Below the pieces are notes generated by a model that did no database searches, was not told the DNA's origin, and saw nothing but the letters and a program-made list of their open reading frames with translations. Positions 1-64,000 of a stretch of 64,000 nucleotides of DNA are shown here, in pieces; the first letter of the stretch is position 1, and each line of letters begins with the position of its first letter. Origin of the DNA: Natronorubrum sediminis (GTDB lineage: Archaea; Halobacteriota; Halobacteria; Halobacteriales; Natrialbaceae). A program made the position numbers and the translations under genes. The stretch is from assembly GCF_900108095.1 (NCBI RefSeq), contig NZ_FNWL01000002.1:664748-728747 (forward strand). The letters are read 5' to 3'.

Positions 1-2
1 GT

Positions 3-476
3 GCCGAGGCGATCGTCCTCGCACCCGGCAGCGAGACCGACGACGGCATCGACAGCCTCACCCCCGTTCTCGAGGGCGTCGAGGGCGATGGTGAGCGCGC
101 GAGCGACGCGGAAGCGGACCTCGAGTGGCTCCTCGAGACGGCGGGCGAGGGACACATCGTCTTCGGCGGCTACGGCGAGGACGAAGACGACGAGACGACG
201 GCCCCCGACGACGAAGACCTCGAGGAACCGGACGCGGCAGGCGACGAAGAATTCGACGATTCCACCGGCCTCGTCGCCTCGCTCTCGCTCGAGGAAGACG
301 AGAGTGCGAACGGAGACTTCGCAGCGACCTTCGACTCGATCGACGACAAGACGGAGTCCGAACTCGAAGCCGACGTCGGCTCCTCAGCTGACGACGTCAC
401 GCTCGATATCGATAGGGACGCCGGACGGGTGTCGGCCTCGGCGACGTGGGACGCCGACAACGAGACCCTCGAGTAA
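3..476 (+). CDS. C-terminal part of an acidic hypothetical protein (5' end outside window)
   Basis: An open frame runs from the window edge (phase: first full codon at base 3) to a TAA at 474-476, giving 157 residues. The protein is extremely rich in Asp and Glu, with a stretch of Glu/Asp around residues 58-85, and ends in a segment with an alternating hydrophobic pattern (DVTLDIDRDAGRVSASATW) that suggests beta strands. I do not recognise the family and no catalytic motif is visible. Reading frames in other phases here are Arg- or Ser-rich shadows, whereas this frame has the acidic bias of the organism. Function is unknown; it could be the tail of a larger cytoplasmic or surface protein. Confidence 0.7.
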   Translation, partial: AEAIVLAPGSETDDGIDSLTPVLEGVEGDGERASDAEADLEWLLETAGEGHIVFGGYGEDEDDETTAPDDEDLEEPDAAGDEEFDDSTGLVASLSLEEDESANGDFAATFDSIDDKTESELEADVGSSADDVTLDIDRDAGRVSASATWDADNETLE

Positions 477-558
477 CTCTGACCGGCCGCTCGAGGTCGC
501 GTCGGCGAGTCTGTGTCGACGGCGAACAGCCACGAAACGCACGGGTATCGCCCACGCA

Positions 559-618
559 GAACGAGACCAGCGAGTCAGTCTCGAAATCTCGCTCGAGTAA
601 CTCGATCTCGTAGCCGTC
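559..618 (-). pseudogene. Degenerate copy of the 3' end of the neighbouring double-VOC gene
   Basis: Read on the minus strand, this stretch encodes DGYEIELLERDFETDSLVSF, which closely matches the last 20 residues of the VOC-domain gene that ends at 688 (DGHEIELLERDPDADSLFPF). The similarity stops on both sides: upstream lies an Arg/Ala-rich non-homologous stretch and there is no stop codon at the matching place. It is most simply the remnant of a second, tandem VOC gene that was deleted, or of a short duplication of the gene's 3' end. It is unlikely to be expressed as a working protein. Confidence 0.65.
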
Positions 619-687
619 GGCTGCCACCTTTTTCTTCGCTCGCGCCGCGTCCGCGGCTCTCGCTCGAAAAATCTGGACCAAAAACGC

Positions 688-1491
688 TCAGAACGGGAAC
701 AGCGAGTCGGCGTCCGGATCCCGCTCGAGTAACTCGATTTCGTGGCCGTCTTGATCTTTCGTAAAGGCGTACATGTCGTCGTTGCTCTCGGGGTCGCGGT
801 AGTCGGGGGCCTCCCGAACCAGCAGTTGCTCCCAGTCCTCCTCGAGGTCGTCCACGCGCACGCAGAGGTGACCCCAGCCGTTTTCCTGGGTGTAACTCCG
901 ACCGTCGTAGTTGTAGGTCAACTCGACCGACATCGCCTCCGGCGCGGCGTCGCTCGGTTCGACGAAGTAGTTCGCGAACGAGTCCGACTCCCAGCGCCCG
1001 ACCTCGTCGTATTCGAACTTCCGAGTCCAGAAGCCAAGCGCCTCGTCGGCGTCCTCGACGCGGATCATGGTGTGGTCGAGCGACCACAGTGCACCCTCCT
1101 CCGGGTCCCGCTGGACGATTTCGATCTCGTGGCCGTCCGGGTCCTTGACGAACGCGTACCGACCGTTACAGCTCTCGGGATCACGGTAGTCCTCGACGCC
1201 CTGGTCCATCAGTTGCTCGTAGTGTTCCTCGAGTTCGCCGTCAGGAACCCGAACCGCGACGTGCCCCCACGCGTCGCCGATTTCGATGTCCTCGCCCTCG
1301 TTGTGCGTAAGCTCGAGCAGTGCGCCGTCCTCGTGTAGCTGCTCGGGCCCGAGATAGACGATGGTGAAGTCGTCACCCTCGAAGCGATCTTTCTCCTCGT
1401 ACGCGAGATGGGTCTGGTACCACTCGAGCGATTCCTCGAGATCCGAGACGCGGATCATCGTGTGGTCGACAGTGCCGTCCATACGCGACAC
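688..1491 (-). CDS. Double VOC-domain (glyoxalase/lactoylglutathione lyase-like) protein
   Basis: 267 residues made of two tandem vicinal-oxygen-chelate modules. Each begins with DHTMIRV (residues about 9 and 139) and each ends with the DxDGHEIE strand (about 116 and 246) that supplies a metal ligand. The His in DHT, the Glu/His pair in the WGH strand and the final Glu fit a divalent-metal site of glyoxalase I type. Haloarchaea generally have gamma-glutamylcysteine and not glutathione, so if it is a glyoxalase the substrate is probably a methylglyoxal adduct of that thiol; extradiol dioxygenase or another VOC activity is not excluded. An ATG at 1482 is an alternative start. A decayed copy of its 3' end lies just downstream. 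Confidence 0.85.
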   Translation of the reverse strand: MSRMDGTVDHTMIRVSDLEESLEWYQTHLAYEEKDRFEGDDFTIVYLGPEQLHEDGALLELTHNEGEDIEIGDAWGHVAVRVPDGELEEHYEQLMDQGVEDYRDPESCNGRYAFVKDPDGHEIEIVQRDPEEGALWSLDHTMIRVEDADEALGFWTRKFEYDEVGRWESDSFANYFVEPSDAAPEAMSVELTYNYDGRSYTQENGWGHLCVRVDDLEEDWEQLLVREAPDYRDPESNDDMYAFTKDQDGHEIELLERDPDADSLFPF

Positions 1492-1581
1492 AACGGGCAG
1501 AGACTCAAAAAGCGTGGCGAAGCCGGTGGTTTGCTCGCGTTCCGTGAGCCCATCGACGACGCCGCGAACACACGAAACCGG

Positions 1582-2343
1582 TCAGTCCTCGGCGTCCGAC
1601 CCGGTGTAAGCGACCTCGACCTGCCGCGAAAGTCCGATCAGTAAGAACAGTCCGACTCCCGCGGGAACGAAGGGGAGCAACGCGTCGATTACTGGCGTCA
1701 CGAGGACCGAACGACTGGTCGAGCCACTCTCGTAGACGCGATAGTAGCTCCCGTCGTCGGTTTCGATCGGCGTCTCGGGAACGTCGATTTCCTCGTCGGT
1801 CTCGAGGTGGCCCTCGTTCGCGACCGTCGCGGCCTCCGAGGAGACCTCCGTGCTGTCGACCGCGACGTCCGCGAGCGCGGCGTCCGTCGAGGCGGGCTCG
1901 AGGCCGATATCGATTCGGTACCCGCCGTCGTCGGACGGTGCGGACTCGTTGGCCGCGTGGGTCGTCTCGTAGAGCGTCTCATCGAGGAGGACGTACCCGT
2001 AGCGATCCCAATCGGAGAGCGTCTCGGCGTCGGAGTCGGGATTAGTCGATGTATACTCGGTGGTCACGGTCTCGTTCTCGAGTTGGCCCTCGAGCGTGCA
2101 CGTTCGAATCTCCCAGGGGTCCGCACAGGCGATTTCGTCGCTGATGGGAACGGTGGACGGCATGGCGCTGTCGACGTACTCGATGGACGTCTCGGTCGCG
2201 ACGACTTCTGTGTGATCGTACTGATAGGACGTGGTCGGCGGAATGTAGGAGGCTCCCCAGAGGGGGACCGTCAGGAGCGCAACTGCGAGAAGCGCGAGCG
2301 ACAGGTCACGACGGAACGGCGTCAACGAGGGAAGCCCCTGCAT
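1582..2343 (-). CDS. Membrane-anchored hypothetical protein with large extracellular domain
   Basis: 253 residues with a hydrophobic segment near the N-terminus (about 13-31) and a second one near the C-terminus (about 218-241), leaving roughly 185 acidic residues between them, probably outside the cell. The domain contains two nearby Cys residues (in the CADPWEIRTC stretch) that could form a disulfide, and repeated Thr/Ser-rich patches. A short cytoplasmic acidic tail ends the protein. The layout resembles haloarchaeal surface proteins of unknown function. It stands alone between two minus-strand genes, and I do not recognise the family. Confidence 0.75.
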   Translation of the reverse strand: MQGLPSLTPFRRDLSLALLAVALLTVPLWGASYIPPTTSYQYDHTEVVATETSIEYVDSAMPSTVPISDEIACADPWEIRTCTLEGQLENETVTTEYTSTNPDSDAETLSDWDRYGYVLLDETLYETTHAANESAPSDDGGYRIDIGLEPASTDAALADVAVDSTEVSSEAATVANEGHLETDEEIDVPETPIETDDGSYYRVYESGSTSRSVLVTPVIDALLPFVPAGVGLFLLIGLSRQVEVAYTGSDAED

Positions 2344-2456
2344 CGTGAAACCGTTTCGACACGTCGACTATAAGCGTTGGTACTCCGGAATAGCGACCTC
2401 TGAATCAGCTCACCGAGTCGAAAACCGCAGTCAAAGTCGAGCCACGCGGGCGTTCG

Positions 2457-4157
2457 TTACTCGTCGAGATCCGTCCCTGAATCCGAGCGGGAACTCGAGT
2501 CGCCGTCCTCGAGCGGGGAGTCGACGGAGGACGCCTTCGGCTCGACGCCTCGGCGACGAGCGTCGAATTCTGAGAGGCCGTAGACGAGGCCGACCAGCGC
2601 GAGTGCGCCCATCGGTACGAAGACGATCGGCGGGACGCTCAGGTAGCCATAGAGCAGGTAACAGCCCACGACCACGAGCATGACCGTTCCCGCGTAGTAC
2701 AACTGCGTGCGCACGTGGTCAATCAGGTCGGCCCCGGTGAACGTCGATGACAGCACCGAGGTGTCGGAGATCGGCGAGGTGTGATCGCCGAAGATAGCCC
2801 CCGAGAACACCGCGCCGACGATGACGGGCATCATGTCGAACGTCCCGGTGAGTTCGTAGGTCACCTGAATCGCGATGGGCGTCACGATCCCCATCGTCGC
2901 CCACGACGACCCCATGGTGAACGCGACGAAGGCGGCGACGAACAACACGGCGATCGGCAAGAGTTCGAGCGGGATCGCCTCGCCCACGAAGCCGGCGACG
3001 AACTCGCCCGTCTCGAGGACCTCGGCGACCTCGGTGATCGTCCACGCGAGGACAAGAATCGTCACGGCGGTGATCATCAGACGGAAGCCGTCGAGGACGG
3101 TATCGACGCCGTCACCGAGATCAAAGAGGTCGTAGACCACGCCGATGGCGATTGCCGTGGCGACCATCGCGAACGACCCCCAGACGAGTGCCCCGGCGAA
3201 GTCGCCAGCCCCGACGATGTCGACGAGTACCTGCAGTGTCCCATCTTCGGCGACAGCAGCGTCGAGTGCCGTCGGCGCACCCTCCTCGGCTTGTTCGTCG
3301 ACCCACGCGTCGTAGCCCGTCCAGAACGCGCCCGCCAAGGTGACCGCGACCAGGACAACGACGGGGGCGAAGAACGTCCGCAGCATCGGCTGCTTCTCGA
3401 TCGGCTGACCGAGATCCTTCTCGACTTCCTGTAACGGCTGGGCGTCCTCACGGTTGACCTTCCCGGTCTGCCAGGCCCGGTGTTCGGCGTCGAGCATCTC
3501 ACCGAAGTCCCGACCCGTGTAGACGATGATTCCGACCATCACGATCGCCAACAGCGCGTAGGTGTTGTACGGAATCGACCAGACGAACGTCTCGAACGCC
3601 GTCGGTGCCTCGCCGTCCGCACCGAGGTCCTCGTACGCACCCGCGATCAACGAGAGCTGGAACGCGACCCAACTCGAGAGTCCGATCGTCGCGACGGGGG
3701 CGGCCGTCGAGTCGACGATGTAGGAGAGCTTCTCACGGGAGATGCGCAGTTGGTCCGAAATCTCGCGCATCGTCGAGCCGACGATGGCCGTGTTGGCGTA
3801 GTCGTCGAAGAACATGAGCATCCCGAGGATCCACGTCGTCAGCCCGACGTTTCGCTGGGTCTCGAGGCGATTCGTCGCCCAGTTCCTGACGGCGAGAGCT
3901 CCACCGAGTCGCCAGATCAACGCGACGCCGGAGCCGAGTAAGATCGTAAACAACAGGATTTGGACGTGAAAGCCTTCGTCGTAGATGATCGCGGTGGTGA
4001 TCCACTCGAACGTCTGTCCGAGTCCGAGACTCTCCGTGTAAATGATCGCCCCCGACCAGATGCCAAGGAACAACGAGAGCATCGGTCGCCGCGTCACGAT
4101 CGCGAGCGCGATTGCGAGCAATGGCGGAACGACCGAGAGTATTCCAAAGTCCGACAT
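2457..4157 (-). CDS. nhaC: NhaC-family Na+/H+ antiporter
   Basis: A 566-residue polytopic membrane protein with about eleven to twelve hydrophobic segments. Family hallmarks are visible: FFDDYANT at 116-123, and GDHTSPISDT at 457-466 in the pore-lining helix region. It would exchange cytoplasmic Na+ for external H+, helping pH and Na+ homeostasis in a cell that keeps K+ as its main internal salt. The C-terminus is a hydrophilic acidic tail. The gene is monocistronic as far as can be seen, with about 240 bases without a gene before the GTPase upstream. A more distant member of the same superfamily lies at 14826-16397, so substrates may differ (organic anions or amino acids in related proteins). 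Confidence 0.88.
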   Translation of the reverse strand: MSDFGILSVVPPLLAIALAIVTRRPMLSLFLGIWSGAIIYTESLGLGQTFEWITTAIIYDEGFHVQILLFTILLGSGVALIWRLGGALAVRNWATNRLETQRNVGLTTWILGMLMFFDDYANTAIVGSTMREISDQLRISREKLSYIVDSTAAPVATIGLSSWVAFQLSLIAGAYEDLGADGEAPTAFETFVWSIPYNTYALLAIVMVGIIVYTGRDFGEMLDAEHRAWQTGKVNREDAQPLQEVEKDLGQPIEKQPMLRTFFAPVVVLVAVTLAGAFWTGYDAWVDEQAEEGAPTALDAAVAEDGTLQVLVDIVGAGDFAGALVWGSFAMVATAIAIGVVYDLFDLGDGVDTVLDGFRLMITAVTILVLAWTITEVAEVLETGEFVAGFVGEAIPLELLPIAVLFVAAFVAFTMGSSWATMGIVTPIAIQVTYELTGTFDMMPVIVGAVFSGAIFGDHTSPISDTSVLSSTFTGADLIDHVRTQLYYAGTVMLVVVGCYLLYGYLSVPPIVFVPMGALALVGLVYGLSEFDARRRGVEPKASSVDSPLEDGDSSSRSDSGTDLDE

Positions 4158-4395
4158 AGCTATTCACTCGTCGAACGCGCTGATAATGCTGTTGATAGAA
4201 CAATACGAGTGGGAAAGTGTGGAAATCTAACCGATGCTGGAGTCGCCGCTGATCTGAGAGGATGGGTGTTCGCCGCCTCCTCGAGGAATAACCCGCTATC
4301 GGACGATGAAGCAAAACCGACCGAAGCCGACACGCTCTCGAGCACCCTCGAGAACGCTCCACGCCGGCCGCTCCGACCCGATCCGAAAACCCGTC

Positions 4396-5505
4396 TTACC
4401 GCCGTAAAATGAGTTTCAACACGTCTTCGTCCTCGAGCACGTGTTGGTCACCGACTTGCTGTTCGTCGTGGGTCGCGCTCGGCCCCGACACGCGGGCGAA
4501 CCGAAATCGCTCTTTCATCTCGCCGCCGAGTTTGTCGACGGCGTCCTCGATGGTCGACCCGCGCTCTAACATGAGCGGTTCCTCGTAGTCGACGCCACGG
4601 CCCGGCTTGTCCATGTAGACCCGGATGAGGTCCAAGTTATCCCAGAGATCATCCTTGAGCGACTCGAGCCCTCGCTCCGCCTCGGCGCTGATGAAGGTGA
4701 CTTCCTCCGGGTCGAGCCCTCGCTCGCGGAGTTGCTCGTCGACGGTTTCCTTGTAGTCGGGTTCGATCAGGTCGACCTTGTTCACGCAGGTGATCGAAGG
4801 AATGTACTCGCGATTTTCCATCAGCCCGTCGATCAACCGATCGATGTCGACTTGCTCGCCGAGGTTCACGTCGGCGTTGACGTAGCCGTGTTCGCGCAAC
4901 ACGTCCGAGATCGTCTCCTCGTCGAGATCCTGATCCGCACTCGAGGTGATCTTGATCCCGTCTTTGATCTTCGGTCGAACCGTCACCCGCGGCGGGTCCT
5001 GATCGACGCGGATGTTGATGTTGTACAGTTCCTCCTGGAGTCGCTCGTACTGTTCGATCTCAAACACCGAGAGGACGAAGAGGATGAGGTCCGCGTTTCG
5101 CACGACCGAGAGGACCTGTTTGCCGTCACCCTTGCCCGTCGCTGCCCCCTGAATCAATCCGGGGACATCGAGCAGTTGCATGTTCGCCCCGCGGTGTTTG
5201 CACATTCCGGGGTTGACGTCCAGCGTCGTGAACTCGTAGGAACCAGTCTCGCTGTCGGCGTTGGTCAACGAGTTCAACAGCGAGGACTTCCCGACGCTCG
5301 GAAAGCCGACCAGCGCGACGGTCGCGTCGCCCGTCTTCTCGACGTCGTAGCCGGTCCCTCCACCGGCAGACGACTGGTTCTGCAGCTTCTCTTTTTTCTC
5401 CGCGAGTTTCGACTTTAGCCGGCCGATGTGGGCCTCAGTCGACTTGTTGTAGGGCGTGTTGGCGATTTCCTCTTCGATGTCCTCGATTTCCTCCTCGAGC
5501 CCCAT
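4396..5505 (-). CDS. DRG/Obg-like GTPase with TGS domain
   Basis: 369 residues. A short N-terminal coiled-coil region (1-45) is followed by a G domain with P-loop GFPSVGKSS (67-75), DVPG G3 motif (113-116) and NKVD G4 motif (near 242), then a C-terminal TGS domain (about 296-368). This order is that of the archaeal/eukaryotic developmentally regulated GTP-binding (DRG/Rbg) proteins, which associate with ribosomes and are thought to help translation. It stands alone, followed downstream on the same strand by the NhaC antiporter. Assignment to the family is firm; the precise role in archaea is inferred. Confidence 0.92.
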   Translation of the reverse strand: MGLEEEIEDIEEEIANTPYNKSTEAHIGRLKSKLAEKKEKLQNQSSAGGGTGYDVEKTGDATVALVGFPSVGKSSLLNSLTNADSETGSYEFTTLDVNPGMCKHRGANMQLLDVPGLIQGAATGKGDGKQVLSVVRNADLILFVLSVFEIEQYERLQEELYNINIRVDQDPPRVTVRPKIKDGIKITSSADQDLDEETISDVLREHGYVNADVNLGEQVDIDRLIDGLMENREYIPSITCVNKVDLIEPDYKETVDEQLRERGLDPEEVTFISAEAERGLESLKDDLWDNLDLIRVYMDKPGRGVDYEEPLMLERGSTIEDAVDKLGGEMKERFRFARVSGPSATHDEQQVGDQHVLEDEDVLKLILRR

Positions 5506-5586
5506 TTGTCTGTACTCTACCGTCCGTGCCGAAAAACCCTTTCGACCCCTCCGCGAGCGGGCGACAACCCGCCCCGGTCGAACCCA

Positions 5587-5829
5587 CTACTGAACGATGA
5601 TCGTGTCTTTGACGACCTTGATCCGGTCGATCGGAATCAGGAGCCGTCCCTCACCGTTGGTCTCGAAGTCGATCGATCGCGATTTGATCTTCTCGGCTGG
5701 CGTGACGACGAGGTCGTGTAGCGTGCCGGATTTCGGACTCAGCGTGATGTTGTGAACGGTTCCGAACTCGATGCCGTCGACGCCGACGACGGATTTCGTC
5801 GTCAGCGATTTCGCGAGTACTTCGGCCAT
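5587..5829 (-). CDS. PRC-barrel domain protein
   Basis: 80 residues when started at the ATG at 5829 (MAEVLAKSL), the usual beginning of haloarchaeal PRC-barrel proteins; the frame stays open to 5910 but that extension has no family support. The protein is a single small beta-barrel: a GxDGIEFGTVHNI turn, then KSGTLHDLVVTP and a final LIPIDRIKVVKDTIIV strand pair. PRC barrels are found in RNA maturation factors (RimM), photosynthetic reaction centres and in archaea as stand-alone proteins suggested to bind RNA or partner proteins. The specific partner here is unknown. Confidence 0.88.
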   Translation of the reverse strand: MAEVLAKSLTTKSVVGVDGIEFGTVHNITLSPKSGTLHDLVVTPAEKIKSRSIDFETNGEGRLLIPIDRIKVVKDTIIVQ

Positions 5830-6070
5830 ACGTCTCGCGACCACCACGTCGCTATTAATCGCCGGTGATCGTTCGTCGAAAATCGATCGTCCCGCGATCG
5901 TTGCACGCACGAAAACCGTGGCTATGAGCGACTTAGTCGGCCATCATCGGCACGTAACGCGAACGGCAATCGACGCGGAGAACGCGACGCAAGCGACTCG
6001 TTTCTTCCGCCGTCACGCCGTGAAAACGTAATACGACACCCATAAATCGGATGCACGGCTTCGAGTACGT

Positions 6071-6274
6071 ATGTCGAACGCGGCGCAGCTGCGCGACAGC
6101 ACGCAACTCGTGCTCACTCGATCGATCGTCGACGCCCTCGAGCCGCCGTTGGACGAGGCGTTTACCGTGACGATCGTTCCCGAGGGCGATGACTACTACC
6201 GAGTCATCGGCAGCCCGGTCGAAATCAACGACGCAAGCGACTACCTCGCGCGTCGCGGAATCGCCCTCGAGTAA
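6071..6274 (+). CDS. Small haloarchaeal conserved protein (VNG_1110C-like)
   Basis: 67 residues starting at ATG with RDSTQLVLTRSIVDALEPPLDEAFTVTI and ending in a short RVIGSPVEI strand followed by an ASDYLARRGI helix. This pattern matches, from memory, a haloarchaea-restricted small protein family named after VNG_1110C of Halobacterium; I could not check by search. There is no membrane segment. It may be a nucleic-acid or partner-binding adaptor, but nothing in the sequence shows this. It lies alone between a divergent PRC-barrel gene and the convergent tiaS. Confidence 0.75.
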   Translation: MSNAAQLRDSTQLVLTRSIVDALEPPLDEAFTVTIVPEGDDYYRVIGSPVEINDASDYLARRGIALE

Positions 6275-6286
6275 TCCACGTAGAGA

Positions 6287-7585
6287 CTACCGTTCACACT
6301 GCGTCGGCGCGTCGAAGCCACCGCGAATCAGCGGCTTCGCGATGTGTCGTCTCGCACACGGCGGCACCTCGTACCACCCTTTTTCGAGGTCACGCTCGAG
6401 TGCTCGTTCGACCTTTCCCTCGGCACTCGTTGCACACTCACGACAGCGATAGCCCTGATTCCGCCCAGCACTCTTCATCGTCCGCTCGCAGTCGGGACAC
6501 GTCGGCGTGGTTCGCTCCGTCCGCACGAGGTCTCGAACCGCGAACTTCTCGAGTTTGAGCGTCCCGTCAGCGACTTCGCCGCAGACGGTGAGTCGGTCGC
6601 CTGCGCGAAGCGCTCGGACGTGCTCACGAAAGCGCTTCGTCGGCTCGAAGGCAGCGCACTCGAGTCGTGACTCGCCCGCTGGCTCGCTCTCGAGGGTGAA
6701 AAAGACGTGGCCGCCGCGACGTGTTTCCGGTTCGCTCGCGACCCGCCCGTCGAGACGGTAGGCGCGGCCGTCCGAAACGCGCTCGATTGTTCCGTCCCGC
6801 AGGTGGGCGTCGGTTCCCTGATTCGTCACGAAGAGGTGGCTCGAGGCGACGGGTTCGCTGTCGATTCGCTTTGCAACCTCCCGGACAGTATCCGGATCGT
6901 CGCCCCGAATCCCGTACAGAATCGGGCCGGGTGTGTGTGGAACACACACTGTTTCGTCCTCACCGCGGTCGACCGTGTCCCAGACGTCGGGGTAGCCCCA
7001 CGCCGCCGCGTCGAAGACGCTCTCGTGGTCGACCTCGCGCGGGTCGCCACAGCGACTCGAGTCACGATAGGAGATGTACTCGTAGGTCCACGTCGAGCGT
7101 GCCCGCCAGCTTCCGATGGCAGCAAGCGCACCGATCTGTCCACGGCCGTTCCCCGCCGACCACGACCGATAGTCGTGTTTGTCGATCAGGGCCGTCGCGT
7201 CGGCGATCTCGAGGTGCTCGCGGATCGCTCGGCTGGCGAACGCGCTCACATCCGACGGAACGGTTTCGGGTTCGTCCCCGGTGACGACAAGTCCGGGATT
7301 CGTCCGGTCGTCGGCCGTCTCCGCGAGCGACTCGAGTCGGTCTCGTGCGATAGCGAACGCTCGATTGGGGTCGACGTCCGCGTGGATGGCGAGTGCAGCA
7401 TTGCCTCTCGTCTTGTACGGAACGGCGGGGTTGAGTCTGACGAGACAGACGCGTGAGACCGGACCTGAAGGGGAACTGTCGCTCGCCGGTTCGCGAGCCA
7501 ACCGCTCCGCGATCTGGGCGGCGACGTACGTTGTGCACATGCCGCGCTCTCTCGAGTCGGTATCGTCGAGGCCGACGACGGTCAT
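6287..7585 (-). CDS. tiaS: tRNA(Ile2) 2-agmatinylcytidine synthetase TiaS
   Basis: 432 residues. It begins with the conserved TVVGLDDTDSRERGMCTTY segment of the family's catalytic domain, continues with the FLD-like region, has an OB-fold (about residues 280-350) and ends with a zinc ribbon containing CPDC and CREC pairs (about 370-395). TiaS attaches agmatine to C34 of tRNA-Ile2 in an ATP-dependent reaction, so that the anticodon reads AUA; it is essential in archaea. Its 3' end is 12 bases from the convergent small gene. Length and domain order are normal for the family. Confidence 0.95.
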   Translation of the reverse strand: MTVVGLDDTDSRERGMCTTYVAAQIAERLAREPASDSSPSGPVSRVCLVRLNPAVPYKTRGNAALAIHADVDPNRAFAIARDRLESLAETADDRTNPGLVVTGDEPETVPSDVSAFASRAIREHLEIADATALIDKHDYRSWSAGNGRGQIGALAAIGSWRARSTWTYEYISYRDSSRCGDPREVDHESVFDAAAWGYPDVWDTVDRGEDETVCVPHTPGPILYGIRGDDPDTVREVAKRIDSEPVASSHLFVTNQGTDAHLRDGTIERVSDGRAYRLDGRVASEPETRRGGHVFFTLESEPAGESRLECAAFEPTKRFREHVRALRAGDRLTVCGEVADGTLKLEKFAVRDLVRTERTTPTCPDCERTMKSAGRNQGYRCRECATSAEGKVERALERDLEKGWYEVPPCARRHIAKPLIRGGFDAPTQCER

Positions 7586-7641
7586 CGGGAGAGCGTTAGG
7601 ATGGAGGCGAGTAACCGCTTTCGGAGCGGCCTCGAGTGTCC

Positions 7642-7711
7642 ACCCCCCGTCCTCCCCATCAGTGGCTTCTAATGCTCACCCCCGTCCTCCCCATCAGTGG
7701 CCTCCAATGTC
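7642..7711. repeat. Imperfect direct repeat, two copies of a 35-base unit
   Basis: The core CCGTCCTCCCCATCAGTGGC occurs at 7647-7666 and again at 7682-7701, and the similarity extends a few bases on each side (AATG follows in both copies after CTTCT or CCTCC). The period is exactly 35 bases. It sits in the region between the divergent tiaS and the HTH regulator gene, about 150 bases upstream of the latter, so it could be a duplicated regulator-binding site or a simple replication-slippage duplication. Confidence 0.7.
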
Positions 7712-7833
7712 TACCGTCGCCAAAAATATCACCGTGGCAGCGTGGTTACCGCTGGTAAAGAGGTGTGCTACATAAGGCTACTCCCGCCTCCGATCGAACC
7801 GCGACACGGCGGACAGGCATCGGGGAAAACGTC

Positions 7834-7839
7834 TTATAC
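7834..7839 (+). promoter_or_regulatory. TATA box of the HTH regulator gene
   Basis: TTATAC, preceded by an A-rich BRE-like GAAAACG, is centred about 26 bases before the ATG at 7862, the position expected for a leaderless haloarchaeal transcript. It supports the inner ATG over the longer open frame that begins at 7697. Confidence 0.6.
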
Positions 7840-7861
7840 GAGGAATCGCTTATATCCCTCT

Positions 7862-8833
7862 ATGTCCCGCTCGGCACTGGTCGGCAACGTGACCGCGATG
7901 CTAGAGGACGCGGGGTTCGTGGTCAGTGACCGGTGTGCGATTCGGCCGAAGAGTTTCGATATCGCCGCCCGCCGTGGCGACGATCTAATTTTGGTCAAGA
8001 TCCTCGGCAACATCGACGCGTTCAATGAGGCCACGGGCCACGAGATGCGTCGTCTCGGCACCTACCTCGAGGCGACGCCGCTGGTCATCGGCCTGCGCAG
8101 TCGCGACGAGGATCTCAAACCCGACGTGACGTACTTCCGTCACGGCGTCCCGGTCTTGAGCCCCGATACGGCGTACAACTTGTTCATCGAGGACGTGCCG
8201 CCGCTAATTTACGCCGCACCCGGCGGCCTCTACGTCAATATCGACGGCGACTTGCTCGCCGACGAGCGCGAAGACAGGGAGTGGAGTCTCGGGCAACTCG
8301 CCAGCGAACTCGGCGTCTCCCGTCGCACCGTCTCGAAGTACGAAGACGGCATGAACGCCTCCGTCGAGGTGGCGATGGCACTTCAGGAACTGTTCGAGAC
8401 ACCCCTGACGAGCCCGGTCGACGTTCTCGAGGGCGCAGACGACGTTCACGAGACGGAGACGACGCCGGACGATCCGGACGCCGATCCGGACGACGAACAG
8501 GTCGTCGCCGTCCTGACGAAAGCAGGCTACAGCGTCCACCCGACGCTTCGATCGCCGTTTAAAGCCGTTAGTCGTGACGAAGACGACGGCAACAACGACG
8601 TCGTGCTCACCGGCCACTCGAAGTTCACGAAGGCAGCGAAGAAGCGCGCTCGAATCATGAGTTCGATCGGTCGCGTCACCCACACGCGGTCGGTGTACGT
8701 CGTCGAGCGAGCGAAACAGGAGTCCGTCGACGGCACCGCACTGGTCGAACGCGAGGAACTCGCGGAACTCGGCGACGTCGCCGAACTCCAGAAGGTCATC
8801 CGCGAGCGTGCCGAACACGAAGAAGCGGCCTGA
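7862..8833 (+). CDS. Putative HTH-type transcriptional regulatory protein (archaeal Xre-like family)
   Basis: 323 residues. The N-terminal half (1-120) looks like a nuclease-like or sensor alpha/beta domain ([19 protein letters not shown]), and the middle contains an Xre-type helix-turn-helix (about 140-190; [22 protein letters not shown]). The C-terminal part (about 225-320) is another conserved alpha/beta region. This architecture is that of the widespread archaeal putative HTH-type regulatory protein family, found in nearly all euryarchaea and of unknown target. The ATG at 7862 is preferred because it follows a TATA box at the correct distance and matches family N-termini. Confidence 0.88.
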
Positions 8834-8959
8834 ATCGACGGCAGTACGTGATCGGCGCGACTATTATTTACTGCACCACGACGAGTTCCAACTCTCGTGT
8901 TCGCGTGGCACTCGGCGATTCGAGGACGCGGAGCGACGTCCCTACCGGGCCGTCGGAAA

Positions 8960-9205
8960 TCAGGCGTACGTCTCTTCTACGTACTCGACGATGTCGTCGC
9001 TCTCGTGCATTCCCTCGACGCCGTTGGCCTCGTCGGTGATGACCGGAACGCCGGTCTGACCGCTCACTCGTTCGACTTCGGTTCGGTCGTCGTGGGACCG
9101 AGGCACTTCGATGACGTCGTACTCGAGTTCGAGTTCGTCGAGTTTGCTTCGCACTTTCGCACAGAACGGGCAGCCGGGGAGTTCGTACATCGTAATGTCT
9201 GCCAT
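8960..9205 (-). CDS. Glutaredoxin-like / GST N-terminal domain protein
   Basis: 81 residues from the ATG at 9205 (MADITMYELPGCPFC). It is a minimal thioredoxin fold with a CPFC redox motif at 11-14 and the cis-Pro loop TGVPVITD near residue 55. It should reduce disulfides or thiol adducts in the cytoplasm; in haloarchaea the electron source is probably gamma-glutamylcysteine or a thioredoxin reductase and not glutathione. The reading frame is open further upstream but that extension is Arg/His-rich and unlike the family. A Xi-class GST-like reductase (16653) is encoded 7 kb away. Confidence 0.9.
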   Translation of the reverse strand: MADITMYELPGCPFCAKVRSKLDELELEYDVIEVPRSHDDRTEVERVSGQTGVPVITDEANGVEGMHESDDIVEYVEETYA

Positions 9206-9302
9206 ACGTGTGTGTAGCGGGCACAGGCTCAAGAGAACACTGGTTTCGGCAGTCCGGTGACGACAGTGGGCGCGAAAAACGAGAAAGCGATGTTTGCGCG
9301 CG

Positions 9303-10745
9303 TCAGAACGCAACTTCGCCGGCTTCGACGGCGAAGTAGACGACGAAGTAGACGATGAACGAGACGGCGAGTGCCCACTGGCCGAGCGAGACGTCTCGGC
9401 GTTCGCCCATCGCGGCTTTGATCAGCGGGTAGCTGATGATCCCCGCGGCGAGGCCGTTCGCAATCGACATCGTCAGCGGCATGATCGTGATGGTCAACCC
9501 GCCGGCAATTGCCCACGCGGGGTGGTTCCAGTCGATGTCGACGACGCCCTGGAGCATGATGATTCCCACGACGACGAGCGCGACGTACGTCGCGTAGCCA
9601 GGGATGAGCTCGAGCAACGGAACGAAGAGCAAGGAGACGGCGAAGAGGCCACCGACGACGAGTGCGGTGAATCCGGTTCGGCCGCCCTCTTCGATCCCGG
9701 TCGAAGACTCGATATACGTGGTCACGGTCGAGGTTCCGATCATCGAACCGACGGTCGTCCCGACTGCGTCGGCCATCAGCGGCTTCTCCATCTCGGGGAG
9801 GTCACCGTCTTCGTCGAGAAAGCCCCCGACCTGTGAGACGCCGATCAGGGTGCCCGCGGTGTCGAAGAAGTCGACGAAGAAGAACGTGAAGACGACGAGT
9901 AAGAAGACGAGGGGATCTTCGGCGACCATGCCGAAGCCGTCGAAAAAGCCGCTGATCAGCGGCGTGATGTCGTAGTGCGTGCCGCCGACGACCGACGCGA
10001 GTCCGTCGTTCGTCACGTCGTCGTACGCGCCTTCGGGTGTGAGCACGTCGGGTGTGACGAGACCGGCGATGGTCAACAGCCAGCCGCTGACTGCGGTCCC
10101 CAGAATGCCGAGTACGATCCCGCCTGTGATGCCGCGAGCGTAGAGCATGAACGTGACGACGAGTCCGACGATTCCGAGCGTGGCAGCCGGACTCGTGAAG
10201 AGATTCGCTAACTCGACGATGTCTCCGTCTTCAGGCCCCGGAACGACGATTCCCATCTGTTCCAATCCGATGAAGAGTAAGAAGACACCGATACCGGCCC
10301 CGACGGCGTACTTGACGGGTTCGGGGAACAGTTGGATAATGTACTTTCGCGCCCCGACCGCGGTGAGCGCGATGAAGATGATTCCTTCGACGAACACCGC
10401 GACAAGCGCGAGTTCCCACGGCACGCCGAGGCCAAGAACCACGGTGAACGCGAAGAAGGCGTTCAATCCCATTCCCGAGGCGAGTGCGAACGGTCGATTG
10501 GCGTACAGCGACATGACGAGGATCGCCGCGATGCCCGAGAGGATGGTCGAAACGGCGATCATCTGCATTACGGCCTCCTCCGAGTAGCCGTCGATGACGA
10601 TCGCGTCGCTCAGGATCACCGGGTTGACCAGAATAATGTACGCCATCGCCAGGAACGTCGTCACGCCGGCGAGCGTTTCCGTTCGATAGTCAGTCTCGTG
10701 TTCGTCGAATCCGAAGTAGTCCGCGAGTGTATCGGAAGCCCCCAT
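9303..10745 (-). CDS. NCS2-family purine (hypoxanthine/guanine-type) permease
   Basis: 480 residues with twelve to fourteen hydrophobic segments. The start (LADYFGFDEHETDYRTETLAGVTTF) followed by LAMAYIILVNPVIL and the SSTGIEEGGRTGF signature are those of the AzgA/PbuG branch of the nucleobase:cation symporter-2 family, which imports adenine, guanine or hypoxanthine with protons. The ATG at 10745 gives the normal N-terminus; the longer frame to 10826 has a Cys/Arg-rich extension with no support. A TTTTAACTA element about 30 bases upstream is a likely TATA box. Confidence 0.92.
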   Translation of the reverse strand: MGASDTLADYFGFDEHETDYRTETLAGVTTFLAMAYIILVNPVILSDAIVIDGYSEEAVMQMIAVSTILSGIAAILVMSLYANRPFALASGMGLNAFFAFTVVLGLGVPWELALVAVFVEGIIFIALTAVGARKYIIQLFPEPVKYAVGAGIGVFLLFIGLEQMGIVVPGPEDGDIVELANLFTSPAATLGIVGLVVTFMLYARGITGGIVLGILGTAVSGWLLTIAGLVTPDVLTPEGAYDDVTNDGLASVVGGTHYDITPLISGFFDGFGMVAEDPLVFLLVVFTFFFVDFFDTAGTLIGVSQVGGFLDEDGDLPEMEKPLMADAVGTTVGSMIGTSTVTTYIESSTGIEEGGRTGFTALVVGGLFAVSLLFVPLLELIPGYATYVALVVVGIIMLQGVVDIDWNHPAWAIAGGLTITIMPLTMSIANGLAAGIISYPLIKAAMGERRDVSLGQWALAVSFIVYFVVYFAVEAGEVAF

Positions 10746-11033
10746 TTTGGACGATCGAGCATAACAACAGCGGTTAGTTAAAACTTCCCGTCCGAGTTCG
10801 TCGCCGAAGTAACCACGTTCTTGCATAATATCTACCCGCTCGAGCGTTCCTCACCCCGGACGAATGTGAGGAAACCCGCGCGACATCCTGTATGTGGCCC
10901 TCGAATTTTACACGGACCGACGCGAATGGTTGACTATGAACGGCGGAACGTCCGTAGTTGGCTCGAGGACGGCGAGTTTTGACTCCGAATCCTCGATGGT
11001 TCGAGCGGAACCGGTATCGAGTGGTGAGCGGGC

Positions 11034-12383
11034 ATGATCGACAACCGGACGCGGTTGGCGACGAGCGACGCACGAGAGACGGCACTCGAGTGCCTCGAAG
11101 CCGGACTCGCGGCGGGCCATCCCAGGCGAGTGATACGGGACGCGGTCACACTCGAGGGAGAAACGCTCCGCGTCGAGGACGCGACGTACGACCTCACAGC
11201 GTACGAGGAGATCCTGGTCCTCGGCGGCGGAAACGCAGCGGCACACGTCGCGAGCGCGCTCGAGGGCATTCTCGGCGAGCGAATCGACGGTGGCGTCGTC
11301 GTCACCGACGATCCGGCCGAGACGAGTCGTGTCGAGGTGCTCGAGGGGGATCACCCGGTCCCGAGCGAACGTGGGGTCGAGCACACGCGAGGACTCCTCG
11401 CGACAGCGGACGCCTGCGGGGACCGAACGCTCGTTCTCGCGGCGATCACCGGCGGCGGGAGTTCGCTTATGGCTGCCCCCGCAGACGGTATTTCGCTCGA
11501 GGACCTCGAGCGGACGACCACCGCGTTACTCGAGAGCGGAGCCGACATCCACGAGATAAACGCCGTCAGAAAGCACCTCTCGGCGCTCAAAGGCGGCCAG
11601 TTAGCGCGCCGGATCGACCCGGCGACCACCGTCTCGCTGGTCTGCAGCGACGTCGTCGGCAACGACCTGAGCGTCGTCGCGAGCGGCCCCTTCGTTCCCG
11701 ACGAGTCGACGTACGCCGACGCACTCGCCGTCCTCGAGCGATACGGCCTCGAGGTTCCCCTATCCGTCACGGACCGACTCGAGGCCGGGGAATCCGGAGC
11801 ACAGCCCGAAACGCCCGGCCCCGAAGCGTCGGTGTTCGACGCCGTTTCAACCCACGTAGTCGCCGACGGAATGACTGTCCTCGAGGCTGCTCGAGACGCT
11901 GCAACGGCACGGGGCTACGAGACGCTCGTCCTCTCCTCGCGCATCCGCGGGGAGGCTCGAGCGGCGGCGACCACGCACGTCGCAATCGCCGAAGAAGCCC
12001 GTGCGACGGGGACGCCGGTGTCGGCCCCGGCAGTGATCCTCTCGGGTGGCGAAACGACCGTGACGGTCGACGGTGACGGTCGCGGCGGGCCGAACCAGGA
12101 GTTCGCGACGCGTGCAGCAATCGAACTCGCGACGGGTCCGCTAAACGCACCCACTAGCGCCACCACTACCGCCGTCGCCGCGATCGATACGGACGGTGTC
12201 GACGGGACCAGCGCCGCGGCGGGGGCACTCGTCGACGCGACGACCGTCGAGGATCGAACGCTCGCAGCGAACGCACTCGAGGCCAACGACGTCTCGCCGT
12301 ATCTCGCAGAGTGCGACGCGGTGATTCACACGGGACCAACCGGGACGAACCTCAACGACCTCCGCGTTATCGTCCTCGAGTGA
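11034..12383 (+). CDS. gck: Glycerate 2-kinase (DUF4147/MOFRL family)
   Basis: 449 residues. The N-terminal DUF4147 domain carries GGGNAAAHV (about residues 64-72) and TGGGSS (about 140-145), and the C-terminal MOFRL domain carries the GGETTVTV/GRGGPNQE pair (about 337-360) that closes over the active site. The family phosphorylates D-glycerate at C2 with ATP, feeding the product into lower glycolysis; in haloarchaea it works next to the semi-phosphorylated Entner-Doudoroff route and serine or glyoxylate breakdown. No obvious pathway partners adjoin it, and the gene is flanked by a divergent purine permease and a downstream TrkA-like gene 66 bases away. Confidence 0.92.
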   Translation: MIDNRTRLATSDARETALECLEAGLAAGHPRRVIRDAVTLEGETLRVEDATYDLTAYEEILVLGGGNAAAHVASALEGILGERIDGGVVVTDDPAETSRVEVLEGDHPVPSERGVEHTRGLLATADACGDRTLVLAAITGGGSSLMAAPADGISLEDLERTTTALLESGADIHEINAVRKHLSALKGGQLARRIDPATTVSLVCSDVVGNDLSVVASGPFVPDESTYADALAVLERYGLEVPLSVTDRLEAGESGAQPETPGPEASVFDAVSTHVVADGMTVLEAARDAATARGYETLVLSSRIRGEARAAATTHVAIAEEARATGTPVSAPAVILSGGETTVTVDGDGRGGPNQEFATRAAIELATGPLNAPTSATTTAVAAIDTDGVDGTSAAAGALVDATTVEDRTLAANALEANDVSPYLAECDAVIHTGPTGTNLNDLRVIVLE

Positions 12384-12449
12384 GCGAGCCTCGCGTCGAC
12401 GGGTGACTCGAGGGAACGTATTTCACCCCGGAGCACGTCCATTTGTACC

Positions 12450-13112
12450 ATGATGTTCGTTATCGTAGGGTACGGCCGCGTCGGCTCGAGAACGGTCCGG
12501 ATCTTAGCCGAGGAGGGTCACGAGGTCGTCGTCGTCGACGACGACGCCGACCGGTGTGAACGAGCCGAAAGCGACGGGTTCGAGACGGTTCGGGGGAGCG
12601 GCGCTGACGAGGAGGTCTTACTCGACGCTGGCATCGACGGAGCAGACGCCGTCGGCGCGTTCACCCCCGACCTCAACGTCAACTTCGCCGCCTGCATGGT
12701 CGGCGAGCACCACGGCTGTCGAACGGTCTTGCGAATTGACGAGGACTACCGCGAGGACATCTACGAGAAGTACGCCGCGGACGTCGACGAGATCATCTAC
12801 CCCGAGCGACTCGGGGCCGCCGGTGCCAAGACGGCCATGCTGGGTGGGGATTTCAACGTCGTCGCCGATCTCGCTGCGAACTTACAACTCACCGTCCTCG
12901 AGATTGCAAGCGACTCGCCGGCCATCGGCAAGCGGATCAGCGAAATCGAGTTGCCTGCGGACGCACGGATCTACGCCCACGGGCGCGAGCGTGGATCGCT
13001 GACGATCCCACTACCGGGAATCGAACTCGAGGCCGGCGACGAGGTCGCGATCATCACGGAAACTGATCGGGCGGACGACGTGCGGGCGTCGTTGCAGACG
13101 GCCAGTTCCTAA
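12450..13112 (+). CDS. TrkA-type NAD-binding K+ transport regulatory protein
   Basis: 220 residues: an RCK_N Rossmann domain with GYGRVGS near the N-terminus and a DDDADRCERAE acidic strand end, followed by an RCK_C (TrkA-C) domain from about residue 140. Such proteins bind NAD(H) or nucleotides and gate Trk/Ktr or channel-type K+ transporters. Stand-alone single-RCK genes are common in haloarchaea, which need massive K+ uptake, but no membrane subunit lies next to this gene. Two adjacent ATG codons (12450 and 12453) could start it. Confidence 0.9.
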   Translation: MMFVIVGYGRVGSRTVRILAEEGHEVVVVDDDADRCERAESDGFETVRGSGADEEVLLDAGIDGADAVGAFTPDLNVNFAACMVGEHHGCRTVLRIDEDYREDIYEKYAADVDEIIYPERLGAAGAKTAMLGGDFNVVADLAANLQLTVLEIASDSPAIGKRISEIELPADARIYAHGRERGSLTIPLPGIELEAGDEVAIITETDRADDVRASLQTASS

Positions 13113-13218
13113 CGTGAGCGTGCGTCGCGAACGGTCACACGCTGTGAGGACCGGATCGGAGGGCTGTCGTCGCGAGAGGTCGATCGACTCGTCTCGAGTA
13201 ACCGGCGTACGAAAGCGA

Positions 13219-13275
13219 GGGGGGAGAGGAATGCTGGCGCGCGGATGGGGTGGGGTGGAGTGGAGTGGATTGGGG
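13219..13275 (+). other. G-tract cluster (possible G-quadruplex) downstream of the TrkA-like gene
   Basis: Four runs of four or more G occur at 13219-13224, 13247-13250, 13252-13255 and 13272-13275, with further GG pairs between them, all on the plus strand and in an otherwise gene-free 255-base gap. This could fold as a G-quadruplex in the 3' untranslated RNA of the TrkA-like gene or in single-stranded DNA. No function can be read from the sequence itself. Confidence 0.5.
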
Positions 13276-13367
13276 AGCGATTCCGCCAGTGCGCGCCAGT
13301 TGTACCAATCGTGATGAGAGTCAATAAAACCGCGTCAGACGCCTGAAAGACGCTGGTCAGACCCAAA

Positions 13368-14465
13368 TCACGCTGGCGTGTCGGGCCGGAAGACGAGGAC
13401 GTTCTGGTGGACCATCGACGGAACGAACGAGAACGGGTAGCCGTAGACGTGGAGGTCTTTCGTCGGATCGTACCAGATCAGGTTCGCGACGAGCGTGAGC
13501 GGCGCACTCGACTCGATCGCTCGAGCGAGGTCGGCCGACAGGAACTCGTAGGAGCGCTCGCGGTACATGTCGCCGATGAAGACGACGACGTGGCCGTCCG
13601 AAGCGACCGCGTCGCTGAATCGATCGAACTTCTCGCCCATGTCGGCCAGCCAGTCGGCTTTCGACGGCGTCGCGGCTACGTCAGCGTCCCCACCGTCCGT
13701 TTCAGTGGCGGCCTCGCTCCCCGCATCGCTGTCGGCCGTTCCGTCCGTTCCGTCCGTTCCGTCGTTCGCGTCGAACGAACCGAGTTTGCTCTCCCGGGTC
13801 GCCCGTTCGTTTCGCGTCTGCTCGAGTTCGTCCATGTGCCAGTAGGGAACGTCGGTCAACAGGAGGTCCACCGAGTCGTCGGGCACGTCCGCGATCAACT
13901 CGGCGCAGTCGCCGTGGCGGAGGTCCTGTTCGGCGAGTGGGGGCTCCCCGCAAGCGAGTCGCTCCTTGTTCTCGCGCTCGAGCGTTTCTTCGTAGACCTC
14001 GATCCAACGTTCGGTTCGTTCGAATCCAATGGCCTCGCGGAGTCCCGAGTGTTCGTGCTCGCAGAAACTCGCGCCGAGTAAGGTGCCGCCGACGCCGGCG
14101 AAGGGGTCAAGGACGGTGTCACCAGCTTTGGAAAAACGGCCGATTAGTTCCGCACAGAGTCTGGGAGGCTTCTGCCCGCCGTGTTCGCTTCGCAGGTCGT
14201 GTTGGACGTCCGGCGGGTAGCTCTCCGCGATCACCGACTTCGTCGCGAACTTCCACTCCTTGCCGGTGAGGTCGTTGACTCGATTTCGTTCGTCGTAGAT
14301 CCCGCGCCCCTCGACGTAGTGTTGGTGGTCGGCCAGTTCGTCGGTGTCGATCACCTCGCCGTCTTCGACCGGAAGCGACTCGTCTCGAGCCCGGTCGGCA
14401 TCGAATTCGCCGTCGTCGTCCGTCACCAACCGACTCTGTCGGTGTCGATCCCCGTCGTCTGTCAT
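13368..14465 (-). CDS. Orphan adenine/cytosine-type (DNA or RNA) methyltransferase
   Basis: 365 residues from the ATG at 14465, which has GAGGG a few bases upstream and a TTTATG box about 30 bases upstream; an ATG at 14492 is the alternative. The SAM motif DPFAGVGGTLLGA (120-132) precedes a catalytic-type motif TDVPYW (204-209), the order of beta-class amino-methyltransferases or of Trm11-like RNA enzymes. The usual second residue of the catalytic motif is Pro, here Val. A Thr/Asp/Gly repeat insertion (about 235-275) follows. No restriction endonuclease adjoins it, so it is either an orphan DNA methyltransferase or a tRNA/rRNA enzyme. Confidence 0.8.
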   Translation of the reverse strand: MTDDGDRHRQSRLVTDDDGEFDADRARDESLPVEDGEVIDTDELADHQHYVEGRGIYDERNRVNDLTGKEWKFATKSVIAESYPPDVQHDLRSEHGGQKPPRLCAELIGRFSKAGDTVLDPFAGVGGTLLGASFCEHEHSGLREAIGFERTERWIEVYEETLERENKERLACGEPPLAEQDLRHGDCAELIADVPDDSVDLLLTDVPYWHMDELEQTRNERATRESKLGSFDANDGTDGTDGTADSDAGSEAATETDGGDADVAATPSKADWLADMGEKFDRFSDAVASDGHVVVFIGDMYRERSYEFLSADLARAIESSAPLTLVANLIWYDPTKDLHVYGYPFSFVPSMVHQNVLVFRPDTPA

Positions 14466-14553
14466 ACCCTCGGGTGTGTCCTCTGATCGCATAAAGGCGT
14501 GGCTCTCGGCGCTCGTCTCGACGCACGTACCGACAGAAATCGAACGGAGAGCT

Positions 14554-14829
14554 CTACTGGGAGTAGGAACTCTCGCCGACGACCTCGAGGAACTCGCCTC
14601 GACCGGTCGCGTTCGACTCGTCAAACTCGGTGATTCGGACCCGAACGCGTTTTTCGACCGTTTCTGGCCCCGCGTCCTCGACGATCAGGTGCGTGTCGCC
14701 GATGTAGGCGTGGCCGTTTCCGTCGCTGTTCGATTCGGCGACGAAAACGTCGATTTCGTCGTTCACGTCGAACGACGGCGTGGTACTCCGGAACGTCCAG
14801 CCTTTGAGGTACTTACTGAAGAGACTCAT
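14554..14829 (-). CDS. Small TRAM-like conserved haloarchaeal protein (DUF7513-like)
   Basis: 91 residues beginning MSLFSKYLKGW. Residues about 20-85 are predicted as a small beta barrel (FDVNDEIDVFV, HAYIGDTHLIVE, RVRVRITEFDE), similar to TRAM/OB folds that bind RNA. From memory it corresponds to a haloarchaeal domain of unknown function (DUF7513), which I could not verify. Its ATG overlaps the stop codon of the antiporter gene (ATGA at 14826-14829), so the two are translated from one mRNA, although no functional link between a TRAM-like protein and a Na+ antiporter is obvious. Confidence 0.8.
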   Translation of the reverse strand: MSLFSKYLKGWTFRSTTPSFDVNDEIDVFVAESNSDGNGHAYIGDTHLIVEDAGPETVEKRVRVRITEFDESNATGRGEFLEVVGESSYSQ

Positions 14830-16397
14830 AGTCGTGCCACCTCCTCGCTTTCGCGGTCAGTTACGTACTCGCGTCCGAATCCGGTGATCGCCGCGAGGAC
14901 GAACACCGCCACCAGCAACCAGCCCTGGAAGACAAACGGAACGACGTCGATGGGCGTCACGAGCATGCCAGACTCGAGCCAGTCGTGAGCCTCGGGTAAG
15001 TCCTGCATCGCCGTGTAGCCCGCGAGGACACCTCCGGACCACGGGAAGATGTAGCCGAGTGCGGCGGTCTGGCCGTCCAGAATGTTCGCCCGGCGGTAGC
15101 CGTTCAGATTGAACCGTTCGCCGATCTTCGAGATGTACGGCCCGATTGCGACCTCTGCAGCCGTGTTGATGGTGATCACGCCGTTGATCAGCGCCGCGGA
15201 ACCGACCATCGTCAGTTCGGCGTTGCGAACGTTCGTCGCGAGATTCTCGATCGACCACTCGAGGATCGCCTCGAACGCGCCGCCGCGGATCATGATTTGT
15301 GCCGCGGCGATGATCAACAAGACGAGAATCGCGAGTTCGAAGAAGCCTGCCGCGCCGTTGATCAGGCTCCCGCCGACGCTGACGGCGTCGGGGTCTTCGA
15401 CGATCGTGAGGATGGGCAGGAACTCGAGCGGTTCGGCGACCGGCGCGTCCGACGGCGCGTTGAACACGACGATGTCGCCGAGCGTCATCAACCCGAGTGC
15501 GAGGTTCGCGACGATCGCGGTCACGATCCCCCACGAAATCGCTTCGACGATGTGGCGGCCGGCGACGGCAGTCCCGATAACGACACCCATCGAGAGCAAG
15601 TGAACGAGTCCGATCGGATTGCTCTCCTCGGCGAGCATCGCTTGCCCGTCGACGCCAATGTCGAGTGGCGAGGACAGCATCGAGCCGGCGACGAGGTAGC
15701 CGACGAACGCGAAGATTGCGGCGATAATCACGTACTTGAAACGGGAGGCAACGACGCCCCCGATGTCGGAGTCCTGCGTGACGGCGCTGACGATCGTCGT
15801 GTCACTGACGGGTGCGAGATTGTCGCCGAAGATCGCCCCGGAGAGAATCGCGCCGAACATGAGGACGGGGTTTGCCCCGAGCAAGATTCCTGCCGGGAAG
15901 AAGAGGACGACGAACGCGACTGCCGCCCCGTACCCGGTTCCGATTCCAGTCGTGAACAGTGCGGCGAGAACGAACGTGACGGCGGGGAACAGTGTCGCGC
16001 CGATACCCGCGGCGTCGGCGAGCCAGACCAGTCCGTCGACGAATCCGCCGTCCTGGAGCAACTCGGCGAACATGCCGGCCCAGATCCAGGCGACGATCGC
16101 CGTCACGGCGACAGGCTGGGTCATCCCCTCGAAGATCGTGTTCGCATACGTCGCCCAGTCGCCGCGAACGAAGAACATCCCGAGAATCAGACCGATCAGA
16201 ATCCCAACGATCAATCCGCCTTCATCTGAGACTCGCCACAGCGCAGTCTGGACGATCGCCCAGACGATGAAGAATACGATCGGGAGTGCGCTCATCCCAC
16301 GACCGCCGTAAAACGTTATTCGCGGGTCGTCGTCACCTCCCTGAACGAACGAATCCGTCGGATCCCCATCCGTTGAATTATCGTTGACCTCACTCAT
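14826..16397 (-). CDS. NhaC-superfamily Na+/H+ or organic-substrate antiporter
   Basis: 523 residues from the ATG at 16397 (MSEVNDNSTDGD). About twelve hydrophobic segments follow a 35-residue acidic cytoplasmic N-terminus. The motif FGAILSGAIFGDNLAPVSDTT is the hallmark of NhaC/YqkI-type carriers, corresponding to GDHTSPISDT in the antiporter at 2457. Related members exchange Na+ for H+ (NhaC) or malate/lactate and amino acids, so the substrate is open. The longer frame to 16469 is Arg-rich and lacks support; a CTTATCA box about 30 bases upstream of 16397 fits a promoter. It overlaps the downstream TRAM-like gene by four bases. Confidence 0.85.
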   Translation of the reverse strand: MSEVNDNSTDGDPTDSFVQGGDDDPRITFYGGRGMSALPIVFFIVWAIVQTALWRVSDEGGLIVGILIGLILGMFFVRGDWATYANTIFEGMTQPVAVTAIVAWIWAGMFAELLQDGGFVDGLVWLADAAGIGATLFPAVTFVLAALFTTGIGTGYGAAVAFVVLFFPAGILLGANPVLMFGAILSGAIFGDNLAPVSDTTIVSAVTQDSDIGGVVASRFKYVIIAAIFAFVGYLVAGSMLSSPLDIGVDGQAMLAEESNPIGLVHLLSMGVVIGTAVAGRHIVEAISWGIVTAIVANLALGLMTLGDIVVFNAPSDAPVAEPLEFLPILTIVEDPDAVSVGGSLINGAAGFFELAILVLLIIAAAQIMIRGGAFEAILEWSIENLATNVRNAELTMVGSAALINGVITINTAAEVAIGPYISKIGERFNLNGYRRANILDGQTAALGYIFPWSGGVLAGYTAMQDLPEAHDWLESGMLVTPIDVVPFVFQGWLLVAVFVLAAITGFGREYVTDRESEEVARL

Positions 16398-16652
16398 CGT
16401 AATTGCACGACCTGTATAATCAAACCGTGACTGATAAGTCTTACCGAGGAGACGGACTCTCAGTGTCAATTATGTGGGTTAGAACGACTGTACGCCATGC
16501 CGTCTACCGACCCTAATCTGTTTGATATTCATCAGCTACCGAACGACGACTCGGTGTGACCGGCGATAGTTGATAGACGACCATCTCAGTCGCCGACGGA
16601 AGTAACACGAGTGTTAGCGGGGTGCTTTCAGTCTCGAGTCCGTTGTGGAACT

Positions 16653-17666
16653 ATGAACAAACTCGTCGACGGCGAATGGATAATTGACGGAGACGACGCC
16701 ACCGACGACGGCTCCTTCGAGCGCCAGGAGACGACGTTTCGCGACCGGGTCCGCGACGACTCCGATGCGACTCACCAGCCAGAAGCCGGTCGCTACCACC
16801 TCTACGTCTCCTACGCGTGTCCGTGGGCCCACCGAACGCTCCTCGTTCGGGCGCTGAAGGGACTCGAGGACGCGATTTCTGTCTCGGTGGTCGATCCGTA
16901 TCGAGACGAAGACGGCTGGCAGTTTACGCCGGAAAAGGAGGGCTGTACGGACGATCCGATCATCGACGCAGAGTACCTCCGAGAGCAATACGTGCAGGCC
17001 GACCCGGAGGCCACCTGTCGCGTGACGGTACCGGTGTTGTGGGATCGTCAGGAGGAGACGATCGTCAACAACGAATCCGCGGAGATCATGCGGATGCTCG
17101 ACACCGAGTTCGACGACGTCGCTTCGCGAGACATCGATCTTTACCCGGAGGGCTATCGAGACGAGATCGATCGGATCATCGATGAAATTTACCAGCCGAT
17201 CAACAACGGCGTCTACCGGGCCGGTTTCGCGACGAAACAGGAACCCTACGACGAGGCCGTCGACGACCTCTTCGGCGCGCTCGATCACTGGGACGAGGTG
17301 CTGGCCGACCAGCGGTATCTCGCGGGTGACCGACTGACGGAAGCCGACATCGCGATGTTCACGACGCTGGTCCGATTCGACTCCGTCTACCACACCCACT
17401 TCATGTGCAACGTCCAGTACATCCGCGAATACGACAATCTCTGGCCGTATCTCCGTGATCTGTATCAGACCGAGTTCGCACAGACGGTCGAGATGGACCA
17501 CATCACAGAACACTACTACACGACCCACCCCGACGTGAACCCCCACCGAATCGTCGCTCGAGGCCCGGATCTCGACTTCGAGGCACCGCACGACCGGGAT
17601 GACTTACCGGGGAACCCGCCCGAGGACGTCGACTCGAGTAGCGGGAACGACTCGCGGAGTCGGTGA
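16653..17666 (+). CDS. Xi-class glutathione S-transferase-like reductase (glutathionyl-hydroquinone reductase family)
   Basis: 337 residues from the ATG at 16653. The thioredoxin-fold half holds the catalytic Cys56 in YACPWAHR, and the all-helical half includes LTEADIAMFTTLVRFD and the terminal NPHRIVARGP segment typical of Xi-class enzymes (YqjG/ECM4). These enzymes reduce glutathionyl-hydroquinones and similar adducts. Haloarchaea mostly use gamma-glutamylcysteine, so the natural thiol adduct is likely different. The C-terminal 25 residues form an acidic low-complexity tail. The gene is alone, with the amidohydrolase operon beginning 110 bases downstream. Confidence 0.92.
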   Translation: MNKLVDGEWIIDGDDATDDGSFERQETTFRDRVRDDSDATHQPEAGRYHLYVSYACPWAHRTLLVRALKGLEDAISVSVVDPYRDEDGWQFTPEKEGCTDDPIIDAEYLREQYVQADPEATCRVTVPVLWDRQEETIVNNESAEIMRMLDTEFDDVASRDIDLYPEGYRDEIDRIIDEIYQPINNGVYRAGFATKQEPYDEAVDDLFGALDHWDEVLADQRYLAGDRLTEADIAMFTTLVRFDSVYHTHFMCNVQYIREYDNLWPYLRDLYQTEFAQTVEMDHITEHYYTTHPDVNPHRIVARGPDLDFEAPHDRDDLPGNPPEDVDSSSGNDSRSR

Positions 17667-17775
17667 GGAAACTCACGGACACTCGAGGCCGAGTACTCAC
17701 TCGAGGGTGAGAGACAGTTGGGAGACGTTGCACCCGAGCCGAAGGTATTTCTGATTTCGAGTGACCTGGGTGTGT

Positions 17776-18864
17776 ATGACTAGCACGGCCGACGAGCGTG
17801 GTGCGTTCGAGGAGACGACGGTCGTCGATACGGACGTTCACCTCTCGATTCCGTTCGACGAGTTAGCGGAGTACTGCGAGGAACCGTACCGGTCGATCAC
17901 GAAGCACCCGACTTACACACCCGTTCACAGAGGCGGGTGGAACCGCTACATGGGTGGGAAGATCGAAACCGAAAAGGAGAACGTCCGGAGCGCGGACGCG
18001 TTGTACGAGAAGATTTGCGTCGAGTTCGGAATCGATTTCCCGCTCATCAACGCCTTTCCCGTACTGAATTCGGTCCCCGAAGACGACCGGGCGGTCGAAT
18101 TGATGTCCGCCTACAACGACTACTTGCTCGAGAACTATCTCGACGAGTACGAGCAGTTCCTCGGGCTCTGTACCGTCGCGACGCAGGACCCGGCGGCCGC
18201 AGCCGAAGAGATCGACCGAATGGGATCGGAACAGAGTATCGAAGGACTGTACCTGCTCAACAGCGGGGCCCAGCCACCACTGGGCGATCCCGTGTACGAC
18301 CCGATCTATCGGGCCGCCGCGGATAACGACCTCCACGTAGCCTACCACGCCTCCGCCGGCGCGCCCTTCGCGAAGGACTTCCCGGTGCAGGACACGCAGT
18401 TCAATCGATTCCTCGAGAACCACATGCTCGCCCACCCCTGGGCGCACATGATGACGATGTCCAGTCTCATCGTCAACGGCACTCCGGCGAAGTTTCCCGA
18501 CCTCAACTTCTCGTTCCTCGAGGCGGGGGTTAGCTGGGTTCCCTACATGATGTTCCGATTCAACAAGGAGTACTCGATGCGACGCAGCGAGGCGCCGCTC
18601 CTGGAGAAGAGCCCCGAGGAGTACATCCGAGACCAGTTCTACTTCTCGACCCAGCCAGTCGGAGAGCCGAACGACCCGTCACACCTCCAGCAGATCATCG
18701 ACGTGCTCGGTCCCGAGTCGCTCATGCTCTCGACGGACTACCCTCACTGGGACTTCGATCATCCCGACGCTCTCGACAGGCAGATTCGCCGATATGGTGA
18801 CGAGGAGACGAGAGAACGCATTCTCTCGGGAACCGCAATCGAGGCGTTCGACCTCTCGATCTAA
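17776..18864 (+). CDS. Amidohydrolase-2 family metal-dependent hydrolase/decarboxylase
   Basis: 362 residues, first gene of a three-gene operon. The N-terminal VVDTDVHLSIPFDEL gives the family's D-x-H metal motif in a slightly altered form, an internal HASAGAP strand (about 192) supplies a His, and the late STDYPHWDFDHPDA segment (about 315-330) supplies the conserved catalytic Asp. This is the ACMSD/gamma-resorcylate decarboxylase branch of TIM-barrel amidohydrolases, which decarboxylate or hydrolyse ring-derived substrates. The ATG at 17776 is used; a GTG at 17761 would add five residues. The Rieske gene follows after one base, which suggests breakdown of a cyclic or aromatic compound. Confidence 0.88.
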   Translation: MTSTADERGAFEETTVVDTDVHLSIPFDELAEYCEEPYRSITKHPTYTPVHRGGWNRYMGGKIETEKENVRSADALYEKICVEFGIDFPLINAFPVLNSVPEDDRAVELMSAYNDYLLENYLDEYEQFLGLCTVATQDPAAAAEEIDRMGSEQSIEGLYLLNSGAQPPLGDPVYDPIYRAAADNDLHVAYHASAGAPFAKDFPVQDTQFNRFLENHMLAHPWAHMMTMSSLIVNGTPAKFPDLNFSFLEAGVSWVPYMMFRFNKEYSMRRSEAPLLEKSPEEYIRDQFYFSTQPVGEPNDPSHLQQIIDVLGPESLMLSTDYPHWDFDHPDALDRQIRRYGDEETRERILSGTAIEAFDLSI

Positions 18865-18865
18865 G

Positions 18866-19246
18866 ATGTCGGGGACACCAACCAAGCGCCACGTCGTCGC
18901 CGAAGCGGACGAAATCGCCGACGGTGAGCGAGTCGTGACGCAACTCGAGGGACGAGAGATCGCCGTCTTCCACCAGGACGGGGAGTACTACGCCTACCTG
19001 AACTGGTGTGCCCATCAGGGAGGGCCCTGCGGCGAAGGCCCGCTCACCGGGACCGAAATCGCCTCCTACGACCGGGAGAGCGGCGACGTCGAGCGCAGTT
19101 GGGAGCGCGAGGGCGAGATTCTCAACTGCCCGTGGCACGGCTGGGAGTACGACCTGACCAGCGGCGACTGCCTCTCCAGGAACGGAATAACGCTCCCGTC
19201 GTACCAGGTCGAAATCGAGGACGGAAAGATCGTCGTCGAACTGTGA
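18866..19246 (+). CDS. Rieske [2Fe-2S] ferredoxin-like protein
   Basis: 126 residues, nearly all one Rieske domain: NWCAHQGGPCGEG supplies the first Cys/His pair and LNCPWHGWEYD the second, together ligating a 2Fe-2S cluster. About 30 residues separate the two halves, slightly longer than in bacterial ferredoxins. It has no membrane anchor, so it is a soluble electron carrier or the small partner of an oxygenase. It starts one base after the amidohydrolase stop codon and its TGA overlaps the GTG start of the third gene, so all three are presumably cotranslated. No oxygenase large subunit is encoded nearby. Confidence 0.93.
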   Translation: MSGTPTKRHVVAEADEIADGERVVTQLEGREIAVFHQDGEYYAYLNWCAHQGGPCGEGPLTGTEIASYDRESGDVERSWEREGEILNCPWHGWEYDLTSGDCLSRNGITLPSYQVEIEDGKIVVEL

Positions 19247-19563
19247 CCGGGGCCGACAAACCACCGTGGTGGCGCGATAACGATCGACTCCGGGAGGAGA
19301 TGGGGCTTGCGGAGTACCAACCCCCACGGTTCGCCGACGGGGTGTACACCTACGAGGTCATCGACCCGCTCGAGGAGGCCCACGACTGTCGAATCCAGTT
19401 CGTCGGCGTGGACACCCGTTATCCCGACGACTGGGAGGTCCGTGTCGACGGAACTCTCGTTCTCGAGATCGGACGGCATCGCGACGAAAGCGGGAACACG
19501 GTATACGAGATGACCGCCGAAGCGTTCCTCGAGGCAGTCGAGGAACAGCTCGCGGGTGATTGA
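19243..19563 (+). CDS. Third protein of the amidohydrolase-Rieske operon, unknown function
   Basis: 106 residues from a GTG that overlaps the preceding stop codon (GTGA, 19243-19246). The N-terminus has a PPWWRDNDRLREEMGL stretch, followed by a beta-rich core (FADGVYTYEVI, DCRIQFVGVDT, WEVRVDGTLVL) and a C-terminal helix (TAEAFLEAVEEQL). No cofactor motif is visible and I do not recognise it. Overlap with the Rieske gene implies a stoichiometric partner of that protein or of the amidohydrolase. The reading frame is open further upstream inside the Rieske gene, but those residues are a shadow. Confidence 0.75.
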   Translation: MTGADKPPWWRDNDRLREEMGLAEYQPPRFADGVYTYEVIDPLEEAHDCRIQFVGVDTRYPDDWEVRVDGTLVLEIGRHRDESGNTVYEMTAEAFLEAVEEQLAGD

Positions 19564-19827
19564 CTCATTGACTGCCAAAGCAGTGTACGGGGAAGCAAGT
19601 GTCGTAATTACCCCGACTGAGAACAGAGATGCCACTCGCAAAGCAGAGGTTGACGGAACGAGGACAGTCCACACAATAACGACGGTCATATATAGTAGAT
19701 GTTTTTGGCTTTCTCAGCACCAAAACACCACAAAATTAGGTGAAAAGTGGCAGTAAATCGTCTCGTTCAGTTCCACTACATTATTCCTTTCGAGACTGTT
19801 AAGTAATAGAACCATTAATAGAATACC
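19564..19827. other. AT-rich non-coding left flank of the transferred island
   Basis: Directly after the operon, G+C falls steeply within about 60 bases and runs of A and T become frequent (for example CATATATAG near 19688). I see no gene, no transposase remnant and no obvious inverted repeat. GTTAAGTAAT near 19798 could be a weak promoter element for the following gene. The shift marks a probable insertion boundary. Confidence 0.55.
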
Positions 19828-20796
19828 ATGACATTTCCATATTCTATTGATGATTTGAAGTTCGGTTTCAAAAACCCTAGATTAATGCTATGGGAAATCC
19901 ACCGAATTTTAAGTTCACCATTCCATAAACGACATAACGAACAATTTTTCGAAGAAAATGGTGAAGGAATAGATGTGATGGAGAGAGATTGGGATAACTT
20001 GATTATTTTAGATGCGTGTAGGTATGGGTTCTTTGAGGAACAAAACAACATCGATGGTAGTCTTGAACCAGTTATCTCTAAAGGAGGACACAGTTGGGAA
20101 TTTATGAAATCAAACTTTGAAGGAAGTCAATTTCATGACACTGTCTACGTGACTGCTAATCCTCATGCTCGAAAACTGCATAGTGATACGTTCTATTCAA
20201 TAAAGACCGTTCTTGACCAATGGGACAGTGAAATTGGGACAGTTCGACCTAAAGAAGTTGTGGATGCGGCTATAGAGGCTAACAATGAGTTCCCCGAAAA
20301 GCGCCTGATTGTACATTTCATGCAGCCTCATCGCCCCTATCTGGGACCAACTGCAGACCAATTGCGTGAACGCGTAAACCTAAGAGGATATGATCGCGAC
20401 CGAGGATTAGACGGACAAGATTATGAGCGTACAGGCGTCCATATGTGGCGTGCTGTGAAAAGTGGTAAAGTAAGTCTTAGTGAACTACGCCAAGCATACT
20501 CTGAAACATTAGATATTGTATTAGGAGAGGCTGATAGGTTAATCAATTCGATTGATGGCCGGAGTGTAATCACCGCAGATCATGGTGAATTGCTAGGTGA
20601 ACGTCTTCATCCATTCACTGTCCGACAATTTTCACACCCACACGGTATCCAAATGAGAGAACTTCAAACTGTACCATGGCATATCATTGAGGGAGACATT
20701 CGGAGGAAGATATCTAATGATGATCCTGTTAAAACAGAGAGATTGGGTCAAGAAACCATAAATGACCGGCTTGAGGCGTTAGGATATAAAATTTGA
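19828..20796 (+). CDS. Sulfatase/alkaline-phosphatase-superfamily-like protein on AT-rich island
   Basis: 322 residues. The motifs LIILDACRYGFF (58-69), MQPHRPYLGP (165-174), TADHGELLGE (249-258) and SHPHG (269-273) are the metal-ligand Asp/Cys-type site, substrate loop, ADHGE metal motif and a late His loop of the alkaline phosphatase/sulfatase fold. Cys64 after Asp62 may be the nucleophile or formylglycine-like residue. No signal peptide is seen. Such proteins often occur in surface-polysaccharide or glycosylation islands and may transfer or remove sulfate or phosphate groups. One sampled line of the gene has about 37% G+C against roughly 65% nearby, and its codon use is unlike its neighbours, so recent horizontal transfer is likely. 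Confidence 0.82.
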   Translation: MTFPYSIDDLKFGFKNPRLMLWEIHRILSSPFHKRHNEQFFEENGEGIDVMERDWDNLIILDACRYGFFEEQNNIDGSLEPVISKGGHSWEFMKSNFEGSQFHDTVYVTANPHARKLHSDTFYSIKTVLDQWDSEIGTVRPKEVVDAAIEANNEFPEKRLIVHFMQPHRPYLGPTADQLRERVNLRGYDRDRGLDGQDYERTGVHMWRAVKSGKVSLSELRQAYSETLDIVLGEADRLINSIDGRSVITADHGELLGERLHPFTVRQFSHPHGIQMRELQTVPWHIIEGDIRRKISNDDPVKTERLGQETINDRLEALGYKI

Positions 20797-21043
20797 ATCC
20801 GGGTGAGCTTTTTATTTGGCGTCGAATTGACGGGTGTGAGCAGAGCCATCGATTATCCTCATCGAAGAACCGTTCGATGGCGATTTCGGGACGTAAGATC
20901 GTTACAACGTTGAACGGTATGTGTTTTAAATGAACGGTAGTCCCAAAAGCGAATGCATCCAAAGAACCAAATTTCGAGTGCGTCAGAAACAGTGGGTTCA
21001 GCGAGAATGGGAAAGCCTCGAGTCGACCATCGAATCCGAGTGC
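20797..21043. other. Gene-free right flank of the AT-rich island
   Basis: Base composition returns gradually to the genomic norm across this 247-base stretch. A minus-strand open frame (20729-20962) crosses the island edge, but it has mixed composition and no family I recognise; it may be part of a decayed mobile element. No target-site duplication matching the left flank could be found by eye. Confidence 0.4.
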
Positions 21044-21262
21044 TTACGGGTCACTCGGCGGTCGGCCGGACTCCTCACGCCACGATTCGAAACTGTGTGT
21101 TTCGTCCTCGCGGAAGAAAATGCGCCAGACGAGATAGGCGGGCACGATCACCGGCAAGAGCGGCAGTGCAAGGATAACGAGAATCGCGGCCATGATGTAC
21201 CCGAACGCCGACATCTGGAAGTTCGGCCCGTAGCCCGTCGACTCGCCGACTCGTGTAGACAT
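21044..21262 (-). CDS. Small single-membrane-segment haloarchaeal protein
   Basis: 72 residues: about 18 hydrophilic residues, a long hydrophobic helix (about 19-47, IMAAILVILALPLLPVIVPA), then a cytoplasmic-type RIFFRED and acidic tail. Hydrophobic core, acidic tail and composition typical of the host indicate a real gene and not a shadow. Conserved small proteins of this design are common in haloarchaea, without known role. It is the first recognisable host gene after the AT-rich island. Confidence 0.7.
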   Translation of the reverse strand: MSTRVGESTGYGPNFQMSAFGYIMAAILVILALPLLPVIVPAYLVWRIFFREDETHSFESWREESGRPPSDP

Positions 21263-21405
21263 ACGTTACAGTTCGAACCAGTCGCTATTCGGTCTTGCGG
21301 TCTCGAGACCCCGTGCTATCGACCGGGAACCTACCGAAGCCTCCCGTTCGCGTACTCCGCTCTCCCCACACACTCCGCTCTCTCCGCACACTCTGCTCAC
21401 TTCGT

Positions 21406-22179
21406 TCAATCCTCGAGCACTGTAGCCGAATCGTCCTGTGGTCGATAGTTCAACTCGAGCATTGTCTCCGTCAGCGAGAGGAACCGCTCGGCGTTGTTCG
21501 AGATTCCGTGTGCGGTCAGGGGCGAGGACTCGAGGGTCGTCGTCGCCGCGGCGTCCATCAGCCGTTGACAGTCGTCGGGGCTGAGCCACATCGCTCGCGC
21601 GTAGCGTTCGCCCGAGGCGTCCCGGTCGGCGAGTTCGTCCTCGAGTTCGTCTTCGGAGAGCAACCAGCCAATTCGCAGGTTGATCACGTCGAGTCCGTGG
21701 CAGTTCGCGTAGTAGTGGCCCATTGCCTCGCCGAAAACCTTCGTGACGCCGTAGTACGTATCGGGATCCATCGCTTCCGCTGGTCGGACGGTTCGTGGCG
21801 AACCCACGGTGGACTCCGGACGGACGGACGACACCGTGTTCTGCATGTTCACCGCGTGGTTCGAACTCGCGAAGACGACTCGCTGGACGTCGTTCTGGAC
21901 GGCGGCTTCGAAGGCGTTGTACACTCCCTCGATGTTCGGCCCGGAGAGTGCGTCCCACTCGGCCCGCGGATCCGGATTCGCCGCGAGGTGGATCAACACG
22001 TCCTCGTCCTCGAGGGCGCCGACGAACGCCTCGCGGTTCGCGACGTCGATCGGGGTCGTTTCGAGGTCCTCACTTTCGCTGTGTGAAAACAGGCTGAGTT
22101 CGACGTCCGTGTCTTCGAAGGCCTCGATGGTCTCTCGGCCGACCCGACCTGATGCACCAGTGATGGCGATAGTCGTCAT
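21406..22179 (-). CDS. Extended short-chain dehydrogenase/epimerase (uronate or sugar dehydrogenase-like)
   Basis: 257 residues from the ATG at 22179. It has the NAD-binding ITGASGRVGRETI glycine-rich loop at 5-17, LIHLAANPDP (about 61-70), and the catalytic YYGVTK pair (Tyr/Lys at about 142-146). Extended SDRs of this length include uronate dehydrogenases and the archaeal NAD-dependent glucose-6-phosphate dehydrogenase Azf, both of which oxidise the anomeric carbon of a sugar; which applies cannot be decided here. It is transcribed divergently from an IclR regulator 120 bases away, which may control it. Confidence 0.85.
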   Translation of the reverse strand: MTTIAITGASGRVGRETIEAFEDTDVELSLFSHSESEDLETTPIDVANREAFVGALEDEDVLIHLAANPDPRAEWDALSGPNIEGVYNAFEAAVQNDVQRVVFASSNHAVNMQNTVSSVRPESTVGSPRTVRPAEAMDPDTYYGVTKVFGEAMGHYYANCHGLDVINLRIGWLLSEDELEDELADRDASGERYARAMWLSPDDCQRLMDAAATTTLESSPLTAHGISNNAERFLSLTETMLELNYRPQDDSATVLED

Positions 22180-22298
22180 TACCGAAATAGACACGGAGTG
22201 GGTTGAAATAGGTCGGGCCGGCGCGTTCTGGGAATGAAGATACGACCCTTTCACGCCCGTGACACGTCGAAGACAACGGTCCCAAACCTACTTGACCC

Positions 22299-23105
22299 AT
22301 GGTTCACCACTACGTACGCATGCCCCCTGGTGATGGTCGGGATCCTGAAACCGTCCGCGCGACCGAAACGTCTTTCGAGGTAATCAACTGTGTTCAGGCC
22401 CATCAGGGTGCAACGTTGTCGACGGTCGCAAACGACCTCGGGAAGGCAAAGAGCACCGTCCACCGACACGTGAGAACCCTCGAGGAACTGGGGTATCTCA
22501 CGCGGACTGGCGACGAGTTGCACGTCGGGCTTCGCTTCTTGAAACTCGGCGAGACGGCACGAACTCGCGAGGACGAGTACCAACTCGCCGCGGAGAAAGT
22601 CGACGAGTTCGCACGCAAGACGAACGAACGAGCCCAGTTCATCGTCGAAGAGGGAGGGTACGGTATCTGCGTTTTCAGAGCGTCAGGCGATCAGGCCGTC
22701 GATACCGAACCACGCGTCGGTTCGCGAATGCCCCTACACGCCACGGCTGCCGGTCGAGCGATCCTCGCATTCGATACGGACGGCGCACTCGAGCGAGTAC
22801 TCGAGCGACAGGGACTCCCCGCCTACACCGGAGAGACGATCACCGACGAAGCGACGCTCCGAACCGAACTCGAGGAAACGAAAGAACGTGGGTACGCGAT
22901 CAACCGGAACGAACACATCGACGGGTTGACCGCGTTCGGCGCACCGGTTCGTGGCCCCGGCGACGAGATTATCGGCTCGTTCAGTATCTCCGGGCCGACA
23001 CACCGCTACGACGGCGGGAAAGAGGACGAAATCATCACCATCCTGCAAGGGACGACGAACGAACTCGAGTTGAACATTCGATACGGCGATGCGGTGGATT
23101 CCTGA
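22299..23105 (+). CDS. IclR-family transcriptional regulator
   Basis: 268 residues. A winged helix-turn-helix (about 22-75; GATLSTVANDLGKAKSTVHRH) is followed by an IclR effector domain (about 90-262) with LHATAAGRAILAF and ERGYAINRNEH segments. Haloarchaeal IclR proteins often act as local activators or repressors of sugar and organic-acid pathways. The divergent SDR gene is the most obvious target; the amidase gene is convergent, 25 bases away. Start at ATG 22299, or seven codons later at 22320. Confidence 0.9.
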   Translation: MVHHYVRMPPGDGRDPETVRATETSFEVINCVQAHQGATLSTVANDLGKAKSTVHRHVRTLEELGYLTRTGDELHVGLRFLKLGETARTREDEYQLAAEKVDEFARKTNERAQFIVEEGGYGICVFRASGDQAVDTEPRVGSRMPLHATAAGRAILAFDTDGALERVLERQGLPAYTGETITDEATLRTELEETKERGYAINRNEHIDGLTAFGAPVRGPGDEIIGSFSISGPTHRYDGGKEDEIITILQGTTNELELNIRYGDAVDS

Positions 23106-23130
23106 GCAGAAAATACCGTTCGGTCGTAGG

Positions 23131-24603
23131 CTATGCGGGTAGTGCTGGCGGCTCGAGTGACGCAGACTCCGCGACGATTTCTTCGAATACCCTTGCACAA
23201 TCGATCGCAACCCCATCGTCGTGACGCGGCGCGACGACCTGCACGCTAATCGGCAGTCCGTCGGCCCCGTCGACGGGGAGCGTGACGGCCGGGTTTCCGG
23301 TCAGGTTGAACGGTGCCGTATTACCGAGTACGTCGAACAATCGATCGTGCGCGGATACGTCCCCCCGCTCGGGCGGAAGTGTGCGAAGCGTCGGGACGAG
23401 AAGCACGTCGACGCGATCGAACGCAGCCTCGAGACGGCGTCCAAAGGCCTCTGCCTCGAGACGACCCGCGACGTACGAGTCGCCGTCGGTCTCCGCATCG
23501 AGCGTCGCGGAGGGGAGCACCCGTTTTGCCACGTGATCGCTGAACCCGTCGTCGTCGACGAATTCCCGGAGCGCACGCGACCAGCGACGTGCGTACGTCG
23601 ACCCGTTTCCGCGAACGAGCCCACGTTGTCGAAGGTACCACGCGAACTCCGTGGCCCCGACGAGCAGGTAGGCGTCTTCGATGGAGCCGAGGTCGACGGA
23701 GACCTCCTCGAGTTCGAGTTCGGAAGCGGACTCGACTTCGCCACACAACGAGCGAACGCCACGTGTAACGGTCTCCGAACACTCCTCGAGAAATTCCGTT
23801 ACGACGCCAACGGTGAACGTCTCGTCCGAGTCAGCGGCGACTGCCTGCGATTCGCTCGGGCTCGAGGTTTGTCCGAACGAATCGGCAGTCCTCTCGTCGC
23901 TGATCGCGGAGAGTGCATCGGCAGCCGTTTCGACGGAGCGAGCGAGTGGGCCGACGGTGTCGAGCGATGGTGCGAACGGGACCACGCCGTGCGTCGAGAC
24001 GTGCCCGAACGTCGGCTTGACGCCGACCACGCCACAGCAGGCGGCCGGAATGCGAACGCTGCCGCCAGTGTCCGTCCCAAGTGCCACGTCCGCCAATCCT
24101 GTCGCGACGGCGACGCCGCTGCCACTCGAGGAGCCACCCGGAACGCGATCGGCCGCGATCGGATTCACCACGTCTGCTCGGCCACTAAACTCGCCGGTCG
24201 GCCCGAACGCGAAGGCGTCCATATTAGCCTTCCCGAGGAGTTCGCCGCCGGCCTCGAGCAGTCGTTCGACGACGGTCGCATCGAATCCGGGAACGTACTC
24301 GAAGCCCGCGGAGCCACAGGTAAGACCGAGGTGCTCGACGGCGATGTTGTCCTTGACGACGATCCGTTGATCGGCGAGTGGGCCACCCGTCTCGCGCGTT
24401 CGTGGTGTCTCGAAGCCGTCGAGGAGCGCTCCGTACTCGTCCTCGAGGAGTGACCCCGTCCGCTCGACGGTGCGTTCGGAGTCGTCGCTCACGCCCGCAG
24501 CGATGTCAGCGAGTCGGTCGGCCGACTCACGACAGTCCGCGATATCGTCGTCGTTCAGATCGAACGCCAGCGACTCGGCGATCGTTTCGATATCGTCGCT
24601 CAC
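23131..24603 (-). CDS. Amidase-signature hydrolase
   Basis: 490 residues from a GTG at 24603 that overlaps the stop codon of a 43-residue upstream gene. The amidase-signature triad is visible: Lys84 in VVKDNIAV, the cis-Ser in GGSSSGSG (156-163) and the nucleophile Ser182 in GTDTGGSVR. The family hydrolyses carbon-nitrogen amide bonds, releasing ammonia; GatA, allophanate hydrolase and other amidases share it. The N-terminal about 50 residues form a helical extension. Its place behind a sodium:solute symporter suggests it degrades the imported amide or urea-like compound. Not a tRNA amidotransferase operon: no GatB or GatC nearby. Confidence 0.9.
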   Translation of the reverse strand: MSDDIETIAESLAFDLNDDDIADCRESADRLADIAAGVSDDSERTVERTGSLLEDEYGALLDGFETPRTRETGGPLADQRIVVKDNIAVEHLGLTCGSAGFEYVPGFDATVVERLLEAGGELLGKANMDAFAFGPTGEFSGRADVVNPIAADRVPGGSSSGSGVAVATGLADVALGTDTGGSVRIPAACCGVVGVKPTFGHVSTHGVVPFAPSLDTVGPLARSVETAADALSAISDERTADSFGQTSSPSESQAVAADSDETFTVGVVTEFLEECSETVTRGVRSLCGEVESASELELEEVSVDLGSIEDAYLLVGATEFAWYLRQRGLVRGNGSTYARRWSRALREFVDDDGFSDHVAKRVLPSATLDAETDGDSYVAGRLEAEAFGRRLEAAFDRVDVLLVPTLRTLPPERGDVSAHDRLFDVLGNTAPFNLTGNPAVTLPVDGADGLPISVQVVAPRHDDGVAIDCARVFEEIVAESASLEPPALPA

Positions 24604-24731
24604 GATTGCCCTCCGGCCGCTGAGTCGTCGTCGAAGTTGTCCGCATCGTACAGTACCCGCAATAGCACGTAGATCGTGCTCAGCGAGAGCAGCGTGCCGA
24701 CGAGCCAGATCGTCCACATGAGTGTTGCCAT
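24600..24731 (-). CDS. 43-residue membrane micropeptide between transporter and amidase
   Basis: This gene encodes 43 residues beginning MATLMWTIWLVGTLLSLSTI, a single membrane helix (about 4-26), followed by an acidic tail (DADNFDDDSAAGG). Its ATG lies two bases after the stop codon of the symporter gene and its TGA overlaps the GTG start of the amidase (24600-24603), so spacing leaves no room for another gene and marks it as translated. A small partner is known for some SSS carriers (for example the YhdT-like subunit of pantothenate permeases), so it may assemble with the transporter. It lies in a region where no other frame is coherent. Confidence 0.75.
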   Translation of the reverse strand: MATLMWTIWLVGTLLSLSTIYVLLRVLYDADNFDDDSAAGGQS

Positions 24732-24733
24732 GG

Positions 24734-26275
24734 TTAGTCACCTCCGAGGGGGGCGTCAGTTTGGTCCTCGAGTTGTGCACCGCGTTCGTCTGTAACCGCT
24801 GGATCGTCCATCTGTGCGACGCCGTCTTCTTGTTCCGTGAGTGCGCTGACGACGATCATCACCGCCGTCGCCAGTAACAACGCGTAGGTCCCGCGAACGA
24901 AGACGCTCGGGGTGCTGGCCGTAAAGTGAATGACGATGTAGCCGAAGACGCCGACCACCATCGACACCTGCGCGGCGATTCGGGTCACGAAGTTCGGGAA
25001 GTAGATGCCGAGCATCACCGGCGGAACGGTCGCCGCGGCGACGCCGGAGATTCCGATCCAGATGAGTTCGCCGATGTTCCAGGGAGCCGTGAGCGCGATG
25101 GCGAACGAGACGACACCGATCCCGAACACCGTTACTTGAGCAAGATATCGCGAGAAGACATCTGCACGGTCTTCGTCCATATCGACGTAGTCCTCCGCGA
25201 CGAGATACTTGAGGAAGATGTCGTTCGCGATCGCCGTCGACAGGACGATGAAGAGGCCGTCGGTCGTCGACAGCGCCGCAGCCAGAATAACCAGCCCGAG
25301 GAACGCGGCGATGATCGCTGGCATGTACTCCATCGTGTAGATGAAGATCGCTTCGTCCGCGACCTCGAGGCCCGGATCTAACGCGAACATGTAGTAACCG
25401 CCGAAGAACGTCAACAGGAAACAGATAGTCAACACAAGGTACGTGCCGATCATCTTGCGGAGGTTCCGCGGATCGTCGAGTGCTAGCACCTTGTTGAACA
25501 ACTGCGGCTGAGCCGAGAAGGCAAACTGCAGGATGAATATCGAGAGGATCGCGAACCCGCTGTAGTAGATCGGCGAATTCTCGTTAATCGGTTCGACGAG
25601 CGTCTGATCGTGGGACTCGAGTTCGGTGCCGAGGAAGTCAAACGTCTCGAGCGGCCCGGTTCCGAATATCCAGAACGCCGAGAAGAAGACGATGAGGCCC
25701 ATGATGGCCATCAGAACCGCCTGAATGGCGTCGGTGTAGACGTCGGCGTACGTCGCCCCTGCGATTACGTAAAAGACGACGAGGGACGTGATGATTACCA
25801 GTGCAGTTGTCTGATCGAAGCCGAGTAACACGGTGAAGAACAACGCCCCGGCGTCGAGTTGCGCCGCGATGTAGAAGACGTTGAACATAACCGCGATGCC
25901 TGCCCAGACGCGGACGAACTGGCTGCCGTAGAATGCGCCGAGCCAGTCTGGCAAGGAGAGCGAGCCCTGCTCGACGTTGATCTCACGAACGCGTTTGGCG
26001 AAGAGGACCAGTGCAATCGGCGACGCGCCGATCAGCGTCAGGAACAGCCACAGATTCGCGAGGCCGTAGTCGTACGACCAAGCGACGTAGCCGACGAACG
26101 TTGCCGCACTGAAAAAGGTCGCTGCGAACGCAGCACCGAGCGTGTACGGTCCGAGTGTTTCACTTGCAATTGCGAAATCGGACATGTTGTGCGTCTGTGT
26201 CCATCCGAGGTATGCGAGTCCGAGGACCACGAGCAAGAAGAGCCCGAGTCCGACCCACAAGTAGGTTTCTAACAT
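24734..26275 (-). CDS. Sodium:solute symporter (SSS family)
   Basis: 513 residues from the ATG at 26275; an ATG at 26290 is also in frame, but the TATA-like TTTATGAT at 26303-26310 lies about 32 bases from 26275, which favours the inner start. About thirteen hydrophobic segments, with the family core in SETLGPYTLGAAFAATFFSAATFVGYV (about residues 40-65). It imports an organic solute using Na+. The downstream small membrane protein and amidase suggest the solute is an amide-type compound (a urea, allantoate or peptide-like molecule). The acidic C-terminal tail is cytoplasmic. Confidence 0.9.
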   Translation of the reverse strand: MLETYLWVGLGLFLLVVLGLAYLGWTQTHNMSDFAIASETLGPYTLGAAFAATFFSAATFVGYVAWSYDYGLANLWLFLTLIGASPIALVLFAKRVREINVEQGSLSLPDWLGAFYGSQFVRVWAGIAVMFNVFYIAAQLDAGALFFTVLLGFDQTTALVIITSLVVFYVIAGATYADVYTDAIQAVLMAIMGLIVFFSAFWIFGTGPLETFDFLGTELESHDQTLVEPINENSPIYYSGFAILSIFILQFAFSAQPQLFNKVLALDDPRNLRKMIGTYLVLTICFLLTFFGGYYMFALDPGLEVADEAIFIYTMEYMPAIIAAFLGLVILAAALSTTDGLFIVLSTAIANDIFLKYLVAEDYVDMDEDRADVFSRYLAQVTVFGIGVVSFAIALTAPWNIGELIWIGISGVAAATVPPVMLGIYFPNFVTRIAAQVSMVVGVFGYIVIHFTASTPSVFVRGTYALLLATAVMIVVSALTEQEDGVAQMDDPAVTDERGAQLEDQTDAPLGGD

Positions 26276-26302
26276 GGTGGTTTTTAGCATACAATCTATC
26301 CA

Positions 26303-26310
26303 TCATAAAT
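26303..26310 (-). promoter_or_regulatory. TATA box of the symporter-micropeptide-amidase operon
   Basis: The minus strand reads TTTATGAT about 32 bases upstream of the ATG at 26275. The only other in-frame ATG (26290) would be too close, so this element supports the inner start. Confidence 0.5.
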
Positions 26311-26480
26311 GCTTCCATGAGAATTCGAATATTTCCATCCCGTCGTCGCGAATTTGGACGAATTGGGAACAATACGCTCAAACCGTTCGTAGATGAGCTC
26401 TCAGTAGTCGCACTTCTCTTCTCTGGTGTTCCACTACGCAGAACAGGTTACTGGTGAACAGTGCTATGTGAGACGATATC

Positions 26481-26499
26481 AACACTCGAGACGAGTGTT
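26481..26499. other. Perfect palindrome, 8-base arms with 3-base spacer
   Basis: AACACTCG at 26481-26488 and CGAGTGTT at 26492-26499 are inverted copies around AGA. The site lies about 170 bases upstream of the symporter's TATA box. It is too far upstream to overlap a core promoter, so it may be a distal operator or the remains of a terminator hairpin. Confidence 0.55.
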
Positions 26500-26641
26500 T
26501 TCGAACCCACACGCCAATCGTCGGCATTTCCTTGCCACCGCGTTCCGCTCTCGCGAACGCCTCGGGAAATTATCAGATCAATACGCGACACCGGGTTCAA
26601 CCGATCGTGACAGGCACGTCACAATACATTCGGGCAGACGA

Positions 26642-27874
26642 TCACTCGAGGAACTGATCGAGCGTCGTATCCATTCCGTTTCGAACCTCGCGCACCAGTG
26701 CGCCCTCGATGTCTAATCCGAGTACGTCGACGGCTGCCCGGCCAATTCGATCGCGCATTTCCGGCGGCGAGTAGACGCCGAGTCGCCACTGAGAATATTG
26801 AGCGCCCCGAAGCGCGTCGACGAGTGGCGACTGTTGGCCGAGTTGGCGAACGTCGCCGTTGACCAGCACGCGCGTCGTGGACTCCGTCATCGATGGTCGA
26901 CCCGGAACGTCGAGGATGACGCACTCGGGATCGACGGCTGCGGATGCCGCGATTTCGCGTTCGAACGAGCGAATCTCGTCGTGGTCGGCCTCGATGATCC
27001 CGCCGGGAACGTCGTCGATTTCGGCCCACACCGCACGTTTGTACAGATCGCGCTGGTCGAGTCGCCTCGAGAACGTACTCGTCGCCTCACACGAGCGAAG
27101 CGCGACGATCAGGTCGTGGTCGTCCATCCGCTGGAGGGCCTCGCCGTCGGTCGCGTTTTCGGGCGACTCGAGGAGGCGCTCGGCCGCCCGTCGGAGCATC
27201 GCCTTGCTGATCCGGGCGACGCTGTGGCTGTAGACGGTCGGATTCATCAGTGCCCGGGCGACGAGCAGGCTCTCTGCGGCCTGAACGTTCCCCTCGTCGA
27301 GGACGAGTTCCTCATCGGTAAAGGTGAGTTCGCGAACGAGGCGACCGTGGTCGATCGTTCCGTAGGGAACGCCCGTGTGGTGGGCGTCCCGGACCAGGTA
27401 GTCCATCCGATCGACGTCGAGTTCACCCGAGACGAGTTGGCCGAACCTGCCGTCCCCCGCGACGAGGTCCGCGACGGCGTCCGGCTCGAGGTCGTGCTCG
27501 CGAAGCACCTCCCCGACCCCCCCATTCGAAAGCACGTCGTGGACGTCGTCGTGATAGCGTCCCGTCCGGCGGTGGGTGAGCGACTCGAGGTTGTGGCTGA
27601 ACGGCCCGTGGCCGACGTCGTGGAGGAGTGCTGCGGCGTGAACGCGCTCGGCCTGCGTTCCGTCGACACCGAGTTGCTCGAGGGCCTCGCAGGCGAGGTG
27701 ATAGACGCCGAGGCTGTGCTCGAAGCGCGTGTGATTCGCGGAAGGGTAGACGAGCGAAACCGTCCCTAGTTGGCGAATATTCCGCAGGCGCTGGAGGGCT
27801 GGCGTATCGAGGAGATCGCGCGCCACGCCGTCAATCTGAATGTGATCGTGGACACTGTCCTTGATCGTCGTCAT
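26642..27874 (-). CDS. HD-domain phosphohydrolase
   Basis: 410 residues from the ATG at 27874. The N-terminus (TTIKDSVHDHIQIDGVARDLLDTPALQRLRNIRQLG) and HTRFEHSLGVYHL plus AALLHDVGHGPFSHNLE (about 70-90) are classical HD-superfamily motifs, with the HD pair and a downstream Asp as metal ligands; it resembles dGTPase/SAMHD-type proteins that hydrolyse nucleotides. The C-terminal 130 residues are a family-specific extension. The frame is open upstream to 28000, but those residues are not family-like. Substrate cannot be deduced; nucleotide triphosphatase is likely. Confidence 0.9.
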   Translation of the reverse strand: MTTIKDSVHDHIQIDGVARDLLDTPALQRLRNIRQLGTVSLVYPSANHTRFEHSLGVYHLACEALEQLGVDGTQAERVHAAALLHDVGHGPFSHNLESLTHRRTGRYHDDVHDVLSNGGVGEVLREHDLEPDAVADLVAGDGRFGQLVSGELDVDRMDYLVRDAHHTGVPYGTIDHGRLVRELTFTDEELVLDEGNVQAAESLLVARALMNPTVYSHSVARISKAMLRRAAERLLESPENATDGEALQRMDDHDLIVALRSCEATSTFSRRLDQRDLYKRAVWAEIDDVPGGIIEADHDEIRSFEREIAASAAVDPECVILDVPGRPSMTESTTRVLVNGDVRQLGQQSPLVDALRGAQYSQWRLGVYSPPEMRDRIGRAAVDVLGLDIEGALVREVRNGMDTTLDQFLE

Positions 27875-28048
27875 AGCCCGTCTTTGGCCCTCTCGCACAA
27901 AAAGTATCGTGTGCAGAATACGTCGGCACTTTCGAGTCGAGACGCTACTGGCAGACGGCAGGCAGCGAGCGACCGTCGTCGACGTAAAAGCTGCCGTCAC
28001 CTGACGCGTCGAAACTTACCCTCACTGGTCTCGTCAGGTTGGCTCGGA

Positions 28049-28321
28049 ATGACTGAACTTACCGTCCCGCCGGATGCCGACGAAGAGCGCACCGCCGACC
28101 TCGTCCGCGAACACGTCTCGGTCGGAGACACCGTCGAAATTTGGGGGCGAGAACGAACGGACGCCGACGATCCCGAACATTCGGGTGTGGTGACGGGATT
28201 CGAGACGGGCTACCTCGAACTCGAGGGGGACTCACCCGAGGAAAAGAGCGTTCGCTACGACGAAATCGACACCGTCATTCGCGCCCAGACGGACGACGAG
28301 ACGCCGGATAGTGGCCCTTAA
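28049..28321 (+). CDS. Small acidic haloarchaeal hypothetical protein
   Basis: 90 residues from the ATG at 28049 (MTELTVPPDADEERT). After an acidic helix it has a small beta-barrel-like pattern (VGDTVEIWGRE, SGVVTGFETGYLELEGD, VRYDEIDTVIR) resembling SH3- or Sm-like folds. Composition agrees with the genome and it ends eight bases before the convergent oxidoreductase gene. It is divergent from the HD hydrolase gene, sharing a 174-base region. Family not recognised. Confidence 0.65.
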   Translation: MTELTVPPDADEERTADLVREHVSVGDTVEIWGRERTDADDPEHSGVVTGFETGYLELEGDSPEEKSVRYDEIDTVIRAQTDDETPDSGP

Positions 28322-28329
28322 TCCTGTGA

Positions 28330-29460
28330 TCACTCGAGCGTGATCCACTCGCCGTGTTCGTCGCTTCGTTCGATTGCGTCGAGGACGCGCTGGGCTGTGA
28401 GTCCGTCCTCGAAGCTAGGTTCGAACGCTCTCCCCTCCGCAACAGCGCGTAAGAACTCGTAATTTTCGTGGACGAAGGTGTGCTCCCAGCCGAGGACGTG
28501 CCCCGGTGGCCACCAGTGGTCGACGTAGGGATCGTCCTCGTCGGTGACCAACACCGTCTCGTACCCTCGATTCTCGTCGGTCCGGAGAATCTCGAGTTCG
28601 TTCAGCCGCTCGAGCGAGAACCGGAGACTCCCCTCAGAGCCGTGAATTTCGACCGTGTGATCGTTCTTGTGGCCGGCCGCGACGCGGGTGCCCTCGAGGA
28701 CGCCCGTCGCCCCGTTAGCGAACTCGAGTTGGCCGGTGTAGGCGTCGTCGACGGTCACCGAGCGCATCTCCTCTTCCTCACCGGGAACGGGCCGTTCGTC
28801 GACGAACGTTTGCAACTGCCCGCTCACCCGTTCGATCTTCCCTGCGAGGTCGTCGCCACCGACCAGAAACCGGAGGAGATCGACCGTGTGCGAGCCGAGA
28901 TCACCGAGCGCGCCTGACCCCGCCAGTTCCTCGTCGTTTCGCCACGACCACGGCGCGTCGGGGTCGACCAGCCAGTCCTGAAGATATCGCCCCCGGACGT
29001 GTCGAATCTCGCCGAGTTCGCCCGCCTCGAGCAGGCCCTTCGCGTACTGGATCGCCGGCACGAATCGGTAGTTGAACGCACAGCCGGCGGGGACGTCCTC
29101 GCCCGCCTTGCGTGCCGCGTCGGCCATCGACTCCGCTCGCTCGAGCGTCGGTGCTAGTGGCTTTTCACAAAAGACTGGCGTCCCGGCCTCGAGCGCCGCA
29201 ATCGATGGCTCCGCGTGGACGTGGTTCGGACCGAGATTGTAGAAGACGTCGACCTCGTCGACGACGTCGGCCCAATCGGTCGCCGTCGAGGAAAACCCGA
29301 ACCGGTCTGCAGCCTCCGAGAGCGCGGTTTCGTCCCGTCCGACCAGGACGCTACGTTCGATCGCTGGCGCGTCCGGGAAGAACATCGGCAGCCGCGCCAT
29401 GGCGTTCGCGTGTGCATTACCCATAAACCGATAGCCGAGCACGCCGACCTCAAGCGTCAT
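28330..29460 (-). CDS. Gfo/Idh/MocA-family oxidoreductase
   Basis: 376 residues. An N-terminal Rossmann domain with GVLGYRFMGNAHANAM near the start and VFCEKPLAPT (about 92-100, containing the EKP nucleotide-site motif) precedes the alpha/beta catalytic domain with GALGDLGSHTVDLLRFL (about 175-190). These enzymes oxidise sugars, inositols or similar polyols with NAD(P). The RYLQDW and DVPAGCAFNYRFVP segments are typical of the sugar dehydrogenase branch. No sugar-transport gene adjoins it, so the substrate is unknown. Confidence 0.88.
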   Translation of the reverse strand: MTLEVGVLGYRFMGNAHANAMARLPMFFPDAPAIERSVLVGRDETALSEAADRFGFSSTATDWADVVDEVDVFYNLGPNHVHAEPSIAALEAGTPVFCEKPLAPTLERAESMADAARKAGEDVPAGCAFNYRFVPAIQYAKGLLEAGELGEIRHVRGRYLQDWLVDPDAPWSWRNDEELAGSGALGDLGSHTVDLLRFLVGGDDLAGKIERVSGQLQTFVDERPVPGEEEEMRSVTVDDAYTGQLEFANGATGVLEGTRVAAGHKNDHTVEIHGSEGSLRFSLERLNELEILRTDENRGYETVLVTDEDDPYVDHWWPPGHVLGWEHTFVHENYEFLRAVAEGRAFEPSFEDGLTAQRVLDAIERSDEHGEWITLE

Positions 29461-29541
29461 GGGAGGACGAACGCCGGGCAGAAAGTTAGGCGTTGGCCCG
29501 ACGAGGGTGTGGCAGAGGCGTCGGCCCGTCCGAGACCCGAG

Positions 29542-30324
29542 TCACACACGAACCGCTCGAAACCGCAGCCGTCGGTAGTCTGCCGTCCACGTCTCGTCGT
29601 CGTGGTCGTAGAGAGTCGACTCGAGGTCGCGCTCGACGTCGGCGATTACCGACTCTTGCTCGTCATCCGAGAGGTCCGCGAAGAAGCTATCACCGAACAT
29701 CCCGAGCCAGTTTCGGAGTCCATCTTCACCGTCCTCGAGTTCCGTCGGTCGATCGAACAGCCGTGCGAACCGGACCTCGAAGCCGTGTGACTCGAGGCGA
29801 CTGGCGTACTCGCCGACGCTCGGAAAGTACCACGGGTGGTCGATGTCGTACCCACGCTCCTCGAGGGCGGCCATCGTCGCCTCGACGATTCGCTCGACGT
29901 TACCCGTCCCGCCGAGTTCGGCGACGAACCGGCCACCGGGTCGGAGCGCATCTCGAACGGACGCGAGCACGTCGTCCTGGTCCTCGTCGTCGATCCAGTG
30001 TAAGGCCGCGTTCGAGAAGACCGCCTCGAAGGGGTCCTCGACCGTTAACTCTCGCGCGTCGACCCGTCGGAACGTCGGACTCGAGTGCGTGTCGCGGGCT
30101 CGTTCGATCATCTCGGGTGCAGCGTCGACGCCGACCACCTCGGCTCCGGTCGACGCAATTCGGGCGCTCAGGTGGCCCGTTCCACACCCGAGGTCGAGGA
30201 TTCGTTCGTCCGCCTTCGGCTCGAGAAGCTCGAGGACGTCAGATCCGTACTCGTGGACGAACGAGTGATTTCCGTCGTACTCGTCGGCGTCCCACCGATT
30301 CGAGACTGTGGGCTCTTCAGCCAT
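29542..30324 (-). CDS. SAM-dependent methyltransferase (trans-aconitate methyltransferase-like)
   Basis: 260 residues from the ATG at 30324. The SAM-binding motif ILDLGCGTGHLSARIA (about 42-57) is followed by a class I Rossmann fold, VDAAPEMIERA (about 66-76), a FSNAALHWIDDEDQDD loop and AELGGTGNVERIV. The ALHW pattern resembles trans-aconitate 2-methyltransferases and arsenite-type small-molecule methyltransferases. Substrate unknown. It is transcribed with the same direction as its neighbours but with about 80-base gaps, so it is likely independent. Confidence 0.85.
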   Translation of the reverse strand: MAEEPTVSNRWDADEYDGNHSFVHEYGSDVLELLEPKADERILDLGCGTGHLSARIASTGAEVVGVDAAPEMIERARDTHSSPTFRRVDARELTVEDPFEAVFSNAALHWIDDEDQDDVLASVRDALRPGGRFVAELGGTGNVERIVEATMAALEERGYDIDHPWYFPSVGEYASRLESHGFEVRFARLFDRPTELEDGEDGLRNWLGMFGDSFFADLSDDEQESVIADVERDLESTLYDHDDETWTADYRRLRFRAVRV

Positions 30325-30409
30325 ACGGTTGGTACTCCCTCGCACAGGTGAGAAAGCTTCCGATTATCGCAGTCGGCGTCTCGAATGGGGCCTGCAACCG
30401 ACGAGTGAG

Positions 30410-31021
30410 TTACTCGAAGCCGCCGCGGTGGACGATCTCCTCGAGGGGTTTCCGGCCGCTCGGCACCTCGCGCTCTTGCTGATCGCTCGGAAGCGACTCG
30501 GGCGGTGCGCGCTCGCCGATCGCCGCCATCGCTTCGACCTCGTACTCCTCGGGAACCGCGAGTTCCTCGGCCGCGCGCTCGTAGTCGAATCCGGCCATTC
30601 CGTGGACGACGAGTCCGCGACGCGCGCCCTCAAGCGCGAGGTTCTGCCAGGCTGCACCGGTGTCGAAGGAGTGGACCGGTGCGGGTTCGTCGTTGTGATC
30701 GAACGTCGTCTTCGAGACGATTACGACGAGCACGCCGGCGTCGGTCGCCCACTGGTTGCCCTCGAAGAGCAAGTCGACGAACGTCTCCCACTCGTCGTCA
30801 TCGGGCGTCGCGTAGAGAAACCGCCAGTGTTGATTGTTGTACGCGGAGGGTGCCCAGCGAGCGGCTTCGAAGAGTGGGAGGAACTCGTCGTCCGCAAGGG
30901 TCTCACCGGTCATCGCGCGTGGCGACCAGCGGTTAACGAACAGCGGGTCGATTTCGTGACCGGGGTCGCGGTGTTCGGCGACTTCCTCGTCGAGTTCGCG
31001 GTTCTGGACAGTTTCTTGCAT
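30410..31021 (-). CDS. Nitroreductase-family flavoprotein
   Basis: 203 residues. FMN-phosphate contacts are seen in NRWSPRAM (about 30-37), followed by the LFEAARWAPSAYNNQHWRF segment (about 50-68) and the GVLVVIVSK core. The C-terminal half has AAWQNLALEGARRGLVVHGMAGF, a family helix with flavin contact. These enzymes reduce nitro groups, quinones or other electrophiles with NAD(P)H, usually as dimers. No specific substrate evident. Confidence 0.9.
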   Translation of the reverse strand: MQETVQNRELDEEVAEHRDPGHEIDPLFVNRWSPRAMTGETLADDEFLPLFEAARWAPSAYNNQHWRFLYATPDDDEWETFVDLLFEGNQWATDAGVLVVIVSKTTFDHNDEPAPVHSFDTGAAWQNLALEGARRGLVVHGMAGFDYERAAEELAVPEEYEVEAMAAIGERAPPESLPSDQQEREVPSGRKPLEEIVHRGGFE

Positions 31022-31127
31022 TGTTTGGTCGAACGTACTCGAGACACCAGTATGTTTCCGGACAGACCAGTTACCTGGTAACAGTCACGTCGTCGTCTCG
31101 TGTTCACGCTTGACTTGCCGTGGTGTC

Positions 31128-31955
31128 TCACCCGAGCGAGATGTCGAGGAAGAGCATCACGATCACCCCGAGAATCGTTCCCAGAGTGGCAACGCGTTCG
31201 TACCCTTTCGTGTGCGTTTCCGGGATGATCTCGTCGCTGATGACGAACAACATCGCACCTGCGGCGAACCCCATCGCGTACGGCAGCAGTGCGGAGATCG
31301 AATGCACTGCGTACGCGCCGAGTACGGCCATTGGAATTTCGACGACACCAGCCCGGATCCCAGCTAACACCGCGTAGAATCGCTTGTCCAGGCCGGCGTT
31401 GACGGCCGCCAGCGACACCGCAAACCCCTCGGGAACGTTCTGGATACCGATCGCGAGCATTAGCGGAATCGCCGTCTCGAGGTCGCCGCTGCCGAAGCCG
31501 ACGCCGACGGCGAGCCCTTCGGGCATGTTGTGAAGGGTGATCGCGAGGATGAAGAGGACGACGGCCGCGAGTCGCTCGTCGTCGACCGGGAGGTCGGTGC
31601 CGGGATCCGCCGCGTCCCGCCGTCGCCGGCCCGTGAGCAGGAAGTGAGCGTGCGGGACGAGCACGTCGGAACGGTCCAGAAACAGGGCTCCGAGCGCGAC
31701 GCCGACGAGAACCGGAATCGGATTCCCGTCCGAGTAGGTCTCGATGCCGGGGATGATGAGACTCGTAAAGCTCGCGGCGAGCATGATCCCCGCGGCGAAG
31801 CCGAGCGAAGCGTTCATCGCCCGGTCGGAGGGGTTGCGCCAAACGAAGATCAGCGACGCACCCAGCAGGTTGAGCGAGGCGATGACGAGGCCGCCGATGA
31901 GGGCGTGGACGACGGGATCGGTACCGAATAGCTCTGTGAAGGTGTCGACGACCAT
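31128..31955 (-). CDS. ZIP-family divalent metal transporter
   Basis: 275 residues with about eight hydrophobic segments. The metal-binding helix motifs HNMPEGLAVGVGFGS (TM4, about residues 148-162) and QNVPEGFAVSL (TM5, about 178-188) are diagnostic of ZIP proteins, which import Zn2+, Fe2+ or Mn2+. The usual His-rich cytoplasmic loop is short here. It would be one of the main zinc-uptake routes; regulation is not apparent. Confidence 0.92.
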   Translation of the reverse strand: MVVDTFTELFGTDPVVHALIGGLVIASLNLLGASLIFVWRNPSDRAMNASLGFAAGIMLAASFTSLIIPGIETYSDGNPIPVLVGVALGALFLDRSDVLVPHAHFLLTGRRRRDAADPGTDLPVDDERLAAVVLFILAITLHNMPEGLAVGVGFGSGDLETAIPLMLAIGIQNVPEGFAVSLAAVNAGLDKRFYAVLAGIRAGVVEIPMAVLGAYAVHSISALLPYAMGFAAGAMLFVISDEIIPETHTKGYERVATLGTILGVIVMLFLDISLG

Positions 31956-32054
31956 CCGCTACGCACCCCGCTGGAACTCGAGCGTCATAGTTCACACCGC
32001 TACGCCTTCATACTACGTCGTCAGCGGAAAAAGAACCAGTGGACGGTTTCGAAA

Positions 32055-33128
32055 TCAGTCGTCGGCGGGTGTCGGCGCACCGCGCTCGACGTCGATTTCG
32101 CCCGCGTCGAGTTGCTCCTCAACGTTTCGCGCGGCTTCGACCATGTTCGCCATCTTGCCGTAGGCGACCTCGCGTGGGAGCAATTTCACACCACAGTCCG
32201 GCGAGAGCACGAGTTGTTCCGGCGGAACGATCTCGAGTCCTTTCAGGATGTTCTCCTCGATCTGCTCGACGGATTCGGCTTCGCCGACGTGCACGTCGGT
32301 GACACCCAGCGCGAGATCCTTCGTGAACTCGGGGTCTTTGAAGACGTCGAGTTGGTCGTAGTCGCCGTTGGCGAGTTCGAGGTCGAACTCGTCGACCGGG
32401 AACTCGAGGATCTCGGGGTAGATTCGCGAGTAGTCGCCGTAACAGACGTGCAGGCCGATACGGACGTCCTCGGGGATGTCCTCGACGATGTGCTCGAGTG
32501 CCTCGCCGACGATGGCGTGGTCGTCCGGCGTGGTCGCGAGTGCCGGCTCGTCGATCTGGATGTAGCGTGCGCCAGCGTCGACGAGTTTCTCGATCTCTTC
32601 GTTGACGAGGTCAGCCAGCGCGTAGGCGAGTTCGGCGTCGTCCTCGTAGGCCTCGTTGAACGACCAGCTCGCGAGCGTGTACGGGCCGGTGATCGGGACC
32701 TTGACGGGGCGATCGGTCGCGCTCGCGGTGAACTTGTACTCGTCGACGAGCCAGTTCTCGTCGTACTCGACCTCGCTGACGACGCTTGGCTTGTCGAAGT
32801 AGTTGTGGCCCCAGACTTTGACCGGGCCGTTGAACTCGTAGCCCTCGATGCGGTGGGCGAAGAACTCGACCATCTCGTTACGGCGCATCTCGCCGTCGAC
32901 GACGACGTCGAGACCTGCACGCTCGTGTTCTTGCGTGATAAGACGGGCAGCGTCGTCTTTGGCCTCGTCGTAGTCCCCGTCGTCGAAACCGTGGTCTGGG
33001 TCTTCGTAGAGTTCTTTCGCGCGGTTGAGCCACTTTGGCTTCGGATAGCTGCCGACGACGGTCGTCAGCAGGAAGTGGTCGTTGTCGTGATCGTCGGGTC
33101 GGAATTGGTTCTTGTTCTCGTTGCTCAT
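32055..33128 (-). CDS. MetE-like methionine synthase, zinc-binding catalytic subunit
   Basis: 357 residues from the ATG at 33128. It corresponds to the C-terminal catalytic half of cobalamin-independent methionine synthase: LHVCYGD contributes His227 and Cys229, LELANGD Glu251 and SPDCGVKLL Cys312, the classical His/Cys/Glu/Cys zinc site that activates homocysteine. The first strand has LLTTVVGSYPKP. In haloarchaea the enzyme is encoded as two separate short genes, and the paralogue upstream overlaps this one by four bases (ATGA), implying a heteromeric or coupled system. Methyl donor may be a methylated pterin or corrinoid protein. Confidence 0.9.
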   Translation of the reverse strand: MSNENKNQFRPDDHDNDHFLLTTVVGSYPKPKWLNRAKELYEDPDHGFDDGDYDEAKDDAARLITQEHERAGLDVVVDGEMRRNEMVEFFAHRIEGYEFNGPVKVWGHNYFDKPSVVSEVEYDENWLVDEYKFTASATDRPVKVPITGPYTLASWSFNEAYEDDAELAYALADLVNEEIEKLVDAGARYIQIDEPALATTPDDHAIVGEALEHIVEDIPEDVRIGLHVCYGDYSRIYPEILEFPVDEFDLELANGDYDQLDVFKDPEFTKDLALGVTDVHVGEAESVEQIEENILKGLEIVPPEQLVLSPDCGVKLLPREVAYGKMANMVEAARNVEEQLDAGEIDVERGAPTPADD

Positions 33129-34129
33129 AGTGCTTTCACCTCCGCGAGGTCCGCGGCTTCTGCAAGGACGGCGAGTTTCTCTGCATACTTGGCGTAGGGC
33201 AGGTAGAACGTCTCCGTGTTCGTTGTCAGGTAGACCGTCTCGAAGTCGGTGACCTGCAGTTGGTCTTCGACCCACTGGACGCGCTCGCGAATCGCTTCGG
33301 CATCCTCGACGAGCGTACTCTGCCCGTCTGCGAGGCCGAGCGAGATGTCGTCGGTCGCGCCGTACTCCTGAATGTTGTAGATGTTGTCGTCTTGGTTCGC
33401 GACGAAGTCGAAGCCGACCGCGTCGATATCGGCGTCGAGCAGATGGGCGTAGACCTTCTCCTCGAGTGCGCCCCAGTAGGGCTGGACGACGACGTCGGCG
33501 TCCGTGGCGCTCGCGACCTGATCGATCGCTTCGCTTGCGCGTTCGTCCTCGCCATCGTCTGGCGCGTTCTCGACGAGCGACGGCTCGAGCAAGAACAGCG
33601 TCTCGTGGTCCGGGAAGGCGTCGACTTCGCCCTCGAGGAAGTCAGCGACCGCACCGAGGAACTCGGCGTCGTCGCCGTAGTGGTCGTCGGTGGCGAGGTC
33701 GGCGAGCGAGTACGGGCCGGGGAGGACGGCCTGCAGGTCGTCGCCGTCGACGAGTTCGCTCGCGGCCTCGAGTTCGTTCGCGACGTCGCCGGAGAAGTCG
33801 AGGTCGCCGCTCACAACGGGGTCGCGATAGAAGTTGTTGTTGTCGTAGTAGCGGACGATACCCTCCGTCTCGACGGCGTCGTGGACGGCGAGGGGGTGTG
33901 CAAGCATGTCGTCCCAGCGAAGTTGGCCCTCGACGATCCGGTCGAGTCCGGCCTCCTGTTGGCCCTCGAGCACTTCTTCGCGGGCTTCCTGGTAGGCCGT
34001 CGCAATCTCCCCACCTTCCTCACCGCTGATGAGGTCGTGTTTCTGGTGTCCCTTCAGATCCGAGAGGTCGTCTTTCGCCCAGTCGGGGAGCGGAAAGAGC
34101 CCCGGCGTGGTCGAAACGTACTCAGTCAT
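33125..34129 (-). CDS. MetE-like protein, second subunit without the full zinc site
   Basis: 334 residues from the ATG at 34129 (MTEYVSTTPGLFPLPDWAKDD). It is related to the catalytic gene but lacks the complete zinc site: where the catalytic partner has HVCYGD, this protein has QPYWGAL, and the final Cys segment is replaced by an unrelated TTNTETFYLP. It probably forms the folate-binding or scaffolding half of a split MetE. The TATA-like AATATTAAG about 32 bases upstream supports this start over a frame extending to 34177. Its stop codon overlaps the start of the catalytic gene. Confidence 0.85.
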   Translation of the reverse strand: MTEYVSTTPGLFPLPDWAKDDLSDLKGHQKHDLISGEEGGEIATAYQEAREEVLEGQQEAGLDRIVEGQLRWDDMLAHPLAVHDAVETEGIVRYYDNNNFYRDPVVSGDLDFSGDVANELEAASELVDGDDLQAVLPGPYSLADLATDDHYGDDAEFLGAVADFLEGEVDAFPDHETLFLLEPSLVENAPDDGEDERASEAIDQVASATDADVVVQPYWGALEEKVYAHLLDADIDAVGFDFVANQDDNIYNIQEYGATDDISLGLADGQSTLVEDAEAIRERVQWVEDQLQVTDFETVYLTTNTETFYLPYAKYAEKLAVLAEAADLAEVKAL

Positions 34130-34156
34130 CGTACTCGCGGCTAGGCTATACCGACG

Positions 34157-34166
34157 CTTAATATTT
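34157..34166 (-). promoter_or_regulatory. TATA box of the split metE operon
   Basis: The minus strand carries AATATTAAGC about 32 bases upstream of the ATG at 34129, within a short AT-rich island. The spacing suits a transcript with almost no leader and confirms the inner start. Confidence 0.5.
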
Positions 34167-34278
34167 TCCATCTCCATTAATTCCCAGTAGTAATTTTCCG
34201 TCGTCTCGGTTCCGAGTGATATCTGCCTGAGATGCCCGCAGCCTCGAATATTTACGGCCCCCCGTTGAGCGTGCCTCT

Positions 34279-35046
34279 ATGACGGATGTTGTCATCGAAC
34301 GAGCCCAGAACCCCGACTACGCCACGGTTAGGATCGATAGACCCGGGTCCGGCAACGCCATGTCGCCCGGTGTGATCGCCGAACTCGGCGATGCGATCGA
34401 CGACCTCGCAGATTCTGACGGGTGCCGAACGATCGTGATCACCGGCGCAGACGGCACGTTCTCCGCGGGGGCAGACGTCGACGTATTCGCCGACCGGGCC
34501 GACGACCCCGACGCGGTACTCGAGTACCTCGATGCGTTCACGGCGCTGTACGAGCGGATCGAGGCGGCTTCGAAACCCGTCGTCGCCCGCGTGAACGGCC
34601 CCGCCTACGGCGGTGGGTACGAACTCGCGATGGCGTGTGACGTTCGGTTCGCGTCGACGACCGCGGAACTCTGTCCCGCCGAACTCAGGATGGGGATCGT
34701 CCCGCCGTTCGAGCGACTCGTGTTAGAACTCGGCGACGGACTCGCTCGAGAGGTGTGTTTGACGGGTGGAGTGCTTTCCGCCGAAGACGTCGCCGATACG
34801 GATCTGTTCGCTCGCGTGGTCGCGCCCGAGGAACTCGACGCCGTGATCGAGGAGTTCGCTCGGCAGGTCGAAGCGCGCAGTCCGAACGCCGTCGCCCAGA
34901 CGAAACGCGCGATGGTCGCACACCGATCGGAGGCGATCGGTCGATCCTCCGCCTACCGCCACGCGCTGGACGAACAGTGCGTTCGCCACCCCGATTTCGC
35001 CGAGAGCGTCGCCGCCTTTCTCGAAGACCGAACGCCGTCGTACTGA
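34279..35046 (+). CDS. Enoyl-CoA hydratase/isomerase family protein
   Basis: 255 residues of the crotonase fold. The oxyanion-hole loop FSAGADV (about 58-64) and the CPAELRMGI segment, which places a Glu where the first catalytic Glu of the family lies, are visible, followed by LTGGVLSAEDVADTDLFARVV. Likely hydrates or isomerises enoyl-CoA thioesters in fatty- or amino-acid degradation. No other beta-oxidation gene is adjacent. An acyl-CoA dehydrogenase gene occurs at 40025. Confidence 0.88.
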   Translation: MTDVVIERAQNPDYATVRIDRPGSGNAMSPGVIAELGDAIDDLADSDGCRTIVITGADGTFSAGADVDVFADRADDPDAVLEYLDAFTALYERIEAASKPVVARVNGPAYGGGYELAMACDVRFASTTAELCPAELRMGIVPPFERLVLELGDGLAREVCLTGGVLSAEDVADTDLFARVVAPEELDAVIEEFARQVEARSPNAVAQTKRAMVAHRSEAIGRSSAYRHALDEQCVRHPDFAESVAAFLEDRTPSY

Positions 35047-35076
35047 CCGTTCTCCGACGATTTCGACGACACGATA

Positions 35077-36270
35077 TCACTCGAGTGCGAGCAGCGCGTG
35101 CTCGTCGTCCTCGACTTCTGCAACGACGTAGATGCTGCCGTCGTCGAGTACCGGCCCAGCGCCGACGCGACCCGCAAATTCTCGATCGAACCGAACGGCT
35201 GGGCCACCCTCTGGGCTGTCCCCCGGCGTGGGATCGAACGCCCAGAGCCGATCGCCACCGACGAAAACCGTTTCTCGACCGTACGCGGGCGCAGTGTGGT
35301 TCCAGTCGCCGATCTCGTGGTCCCAGTGGTGCGCCCCGGTTTCCGCATCTACCGCGTGCAACTCCTGTCCGTCGGTAGCGAGAACGAGGTCGTCGACGTA
35401 CCCGATTCCGTGATTGACCACGCCGGTCTCCGCCGACCAGACCGGATCCCGCTCCTGTAGAGTCAGGGCGTACGTCGTTCCGTCGCGACAGGCGACGTAG
35501 ATCGCGTCGCGACCGGCAGTCGGCGGGCACGTCAGTTCCGTCGGGAGCTGCCAGCGCCACCAGCCAGTGCCGGTCACCTCGTCGAAGACGTACACCATAC
35601 CGGCTGCCGTCGCGACGACGAGTCCCGACGGTCCGAACGTCGCCCCGTGTTCGAGCACGTTTCCGAACACGTCCCGTCGCCACTCCACTGACCCGTCGTC
35701 GGGCTCGAGACAAACGACTTCCTCGCGGATCCCACAGACCACGCCCGTTCTGGTGTGTGCGAGTACCATCACCGTTCCCGACGCGTCGAACTCGTGTTCC
35801 CACAGCACGTCACCGGTATCGGGCTCGAGCGCGTAAATCGTGCTGTCGACTGCGGCGTAGACGACGTCACCCCGACAGATCGGTGCCCGTCGTGCGTCCT
35901 CGAGCGTCCACAGCTCTGACCCGTCGTCGGCGTCTACTACCTGCAACTTGCCGTGATCGGGGTGGTAGACTCGGCCGTCGGCGACGACCGGGGTTCCCCT
36001 GGAAAGTTCGCCGACCTCGACGCGCCAGCGTTCGGAGACGCCGTCGACCGGAGCTTCCCCGTCGGCGACGGCCCGGGTGTTCGACGCGTTGCAACCAAAA
36101 CTCGACCAGCTCCCGTCTGCGCCGAAGACGTGGTCGTCGGGATTCGGCAGTTCGTCGACACCAGCGTCCGGCGGCTCGTCCGGCGAAGCGGACTGATACG
36201 CTCCACACCCGGCGAGACCAGCGCTGCCGACCGCCGCACTCGCGAGGAGTGTTCGGCGTGTTGGATTCAT
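35077..36270 (-). CDS. Tat-exported lipoprotein with PQQ-type beta-propeller
   Basis: 397 residues from the ATG at 36270 (MNPTRRTLLASAAVGSAGLAGC). A twin-Arg RR pair is followed by a hydrophobic stretch and the LAGC lipobox, typical of haloarchaeal Tat lipoproteins anchored outside the cell. From about residue 50 the sequence repeats a blade pattern of the PQQ/BamB type (for example VYAAVDSTIYALEPDTGDVLWEHE and similar units about every 40 residues). Such propellers act as binding scaffolds; enzymatic activity cannot be concluded because no dehydrogenase active-site residues were identified. Confidence 0.88.
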   Translation of the reverse strand: MNPTRRTLLASAAVGSAGLAGCGAYQSASPDEPPDAGVDELPNPDDHVFGADGSWSSFGCNASNTRAVADGEAPVDGVSERWRVEVGELSRGTPVVADGRVYHPDHGKLQVVDADDGSELWTLEDARRAPICRGDVVYAAVDSTIYALEPDTGDVLWEHEFDASGTVMVLAHTRTGVVCGIREEVVCLEPDDGSVEWRRDVFGNVLEHGATFGPSGLVVATAAGMVYVFDEVTGTGWWRWQLPTELTCPPTAGRDAIYVACRDGTTYALTLQERDPVWSAETGVVNHGIGYVDDLVLATDGQELHAVDAETGAHHWDHEIGDWNHTAPAYGRETVFVGGDRLWAFDPTPGDSPEGGPAVRFDREFAGRVGAGPVLDDGSIYVVAEVEDDEHALLALE

Positions 36271-36319
36271 TACCAATCGTTCGATAAGACATCTGAAAAG
36301 TCTTGGGCCGCGACCACTC

Positions 36320-36898
36320 TTAGCGATAGAGCGCGAGGATCGTCAACGTCTCGAAGGGAAACGACTCGTCCGCAACACTAACCGCGCTGAACCCAGCCTC
36401 GCCGGCTTGCGCTGCGACCTCGTCGACGCCGGTCAGGCTACTGACGAGCAGATAGACCACGCCGCCAGGCGCGAGCACGCGACCAACTCGATCGAGAAAC
36501 GGATCGATAACGGCGCGGCCGTCCTCGCCGCCCGAGAGCGCGCGTTCCATCCAGTCGTCCCACTCGTTGTCCGGGTCCGTCGGCAGGTACGGCGGGTTGA
36601 AGACGACGGCGTCGAACGTCTCGTCCGCGAAGGGCGACACGAGGTCGGCACGAACCCCCTCGAGTCCGTCCGCTCGAGCCTGTCGAACGGCGTGTGGATT
36701 CAGATCCGCGGCGACGACGCGTGCGTCCGTTTCGGCGTCGATTCGCCCCGCGACGTATCCAGAGCCCGTGCCGACCTCGAGGACGAGATCGTTTTCGTCG
36801 ACTGGCAGGTGCTCGAGGACGGTTTCGGCCAGCAGGTGGGAGTCCTCCGCGGGCTGGTAGACCTCGGTTTCGAGGTCGCGTCTGTCTTCGAGCCCCAT
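36320..36898 (-). CDS. HemK2/Mtq2-like protein N5-glutamine methyltransferase
   Basis: 192 residues. The SAM motif EVGTGSG is at 41-47 and the glutamine-binding NPPY motif at 101-104. This small single-domain form corresponds to the archaeal/eukaryotic HemK2 family that methylates the GGQ motif of the release factor aRF1, together with a Trm112-like partner not seen here. The ATG overlaps the last base of the upstream MscS gene's stop codon, so the two are cotranslated. Confidence 0.9.
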   Translation of the reverse strand: MGLEDRRDLETEVYQPAEDSHLLAETVLEHLPVDENDLVLEVGTGSGYVAGRIDAETDARVVAADLNPHAVRQARADGLEGVRADLVSPFADETFDAVVFNPPYLPTDPDNEWDDWMERALSGGEDGRAVIDPFLDRVGRVLAPGGVVYLLVSSLTGVDEVAAQAGEAGFSAVSVADESFPFETLTILALYR

Positions 36899-38193
36899 CA
36901 GTCGTCCTCCGATGGTAGGTTGTGCGTCGTTTGGTGGGGTTGTTCGGTTGGGTCGTCGTCTGCATCGTCGGTCGCCGCGTCTGCGGGCGCTGAGTCCGCG
37001 TTCGTCTCCCCTCCGGAATCCAACTCCGATCCGTCTGCTGACGACGCCGATTCCGGTGCATCCGTCGACGAATCGTCCGCTGACGACGAATCAGTCGCTC
37101 GAGGCCCCTCGCCAGTCACCTGAAAGCCACCCGTTTCGGCCCGACCGGAGAGCTCCTGTTGTGGGTACGGAATCTTGATCCCCTCGTCGTCGAACGCCCG
37201 TTTGATCTCGTGGATGGCAGTCGTCCGGGCCTGAACGAACCGTCGCGAACTCGGGTTGTCGATCCAGAATCGGACGCCGAGCGTGACCGCCGAGTCGTCT
37301 AAGGATTTGGTGACGACCTGGGGCGATGGAGCGTTGAGCGACTTCTCGAGGTCCTCGACCGTATCCTTTGCCAGCGTTGATGCTCGCTCGAGGTCTGCCT
37401 CGTAGTCCACACCGACGTCGACTTCGACGCGGAGGCGACCCCGTTTCGACCGGTTCGTCACCATCTCGGAGGAGACGACGTCGTTCGGGATCATGATGTA
37501 CTCCCCGTCGAACGACTGGATTCGGGTGTTGACGATCGAGATGTCGGTGACAATGCCCTCTTCGTCCTCTATTTCGACCCAGTCGCCGATCTCGAACGGC
37601 CGATCGAACATCAAAACGAACCCAGCGAGGACCGTCCCCAGGGTCTGCTGGGCAGCGATGCCGACGACGATCCCGAGGAAACCGGCACCAGCGAGCAGGC
37701 TGGCGAGGTCGTCGGTCCAGACGCCGAGGATCACGACGATCGCCACTGCCCAGACGACGACCTGCGAAATTCGCTGTGTGATCTCCCGCTGGTGGTCCGT
37801 GACGGCCGATGCCGATCCGAACACTTCGTCGATGAGTCGCTTGACGAATCGCGTGAAGATGAGGGTCCCGACGGCGATAACGAACGTGACTGACGCTTGC
37901 AAGACAACATCGTCACTGAGTCCGAGGTCTTCGGTATAGAGCGTCTGCACGTCGTCTGTAAGGTCCCACACACCCAGGATAATCGCGAGAGTGAGGAAAC
38001 ACGAGCCGATGAGAACCGTTGTCGCGAGGATATCCCCGTAGAGCGGTTTCGTCCGGTTGCTGAACCATCCCTTTATCTTTCGATACGAGAGGAGGATAGC
38101 CACGAGGAACCCGATGGCTGCGATCGTCGCGCCAATCTGAGCGTTGAACCCAGTGGCTTCCGACAGCCGCTCGAGGACGGTCAGTGGGAACAT
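36898..38193 (-). CDS. MscS-family mechanosensitive channel
   Basis: 431 residues from the ATG at 38193. About three to four hydrophobic segments are followed by the pore-lining stretch (LASLLAGAGFLGIVVGIAAQQTLGTVLAGF) and the MscS soluble domain with FEIGDWVEIED (about 220-230). A long acidic/Ser tail (from about 345) is a haloarchaeal addition. It opens when membrane tension rises, releasing ions after osmotic down-shock, clearly useful in brine. It is cotranscribed with the methyltransferase downstream. Confidence 0.92.
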   Translation of the reverse strand: MFPLTVLERLSEATGFNAQIGATIAAIGFLVAILLSYRKIKGWFSNRTKPLYGDILATTVLIGSCFLTLAIILGVWDLTDDVQTLYTEDLGLSDDVVLQASVTFVIAVGTLIFTRFVKRLIDEVFGSASAVTDHQREITQRISQVVVWAVAIVVILGVWTDDLASLLAGAGFLGIVVGIAAQQTLGTVLAGFVLMFDRPFEIGDWVEIEDEEGIVTDISIVNTRIQSFDGEYIMIPNDVVSSEMVTNRSKRGRLRVEVDVGVDYEADLERASTLAKDTVEDLEKSLNAPSPQVVTKSLDDSAVTLGVRFWIDNPSSRRFVQARTTAIHEIKRAFDDEGIKIPYPQQELSGRAETGGFQVTGEGPRATDSSSADDSSTDAPESASSADGSELDSGGETNADSAPADAATDDADDDPTEQPHQTTHNLPSEDD

Positions 38194-38311
38194 AGTGAAG
38201 GTGCGTCTCTTGAGCGAGTGGACGCTGCAACTACGAGTATCCGTCGGTCGTTCGCGACCCTGTGAATGGTTCGCTCCCGGCGTTCTCGAGCGATCCGTCG
38301 ACTGACCGCAC

Positions 38312-39163
38312 TTACTGGCCAGGCCCTGGCTCACCGACCGACTGTGCGAGCGTCGCCAGCGCGGCGAACTCCGCCGGTGCCATCGCGTCCGCACGCTTTC
38401 GAAGAATTTCTTCTTCGGCCGCCTCGACGACCGCATCCGGTTGCTCGAGTCCCGAGATGTGTGCCGTGTTCCGAATCGCGTTCCGGATCGTCTTCCGTCG
38501 CTGGGTGAACAGCGCCTTCACGAATCGGAGGAAGAACGCCTCGTCGTCGACCTCGTAGTCGGGTTCTCGAGGCTCGAGGCTCACGACAGCGCTCTGGACC
38601 GCCGGTGGAGGCGAGAACGCCTCTTTCGGAATCGATTCGACGAGTTCGGGTTCGGCGTAGTGTTGGGTCGAGACGGAGAGGCGACCGTACTCCGAGGTGC
38701 CGGGTTCGGCGACCATTCGCTCGGCGAATTCTTGTTGGAACATCAAGACGAGCGGACGCTGTTCGGGGAGGAGTCGGAAGGTAATCTCGCTCGAGACACC
38801 GTAGGGAAGATTGGAGACCGAAGCCGTGAAGTCTGGCAGATCGACCTCGAGAGCGTCGCCCTCGATCACGGTCAGTCGCTCTGTTGCGATTTCGTCGGCG
38901 AACTCCTCACGCAGAAAGTCGGCGAGGTCGGGGTCTCGTTCGACGACGGTAACTTCCTCGTCCGCCTCCCCCACCGCCAGCAATCGATCCGTCAGCGCAC
39001 CCGTTCCGCCACCGATCTCGAGGAGGTGGGAGGTGTCGGCCTCGAGTTCCGTGAGGTACGTCGGTAGTCTGTCGAGCACGCGATCGTCGACGAGAAAGTG
39101 CTGGTCGCGATTGGGGTCACCGCGGACGCCTGCCCGCGCGATCAGCCCGTCTGGATCTCTCAT
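38312..39163 (-). CDS. ksgA: 16S rRNA dimethyladenosine transferase KsgA/Dim1
   Basis: 283 residues with QHFL at 21-24, the SAM loop EIGGGTGALT (49-58) and the catalytic NLPY at 118-121. It dimethylates two adjacent adenosines in helix 45 of 16S rRNA. The insertion and C-terminal arm are of normal length. It lies just downstream of the DUF655 gene, an arrangement found in many archaea, and is followed by the MscS gene after about 118 bases. Confidence 0.96.
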   Translation of the reverse strand: MRDPDGLIARAGVRGDPNRDQHFLVDDRVLDRLPTYLTELEADTSHLLEIGGGTGALTDRLLAVGEADEEVTVVERDPDLADFLREEFADEIATERLTVIEGDALEVDLPDFTASVSNLPYGVSSEITFRLLPEQRPLVLMFQQEFAERMVAEPGTSEYGRLSVSTQHYAEPELVESIPKEAFSPPPAVQSAVVSLEPREPDYEVDDEAFFLRFVKALFTQRRKTIRNAIRNTAHISGLEQPDAVVEAAEEEILRKRADAMAPAEFAALATLAQSVGEPGPGQ

Positions 39164-39223
39164 TGCCGGCGTTTTGGTGGGGGCAGGTGTAAACGCACCG
39201 TCTCAGAAGCGACGAGGGGGGTG

Positions 39224-39820
39224 CTATTGATTTTGCTCTTGCTCGGTCCGGCCGACGAACGTCTGATACTTCAGGTCGTCGTCGCGCAGTTCCTCGATGA
39301 TGCGTTCGACCAGGATCTCGTCGGGGTCGTGCAGACCCGAGACGCGTTCGGAGAGTTCCTCGAAACTCTCGAAGGGCTTTCGCTTGCGTTCATCGAGGAT
39401 ACCGTTTCGCAGTTTCTTTCCAATTCCCGGCAGGAGATTCAACTGGTGGAGTCGCAGCGTAATCGGCTGGGCGTCGTTGTAGAAGTCGACGAAGCGCTGT
39501 TCGTTTTCCTCGACGAGGTCGGCGACCACGTACTCGAGTTCTGACTGCGCACCTGAAGAGAGGTCGGAGTATTCAACTCGGTGGGACTGGGTGACGATGT
39601 CGCGCTCGTCAGATGGCTCGACGACGACCTCGCTACCGATGGTCAGACGTTCGTCCTCGTCGAAGGCGACCTGATAGAGTTGAAAGTCGTCGACCCCGAG
39701 GGCGTAGCCTGCCGGGGACTTCTCGTACTGGGGACGACCATCGCCGGAGAGCCCGTGTGCGAGATAGTCCAACACGACTGCGCGGCGAGTGTCCGTCCCA
39801 TCGTTGTCGGCTTCGCTCAT
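39224..39820 (-). CDS. DUF655 RNA/DNA-binding protein with helix-hairpin-helix
   Basis: 198 residues. The N-terminal part (1-100) is the OB-like DUF655 domain (RRAVVLDYLAHGLSGDGRPQYEKSP), and a helix-hairpin-helix (about 122-160; LNLLPGIGKKLRNGILDERKRKPFESF) follows. Archaea-wide family, usually next to ksgA or rpl21e genes; probable RNA or ribosomal function. The CTTTAAG box about 28 bases upstream (39846-39852) gives the promoter for the DUF655-ksgA pair. Confidence 0.93.
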   Translation of the reverse strand: MSEADNDGTDTRRAVVLDYLAHGLSGDGRPQYEKSPAGYALGVDDFQLYQVAFDEDERLTIGSEVVVEPSDERDIVTQSHRVEYSDLSSGAQSELEYVVADLVEENEQRFVDFYNDAQPITLRLHQLNLLPGIGKKLRNGILDERKRKPFESFEELSERVSGLHDPDEILVERIIEELRDDDLKYQTFVGRTEQEQNQ

Positions 39821-39845
39821 TGCGGGATGGTACGGCGAGGGAACA

Positions 39846-39852
39846 CTTAAAG
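39846..39852 (-). promoter_or_regulatory. TATA box of DUF655-ksgA
   Basis: The minus strand reads CTTTAAG about 28 bases upstream of the ATG at 39820, indicating a leaderless transcript for DUF655 and, with its 60-base spacing, ksgA. Confidence 0.6.
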
Positions 39853-39990
39853 AGTCGGCCCTGCGTCACGAACGGAAGGCACACCAGTGGCCTACTCGCC
39901 CCGTCGACTCCCAGATTACCAAGCGGACGGTTGCCGTCAGTTTCGAGTGGTCGGTGCTCTCCCCCTTCACCGTGTGATCCGGTAACAGTG

Positions 39991-39996
39991 TTTATC
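39991..39996 (+). promoter_or_regulatory. TATA box of the acyl-CoA dehydrogenase gene
   Basis: TTTATC lies about 30 bases before the ATG at 40025, which supports that start over the GAGAGAG-containing upstream extension that begins at 40004. Confidence 0.55.
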
Positions 39997-40024
39997 GCCT
40001 CGGATGAGAGAGAGAGAGTCGATA

Positions 40025-41170
40025 ATGCTCGACCTGACCGAAGACCAATTGGCCTTTCGCGACGACGTCCGAACGTTCGTCGCGGAGGAAATCCGACCGA
40101 ACGCCATCGAACTGGACCAGACGGAGACGTATCCGGCGGACATCCTCGCAGAACTCGGAGACCGCCGCCTCACCGGGCTGACGATTCCCGAGGCCTACGG
40201 CGGAATGGGCGAGGGGCACCTCGAGTTGGTCGTGCTCATCGAGGAGTTCTCGACGGCGCTCATGTCCGTCTCGAGTTCGCTCGCACTCCACCTCGGCGTC
40301 GCAGGCGTGATCGAACAGTTCGGAACGGACGACCAACGCGAGACGTACCTCCCCGAGATGGCGACGTTCGACACCGTCGGCGCGCTCGGCCTCAGCGAGG
40401 CCGGGGCCGGGGCGAACAAACTCGAGATGGAGACGACCGCGACCCGCGAGGGCAACGAGTGGGTCCTCGAGGGACACAAACAGTGGGTGACGAACTACTT
40501 CGATGCCGACTACGTGCTCACGTATGCGAAGACGGGTCCCGACGAGGATGCCCCGCACAACATTTCGGCGTTTCTCGTACCCACCGAGGCGTTCGACGTC
40601 GAGGAGGTCTGGGGGACCCTCGGCGCGTGGAGCGTCAAATCGCCGCGCGTCCGTCTCGAGGACGTTCGTGTCGACGACGACGCTCGAGTCGGGGCCGTCG
40701 GCGAAGCCTACGTCCAGCGGGGAACGCTCCACAACGGCGTGAACGTGCCGGCCCGCGGCGTGGGCATCGCCCGTGCCGCCCTCGAGGATACGGTCGCGTA
40801 CCTTCAAGAGCGAGAGCAGTACCAACAGCCGGTCGGGGATTTCCAGGGGGTCCGATGGGCTGTCGGAGAGATGGCCGAGCGAGTCGAAACGGCGCGATTC
40901 CACACGTACCGGGCCGCCGCGAAAGCCGACGCTGGCGAGGACGTGACGAAAGCGTTCGCGATGGCAAAGCTCAACGCGAGCGACGCGGCGATCGAAAACG
41001 CGAACGACGCGATCAGATTCCTCGGCGGCCGCGGCTATACGACGGACCACCACGTCGAACGCTACCTCCGAGATGCACAGTTGTTGACGATCGCTGGCGG
41101 ACCGAACGACGTCCACCGGAATACGCTCGCCGATGCGGTCTTCGATGAGTATTCCAACCAGGCGAAGTAG
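40025..41170 (+). CDS. Acyl-CoA dehydrogenase family flavoprotein
   Basis: 381 residues from the ATG at 40025 (MLDLTEDQLAFRDDVRTFVAEE). Helical N-domain, beta-domain with ALGLSEAGAGANKLEMETTA (about 120-140) and C-terminal FAD helices with FLGGRGYTTDHHVERYLRDA. It oxidises an acyl-CoA at C2-C3. The usual catalytic Glu in the IYEGT motif of most members is absent (sequence here is TIAGGPNDVHR), and the alternative Glu position of isovaleryl-CoA dehydrogenase is Ala (PARGVG), so the base is not recognisable. It sits, oppositely oriented, between Rpo4 and DUF655. Confidence 0.88.
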   Translation: MLDLTEDQLAFRDDVRTFVAEEIRPNAIELDQTETYPADILAELGDRRLTGLTIPEAYGGMGEGHLELVVLIEEFSTALMSVSSSLALHLGVAGVIEQFGTDDQRETYLPEMATFDTVGALGLSEAGAGANKLEMETTATREGNEWVLEGHKQWVTNYFDADYVLTYAKTGPDEDAPHNISAFLVPTEAFDVEEVWGTLGAWSVKSPRVRLEDVRVDDDARVGAVGEAYVQRGTLHNGVNVPARGVGIARAALEDTVAYLQEREQYQQPVGDFQGVRWAVGEMAERVETARFHTYRAAAKADAGEDVTKAFAMAKLNASDAAIENANDAIRFLGGRGYTTDHHVERYLRDAQLLTIAGGPNDVHRNTLADAVFDEYSNQAK

Positions 41171-41247
41171 CCGGCCGCTCGAGGTCGTCACTCCGCCAGT
41201 TCGACCACAAAGCCACGGACCGAAGAACAGCGCCGAACAGTGTCGAC

Positions 41248-41604
41248 TTATTCGTACTGCGCGACGACGTTGAGAATCTCGTCGAGTTCGTCTCCCGACA
41301 GCGAGTAGCGTTGCTGTGCGTACACCGAGCGGAGTTCGTCTCGGTTTCGTGGGAGGAGGTTCGCGATCTTGTACGCCGTCGCCTCGTCGACCTTCTCGAG
41401 GTCCTCGAGGTCGTCGACGAGCGCCTGTGCGTCTTCGGGATCCAAGACGGCGAATCGGTTGACGTGTTCGATCGCTCGCGCGAGTTCGTAGCGAAGCTCG
41501 CGGTCCTCGTCGAGTGCGCGTTCGGCTTCGATGTCGGCGAGCAGTTCCTTCGTTTCCGAGACCGTCAGGAACTCCTCGTCGACGATCTCTTTGAAGATCG
41601 TCAT
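41248..41604 (-). CDS. rpoF: RNA polymerase subunit Rpo4 (RpoF)
   Basis: 118 residues matching the Rpb4/RpoF family: FLTVSETKELLADIEAE followed by ELARAIEHVNRFAVLDPEDAQALVDDLEDL and the C-terminal HRDC-like SLSGDELDEILNVVAQ. It forms the stalk of the archaeal RNA polymerase with Rpo7. Its start is seven bases downstream of the stop of the L21e gene, so both are in one transcript. Confidence 0.95.
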   Translation of the reverse strand: MTIFKEIVDEEFLTVSETKELLADIEAERALDEDRELRYELARAIEHVNRFAVLDPEDAQALVDDLEDLEKVDEATAYKIANLLPRNRDELRSVYAQQRYSLSGDELDEILNVVAQYE

Positions 41605-41611
41605 TCCTGGC

Positions 41612-41920
41612 TCAGATCCGGTTCTTCTCTTGGTTCTGAGCGCGCATGTGGGCTGCGGTGACGATCAGCGTCTTCTCTTTGCCGCGATCGTCGATCTGAA
41701 CCTTGAACGCAGCGCCTTGCTTCCCGATGACTTCGCCGGTCTGTCCGTCGAAGCGAGGGTGGAATCGACCGTCTGCCACGCTCGGGTCGATCTTCAGATG
41801 CACTTTTTCGCCTTCTTCGTACTCCTGAATCGCTCGCTGTGGCGGGGACGTTCCGCGGTCTCGAGGATCGTTTGCGAGTTTTCTCCGAGTTCCCTGACGA
41901 GGGCCATTAGAGTTCGGCAT
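41612..41920 (-). CDS. rpl21e: 50S ribosomal protein L21e
   Basis: 102 residues from the ATG at 41920 ([23 protein letters not shown]), the normal start of archaeal L21e; the upstream in-frame stretch to 41995 is not conserved. SH3-like core ([40 protein letters not shown]) is intact. First gene of the L21e-Rpo4 transcript. Confidence 0.97.
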
Positions 41921-42059
41921 AGTCGTACGACGCTCTTGATCGGTGACGGTTATAAAACGCACGTCTTTCGCCCAGAATCTGGACACCACATTCACGCGGA
42001 TCGCTCACGCGAGTGAATCCTCGAACCGACGGCGACAGCCTCGACTCGGTTCGCAATCG

Positions 42060-43055
42060 CTACGACGACGATCGGTTTGCGAGTTGGGCGCGGAAGATCG
42101 TCTCGAATCCCTCGAGGTATGCCCGAAGGTCGACACTTTTTGCGGCCGACGCGAACGTGGCTGCCGCGGCGTACTCGTCGTCCCAGCGATCGACGAAGTG
42201 TTCCTCGACGGCGGACTCACGAATCGCTGCGACGACCGAATCGACGGATGCCTCGCTCGGACGTTCCTGAATCGCTCGTAGCTGTGCGGCGTCGATGACA
42301 CCCGTCTCGAGGGCGCGGACGACGACCGCGGAGCTACAGTCACCTTCTGTGAGTTCGCGTTCCCACGTCGCGATCCAGTTGCCGATGCGCGCTAGTCGCT
42401 GGGTGCGAAACACGACGCGCCTCACGATCGAGAGGTCGTCGATGTCGAACGACGAGGCGTTCGCGAGGTCGATATCGGCGAAACAACACACCATCATGTT
42501 GTGAGCGTCGTACGTCCAGAGTTCGCGTTCCGTAGCGAGTGTTGGATACTGCGCCATCAACGCGGAGTACTCGACCGCCTGAAACGCCTGTCGAATATCG
42601 AACAAGAACAGTTCGACGAATTCCTCCGCGCGCGGGCCGTCGGAGTAGGCGTCCAGCAACGCTGACCACAACTCTTGTTGGTATTCGACGTACTCGCTTG
42701 CAACGCCCGCCCGTGTGGGATCCGCCCGTTGGTGCTCGAACGGCACTTTCAGGAGTTCTGCGACCGTCTCTCGGTCGCCGTGACACTCAGCAACATCGTC
42801 GATAACCGTGATGAACATCGTCGCGAGCACTTTCGCGTCTCGAGCAACCTGTGCCTGTTCTGGATCGACACACGAGAGTTGAAATTCGGCCGTTGACCGG
42901 GTGAACCACCGCCAGAGCGAACGATCTCGGTCACCGATTCGTTCGTCGTAGGCGTCTGCGAGTGGCTTTACGCGAGGCGATAGGGGCTGCGTTCCAGCGT
43001 CAGCGAACGGATCAGTCTCGACCCCGAGTGTGACAGAACCAGTCTCGTTATTCAT
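42060..43055 (-). CDS. Class I terpene synthase-like protein
   Basis: 331 residues from the ATG at 43055. Residues 86-90 read DDVAE, the aspartate-rich DDxxE metal motif, in the context TMFITVIDDVAE. Residues 226-234 read NWIATWERE, an NSE triad (N226, T230, E234), 140 residues further on as in bacterial terpene cyclases. R177 lies about 49 residues before it, near the pyrophosphate sensor position. All-alpha composition and length also agree. It would bind Mg2+ and ionise a prenyl diphosphate to form a cyclic terpene. No prenyltransferase or P450 gene adjoins it. An RY pair near the C-terminus is not evident. Bacterial-type class I terpene synthases are seldom reported in archaea, and the product is unknown. 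Assignment rests on motifs only. Confidence 0.75.
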   Translation of the reverse strand: MNNETGSVTLGVETDPFADAGTQPLSPRVKPLADAYDERIGDRDRSLWRWFTRSTAEFQLSCVDPEQAQVARDAKVLATMFITVIDDVAECHGDRETVAELLKVPFEHQRADPTRAGVASEYVEYQQELWSALLDAYSDGPRAEEFVELFLFDIRQAFQAVEYSALMAQYPTLATERELWTYDAHNMMVCCFADIDLANASSFDIDDLSIVRRVVFRTQRLARIGNWIATWERELTEGDCSSAVVVRALETGVIDAAQLRAIQERPSEASVDSVVAAIRESAVEEHFVDRWDDEYAAAATFASAAKSVDLRAYLEGFETIFRAQLANRSSS

Positions 43056-43077
43056 TATATGAATGTACTTTCCACTT

Positions 43078-43089
43078 GAATATATATCT
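43078..43089 (-). promoter_or_regulatory. TATA box of the terpene-synthase-like gene
   Basis: The minus strand has AGATATATATTC, about 28 bases upstream of the ATG at 43055, in an AT-rich patch. It indicates a short leader or leaderless transcript. The same patch could serve the divergent hydrolase gene at 43193, but that would leave about 80 bases of leader. Confidence 0.6.
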
Positions 43090-43192
43090 TTCACTACTCC
43101 AGTTTACTCACAAAGATGTACTCGCTGGTGAGCAGCGGTTCGAGCCCGACCAAACGGACAATCCTTTCGTTCTCGCGGTGAACGTGGATGGC

Positions 43193-43891
43193 ATGGGAAC
43201 GAACGAAGATCGCGACGCTGGCGTTCACACGCTGCCGCTTACGGTCGAGTACGGTGGTCGAACCATCACGATCACACCGACGGTCGTCGAAACCGAGCGC
43301 GGCCTCGTCCTGATCGACGTCGGACCGAGTGGCGCACTCGAGGGGCTCCGGACCCACCTCACCTCGCTCGGTTACGACCTCACGGACATCTGGCTCGTCC
43401 TCCTCACGCACCACGACGGCGATCACGCCGGCGGACTCGCAGAACTCCTCGAGCGCGTCGACGCGGTCGTCGCGACCCACCGCGAAGAAGCGCCGTACGT
43501 CCGCGGCGACCGGATGCCGATCAAGAGCGACGGCGATCGCTACCCACCGGTGCCAGTCGACCTCGAGTTGACGGACAGCGTCCGGATCCCGACGCTCGCG
43601 GGCCCGATGGAGTGTCTCGCGACACCCGGCCACACGCCGGGCCACCTCTCGATCCACCTGCCGGAGGGGAACCTCCTCATCGCCGGCGATGCGCTCGTCG
43701 CAGACGGTGACGACCCACTTTCCGGTCCGAAGCCCGAGTTCACCCCCGATATGGACCGAGCGCTCGAGTCCGTGTCACAGCTCGCAGCGCTCGAGATCGA
43801 TCACGTCGTGTGCTATCACGGTGGATACGTCGATCACGGTTCTGCACAAATACGAGAGATCGTCGACAGTCACACCGGCCACGACCGCTGA
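43193..43891 (+). CDS. Metallo-beta-lactamase-fold hydrolase
   Basis: 232 residues from the ATG at 43193; longer frames begin with TTG upstream but have no family support. The metal motif is LTHHDGDHAGG (HxDxDH variant), followed by ATPGHTPGHLS, AGDALV and a final CYHGG. This arrangement occurs in lactonase- and glyoxalase II-like members, which hydrolyse esters, lactones or thioesters. Its divergent position, about 140 bases from the terpene-synthase-like gene, may indicate shared regulation but a functional link is unproven. Confidence 0.88.
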   Translation: MGTNEDRDAGVHTLPLTVEYGGRTITITPTVVETERGLVLIDVGPSGALEGLRTHLTSLGYDLTDIWLVLLTHHDGDHAGGLAELLERVDAVVATHREEAPYVRGDRMPIKSDGDRYPPVPVDLELTDSVRIPTLAGPMECLATPGHTPGHLSIHLPEGNLLIAGDALVADGDDPLSGPKPEFTPDMDRALESVSQLAALEIDHVVCYHGGYVDHGSAQIREIVDSHTGHDR

Positions 43892-43968
43892 GACGACTGA
43901 AATCAGTGTCCTCTTCGTAGGTGTGCGAAACGGAATTCTCATCGGGCTCGAGTGCCAATCGACGGACA

Positions 43969-44409
43969 ATGCGACTCGAACTTCGCGTCTGTCAGCACTG
44001 TCTCGACGGCGACGACGGCCACGGCGGCCAACAGAAGGCGGCACTCCTACAGGACATGGTCGGCTGTGCCGAAGTGATCCAAGAACACAAGGACGCCCTC
44101 GACCTCGAGGCCGTCCACATCCGAAAAGTCAGAGACGACGAGCAGGGCAAACCCGAGGCGTTGCCCGTCGTCGCGGCGACGATTCAGAACGATCAGATCG
44201 TGTTGAACGACACGCAACTCGTCGCCGAAGGCCAGGACAGAAACATGCTCCTCTACGCGAATCCGGACGACATTCTGACGGTGCTCGCGGGGAACGTCGA
44301 CGAGATCAGCAAGGCCGTACCCGGCGACGTCACCGTCGACCTCTCCTCGAAAGGCGCAGAGATCATCTCCGCCGCCGGTCTCGGTGCCGACCCCGAGAAA
44401 CAGCCCTGA
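43969..44409 (+). CDS. Conserved-type hypothetical protein with N-terminal CxxC
   Basis: 146 residues from the ATG at 43969 (MRLELRVCQHCLDG). An N-terminal CQHC pair could bind zinc or a metal. Alternating alpha and beta segments follow (AALLQDMVGCAEVIQEHKDALDLEAVHIRKV, NMLLYANPDDILTVLAGNVDEISKAVPGDVTVDLSSKGAEII). Only one CxxC pair and one further Cys are present, so a complete zinc finger is unlikely unless it dimerises. I do not recognise the family. It ends with an Asp/Pro/Lys tail and has typical host composition. Confidence 0.7.
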   Translation: MRLELRVCQHCLDGDDGHGGQQKAALLQDMVGCAEVIQEHKDALDLEAVHIRKVRDDEQGKPEALPVVAATIQNDQIVLNDTQLVAEGQDRNMLLYANPDDILTVLAGNVDEISKAVPGDVTVDLSSKGAEIISAAGLGADPEKQP

Positions 44410-44505
44410 TTTTGCGTCGTTCTAGCTGTACACCTCTTTTTCGAACGTCGTAGACGGCTCCTCGAGCCAGAATATCCCTCGAGAACCGTTGCCCCGCCGA
44501 AGCTC

Positions 44506-45798
44506 TCACCTCGCGCCGTAGCCGTTTCGACGGTCGCGCACGAGCAACCAGAGCGAACACAGAAACGCCACTGCGACGGCACAGGTGAGAATACCGAACG
44601 CCATTCGGTACCCGAATTCGGAGTACGCAACAGTTCCCTCGACGGTTTCGTCCATCTGGTACGCATCGAGTGCGACGCCCATGATGGCCGGGAGGACCGT
44701 CGCGCCGACGAATCCCGCGGTGTTGACCGTGGCCGTCGCAACGCCGCTGGCACCGGAGGGGTAGCGATCCTTGATGACCGACAGCGAGAGCATGGCTGCC
44801 CCGAAGAGGAATCCACAGGTGAGATACGAGAACGCGATGACGGCGAGCGGGGGCTCTCCGAAAATCGGGATCGTGCTGAACGCGACCGTCAGTAACCCGG
44901 TTCCGACGGTCATCGGCAAGAGTCGTTGCCCGCGAGCATCCGAGATCCAGCCGATTGCCGGCGGGCCGACGAGCAACCCGACCGAACCGAGGAGCGTGAA
45001 GTACGACGCCGTCGTCACGTCGAGTTCGTACACGACGACGAGATACGGAATGCCCCACAGTCCGACCAACGTCAGCACCGCCCCGTTTCCGGCGAAGAAG
45101 ATGGTGGACAAGAGCCACTGATCCACGTCACCGACGAGGGTCCGCAGGTGGTCTTTCGTCTGATCGAACGTCACCATCGGTTGCTCCGGGACGCCCGAAA
45201 TCGGCTCGAGTCCGGCGTCACTCGGTGATTGTCGAACCAGCACGTAGACGGACGCCGCGGCGATAAATCCGACGAGTGCGAGGCCGAAGATAGTTTCGCG
45301 CCAGCCGAAGACGTCCACGGAGACGGCGAGGGGCGTCGTCGAGAGAATCGCCCCGAGTCCGGCGACGCTTCCCGTAAGCCCGGTCATCGTCGCGAACTCG
45401 TCGGCGCGATACCAGTTCGCACAGAATCGGAGTATCGAGACGAAGATTACGCCACTCCCCAGGCCGATGAGCCCGCGGGCGGCGAACGCGCCCAAGTACC
45501 CGTCACTGAGGGCGAAGCCGACTGCGCCGATACTGAGTGTGAGCCCCCCGATGGAACCGACGTACCGGGGTCCGACTCGATCGGCGAGTATCCCGGTCGG
45601 AATCTGTATCGCGGCGTAAATGAGGAAAAACGAGGCGTGTAACGTACCCAGTTGGGCGGCCGTCGTCTCGAAATCGCTGGTCAACTCCTCTGACAAGACG
45701 GCCGTCGACAACCGGTGTAAGTTGACGAGTAAGAAGACGACCACGAGCGCTCCCCAGGCCAGCCACCGTCGTTTTCTCGGGTCCGACAGAACGTTCAC
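44506..45798 (-). CDS. Major facilitator superfamily transporter
   Basis: 430 residues, twelve membrane helices. An A-motif-like ADRVGPRYVGSIGG lies in the loop between helices 2 and 3, and ISDARGQRLLP in the second half. The NLHRLSTAVLSEEL N-terminus resembles bacterial sugar-phosphate/nitrate or tartrate-type MFS (ACS/NarK-like branch). Substrate unknown. The gene begins at the ATG at 45798 and is not operonic. Confidence 0.85.
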   Translation of the reverse strand: MNVLSDPRKRRWLAWGALVVVFLLVNLHRLSTAVLSEELTSDFETTAAQLGTLHASFFLIYAAIQIPTGILADRVGPRYVGSIGGLTLSIGAVGFALSDGYLGAFAARGLIGLGSGVIFVSILRFCANWYRADEFATMTGLTGSVAGLGAILSTTPLAVSVDVFGWRETIFGLALVGFIAAASVYVLVRQSPSDAGLEPISGVPEQPMVTFDQTKDHLRTLVGDVDQWLLSTIFFAGNGAVLTLVGLWGIPYLVVVYELDVTTASYFTLLGSVGLLVGPPAIGWISDARGQRLLPMTVGTGLLTVAFSTIPIFGEPPLAVIAFSYLTCGFLFGAAMLSLSVIKDRYPSGASGVATATVNTAGFVGATVLPAIMGVALDAYQMDETVEGTVAYSEFGYRMAFGILTCAVAVAFLCSLWLLVRDRRNGYGAR

Positions 45799-45980
45799 GC
45801 GTATGCCGTTTCTCGAGGGTGATGGTAAGATTTGCGAGACGAGAACGAGTGTCAGTGCACGCGTGAAGGGGAGTTACTCAGATGGACAACTCTCATCGAG
45901 GAACCCTCAGATGACAAATGCGAACGCAGTAGCTCAGCGAGAGCGAAGCGAACGGACAGGAGAATCAGCCGTCGTTCGCG

Positions 45981-46247
45981 TTAGATGCGACCGACGTTGG
46001 CGACGTCGACGCTTTCGACGCCGTCGACGTCTGCAAAGTTCTCTTCGACGGTTTCCGTTCCACCCGAGCCGTCGGGAACGATAACGGTTGGGTAGAGTGC
46101 AATCAGGCCGAACGCGACGTCTTCGCGCTCGACACCGTTGATCTTCGCGCCTTCAGGGAGGGCGCTCTCGAGGCGCTCCTGGAGGGCGTCCAGGTCGATT
46201 TCTGGGCTGTCCGGCATGACCTTGATTTTGGCAGCTACTTTCCCCAT
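45981..46247 (-). CDS. ef1b: Translation elongation factor 1-beta (aEF-1 beta)
   Basis: 88 residues: [31 protein letters not shown] and the C-terminal [18 protein letters not shown] match the archaeal nucleotide-exchange factor for aEF-1 alpha. It promotes GDP release from the elongation factor. It is the second gene of an operon with a zinc-finger micro-protein nine bases upstream, an arrangement that in Haloferax is HVO_2753/HVO_2752. Confidence 0.95.
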
Positions 46248-46256
46248 TGTAACACC

Positions 46257-46436
46257 TTATGGTCCGGTGAATCCGCAGTCGGGACACTCATAGAGGTTGC
46301 TCTGCTTTCGGCATTTCGCACAGCGGAAGATCTGTACCCCACAGTCCGGACACTTGAAGGCAGCAGCGTTCGTGCCCGAGATGTTGATCCCACAGGAGAC
46401 GCAGGATCGTGCTCGCGTTTCGTCCGTCGTACTCAT
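46257..46436 (-). CDS. Two-zinc-finger micro-protein (HVO_2753 family)
   Basis: 59 residues, read on the minus strand. Four CxxC pairs (CVSC, CPDC, CAKC, CPDC) make two zinc ribbons. The family is known from Haloferax volcanii HVO_2753, a zinc-binding micro-protein important for swarming and biofilm formation. Its ATG is at 46436 and TAA at 46257-46259. The downstream aEF-1 beta gene starts nine bases later, so the pair form an operon conserved across haloarchaea. The promoter region near 46460-46466 contains a TTAAAA-like element about 27 bases from the ATG. Confidence 0.92.
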
Positions 46437-46737
46437 ACCCCTTCCTTTCCGCCCACCGGTTTTAACGGTTTCTTTTGAGGAGTCCCGTGATCACCTCGAG
46501 ACCGTCGCGTGGTCGGAAGCCAGTGTGTGATAGCCAGACACACGTCGTGCGTCTGCCAGCCCTCCGCGGGCTCCCGGTAGTGTTTTCTCGCTCAGAGAAC
46601 GCGCTTCAAGTTACTTTACATACGGGTCGAAACGAGTGAGTGAGGTTCGGTTGGTGAACGCCAGACCGGACCTCTGCCTCTGACATTCTGCCGGCAACAT
46701 GCAACATTCAAAGCGGTTGGGCACCTACCGAAAGTGA
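46437..46737. other. 301-base divergent intergenic region
   Basis: Lies between the zinc-finger gene (minus) and nreA (plus). It contains a TTTTAACGG element at about 46460-46468 that reads CCGTTAAAA on the minus strand, a promoter for the zinc-finger/aEF-1 beta operon. Short inverted motifs such as GTGTGTGATAGCCAGACACAC (46531-46551) can pair over seven or so bases. I see no gene. Confidence 0.5.
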
Positions 46738-48039
46738 ATGCGCCTCGACGACTACATCGAGGACTTAGAGCCCGACGAAGAAGCCAAGCGACGCCGACTC
46801 GCGAAAGAGAAGTCCTACGCGATTACGGACCACCTCGAGGAGTTCGAGCAGCGCTTCGATCAGTCGCTGAGCGGCGACTCTCTCGTCGGCTCGACGGCCC
46901 CCTCTATCTTCGTCGGTCGGTCCAACTACCCCGATATACCGGTCGGCTTGCTCTCTCCCGTCGGCGACGAGGACGCTGCCGAGGAGTACGTCACCGACGG
47001 AAACTGGTACCAAGAAGGGTACGGAATCACGGACGTCCTCCAGCGTCGAACCAACCTGTTGAACTCGAACAAGCGGGCGAACGTGGACTCGCCGAGTATC
47101 GCGAGTCGACTCGCACCCTCGGTTCACGACACCTGGGACGGCTTCGTCGGTGTCCAACGCGAGGTCGCCATCGCCGGCCGGCCCGTCGACCTCGAGATCG
47201 GACTCGACGGTACGCCCGACCTCGGCCTCGACGCCGGAACGGACGTCGCCACGCCGCGTGGACCGCGCGCCAACGCACGCAACGCAGAGTTGCGCGAGAA
47301 CCCCTACGTTCCAAAACAGGTCAAGAAGACCTTAGAGGACGACGACTGGCAGGCACAGGGGGCGATGACATACCTCTATCGTCGCGGCTTCGACGTCTAC
47401 GACATCAACTCGATCCTCTCGGCTGGTGCGCTCGGCGAAGCGAAACAGCGGCGTCTCGTGCCGACCCGGTGGTCGATCACGGCCGTCGACGACACCGTCG
47501 GTCAGTACCTGCGCGGCCGGATCAAGAGCGAACCGAGCATCGACGAGGTGCAGGTCTGGGCGAACGAGTACATGGGGAATCGCTACTGGATCGTCCTGGC
47601 TCCCGGAAACTGGGAGTTCGAACTCGTCGAGATGAAAGCGCCGGGCAGCATCTGGAACCCCAACCCGAACGACGACATCTGGCTTCAGAGTGCGAGCGAG
47701 GGTTACGACGGGCGGACGAGTTACGTCGAGGAAACCGCCGGCGCGTACTACGCCGCACGTCTCGCCGCTTTAGAACACCTCGAGTCGATCGGTCGCCAGG
47801 CCAAGTGTCTGGTCCTCCGGGAGGTCTCCGACGACTACTGGGCACCCGTCGGCGTCTGGCAAGTCCGCGAAAGCGTCCGGAACGCGTTCGACGGAGCCTA
47901 CGGCGAAGCCGAAACCTTCCACGACGCAATCGGGGAAATTTCGACCCAGCTTCCCGTCTCCCATGCCAGACTCAGACGAAAATCGGAACTCGCTGCGGGC
48001 CTTCAGGCGAACCTTAGCGCCTTCTCGAGCGGCGAATAA
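46738..48039 (+). CDS. nreA: DNA repair protein NreA
   Basis: 433 residues from the ATG at 46738 (MRLDDYIEDLEPDEEAKRRR). It aligns in order with the archaeal NreA family: SIFVGRSNYPDIPVG at about 57-71, and EIGLDGTPDLGL followed by VATPRGPRANARNAEL. The protein ends with QANLSAFSSGE, a PIP-box-like QxxLxxF motif that binds PCNA. NreA acts in DNA-damage repair of mitomycin-type lesions. The frame at 46734-48017 is its Arg-rich shadow. Confidence 0.95.
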   Translation: MRLDDYIEDLEPDEEAKRRRLAKEKSYAITDHLEEFEQRFDQSLSGDSLVGSTAPSIFVGRSNYPDIPVGLLSPVGDEDAAEEYVTDGNWYQEGYGITDVLQRRTNLLNSNKRANVDSPSIASRLAPSVHDTWDGFVGVQREVAIAGRPVDLEIGLDGTPDLGLDAGTDVATPRGPRANARNAELRENPYVPKQVKKTLEDDDWQAQGAMTYLYRRGFDVYDINSILSAGALGEAKQRRLVPTRWSITAVDDTVGQYLRGRIKSEPSIDEVQVWANEYMGNRYWIVLAPGNWEFELVEMKAPGSIWNPNPNDDIWLQSASEGYDGRTSYVEETAGAYYAARLAALEHLESIGRQAKCLVLREVSDDYWAPVGVWQVRESVRNAFDGAYGEAETFHDAIGEISTQLPVSHARLRRKSELAAGLQANLSAFSSGE

Positions 48040-48108
48040 CTGTTCCAGCGGGCGTGGCTACCGGCGAGAACCCGAGCGTTCAAACCACTCGGCCCCCTCC
48101 AGTCGGCT

Positions 48109-48327
48109 ATGGCGCTCGCAGTTCTCAGCACCGAAGCGCTCTCTCTCGTCTCGATCTTCGTTTTACTCATAGGCGTCCCACTGTTCGTCGTCGCCGTCAT
48201 CGCGGTCGCCTCCGGCTACATTCGCTTCGACGCCGAGCGTCGTCTCGAGGAACTCGAGGAACCCGAGGAAGGTGAGGGAGGCGAGTCGTTCGAGAAGGCC
48301 GACGCTGAACGTGACGACAATTTTTGA
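48109..48327 (+). CDS. Small membrane protein with acidic tail
   Basis: 72 residues: one long hydrophobic helix (about 8-38, VSIFVLLIGVPLFVVAVIAVASGYI) preceded by a short N-terminus, then an acidic Glu-rich cytoplasmic tail (RRLEELEEPEEGEGGESFEKADAERDDNF). Coding composition is of host type and the gene lies 69 bases after nreA on the same strand. Role unknown. Confidence 0.7.
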   Translation: MALAVLSTEALSLVSIFVLLIGVPLFVVAVIAVASGYIRFDAERRLEELEEPEEGEGGESFEKADAERDDNF

Positions 48328-48374
48328 ACTCCGACGTCTCGAGAGGCCGAAAGTCACGGAAGAAACTCGAGTGC

Positions 48375-49490
48375 TCAGTCAGCGCCGTCCGAATCGGCGA
48401 CGCCTCGTTCGACACCCGCCTGTGGTTTCGGTGGGGCGCTCGGTTCGCTATCGGTCGATGAGGCTCGGGCCTCGCCCTCGAGCGACAGACGGTTGAAGAC
48501 GTTCAGTCCAGCTTTGAAGACCGCGAGTAAGACGGGACCGAGGAACAGGCCCATGATGCCGAGGAGGTAGATCCCCCCGATGACACCGACGATGACGACC
48601 GCCGGGTGGAGGCCCGATCCGCGGTCGACGAAAACCGCGCGCAGGTAGTTGTCGACCAGCGAGAGAACGGTAATTCCGTAGAGCAAGAGCAACACGGCTG
48701 GAAGTGGTCCGCTCGTCATCGCGAGGTAGCCGACGGCGGGTGCCCAGACGAGCCAGACGCCAACGGCGGGGAGGAAGGCGACCACGATCATGATCACGGT
48801 CCAGAAGGCGACGTTCGGGACGCCGAGTAAGTAGAGCCCGAGTCCGCCGAGGACACCTTCGACGAGTGCGACCAGCACGTGACTGTAAATGACGGCCCAC
48901 GTCACGGTGCTGACCTCGTCGAACAGTTCTTCGCGCACGGACGGATCGATCGGGGCGACGTCGGAGAGCCACGCGACGAGTCTGTCGCCGTCGACGAGCA
49001 GGTAGTACAGGAGGAACACGAAGACGATCAGTCCGAGCCCCATTTCGATGCTCGCGTTCAGCAAGCCGATGACCTCGAGCAGGACGAACTCGACGGCCTG
49101 GGAGAGCGACGCTTCGACTTCGGTCAAGACGGCGGTCTCGATCGCCTCGAGTTGACCGTCTTCGACGCCGAGGTCGTCGACGAGGAAGGCGAAGACGGAT
49201 TCGATCGCCTGTTCTTCGTCGAAGCCGTCCAAAAACGAGAGCACCGTGTCGAGGACGATGATGGAGATAATGAGGAGCGGGACGACGGCAGCGACGATCG
49301 CGAAGATTGTCAACGAAAGTGCGGCGGGTCGTGGGCCCATTCGCTCCGCTAATCGCTCGTAGGCCGGATGGAGAACGAATGCGAGAAGCGCAGCAGCGAG
49401 CACGTACTGGAGGAGCGGCGCGATCATCAACGTCGCGATTGCCCCGAGAACGACGAGGAGGAGGGCGAAGAACGCAGTTCGAACGTCCAT
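48375..49490 (-). CDS. AI-2E family transporter
   Basis: 371 residues from the ATG at 49490. Seven to eight hydrophobic helices, with conserved LHPAYERLAERMGPRPAALSLTIF near the N-terminus and VDNYLRAVFVDRGSGLHPAVVIVGVIGGIYLLGIMGLFLGPVLLAVF near the end, typical of the YdiK/TqsA family. In bacteria these export autoinducer-2, ions or Na+, and archaeal substrates are unknown. The start at 49490 rather than 49505 is supported by a TATA box 27 bases upstream. The C-terminus is a short disordered acidic tail. Confidence 0.9.
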   Translation of the reverse strand: MDVRTAFFALLLVVLGAIATLMIAPLLQYVLAAALLAFVLHPAYERLAERMGPRPAALSLTIFAIVAAVVPLLIISIIVLDTVLSFLDGFDEEQAIESVFAFLVDDLGVEDGQLEAIETAVLTEVEASLSQAVEFVLLEVIGLLNASIEMGLGLIVFVFLLYYLLVDGDRLVAWLSDVAPIDPSVREELFDEVSTVTWAVIYSHVLVALVEGVLGGLGLYLLGVPNVAFWTVIMIVVAFLPAVGVWLVWAPAVGYLAMTSGPLPAVLLLLYGITVLSLVDNYLRAVFVDRGSGLHPAVVIVGVIGGIYLLGIMGLFLGPVLLAVFKAGLNVFNRLSLEGEARASSTDSEPSAPPKPQAGVERGVADSDGAD

Positions 49491-49510
49491 ACCGGACAGT
49501 GGCACTGACA

Positions 49511-49519
49511 GTATATAAA
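49511..49519 (-). promoter_or_regulatory. TATA box of the AI-2E family gene
   Basis: The minus strand reads TTTATATAC, about 25-27 bases upstream of the ATG at 49490, a nearly ideal archaeal TATA element for a leaderless transcript. Confidence 0.65.
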
Positions 49520-49646
49520 TATAGACAGTACAAAATTTTGACTTATTGGGGAGATCCGATGGGGTGCTACGATGAATAACTGGGTTGGCGAAAGCGCTGG
49601 GGTTTCGCGAAGACTGCCGGAGCAGGAAGGCTGATCGCGGTACGTC

Positions 49647-50111
49647 TCAGTCCGAAACTGTCGTTTCGACCGCGTCGAAGCGCTCGAACGCCTCCTCGGT
49701 GAGTTCTCCCGTCGTCTCGAGGATGTCGTCCCACGCGTCGTTCTCCGGTGCCGTGCCGAGCAACTGCGCGATTTTCATGATCGAGACGTGGTAGACGCGT
49801 TGACGCCCCGGTTTTTCCTCCCAGACGATCACGTTGCAGGGGAAGAGGCCGCCGATTTTCATCGTCTCGTCGAGCGCTTGATTCGCAATTTCGGGGTTAC
49901 AGGCACCGAGGACGTAGTATGGGTCTCGGTCGGCGTCGACCTTCTCGTTGAGTAGTTCCGAGGGCGAGAATTCGACAGGAATGCCGAATCCCACGTCCTC
50001 ACAGACCTCGCGAACGTGTTCGATCGCCTCCTCGTGGTCCATCTCGAGAACGGCCTGTTTCTCGCCGAAGTCGTCCGGATCGATCGCTGCCGGGTCGATT
50101 GGAAGGCTCAT
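49647..50111 (-). CDS. DUF302-domain protein
   Basis: 154 residues, almost entirely one DUF302 domain (HEEAIEHVREVCEDVGFGIPVEFSPSELLNEKVDADRDPYYVLGACNPEIANQALDE to the FPCNVIVWEE strand). The domain occurs widely in bacteria and archaea, often with sulfur, redox or copper-linked genes. A Cys in ACNPE and another in FPCNVIV could form a redox pair or bind heme or metal; no such partner gene is nearby. Function not established. Confidence 0.92.
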   Translation of the reverse strand: MSLPIDPAAIDPDDFGEKQAVLEMDHEEAIEHVREVCEDVGFGIPVEFSPSELLNEKVDADRDPYYVLGACNPEIANQALDETMKIGGLFPCNVIVWEEKPGRQRVYHVSIMKIAQLLGTAPENDAWDDILETTGELTEEAFERFDAVETTVSD

Positions 50112-50521
50112 ACGACACTCATCAACGCGAACGTACTAAAGCCCCAGCGTCATCGGTTCGACACCAACCTCTCTGCCGTCGCTAGTAACAACTGAAACAG
50201 TGTGCGTCCCTTTTTGCGCCGAGCAGTTCTGAGCAGTCCGAGCAGTTCCGAGCGGTTCCGAGCAGTTCCGAGCGGTTCCGAGCAGTTCGGGGAAGATCGA
50301 GGCAAAAACCAACGCTACAAAGACTGCTCGCTCCGTTCGGTCGCTTGCGGGTACAGCGCTCGTGACTCGACCACAGCGACATCACCTCGCCCTGTGTTAT
50401 CCGCGAGTAGAGACGAAGAGGAATCGTCTTCGAACCTCCGTCCCGCCAGTATTCCGTTGTCGAGTGGAGACGAGTAATGAAAGGCCCACCTTGATGCCGT
50501 TAGACGGGGTCCGATCGGTGT
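50112..50521. other. 410-base intergenic region with 10-base tandem repeat
   Basis: No gene supported. The main item is a seven-unit tandem repeat at 50221-50289. Downstream of it, a stretch around 50300-50520 has composition close to coding DNA but only short frames in all phases. It may hold a promoter for the alpha/beta hydrolase, although no clear TATA box is visible near 50495. Confidence 0.5.
50221..50289. repeat. Seven tandem copies of a 10-base unit GAGCAGTTCC
   Basis: Units begin at 50221, 50231, 50240, 50250, 50260, 50270 and 50280; the second is one base short and two copies carry GAGCGG instead of GAGCAG. The array is not coding in any convincing frame. Such arrays may be slippage products, protein-binding arrays or protein-coding remnants; it has no counterpart elsewhere in the window. 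Confidence 0.85.
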
Positions 50522-51325
50522 ATGACTTCCATCGAAGTAGAAGACGGCGTCGAGGTGTTCGTGCGTGATATGGGTATGGGCGACCCAATCGTCTTCCTGC
50601 ACGGATGGCCGCTCGACCACCGAATGTTCGAGTACCAGTACCAGTACCTCCTCGACGAGGGCTTTCGCTGTATCGGTATCGACCTTCGAGGTTTCGGCGA
50701 GTCAGATAAACCGTACGGCGACTACAGCTACGACCGCTTCGCCGACGACGTGCGCGCGGTTCTCGACGAACTAGACGTCGAGGGAGTGACGCTAGCGGGG
50801 TTCTCGATGGGCGGCGCTACTGCGACTCACTACATGAGTCGCCACGACGAGGCCTACGTCGATAAACTCGCATTGTTGGGTGCTGCAAGTCCGGTTATCA
50901 CCGAGAAACCGGACTTCCCCGAGGGCCTCGACGAAGCAGAGGTGAACCCGCTTATCGAGGGTGCACGGACCGACCGAGCAAAGATGAACGCCGACTTCGA
51001 CGAAATGCTGTTCTACACGGACCAGAGTGAGGAAATGATGAACTGGATCTGGAGCCTCGGAATGAAGGCGTCCGGGCAGGCGACGGTCGCCTCCGCCAAG
51101 ACCTGGCGTGATGCTGACCTCCGGCCAGACATGAACGACATCACCGTCCCGACGAAGGTGTATCACGGCGTCCACGACGAAGTCACCCCTATCGAGACCA
51201 CCGGAGAGATACTCACAGAGGGGATCCAGAATGCCGAACTGGTGCGATTCGAAAATAGCGGTCACGGCCTCGTCGCCGACGAAACGGAGAAAATCAACGA
51301 AGAGCTGGCTACTTTCGCCAACTGA
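50522..51325 (+). CDS. Alpha/beta hydrolase (non-heme chloroperoxidase/esterase-like)
   Basis: 267 residues. HGWPLDHRMF (oxyanion-hole region, about 27-36), the nucleophile elbow GFSMGG with Ser95, an Asp in the VHDEVTPIE loop (about 222) and His in ENSGHGLVADE (about 249) complete the triad. Members include esterases, chloroperoxidase-like perhydrolases and lactonases. The start at 50522 gives the usual short N-terminus. Confidence 0.9.
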   Translation: MTSIEVEDGVEVFVRDMGMGDPIVFLHGWPLDHRMFEYQYQYLLDEGFRCIGIDLRGFGESDKPYGDYSYDRFADDVRAVLDELDVEGVTLAGFSMGGATATHYMSRHDEAYVDKLALLGAASPVITEKPDFPEGLDEAEVNPLIEGARTDRAKMNADFDEMLFYTDQSEEMMNWIWSLGMKASGQATVASAKTWRDADLRPDMNDITVPTKVYHGVHDEVTPIETTGEILTEGIQNAELVRFENSGHGLVADETEKINEELATFAN

Positions 51326-51565
51326 CTGAACGGACGGAAACAACCACCGGTGTTTTTCGCGGACTAACTGATAGATTCGACTACTACGCTCGGGGCTTTC
51401 GAAAACAACGGGTGAACGGATGCCTTCTTGCCAGAGCACTGTTCTTAGCAACTATCAGCGTGAAAATCACTCCACAGATAGCCGTCTGGTCTGTCCCGTC
51501 CGGTCGTCGAATCGCCGTAATAGGAACGAGAGCAATTCTCCGACACCCCGGGACGTGGCCACTCC

Positions 51566-52264
51566 TCACAGCGGAACCGGCAGCCACTCGAGAGACTGCA
51601 AAATGCTGGTCGGATCGAACAACGGATCGTGAACGACGAGCCAATCGAGGAGGACCAACCCGGCACCGTGGGCGATCACGGAGGGGAGAATCGAGTTCGA
51701 CTGGTAGTCGACGGCTCCGAAGAGGATGTCCGTGGGTCCCGACAAGAGGAACTCGATCGGCGGCTTCCCCGCGTGGTGGATCATGTAGACGACGGGGCTG
51801 ATGAGCACGGCCTTGAATCCGATCTCTTTGACGCCGACACAGAGCAGGCCCCGGTAGTACGTTTCAGCCGCCAGCGCGAGGATGAACAACTGAACCGCGT
51901 GGGGGATAAACTCGCTCAGGGCACTCGAGGTATGCCACATGGGGTAGAACTCCCTGATCGTCGGTAGCGTCGATCCGACGAGGTAGAAGGGCAAGACGAA
52001 CAGCGAGAGCAAGACGGCGTTTCGAATCGCGACGCGATTGACGTTCCAGCCGATGTGCCTGCCGTGGGTGAGGCCGAGTGCGAGGGGCCCGCCGATCAGA
52101 ATCGCCGAATCGACCCAGACCCGTCGCTCGAGTTCGCTGGGGACGAACTGCATCCAGAGAATCGTTAGGAGTGCGCCGGCCAGCAGCGACTTCTGGACCC
52201 ACGAAAGACGATCGAACTGCTCGCGAAGCCAGCGACCGCCGTGTCGGGCATCCTCAGTCGCCAC
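51566..52264 (-). CDS. CPBP-family (RCE1/Abi-like) intramembrane protein
   Basis: 232 residues, starting GTG at 52264 (reading VATEDARHGGRWLREQF). About seven hydrophobic segments. The probable active-site elements are ALAAETYYRGLLCVG (about 134-148, where the family has EExxxR; here ET replaces EE), a following MIHHAGKPP loop and VIAHGAG (about 202). The family includes CAAX-type prenyl-endopeptidases and bacteriocin-immunity proteins. The altered Glu pair may weaken or alter catalysis. The gene ends close to its upstream neighbour (spacing six bases to the DUF5789-like gene). Confidence 0.82.
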   Translation of the reverse strand: MATEDARHGGRWLREQFDRLSWVQKSLLAGALLTILWMQFVPSELERRVWVDSAILIGGPLALGLTHGRHIGWNVNRVAIRNAVLLSLFVLPFYLVGSTLPTIREFYPMWHTSSALSEFIPHAVQLFILALAAETYYRGLLCVGVKEIGFKAVLISPVVYMIHHAGKPPIEFLLSGPTDILFGAVDYQSNSILPSVIAHGAGLVLLDWLVVHDPLFDPTSILQSLEWLPVPL

Positions 52265-52270
52265 GGCTCG

Positions 52271-52555
52271 TTACTCGTCCGCCGTGGGAACGGGCCCGGT
52301 GTCGATAACCGACCTGACGTGGGCTTCGAACTCCTGACGGCGCTCGAAGTACGTCTCGTCGACGGCGTCGATGACACTCGAGAGCTCCCGGGGGCCGTCA
52401 CCCGTCCGAATCGTGCTCTCGCCCTCGAGGCGGTCGATCTCGCTCGCTTCGATGGGCCAGGTCAGGCGGGACGTCACGCGGGCGAGGGGTGCGCCCTCGA
52501 CGGGCGTGTGCGTTCCGAGCGTCACGGCTGGCTCCTCGTCGTCCTCGTCGCTCAT
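52271..52555 (-). CDS. Small haloarchaeal protein (DUF5789-like)
   Basis: 94 residues from the ATG at 52555 (MSDEDDEEPAVTLGTHTPVEGAPLARV). The order of segments (ARVTSRLTWPIEASEIDRLEGESTIRTGDGPRELSSVIDAVDETYFERRQEFEAHVRSV) resembles the haloarchaeal DUF5789 family as I remember it. Domain function is unknown. The ATG at 52555 avoids a Ser/Arg-rich extension to 52789. It is cotranscribed with the CPBP-like gene, which starts six bases after it ends. Confidence 0.75.
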   Translation of the reverse strand: MSDEDDEEPAVTLGTHTPVEGAPLARVTSRLTWPIEASEIDRLEGESTIRTGDGPRELSSVIDAVDETYFERRQEFEAHVRSVIDTGPVPTADE

Positions 52556-52710
52556 AGCAGGGCGTTTGCAAGCCCATCGATTCAAGCTTTCGCTTCTCGA
52601 GGTCGTCTCCATGCGGTGTGGGGTGTCGCGAGAACCGAGTGCGGAAACCTTTCTCTTTCCAGAAATGTGTCTGACGTATCGTTTTGTGGTGGGAGGCCCA
52701 AGCGCTGTGC

Positions 52711-53691
52711 ATGACAAGCCTGACGGAGGCCTACGACGGGAGCACGGGGGAGGTAGCGAGCCCCCAGCGCCTCTACACGGGAACGACACTCGTTCTGTGT
52801 GGCGCGATTTTGGCGGTCGTCGCCGTCCTCATGGCGACGACTGATCTCTTCAGTGGTGTCGCAGCCTCGTTCTCCCAGGGTATCGACGCACACTATGCGT
52901 CCATTCGCGTCGCCGGCGTGCTGGCCGGACTCGGCGTGCCAATCGCACTCGTCGGCGTCTTTCTCGTGTTGCCGGCAGACAGACGCATTCAGGCTGCCGC
53001 CGCGATCAGCGTGAGCCTGTGTGTTCTAGGCGTGATCCTGTTCTGGAGCGCGTATCCCCACGACTGGCGAGCCCACGGTGCCGATCACACGCTCCCGGTC
53101 TCCGCGGTCTACTTGCTCGGCCTGTTCATCGCACTCTGGAGCCTGTTCACGGCCGTCGTCAACTTCAAGGTCCGAAACGATCCGGGCGGCGCACTCGAGA
53201 TGAACGTCACCCGGCACAATCAGACCGTCCTCGAGGTCACCGAATCGGAGGAGTCGGGCAGCCTCGGTGGCGTCGGCTTCCTCGGTGGCACCCCGGACGG
53301 CGAGGTCGAAACGCAGACGAACGACGCCGAATCCTCGAGCGCTGAGAACTCGAGGACCACGTCTCGATCCGGCGGGTCGACGTCTCGGTCGCTGTCACGA
53401 GAGCGATCCACCGCGTCGAGTCGGGGTCGGAGAGCGACCCCCGGAACGCCGACGAGCGACGGCGGGACGGCCGCGTCGGATCTCTCCTCGCCACTCGAGG
53501 AGGATGGACACGACGCAGAAATCGTCGATTCGCCGGAGCCGGAACCGTCGAAGCCGACGGATCGCTACTGTGGCAACTGCACGCACTTCGAGTACGTTCG
53601 TTCGTCGAACGGCATGGTCCCCTACTGTGGGTACCACGACGGGGCCATGGACGACATGGACGCCTGCGAGGAGTGGACGGTGAATCGCTAA
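52711..53691 (+). CDS. Four-helix membrane protein with C-terminal cysteine-rich zinc-like domain
   Basis: 326 residues from the ATG at 52711 (MTSLTEAYDGSTGEVASPQ). Four hydrophobic segments between about 25 and 145, a long disordered Ser/Thr/Arg/Asp linker (about 170-270), then a C-terminal cysteine-rich unit (about 285-322: CGNC, PYCGYHDG, DACEEW) with four Cys residues and a nearby His that could bind one zinc. The combination of membrane part and soluble zinc finger is unusual; perhaps a sensor or membrane-anchored DNA/RNA-binding adaptor. The GTG-free frame begins upstream but not with a better start. Confidence 0.78.
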   Translation: MTSLTEAYDGSTGEVASPQRLYTGTTLVLCGAILAVVAVLMATTDLFSGVAASFSQGIDAHYASIRVAGVLAGLGVPIALVGVFLVLPADRRIQAAAAISVSLCVLGVILFWSAYPHDWRAHGADHTLPVSAVYLLGLFIALWSLFTAVVNFKVRNDPGGALEMNVTRHNQTVLEVTESEESGSLGGVGFLGGTPDGEVETQTNDAESSSAENSRTTSRSGGSTSRSLSRERSTASSRGRRATPGTPTSDGGTAASDLSSPLEEDGHDAEIVDSPEPEPSKPTDRYCGNCTHFEYVRSSNGMVPYCGYHDGAMDDMDACEEWTVNR

Positions 53692-53766
53692 GGAAATCGC
53701 GTTCGAGCACCGTTCAGGAGTCTTTGTCGTCTTTTCACGGATTTCGCGATGTCGCCGACGAGCAGG

Positions 53767-54252
53767 TCACAGCCCGAACGCCTGTTGGCCAAACTCGAGT
53801 CCCAGTTGTGGCACTTGGTAGATGACCAGTCCGATGAGGAACAACTCGAGGATGGTAACGCCGATCGTCACGAGCGTCGCGTAATTGCTGCTCACGGCGA
53901 CGCCGATCGGGAGTCCGAACTCCCGCTTCCAGAGGGGGTAAAAGAGCGCGATGCCGCGTTTGCTCCCCGCAACGTCGAGGACGTAGTGGGTCGCGATGCC
54001 GATCCAGACGTACTCGAGGTTCCCGAAGTAAAACGGAAAGAGGAGAAATGCCGCGAGAATCGGGAGGTTGTGCAACGTTTTGCGGTGTTTGCCAAACGCC
54101 GTGTCGACGTCGGGAAAGAGAGCACCGAGCGTGACCGGGACGCCGATCATGATGATCGTTCGAAACGTCTCGAGGTCGCCTGCCGGCTCGAGCAGGTAGC
54201 CAATTCCGAGACTCAGAAGAACCGCATTGAGAACGTGTCCCTTTTTGTTCAT
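53767..54252 (-). CDS. YdjM/DUF457-type membrane-bound metal-dependent hydrolase
   Basis: 161 residues, four hydrophobic segments, with KGHVLNAVLL, LFPDVDTAFGKHRKTLHN (about 44-62) and ATHYVLDVAGS. Those His and Asp residues match the YdjM/LexA-regulated family of presumed metal-dependent membrane hydrolases, a group including hydrolases related to the phospholipase C-like YdjM. Substrate unknown. Alone between gene pairs on the opposite strand and the His-rich gene. Confidence 0.85.
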   Translation of the reverse strand: MNKKGHVLNAVLLSLGIGYLLEPAGDLETFRTIIMIGVPVTLGALFPDVDTAFGKHRKTLHNLPILAAFLLFPFYFGNLEYVWIGIATHYVLDVAGSKRGIALFYPLWKREFGLPIGVAVSSNYATLVTIGVTILELFLIGLVIYQVPQLGLEFGQQAFGL

Positions 54253-54299
54253 CTATTCATCACTGACCGATCGAGTGATGAATAGCTTTCTTTTGGACA

Positions 54300-54986
54300 T
54301 TATCGTTCGGTGAGTGCGAGCCCCGTGAAGAGCAAGCCGGCACCGAGCTCCGCGAGTTTAGTCGTCAGGGCGATTACGTCGTCGCGAAGGTGGTCGACGG
54401 TCACCTCGATCACGCCGCCGTCGTGGTCGTGATCGTGGCTGTGGTCGTCGTCTCCGTGTGCGTGGTCGTCGTCACCGTTGTGGTCGTGGTCGTCGCCGTG
54501 TGCGTGTTCGTCATCGCCATTGTGGTCGTGGCTATGATCGTCATCACCGTTGTGTGAATGGTCGTCGTCTCCATTGTGATCGTGGCTATGATCATCGTCG
54601 CCGTGTGCGTGGTCGTCGTCTCCGTTGTGGTCGTGACCGTCCCCGTTATGATCGTGATCGTGTTCATGACCCAGGCCGTACTCGTCGAGGTTCAACGCGG
54701 ACTCAGTGTAGCCTGCGGCGTGCCAGTCTGCATAGCCGACGATTGGAAGAAACATGACGAACGCGCCAGTCGCGTACGCCTGTGCCTCTCTGAGCAGCCC
54801 CTTCGAGTAGGTGTAGATCAGCAAGAAGACGACCAGCGAGAACGCCACGAAGGCAAACGGCATAATCGAGACGGACCCGCCGTTGACGGCCCAATCGAGG
54901 AGGTCGAGAACGCCAAAGAGCAGATGAACGATCGCGGTGAACAGTGCGAGTCCACCGGCGAGAAAGACAGCGTGTTGTCGGTTCAT
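54300..54986 (-). CDS. Membrane protein with long His/Asp-rich repeat
   Basis: 228 residues. Three hydrophobic segments lie in residues about 8-30, 42-60 and 70-85, followed by a repeat region (107-189) built from HNGDDDHAHGDDDHSHD-like units with about 28 His and many Asp. After it come a short hydrophilic stretch and a final weak hydrophobic segment. Such His/Asp repeats bind Zn2+, Ni2+, Cu2+ or Co2+ and occur in cation-diffusion facilitators, ZIP carriers and nickel chaperones. This protein has no recognisable carrier domain, so it may be a metal-storage or sensing membrane protein. Position is not next to a metal-uptake gene (the ZIP gene is 22 kb away). Confidence 0.82.
   Translation of the reverse strand: MNRQHAVFLAGGLALFTAIVHLLFGVLDLLDWAVNGGSVSIMPFAFVAFSLVVFLLIYTYSKGLLREAQAYATGAFVMFLPIVGYADWHAAGYTESALNLDEYGLGHEHDHDHNGDGHDHNGDDDHAHGDDDHSHDHNGDDDHSHNGDDDHSHDHNGDDEHAHGDDHDHNGDDDHAHGDDDHSHDHDHDGGVIEVTVDHLRDDVIALTTKLAELGAGLLFTGLALTER
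54420..54668 (-). repeat. Coding repeat for the His/Asp-rich region
   Basis: The DNA here encodes residues 107-189 of the membrane protein and contains many near-copies of GATGACGACCAC-like units, on the minus strand. Copies differ mostly at third codon positions, so the repeat is an old expansion or has diverged, with the residue pattern kept by selection. Confidence 0.85.
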
Positions 54987-55144
54987 AGGGGTACTAGCCG
55001 AACATGATCAAAAGCCGGTTCTGGTTCAGTAGTCGAAAGTCGATCCGCCGGCGGTGGTCGATCTGGCGATGCGGCGAGTGTACGCCTCCAGCCGTTCGCT
55101 ACCGCCTGAGTTACTGACTGGAATCTCTCTCGAGTCGTCCCTAC

Positions 55145-55684
55145 TCACGGCTCGGTCGATTCGCGCAGTGGCTGACCGTCGATTGCCTCGAGGAGGTCCT
55201 CGAACGCCTGATCGACCGTCCGTGCGCGCACGGTTGCTCGGTCGCCGTCGAAGACGTAGCGAGAGGCCGACGAGAACGAGGTTTCGCTGCCCCAGGGACC
55301 GGCGTAGGAGACGGCGATGTAGACCGTCCCGACGGGATTTTGCTCGGTTCCGCCGGTCGGTCCTGCGATGCCGGTCGTCGCAACTCCCCACGTTGTGTCC
55401 GTGACGTCGCGAACGCCGCGTGCCATCTCGAGCGCGACGGGTTCGGAGACGGCCCCGTGTTCGTCGAGTGCTTCTCGAGAGACGCCGAGGTGGCGACGTT
55501 TGGCGTCGTAGGCGTACGTCGTCAGCCCCGAATCGAAGTAATCGCTCGCCCCGGGGACGGCCGTGATCGCGGCCCCAATCAGGCCGCCCGTACAGGATTC
55601 GGCGACGGCGAGGGTCTGCTCGCGGTCCCGGAGCGTGTCGGCAATCGCCATCGGTAGCTCACGGTCGATATCGTCGTTCATCAT
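55145..55684 (-). CDS. pncC: Nicotinamide-nucleotide amidase (CinA C-terminal domain, PncC)
   Basis: 179 residues. The motifs AESCTGGLIGAAITAV (about 28-43), LTTYAYDAKRRHLGV (about 54-68) and GIAGPTGGT (about 107-115) are those of the PncC amidase that deamidates nicotinamide mononucleotide for NAD recycling. Only the C-terminal half of the bacterial CinA is present, the normal archaeal form. Two adjacent ATG codons (55684 and 55681) could start it. Confidence 0.9.
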   Translation of the reverse strand: MMNDDIDRELPMAIADTLRDREQTLAVAESCTGGLIGAAITAVPGASDYFDSGLTTYAYDAKRRHLGVSREALDEHGAVSEPVALEMARGVRDVTDTTWGVATTGIAGPTGGTEQNPVGTVYIAVSYAGPWGSETSFSSASRYVFDGDRATVRARTVDQAFEDLLEAIDGQPLRESTEP

Positions 55685-55748
55685 GTCCAGCTAGTGGACG
55701 CGAACCCGTCAATGGACGGGTTCGATACCGGCTGACAGGATAGCGGAG

Positions 55749-56909
55749 GTGACCGAGAAGGACACGCGGAACGAAACACACGTCGGTGTGGACTCCCGTC
55801 TATCCGCCATGGAGTACGAGACGCCGTTGTTCTTTCACGTGATGGAGTACGCAGACCGTGCGGATCGCGACGTCATCGACATGGTCAGTGGCAACCCAGA
55901 CTGGGAGCCACCCGAAGCGCTTCGCGACGGTCTTCGCGAGTACGCCGACCTCGAGCCGGATCGATTCGAGTATCCGCCAAGTGACGGCCTGCGCGAACTA
56001 CGCGAAGAGATCGCCGCGCGACGCGGCGTCGACACGGAGCAGGTGATCGTCACGAACGGGACGGGCGAGGCGAACTACCTCGCGATGGCCCGCGCGCTCG
56101 AGCGCGAACGAGGTGACGAGGTCATCCTGACCGATCCGGTCTATCCCTACTATCCGGGGAAGACGACGATGCTCGGCGGAACCCAGCGCTTCGTCGAGAC
56201 CGACGAGGACGGCCAACTCGACCCTGCTGTCGTCCGCGAGGCGGCGAGCGAGGAGACCGGCGTAATCGTCGTCAACACGCCGAACAACCCGACCGGAGCG
56301 GTGTATCAAGCGGAGACGATGGAAGCGCTCGTCGACGTTGCGGAGGCAAACGACGCGATACTCGTCAGCGACGAGGTGTACGATCACTTCGACCTCTCGG
56401 GAACGTTCTCGAGTGCGTTGCGCTACGAGTCTGACCACTGCATCGTCACGAACGGCTTCTCGAAGTCGATGGCGAGCACCGGGTTGCGCGTCGGCTACGC
56501 CGTCTTCCCGGAACACCTGATCGAGAACGCGCGAAGCCGTCACATGCTCGTCAACGTCGCGACGACTCGGCCGGGACAGTACGCGGCGCTCAGATCGCTT
56601 CGGGAGACCGATCCAGCGTATCACGAAGCGAACCGCGAGTTGCTTCGCGACCGCATCACGGCGTTTACCGACGCGCTGGACGCGGCGGGTGCCGAGTACA
56701 CAACCCCGGAGGGCTCGTTCTACGTGATGGCCAGATTCGAGGGATTCGACGGCAGCCTCGAGAACGTCGAGCGACTCATCGACGAGGCGGGCGTCGCCGG
56801 GATGCCCGGGGAAGCCTTCGGCGACTCTCGCGACGACTGGTTCCGGTTCGCGCTCGTCACGCCACAGGTAACAGAAGCAGCGTCCCGACTGGCAGCGTTT
56901 TTCGAGTGA
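55749..56909 (+). CDS. Pyridoxal-phosphate aminotransferase, class I/II
   Basis: 386 residues from a GTG at 55749. Family features: NGTGEANY phosphate-site loop (about 99-106), NTPNNPTGAVY (about 176-186), SDEVYDHF (about 205-212) with Asp and Tyr contacting the cofactor, and Schiff-base Lys239 in GFSKSM. Substrate is an alpha-amino acid; specificity not determinable. The GTG overlaps a GGAGG element, so it lies too close for standard ribosome binding; an alternative start is the ATG at 55809 (MEYETPLFFHVMEYADRA), giving 366 residues. It is divergent from pncC. Confidence 0.85.
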   Translation: MTEKDTRNETHVGVDSRLSAMEYETPLFFHVMEYADRADRDVIDMVSGNPDWEPPEALRDGLREYADLEPDRFEYPPSDGLRELREEIAARRGVDTEQVIVTNGTGEANYLAMARALERERGDEVILTDPVYPYYPGKTTMLGGTQRFVETDEDGQLDPAVVREAASEETGVIVVNTPNNPTGAVYQAETMEALVDVAEANDAILVSDEVYDHFDLSGTFSSALRYESDHCIVTNGFSKSMASTGLRVGYAVFPEHLIENARSRHMLVNVATTRPGQYAALRSLRETDPAYHEANRELLRDRITAFTDALDAAGAEYTTPEGSFYVMARFEGFDGSLENVERLIDEAGVAGMPGEAFGDSRDDWFRFALVTPQVTEAASRLAAFFE

Positions 56910-57275
56910 CGGCGTCTGTCGTCACCCCTCGGACAATCTGAGGGGACTTCGGCCCGTCTTCCCAGCACTCGCAGCGAAAGGGTGTCCAGTCACTCCATGG
57001 AAACTGCTTGGACTGGTCGTTGGGTTCTCGCAGCGGCCCTCTGGTAGGTGCAATCGTTGGCGTCGTCGAGAGGCTATCTGAGGAACGGTGACGGTACTCC
57101 TCGGGCTGTTGACCGGCGAAATCGTGTTCGACGCGATTAAGGACGGAACCCCGCGCACGAGCGAGGGTCAATTCTGGGCATTCACCCTCGGTGCTGGCGG
57201 TTGCCCGGCGATCCCCTTCTCGTGTAGTCACTCGAGACCGACGGGTACTCGTGTGATGGCGCAGAATCGGTCCGT
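56910..57275. other. 366-base intergenic region, possible element remnant
   Basis: No confident gene. It begins with a hairpin-capable pair CCCCTC (56925-56930) and GAGGGG (56940-56945). On the minus strand a frame with a peptide like WTPFRCECWEDGPKSPQIVRG can be read, and on the plus strand a 63-residue frame from 57088. Neither has a recognised family, and coding signatures are mixed. It may be the remains of a mobile element. A promoter for the ArsA-like gene would lie near 57245, but no clear TATA box is seen. Confidence 0.4.
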
Positions 57276-58496
57276 ATGAGTGGAATAGACGTCGATCCCG
57301 TCGAGGACGCGGATTCGGACGCGCCAGAGGGCGACGAGGACGAGCACACGATCGAAGTGACGCCGACCGACTCCGTCTCGGAGGAAGGCCGCGAAACGAT
57401 CGACGTGGAGCCTGCGGACGGGCCGATCGGCGGCCCCGACTACATCCTCTACGGCGGCAAGGGCGGCGTCGGCAAGACGACGATGGCTGCGGCGACCGCA
57501 CTCGACAGCGCCCGCGCCGGAACGAGTACGCTCGTCGTCTCGACGGATCCGGCACACTCACTCTCCGATACGTTCGAGACTGACGTTCCAACCGAGCCGG
57601 CCCGACTCCGAGAGGATATCCCGCTCTACGCAGCCGAGATCGACCCGGAGGCCGCGATGGAACGCGGACAGGCCGCGTTTCTCGGGGGAAGCGCCGCTGA
57701 CGGATCCGGCGGGAAAGGCGGATTCGACGACGCGTCCGAAGGGTCGGGACTTGGCGAGGGCGCCGCAGGCGGTCCGATGGGTGACCTCGGCGGGTTGGGC
57801 GGAATGCTCGGCGGTGAGTCGCCGATGGAGGCCCTTTTCGGCGGCGAGATGCCCGGTGCCGACGAAGCCGCCGCGATGCAACTCCTCCTCGAGTACATCG
57901 ACGATCCGCGATTCGAGCGCGTCGTGGTCGACACGGCACCGACGGGACACACCCTCAGGCTCCTCAAGTTGCCCGAACTGATGGATACGATGATGGGGCG
58001 CATCCTCAAATTTCGTCAGCGAATAAGCGGGATGCTCGAGGGAATGAAAGGCATGTTCGGCGGGCAGGAACAACCAGAAGAAGACGACCTCGAGGATCTG
58101 AACGAGCTTCGCGACCGAATCGAACGCCTTCGAGGGCTCCTTCGTGATCCCACTCGGACGGACTTTCGCATCGTCATGGTCCCCGAGGAGATGAGCGTCC
58201 TCGAGTCCAAGCGCCTGCGCTCACAACTCGAGGAGTTCGAGATTCCGGTCGGCACGGTCGTCGTCAACCGCGTCATGGAGCCACTCTCAGACGTAACCGA
58301 CGACGTCGAGGGGGAGTTCCTGCAGCCGAATTTAGAGGAGTGTCAGTTCTGCCAGCGACGCTGGGACGTCCAACAGGACGCGCTCGCTGAAGCACAGGAT
58401 CTCTTTCGCGGCCCCGACGTGAGGCGCGTGCCGCTTTTCGCGAAAGAAGTCCGGGGTGAAGCGATGCTCGGGGTCGTCGCCGCCTGTTTGCGCTGA
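57276..58496 (+). CDS. ArsA/Get3-family ATPase
   Basis: 406 residues from the ATG at 57276. An acidic N-terminal extension (about 1-50) precedes the deviant Walker A GKGGVGKTT at 61-69, a DPAHSLSDTF segment, a Gly-rich disordered insertion (about 136-180) and a DTAPTGHTLRLL motif. A CQFC pair at 356-359 matches the zinc-binding Cys pair of Get3. This is the haloarchaeal ArsA/Get3 homologue; no arsenite pump or arsenate reductase gene adjoins it, so a role in tail-anchored protein delivery or another ATP-driven task is more likely than arsenite export. Confidence 0.92.
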   Translation: MSGIDVDPVEDADSDAPEGDEDEHTIEVTPTDSVSEEGRETIDVEPADGPIGGPDYILYGGKGGVGKTTMAAATALDSARAGTSTLVVSTDPAHSLSDTFETDVPTEPARLREDIPLYAAEIDPEAAMERGQAAFLGGSAADGSGGKGGFDDASEGSGLGEGAAGGPMGDLGGLGGMLGGESPMEALFGGEMPGADEAAAMQLLLEYIDDPRFERVVVDTAPTGHTLRLLKLPELMDTMMGRILKFRQRISGMLEGMKGMFGGQEQPEEDDLEDLNELRDRIERLRGLLRDPTRTDFRIVMVPEEMSVLESKRLRSQLEEFEIPVGTVVVNRVMEPLSDVTDDVEGEFLQPNLEECQFCQRRWDVQQDALAEAQDLFRGPDVRRVPLFAKEVRGEAMLGVVAACLR

Positions 58497-58550
58497 GTGT
58501 TGTGGACACCCTCCGTCGGCGGCCGTTGGGGGTCAGCCGCCACTCGTTTC

Positions 58551-59012
58551 TCACTCGGAAGCGGCTGGAACGACCGTGACGGGTCGATCGCTCTCGAGGA
58601 TCACAGCCTGGACGACGCTCCCGAAGAGGACCTTGCCGACCGGGGAGTGCTTGCCGACGCCGAGGACGATCACGTCGCTGTCGAGGTCTTCGGCTCGCTC
58701 GAGGATCGTCTCGGCGGGGTCACCGCTCTCCTCGTAGAGCGTACACTCGACGTCGCTCGCCTCGAGAACGTCGACTGCGGCCGCGACCGACTTGGGAAGT
58801 CGGTCTGCCTCGCCGACCTGTTCGGCCATCTCCTCAGCGTAGGTTTCAGAGAAGCCGCCCGCGGCCCACTCGGCATCGGGGGCGGAGACGTCGTCGTGGA
58901 CGTGACAGATATCGACGGCGAACTCGCTCGATCCCGGCTGATCGAGAATCGATTCTGCCTGCGTGCGCGCTCGAGCCTCGTTCTCGTCGATCGGGAGTAG
59001 AACGCGGTACAT
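58551..59012 (-). CDS. Universal stress protein (UspA family)
   Basis: 153 residues from the ATG at 59012 (MYRVLLPIDENEARARTQ). ATP-binding motif GVGKHSPVGKVLFGSV (about 121-136, the Gx2Gx9GS pattern) near the C-terminus; the last strand is RPVTVVPA. Dimeric ATP-binding stress protein. Longer upstream frame to 59054 is not family-like. Cotranscription with the MFS gene is possible: 66 bases separate them. Confidence 0.93.
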   Translation of the reverse strand: MYRVLLPIDENEARARTQAESILDQPGSSEFAVDICHVHDDVSAPDAEWAAGGFSETYAEEMAEQVGEADRLPKSVAAAVDVLEASDVECTLYEESGDPAETILERAEDLDSDVIVLGVGKHSPVGKVLFGSVVQAVILESDRPVTVVPAASE

Positions 59013-59078
59013 AGTCGAAGCTTCGGGCTCGGAGGCTAAAAATGACCCACACACCAGCCGACGGGGCGCAAACCGGGG

Positions 59079-60275
59079 TTACTCTTGCATCGCTGGCTCG
59101 TCGGTCGGCGGCTCGAGGCGAATCGCGTACAACAGGAGGGCGACGGCGACGAGCGTCCCGCCGGCGAGGAGCCACCACGAGCCCTGATAGCCGACGTTGT
59201 CAGCGAGGAAGCCGAACGCAGGCGGGGCCACGACGGAGCCGAGGACGAGCGACAGTTGCCCGCCTGCGGTTGCCCCGCCCATCTCGTCGGAGGAGACTAG
59301 CGTGGCCATATAGGAGTAGTAGACGCCGGTGTTACCGAGGATGAAGAAGCCGAGAACGGAGAAGGCGATCGCCGCGTTCACGGGGGTGTCGGTCGCGGCG
59401 ACGATCACGAAGAGCACGGCACCGACGAACGCCTGCACGATCAGGATCGAGCCGATTCGAACCTGCGGATCGCCGGGAAGTGCGTCGCTGAGCCAGCCCG
59501 TGACGATTCGACCGATGCTCCCGAACAACTGCACGAGTGCGAGGACGACGCCGCCGAACGCGACTGAGGCCCCGATACTTTCCTCGACGTAGAGAACCGT
59601 GTAGCCGGTCGTCGTAAAGAACGCCGCTCCGAGGAAGAAACCCGCGAGAACGAGGACGCGGTACGGCCGGTTTTCCGACAGCGCCCGAAAGTCGGGATAC
59701 TCTGCGGTTCCGCCGTCGCCGACACCGCTGTAGAATATCGCAAAGACGACCGCGACGAGTATCCCGAAGCCGGCGGCGATGAGAAAACCGGCCTGCCAGA
59801 AGAGGATTCCCGCGAGTCCGGTGACGAGCAACGAGCTAATCCCGCTGCCCGCGGTGACGCCGACTTGCTTGATTCCGAGCGCGAAGTTCTGTCGACCCGC
59901 CTCGATTCCGTCGTAAATCGCCTTGTTCGTCCCAGGAATCGCCGACGCGTACATCGACCCGAGGAAGAAGGCCGCGGCGAGCAACAACGCGAACGTCGGC
60001 GCGCCGGCAACCAGTAGTGCCCCGGACGCTAAGCCGATGAGACCGAGCGTCAGCGAGCGCTTCTCGCCGAAGCGATCGATCAACGCGCCCACGGGCAACA
60101 AACAGAGCGCGTAGCCGAGCGTCAACGCCGTCACGACGAAGCCGACGGAAAACCGAGAGAGCCCGAACTCGTCCCGGAAGAACGGCGTCGCCGCGAAAAC
60201 GGCGTAATAACAGATACTTGCCGACACTTGCCACAGTGAGACGAGCGAAACAGTCCGCCAGTACGACCGATCCAT
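59079..60275 (-). CDS. Major facilitator superfamily transporter
   Basis: 398 residues from the ATG at 60275 (MDRSYWRTVSLVSLWQVSASICYYAVFAATPFF); longer frame to 60443 is Arg-rich and not membrane-like. Twelve membrane helices. The loop between helices 2 and 3 reads GALIDRFGEKRSL, a good A-motif. Resembles oxalate/formate or nitrate-like MFS exporters. Substrate unknown. UspA gene follows on the same strand. Confidence 0.87.
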   Translation of the reverse strand: MDRSYWRTVSLVSLWQVSASICYYAVFAATPFFRDEFGLSRFSVGFVVTALTLGYALCLLPVGALIDRFGEKRSLTLGLIGLASGALLVAGAPTFALLLAAAFFLGSMYASAIPGTNKAIYDGIEAGRQNFALGIKQVGVTAGSGISSLLVTGLAGILFWQAGFLIAAGFGILVAVVFAIFYSGVGDGGTAEYPDFRALSENRPYRVLVLAGFFLGAAFFTTTGYTVLYVEESIGASVAFGGVVLALVQLFGSIGRIVTGWLSDALPGDPQVRIGSILIVQAFVGAVLFVIVAATDTPVNAAIAFSVLGFFILGNTGVYYSYMATLVSSDEMGGATAGGQLSLVLGSVVAPPAFGFLADNVGYQGSWWLLAGGTLVAVALLLYAIRLEPPTDEPAMQE

Positions 60276-60492
60276 CGAACGTCGCGGTCTTTCTCGAGGG
60301 TGGGCTTTACTGTCCCGATGCCGGAGACACGTTCCGGGTCGGGGTCGGTACAAAATCGCCAGCAGGTGGTACCCTCTTCGGGTTCGCCACCGGTGAGTTA
60401 GCCGGAGTCGACGACGGGTCATCGTCGACCGTCGGCGAGTCATTCCTCAGCGTCCGGTTTCGCAACCTGAGACCTCGAGTCCCGCCGCCGTC

Positions 60493-60888
60493 TTACTCAT
60501 CGGCCTCGTCAGGGTCCGATCCGTCCCACTCACCGCCGACTCGGTCGACGCCCATCATGTGCTCGCCGGGGTGTTCCGTGAACACGACCTTCATGTTCTC
60601 GTCGGGGACGTCGAACGTCTCGCCGAAGTACGAGAACGTCTCGAGCGCGAAGGTACGTTTTCGCTCGAGCGACCGGCCCTGTCGGATTTCGGCGTCGAGA
60701 AAGACCAGCGGCCCCTCCACGCTCCGTCCGAGGTGAAGCGCTGTCGGCTCTCGTTCGCGAATCGAAATCGCGACGTGACCGGCTGTCGTCGCCATCGTCG
60801 TCGTGTACAGATCGGTAACTCGGTCGGCGATGGCGCGCTTTTCGTCGGCCGAGAGCGTGCACGTCGTCTCGAATTGGAGTAACGGCAT
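60493..60888 (-). CDS. Tautomerase/MIF-superfamily protein
   Basis: 131 residues from the ATG at 60888 (MPLLQFETTCTLSADEKRAIADRV). Pro2 is the N-terminal catalytic base once Met is removed, and the beta-alpha-beta folds (CTLSADEKRAIADRVTDLYT, GHVAISIRER) fit 4-oxalocrotonate tautomerase and MIF-like proteins. The 20-residue acidic C-terminal extension is haloarchaeal. Substrate unknown. Confidence 0.85.
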   Translation of the reverse strand: MPLLQFETTCTLSADEKRAIADRVTDLYTTTMATTAGHVAISIREREPTALHLGRSVEGPLVFLDAEIRQGRSLERKRTFALETFSYFGETFDVPDENMKVVFTEHPGEHMMGVDRVGGEWDGSDPDEADE

Positions 60889-61158
60889 GTGTTCTTCTCG
60901 AGTGTCCGCTGAGTTGGGTATTGTGTCTTGGGAAGGACTAGTTCTGTCGTCGACGCCACTGAATTTCTCGCGGTGATGATGGGTGATATCAATGGGCCTA
61001 CCGAACATGGTCGATGGTCTTTATGAATATCAGTATGGTGATAGGAACAGTTTACGAGTTTACAAAACCGGATACTGCAGCGAGAAAACATCATTAACTA
61101 AAATCGTGGACTAACGGATCGTTACCATTTATATCCTGGATTCAAAACAGAGGGAAAA
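60889..61158. other. Intergenic region with SLC13 promoter
   Basis: A 270-base gap without a supported gene. Composition is AT-richer near 61040-61140. It holds the TTTATAT box at 61128-61134 for the downstream carrier. The minus-strand frame extends into it from the tautomerase, but that extension has no family support. Confidence 0.5.
61128..61134 (+). promoter_or_regulatory. TATA box of the SLC13 carrier gene
   Basis: TTTATAT is centred about 28 bases upstream of the ATG at 61159. A GAGGG sequence five bases before the ATG could also act as a ribosome binding site. Confidence 0.6.
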
Positions 61159-62943
61159 ATGGTGAATAACCGCCTGGAAACCTATCAAAAGTTTATTAGA
61201 AGATTCTGGACGTATCTCTGGCGGCTCAACGAGCAGACGAAAGCGTATGTCCGTCTCGATGGGGCGAAGATCGTCGAGGACATGGACTCCGTCTCGGAGG
61301 AAGAAAAGCAGGTGGCGCGCGAGGCGTTCACCGACGGTGGTGCCGACCCGAACGGCAACGGGTCGAACGGCGGATCTGGCAACGGCGACGGGCGAGACGA
61401 CGACCAGAACCCGTTCGACGTCGGCGGGTCCTACGGGCTTCGACAGAAGATCGGATTCGTTCTCGGCCCGATCCTGTTCGGCCTCATCATGTTCTCTCCG
61501 ACGCCGGAGGGACTCGCCCCCGAAGGGCAAGCGGTCGCCGCCGTGACGGCGTGGGTCGCCGTCTGGTGGATGTCCGAAGCGATTCCGATTCCCGCGACCT
61601 CCTTGCTGCCGATTCCGCTGTTTCCGATGACTGGCGCACTCGGGGCCGACGAGACGACACCGTCGTACGGCGATCCCCTCATCTTCCTCTTCATGGGTGG
61701 ATTCTTCCTCGCGATGGCGATGCAACGGTGGGGACTCCACCGGCGCATCGCGTTGCGGACGATCAAAGCCGTCGGTACCGAGCCCTCGAGACTGATCCTC
61801 GGGTTCATGCTGGCGACCGCGTTCCTCTCGATGTGGGTCTCGAACAGCGCGACGGTCATGATGATGGTGCCCATCGCGCTAGCGGTCATCTACAAAACGA
61901 GCGACCTCATCGACGACGCCGGACTCGACATCGAAACCGGTGAAGGAAACTTCTCCTTCGGCGTCGCGCTCATGCTGTGTATCGCCTACGGGGCGTCGGT
62001 CGGCGGCGTCGCGACACTCATCGGTACGCCGCCGAACATCCTCTTCGCCGGGCAAGCAGGGGAACTCTTCGGCCAATCGATCGGCTTCGCCGAGTGGATG
62101 TTCTACGGCGTCCCGATCGCACTCATCGGACTCGCAACCGTCTACTTCTACGTGACGCGTCTCGCCATCTCACCCGAGTTCGACCAGCTCCCGATCGGCG
62201 ACGACACGATCGATCGACAACTCGAGCAACTCGGCGCGATGAGCAAGCAAGAACGCATGGTGCTCGTCGTCTTCGTCGGAATGGCACTCGCCTGGATCTC
62301 CGCCAGCCTCCTCGAGCAATTCGAATACATCGGCCTCTCGGACCCTGATACGGTGGTCGCAATCGCCGGTGCGCTCGTCCTCTTTACGTTGCCGACGAAA
62401 ACGGAAGACGGCGAACATACCTTCCTGCTCGACTGGACCAACGGCGTCAAAATTCCGTGGGGTGTCATCCTCCTGTTCGGCGGCGGCCTCGCGATCGCCG
62501 CCGGATTCGATCAGTCGGGCCTCGCGGCCTGGCTCGCCGAGCAACTCCAGTTGCTCGAGGGCGTCTCGATGGTCGTCATCTTACTCGCCGTCGTCGTCCT
62601 GACCGTCTTGCTCACCGAGGTTACGTCGAACACCGGAACGACGGCGATGCTCATGCCGATCCTCGCGAGCGTCGCGGTCGGAATCGGCGTCCATCCCTAC
62701 GGCCTCATGATCGCCGGCGCGACCGCAGCGTCCTTCGCGTTCATGCTCCCCGTCGCGACGCCGCCGAACGCGATCGTCTTCGGCAGCGGATACATCACGC
62801 TGCCACAGATGGTCCGCGTCGGGTTCGGGCTCAACGTCATCGGGATCATCCTGATTACGGTCGTCGCCCTCGCGTGGTTACCGATCGCGTGGGGGATCGA
62901 CATCGGAACGCTCCCGACCGAGTTCGCAGAGGCCTGGGACTAA
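61159..62943 (+). CDS. SLC13/DASS-family sodium:dicarboxylate (or sulfate) symporter
   Basis: 594 residues. A hydrophilic acidic N-terminus of about 85 residues (RRFWTYLWRLNEQTKAYVRLDGAKIV, then an Asn/Gly-rich stretch) is followed by about eleven membrane segments. The SNSATVMMM motif (about 232-240) and the repeated GTPPNI and SNTGTTAML segments (about 290 and 492) are the Na+/carboxylate-site SNT motifs of the family. It imports succinate, malate, citrate or sulfate with Na+. The N-terminal extension looks like a haloarchaeal addition. Confidence 0.92.
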   Translation: MVNNRLETYQKFIRRFWTYLWRLNEQTKAYVRLDGAKIVEDMDSVSEEEKQVAREAFTDGGADPNGNGSNGGSGNGDGRDDDQNPFDVGGSYGLRQKIGFVLGPILFGLIMFSPTPEGLAPEGQAVAAVTAWVAVWWMSEAIPIPATSLLPIPLFPMTGALGADETTPSYGDPLIFLFMGGFFLAMAMQRWGLHRRIALRTIKAVGTEPSRLILGFMLATAFLSMWVSNSATVMMMVPIALAVIYKTSDLIDDAGLDIETGEGNFSFGVALMLCIAYGASVGGVATLIGTPPNILFAGQAGELFGQSIGFAEWMFYGVPIALIGLATVYFYVTRLAISPEFDQLPIGDDTIDRQLEQLGAMSKQERMVLVVFVGMALAWISASLLEQFEYIGLSDPDTVVAIAGALVLFTLPTKTEDGEHTFLLDWTNGVKIPWGVILLFGGGLAIAAGFDQSGLAAWLAEQLQLLEGVSMVVILLAVVVLTVLLTEVTSNTGTTAMLMPILASVAVGIGVHPYGLMIAGATAASFAFMLPVATPPNAIVFGSGYITLPQMVRVGFGLNVIGIILITVVALAWLPIAWGIDIGTLPTEFAEAWD

Positions 62944-63100
62944 CCCCGTCTCTCGTTCACTATTCTTCGCGGGCCACACCGACCGTGGCCATCGCTGTTA
63001 GCTGAGAACGCCACTCACACCGTTCGAACTCGCGTATTGCCCGTCCAGTATGACCGTTGGTAATCGCTTTCTAACTCGCTGGGAACCGGCGGAGTGGTTG

Positions 63101-63106
63101 ATATAT
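63101..63106 (+). promoter_or_regulatory. TATA box of the small winged-helix gene
   Basis: ATATAT, within TTGATATATCC, lies about 32 bases before the ATG at 63136, at the normal distance for a haloarchaeal promoter. Confidence 0.6.
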
Positions 63107-63135
63107 CCAAGTTGGCTTGTACTGAATGAGACGGT

Positions 63136-63402
63136 ATGCCAGACCACGAGCACACAGATCCACCCCGAGCGCGCGACGTTTTCGAGGCGCTCGAGACGTC
63201 CAGTCCGACGACCGTCGTCGAACTGGCGACCGCCCTCGACTCTCACCCCGCGACCATCGAACGTCACTGCCAAACGCTGCAGCGAAACGGTTCCATTCGC
63301 CAGTGTACCGGCGGCATGTACACGCTCGCCGAACGCGGCGAAGACGCTCCGGCAACCAGTCTCGCCGACAGCCACGCGACCGCGACCAACCCTGCCGACT
63401 GA
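63136..63402 (+). CDS. Small winged-helix DNA-binding protein
   Basis: 88 residues from the ATG at 63136 (MPDHEHTDPPRARDVFEALE). The segment about 13-62 (DVFEALETSSPTTVVELATALDSHPATIERHCQTLQRNGSIRQCTGGMYTLAERG) is a winged helix, with a turn and recognition helix as in MarR/Rrf2-like or HTH_20 proteins. Its own promoter suggests independent expression. Target unknown. Confidence 0.82.
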   Translation: MPDHEHTDPPRARDVFEALETSSPTTVVELATALDSHPATIERHCQTLQRNGSIRQCTGGMYTLAERGEDAPATSLADSHATATNPAD

Positions 63403-64000
63403 GGTCGTCCCTCGAGGCGTCAGCGAATCGGTCGTCCCATAGCAACGATCTCCGGTTCCGACGCTCGAGAACGCGACCGCGAAGCCGGACGGCGCAATCG
63501 ATCCGGTTTCCACTGCTGGCTGCCGACTCATATCGTACTTCGAAATAGCTTCCTCGAGAGCCGCCACCACGTCAGGCGTCGAATCAGTACCAGTAGTCGG
63601 GAATCCGGTTTCGTTATTCAGGGTAGCTTGTGAAACTCGCGGGCAGTACAGGCGAACCTCTTTTCGCCTCGGGTGCGCTTGGCGCACCGCTCGACGAAAA
63701 CCCGTTCATGCCAAAAAGCCGGTCTCGCTTCGCTCGACCGGCGAATCGCGCTCACTACCGGGTCCTTCGGACCGCTCGTTCGCGCGAATGCTCGTGTTCG
63801 ATTCGCACGTGTACTGAGCAAATCAGCACCCGTCTTTGTAGCTGGTCTTGAGTAGAATGCCACGGTCAGTACAGGCGGAGACGTGTGCACTCACCGCGAG
63901 CGAACGGAGTGAGCGAGCGGGCCGACGACCGACCCGTCGGGGAGGAAGGAGTGCTTTTCATCAACGTTTTGCCGAGCGACCGAGTGCCAGCGAGGGAGCG
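63403..64000. other. 598-base terminal region without a supported gene
   Basis: Frames here are Arg/Ser-rich shadows or short. A minus-strand stretch near 63478-63630 (reading NNETGFPTTGTDSTPDVVAALEEAISK) has acidic-host character and a helix-like pattern, so it may be the remains of a small gene, but it lacks a convincing start or family. The words CAGTACAGGCG repeat at 63644-63654 and 63867-63877, and GCGAGCGAACGGAGTGAGCG (63896-63915) is the common haloarchaeal gene-border motif. Confidence 0.45.

Follow-up and report, generated by a model that had tools for sequence, protein, structure and literature searches.

We have found a family of class I terpene synthase-like proteins that is an archaeal (Halobacteriota) clade, marked by the signature NWxxTWxRE. 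One member is encoded in the 64,000-nucleotide stretch of DNA analyzed here (the window), which comes from a haloarchaeal genome of 3.78 Mb. We predict with good confidence that this protein is an active class I terpene synthase that acts on FPP or GGPP and belongs to a family often wired to sensors. The family is unannotated and occurs in about 3 in 10 sampled Halobacteriales genomes. If it is active, class I terpene chemistry gains a domain of life, and those members that are fused to receiver domains would be response regulators with terpene synthase output. The fusions bear on two questions: which processes archaeal sensors govern, and whether isoprenoids serve archaea as signals. The relevant features of the window are:

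42060..43055, minus strand: class I terpene synthase-like gene, 331 amino acids (ORF call, family conservation, predicted fold)
42786..42800, minus strand: DDVAE, the Asp-rich metal motif (residues 86-90), at the C-terminus of modelled helix 65-90 (sequence, model, conservation)
42354..42380, minus strand: NWIATWERE, the NSE-type metal triad (residues 226-234), carried by helix 205-236 (sequence, model, conservation)
42387..42389, minus strand: Arg223, likely diphosphate sensor, on helix H at N226 minus 3 (conservation, likeness to Sat1646/Stt4548)
43056..43189, no strand assigned: upstream region shared with the divergent MBL gene, with a TATA-like stretch (sequence)
43076..43891, plus strand: divergent MBL-fold hydrolase, a neighbor only (Lactamase_B, 5e-27)
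41612..41995, minus strand: gene for ribosomal protein L21e, which flanks the slot on its other side (ORF, synteny; name by sequence recognition)
Beyond L21e: RNA polymerase subunit F-like, DUF655 and KsgA-like genes in turn (names by sequence recognition)

The terpene synthase ORF comprises 996 bases and runs on the minus strand from an ATG at 43055 to a stop at 42060, the coordinates that an earlier note on this DNA had given, and encodes 331 residues. Its existing annotation is "hypothetical protein". Translation might alternatively start at a GTG 13 codons upstream. The gene is alone in the interval between L21e and MBL, and there is no sensor or regulator among its neighbors in the window. 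An AT-rich, TATA-like stretch (gatatatatt, minus strand) lies ~25-35 nt before the ATG, and a TATA-like element also precedes the ATG in most relatives, which is consistent with a predicted promoter of the gene's own. The start codon lies within an inverted repeat (ATTCAT-TAT-ATGAAT, 43050-43064); the nearest relative does not preserve this repeat, which is probably a chance occurrence. Comparison with the nearest congener gave a dN/dS of ~0.2 (0.030/0.151), indicating purifying selection on the gene. Elsewhere in the window, GC content falls to 0.526 at positions 20001-22000, compared to ~0.62 around it, and this segment is possibly acquired DNA.

Both metal motifs are located where the earlier note had placed them, DDVAE at residues 86-90 and NWIATWERE at residues 226-234. 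They correspond to the two class I terpene synthase motifs, the first of which, DDxx(D/E), is located where helix D ends (D86, D87 and E90), and the second, (N,D)xxx(S,T)xxx(E,D), within helix H (the triad N226/T230/E234). Five of these residues (D86, D87, E90, N226 and E234) are invariant in an alignment of 40 members. In a wider set, the full set of metal motifs is kept in 108 of the 111 homologues covering them, and the remaining three have Asn in place of D86. Given this conservation in both sets and the dN/dS of the gene, the motifs are more than chance. Broken fragments (L051, L174 and L049, a C-terminal part) and the spurious L052 were left out of the alignments.

The Terpene_syn_C_2 profile (PF19086), which had been proposed as a check, gave a divided answer. 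The window protein scored 18.9 bits (E 0.0014; 17.6 bits in another run) and so falls below the curated cut-off of 23.7 bits, but most of the family matches the profile (38/40 and 59/73 diverse members). Two of the ten members tested singly, L048 (31.7) and L146 (26.8), exceed the cut-off; the family is therefore homologous to PF19086, though the window protein is sub-threshold. A PF19086 search of the window genome returned this gene and one chance match, and an NCBIfam search returned no model for the window protein. Using a profile of the family, the best PDB match was Sat1646, at an E of only 0.026 and thus suggestive, in an ungapped alignment that sets N226 on its NSE Asn (Asn223). Another profile search gave Stt4548 at E 0.35, again only suggestive, and a search with the single sequence gave nothing other than a ribosomal match, by chance.

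Structure prediction gave the all-alpha class I terpenoid synthase fold. The AlphaFold2 model, built from the 40-member alignment, has a pLDDT of 93.2 and a pTM of 0.91, and in it the Asp-rich motif closes helix 65-90 and the triad lies on helix 205-236, as in known class I enzymes. The top PDB matches by Foldseek, at E 7e-6 to 6e-5, were bacterial class I terpene synthases, namely VenA and the enzymes for epi-cubenol, hydropyrene and T-muurolol. VIA-align scored class I synthases from plants and bacteria at Z ~20-22, among them abietadiene synthase (21.7) and LrdC (20.5), and the best single-domain match was Sat1646 (Z 21.0, rmsd 2.8 over 252 residues). Plant-type class I synthases (abietadiene, bornyl diphosphate, isoprene) have the highest Z, tied with Sat1646, and they too have an Arg at position -3 relative to the second metal motif. 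They differ in having an extra N-terminal beta domain, and their identity to the window protein is ~10%. The bacterial/fungal-type enzymes of PF19086, such as VenA and epi-cubenol synthase, share with the window protein the all-alpha domain and the Asp-rich and NSE motifs at normal spacing.

Sat1646 and Stt4548 are actinomycete class I diterpene synthases that form isopimaradiene (PDB 7e4n, 7e4o, 7e4m; PMC9814573). In addition to the fold and metal motifs, they have in common with the window protein a helix-H Arg three residues before the NSE Asn, within the local pattern RxxN(D/W)xA(S/T)xxR(E/D)..GD. Identity is, however, ~14%, and in the window protein the residue following the triad Asn is W rather than D. 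PMC9814573 describes no tie to signalling for the two enzymes.

The earlier note had pointed to R177 as an Arg near the position of the diphosphate sensor; we discount R177 as the sensor since this position is Arg in only 26 of 116 homologues. The canonical spacing of the bacterial sensor is 46 residues before the triad, and this helix-G slot (position 180) is variable in the family (W, E, R, V). R223, on the same helix as the triad, is Arg in 103 of 113 homologues, and by its conservation and by analogy with the actinomycete enzymes it is most likely the diphosphate sensor. Sat1646 Arg220 and Stt4548 Arg236 lie on helix H, three residues before the triad residues Asn223 and Asn239, respectively, whereas the bacterial enzymes reported previously have the sensor Arg on helix G (PMC9814573). 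The linker/effector pairs of the two enzymes are Asn182/Tyr183 in Sat1646 and Ser198/Ile199 in Stt4548 (PMC9814573). By analogy, the pair in the window protein would be H185/N186, or N186/M187 with a one-residue slip, an assignment that is uncertain by one residue.

Three polyprenyl synthases are encoded in the window genome, and no squalene-hopene/class II cyclase domain was found in it. Acyclic FPP or GGPP is thus a likelier substrate than copalyl diphosphate, which Sat1646 and Stt4548 take; its supply by a class II cyclase was considered and rejected, there being no such domain in the genome. It is hypothesized that the two metal sites, D86/D87/E90 (end of helix D) and N226/T230/E234 (helix H), would hold three Mg2+ ions binding the diphosphate of an acyclic substrate, most likely FPP or GGPP. 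R223 would then sense the diphosphate and signal to a linker/effector pair at about N186/M187, where helix G is broken. Upon departure of the diphosphate, the allylic cation would be cyclized or quenched. We consider it likely that the window protein ionizes a prenyl diphosphate, and it is a real, probably active class I terpene synthase.

The earlier note had called bacterial-type terpene synthases seldom reported in archaea, but the gene is no rare stray, and its family proved to be widespread. Homologues occur in 41 of 149 near relatives of the source genome and in 119 of 392 Halobacteriales genomes, covering 42 of the 95 genera sampled. They are sparser in methanogen-lineage orders of the same phylum (12/150 genomes, and 7/150 in a second set, all in one genus). 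The most distant members, from methanogen genomes and probably of Methanosarcina type, keep DDSCD and NTxNTWxRE. These members (L117, L119-L122, L165-L167) are very divergent, have Met rather than Arg at position 223, and immediately follow a PAS kinase gene; L117, the one Methanosarcina-type member tested, is not recognized by Pfam. Nor does the label "bacterial-type", also used earlier, plainly apply to a family with its own NWxxTWxRE signature and no bacterial relative on plasmids. Searches of a plasmid collection found haloarchaeal members, annotated as hypothetical protein, and no bacterial relative apart from one chance Sphingosinicella match; a bacterial branch may exist on chromosomes. 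No family member was found on viral contigs. A search confined to the open-access literature found no archaeal class I terpene synthase. The terpene-like contexts noted by EvoMining for Natrinema and Natrialba (PMC6939163) are those of glutamate dehydrogenase copies and not of this gene. One short, divergent member (L118:8198-8965) is without both metal motifs and adjoins radical-SAM-like and methyltransferase-like genes; it is possibly a degenerate or non-catalytic relative.

Gene neighborhoods were surveyed at 113 loci with 2,003 called genes. Outside the clade of the window gene, histidine kinases and Bat/HTH_10, FilR1-type HTH, HalOD1 and DUF7344 proteins adjoin terpene synthase far above background. 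Histidine-kinase ATPase genes occupy 19 of 228 direct neighbor slots, compared to 3 of 524 slots at a distance of six to eight genes. Bat-type HTH_10 genes are direct neighbors in 11 cases, with eight more two genes away and none at six to eight genes, and FilR1-type HTH genes in 13 cases, with one at six to eight genes. HalOD1 genes are likewise concentrated one and two genes from terpene synthase. By sequence cluster, a signalling gene is directly adjacent in 27-43% of clusters versus 3-6% in matched control slots (five or six genes away), figures that rest on heuristic gene calling and on domain profiles seeded from neighbors of these same genes. Sign-flip p values for this adjacency were 0.009, 5e-5 and 5e-5 at 24, 46 and 71 clusters, respectively, with the coarsest clustering placing 61 loci in one cluster.

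Individual arrangements illustrate the association. In L102, a DUF7344-terpene synthase-FilR1 operon has ATGA start/stop overlaps at both junctions, and in L048 and its relatives terpene synthase follows HTH_10 and HalOD1 genes. Terpene synthase, HTH and HalOD1 genes lie in a row in Halorussus vallis (NZ_CP100001), and terpene synthase, PAS S-box and HalOD1 genes in Halobaculum (NZ_CP126159). The kinase gene directly before the Methanosarcina-type members is of PAS/HisKA_2 type. Many members outside the window's clade have no signalling neighbor, and large non-signalling genes adjoin L108, L149, L155, L157 and L175, which argues against a universal signalling link.

In two members the link is within the protein. 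L109:7763-9277, from a 99%-complete haloarchaeal genome, is a single ORF of 505 amino acids in which a receiver (PF00072, 8e-17) and a HalX domain (PF08663, 8e-7) precede a terpene synthase that retains both metal motifs (DDLLE and NWVSTWERE). In the model of this fusion (pLDDT 83.5, pTM 0.66), an alpha/beta domain resembling a receiver is joined through a long, helical linker to the all-alpha domain. L163:1077-2486 is a 470-amino-acid receiver-terpene synthase ORF (PF00072, 3e-18) from a different taxonomic family, in a genome that is 72% complete. A PAS-HisKA-HATPase kinase gene lies beside it on the opposite strand (locus L163:28-2486). Both receivers have the acidic pocket and the LLD and KP motifs, and they are clearly related, so the fusion may be one event. 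L109 and L163, unlike the window gene, thus have the makeup of a response regulator with enzymatic output, with receiver and enzyme in one continuous ORF. The main text of the 2018 census of archaeal response regulators lists KaiC-like, BcsA and CheB among the enzymatic outputs and does not contain the word "terpene" (Galperin 2018, PMC5847659). As described there, the REC-KaiC-like, REC-BcsA and REC-CheB proteins resemble the two fusions in joining receiver and enzyme in one protein and in their narrow distribution (PMC5847659). A literature search combining terpene synthase, receiver domain and fusion found no paper. Gene order and fusions suggest that in some archaea terpene production is under the direct control of signal transduction, with the sensor and regulator partners controlling the synthase, and we consider it fairly likely that the family is generally under sensor control.

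What the regulators do can be read in more than one way. The protein may be an ordinary terpene synthase of specialized metabolism, with regulators that only control transcription, a terpenoid that is no signal, and two fusions that are local curiosities, an account that we place only slightly short of an even chance. Regulators commonly adjoin biosynthetic genes, the FilR1-type HTH, Bat/HTH_10 and DUF7344 proteins resemble transcription factors, and the window gene has no linked sensor. However, the receiver fusions put phosphorylation on the enzyme itself, and histidine kinases, beyond HTH proteins, directly adjoin the gene in several separate clusters. In addition, an unsystematic look noticed no recurrent tailoring enzyme beside the gene, contrary to a biosynthetic cluster. 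A further proposal, which we regard as tentative and somewhat doubtful, is that Halobacteriota use terpenoids as regulated signals. The terpene synthase clade would then be an output of two-component and Bat-type sensing, in places receiver-fused with phosphorylation gating catalysis, and the terpenoid would serve as a signal, either volatile or in the membrane, with linked PAS/GAF or FilR1-type proteins as its possible readers.

The strong signalling context and the receiver fusions would also suit a non-catalytic signalling domain of terpene synthase fold whose ligands are isoprenoid diphosphates or terpenoids and whose output goes to a linked kinase or HTH protein, and the divergent L118, which has neither metal motif, points the same way. 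We consider this improbable, since a pure binding domain does not need both metal sites and all the ligands are kept in 108/111 homologues.

It is very unlikely that the synthase works with the divergent MBL hydrolase, which the earlier note had suggested might act on its product. The MBL gene itself is real (plus strand), and MBL genes fill 24 neighbor slots, nearly all in the window's taxonomic family; a different MBL protein is encoded directly upstream, on the same strand, in L043-L045. Family members outside that taxonomic family, however, mostly have no MBL neighbor. Furthermore, five same-genus genomes without the terpene synthase gene retain the MBL orthologue at 76-78% identity. In four of them it lies directly beside L21e across a gap of only ~110-125 bp, i.e. 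the slot is empty, so the MBL gene is a bystander.

That the protein is instead a divergent isoprenyl diphosphate synthase, or a prenyltransferase of the squalene/phytoene type, is scarcely tenable. Such enzymes share the all-alpha superfamily, and some isoprenyl diphosphate synthases appear in the Foldseek list, but the window protein has a single Asp-rich motif and NxxxTxxxE, not a second DDxxD, at the other metal site, has no polyprenyl_synt match in Pfam, and comes from a genome with three separate polyprenyl synthases; fold and motif conservation agree with the earlier note on this point.

For the unlinked setting of the window gene, phylogeny offers an explanation. In a tree constructed by a quick method with SH-aLRT support, in which the methanogen branch is long, the Natrialbaceae clade of the window gene nests among lineages with the DUF7344-terpene synthase-FilR1-HalOD1 arrangement. 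From this nesting, the simplest account is that the window gene descends from an operon-borne ancestor and that the linked regulator was lost on arrival at the L21e-MBL site. A separate sub-branch (L127, L156 and L158) is without signalling neighbors and varies in the last part of the triad motif; one of its genomes carries two copies ~5 kb apart.
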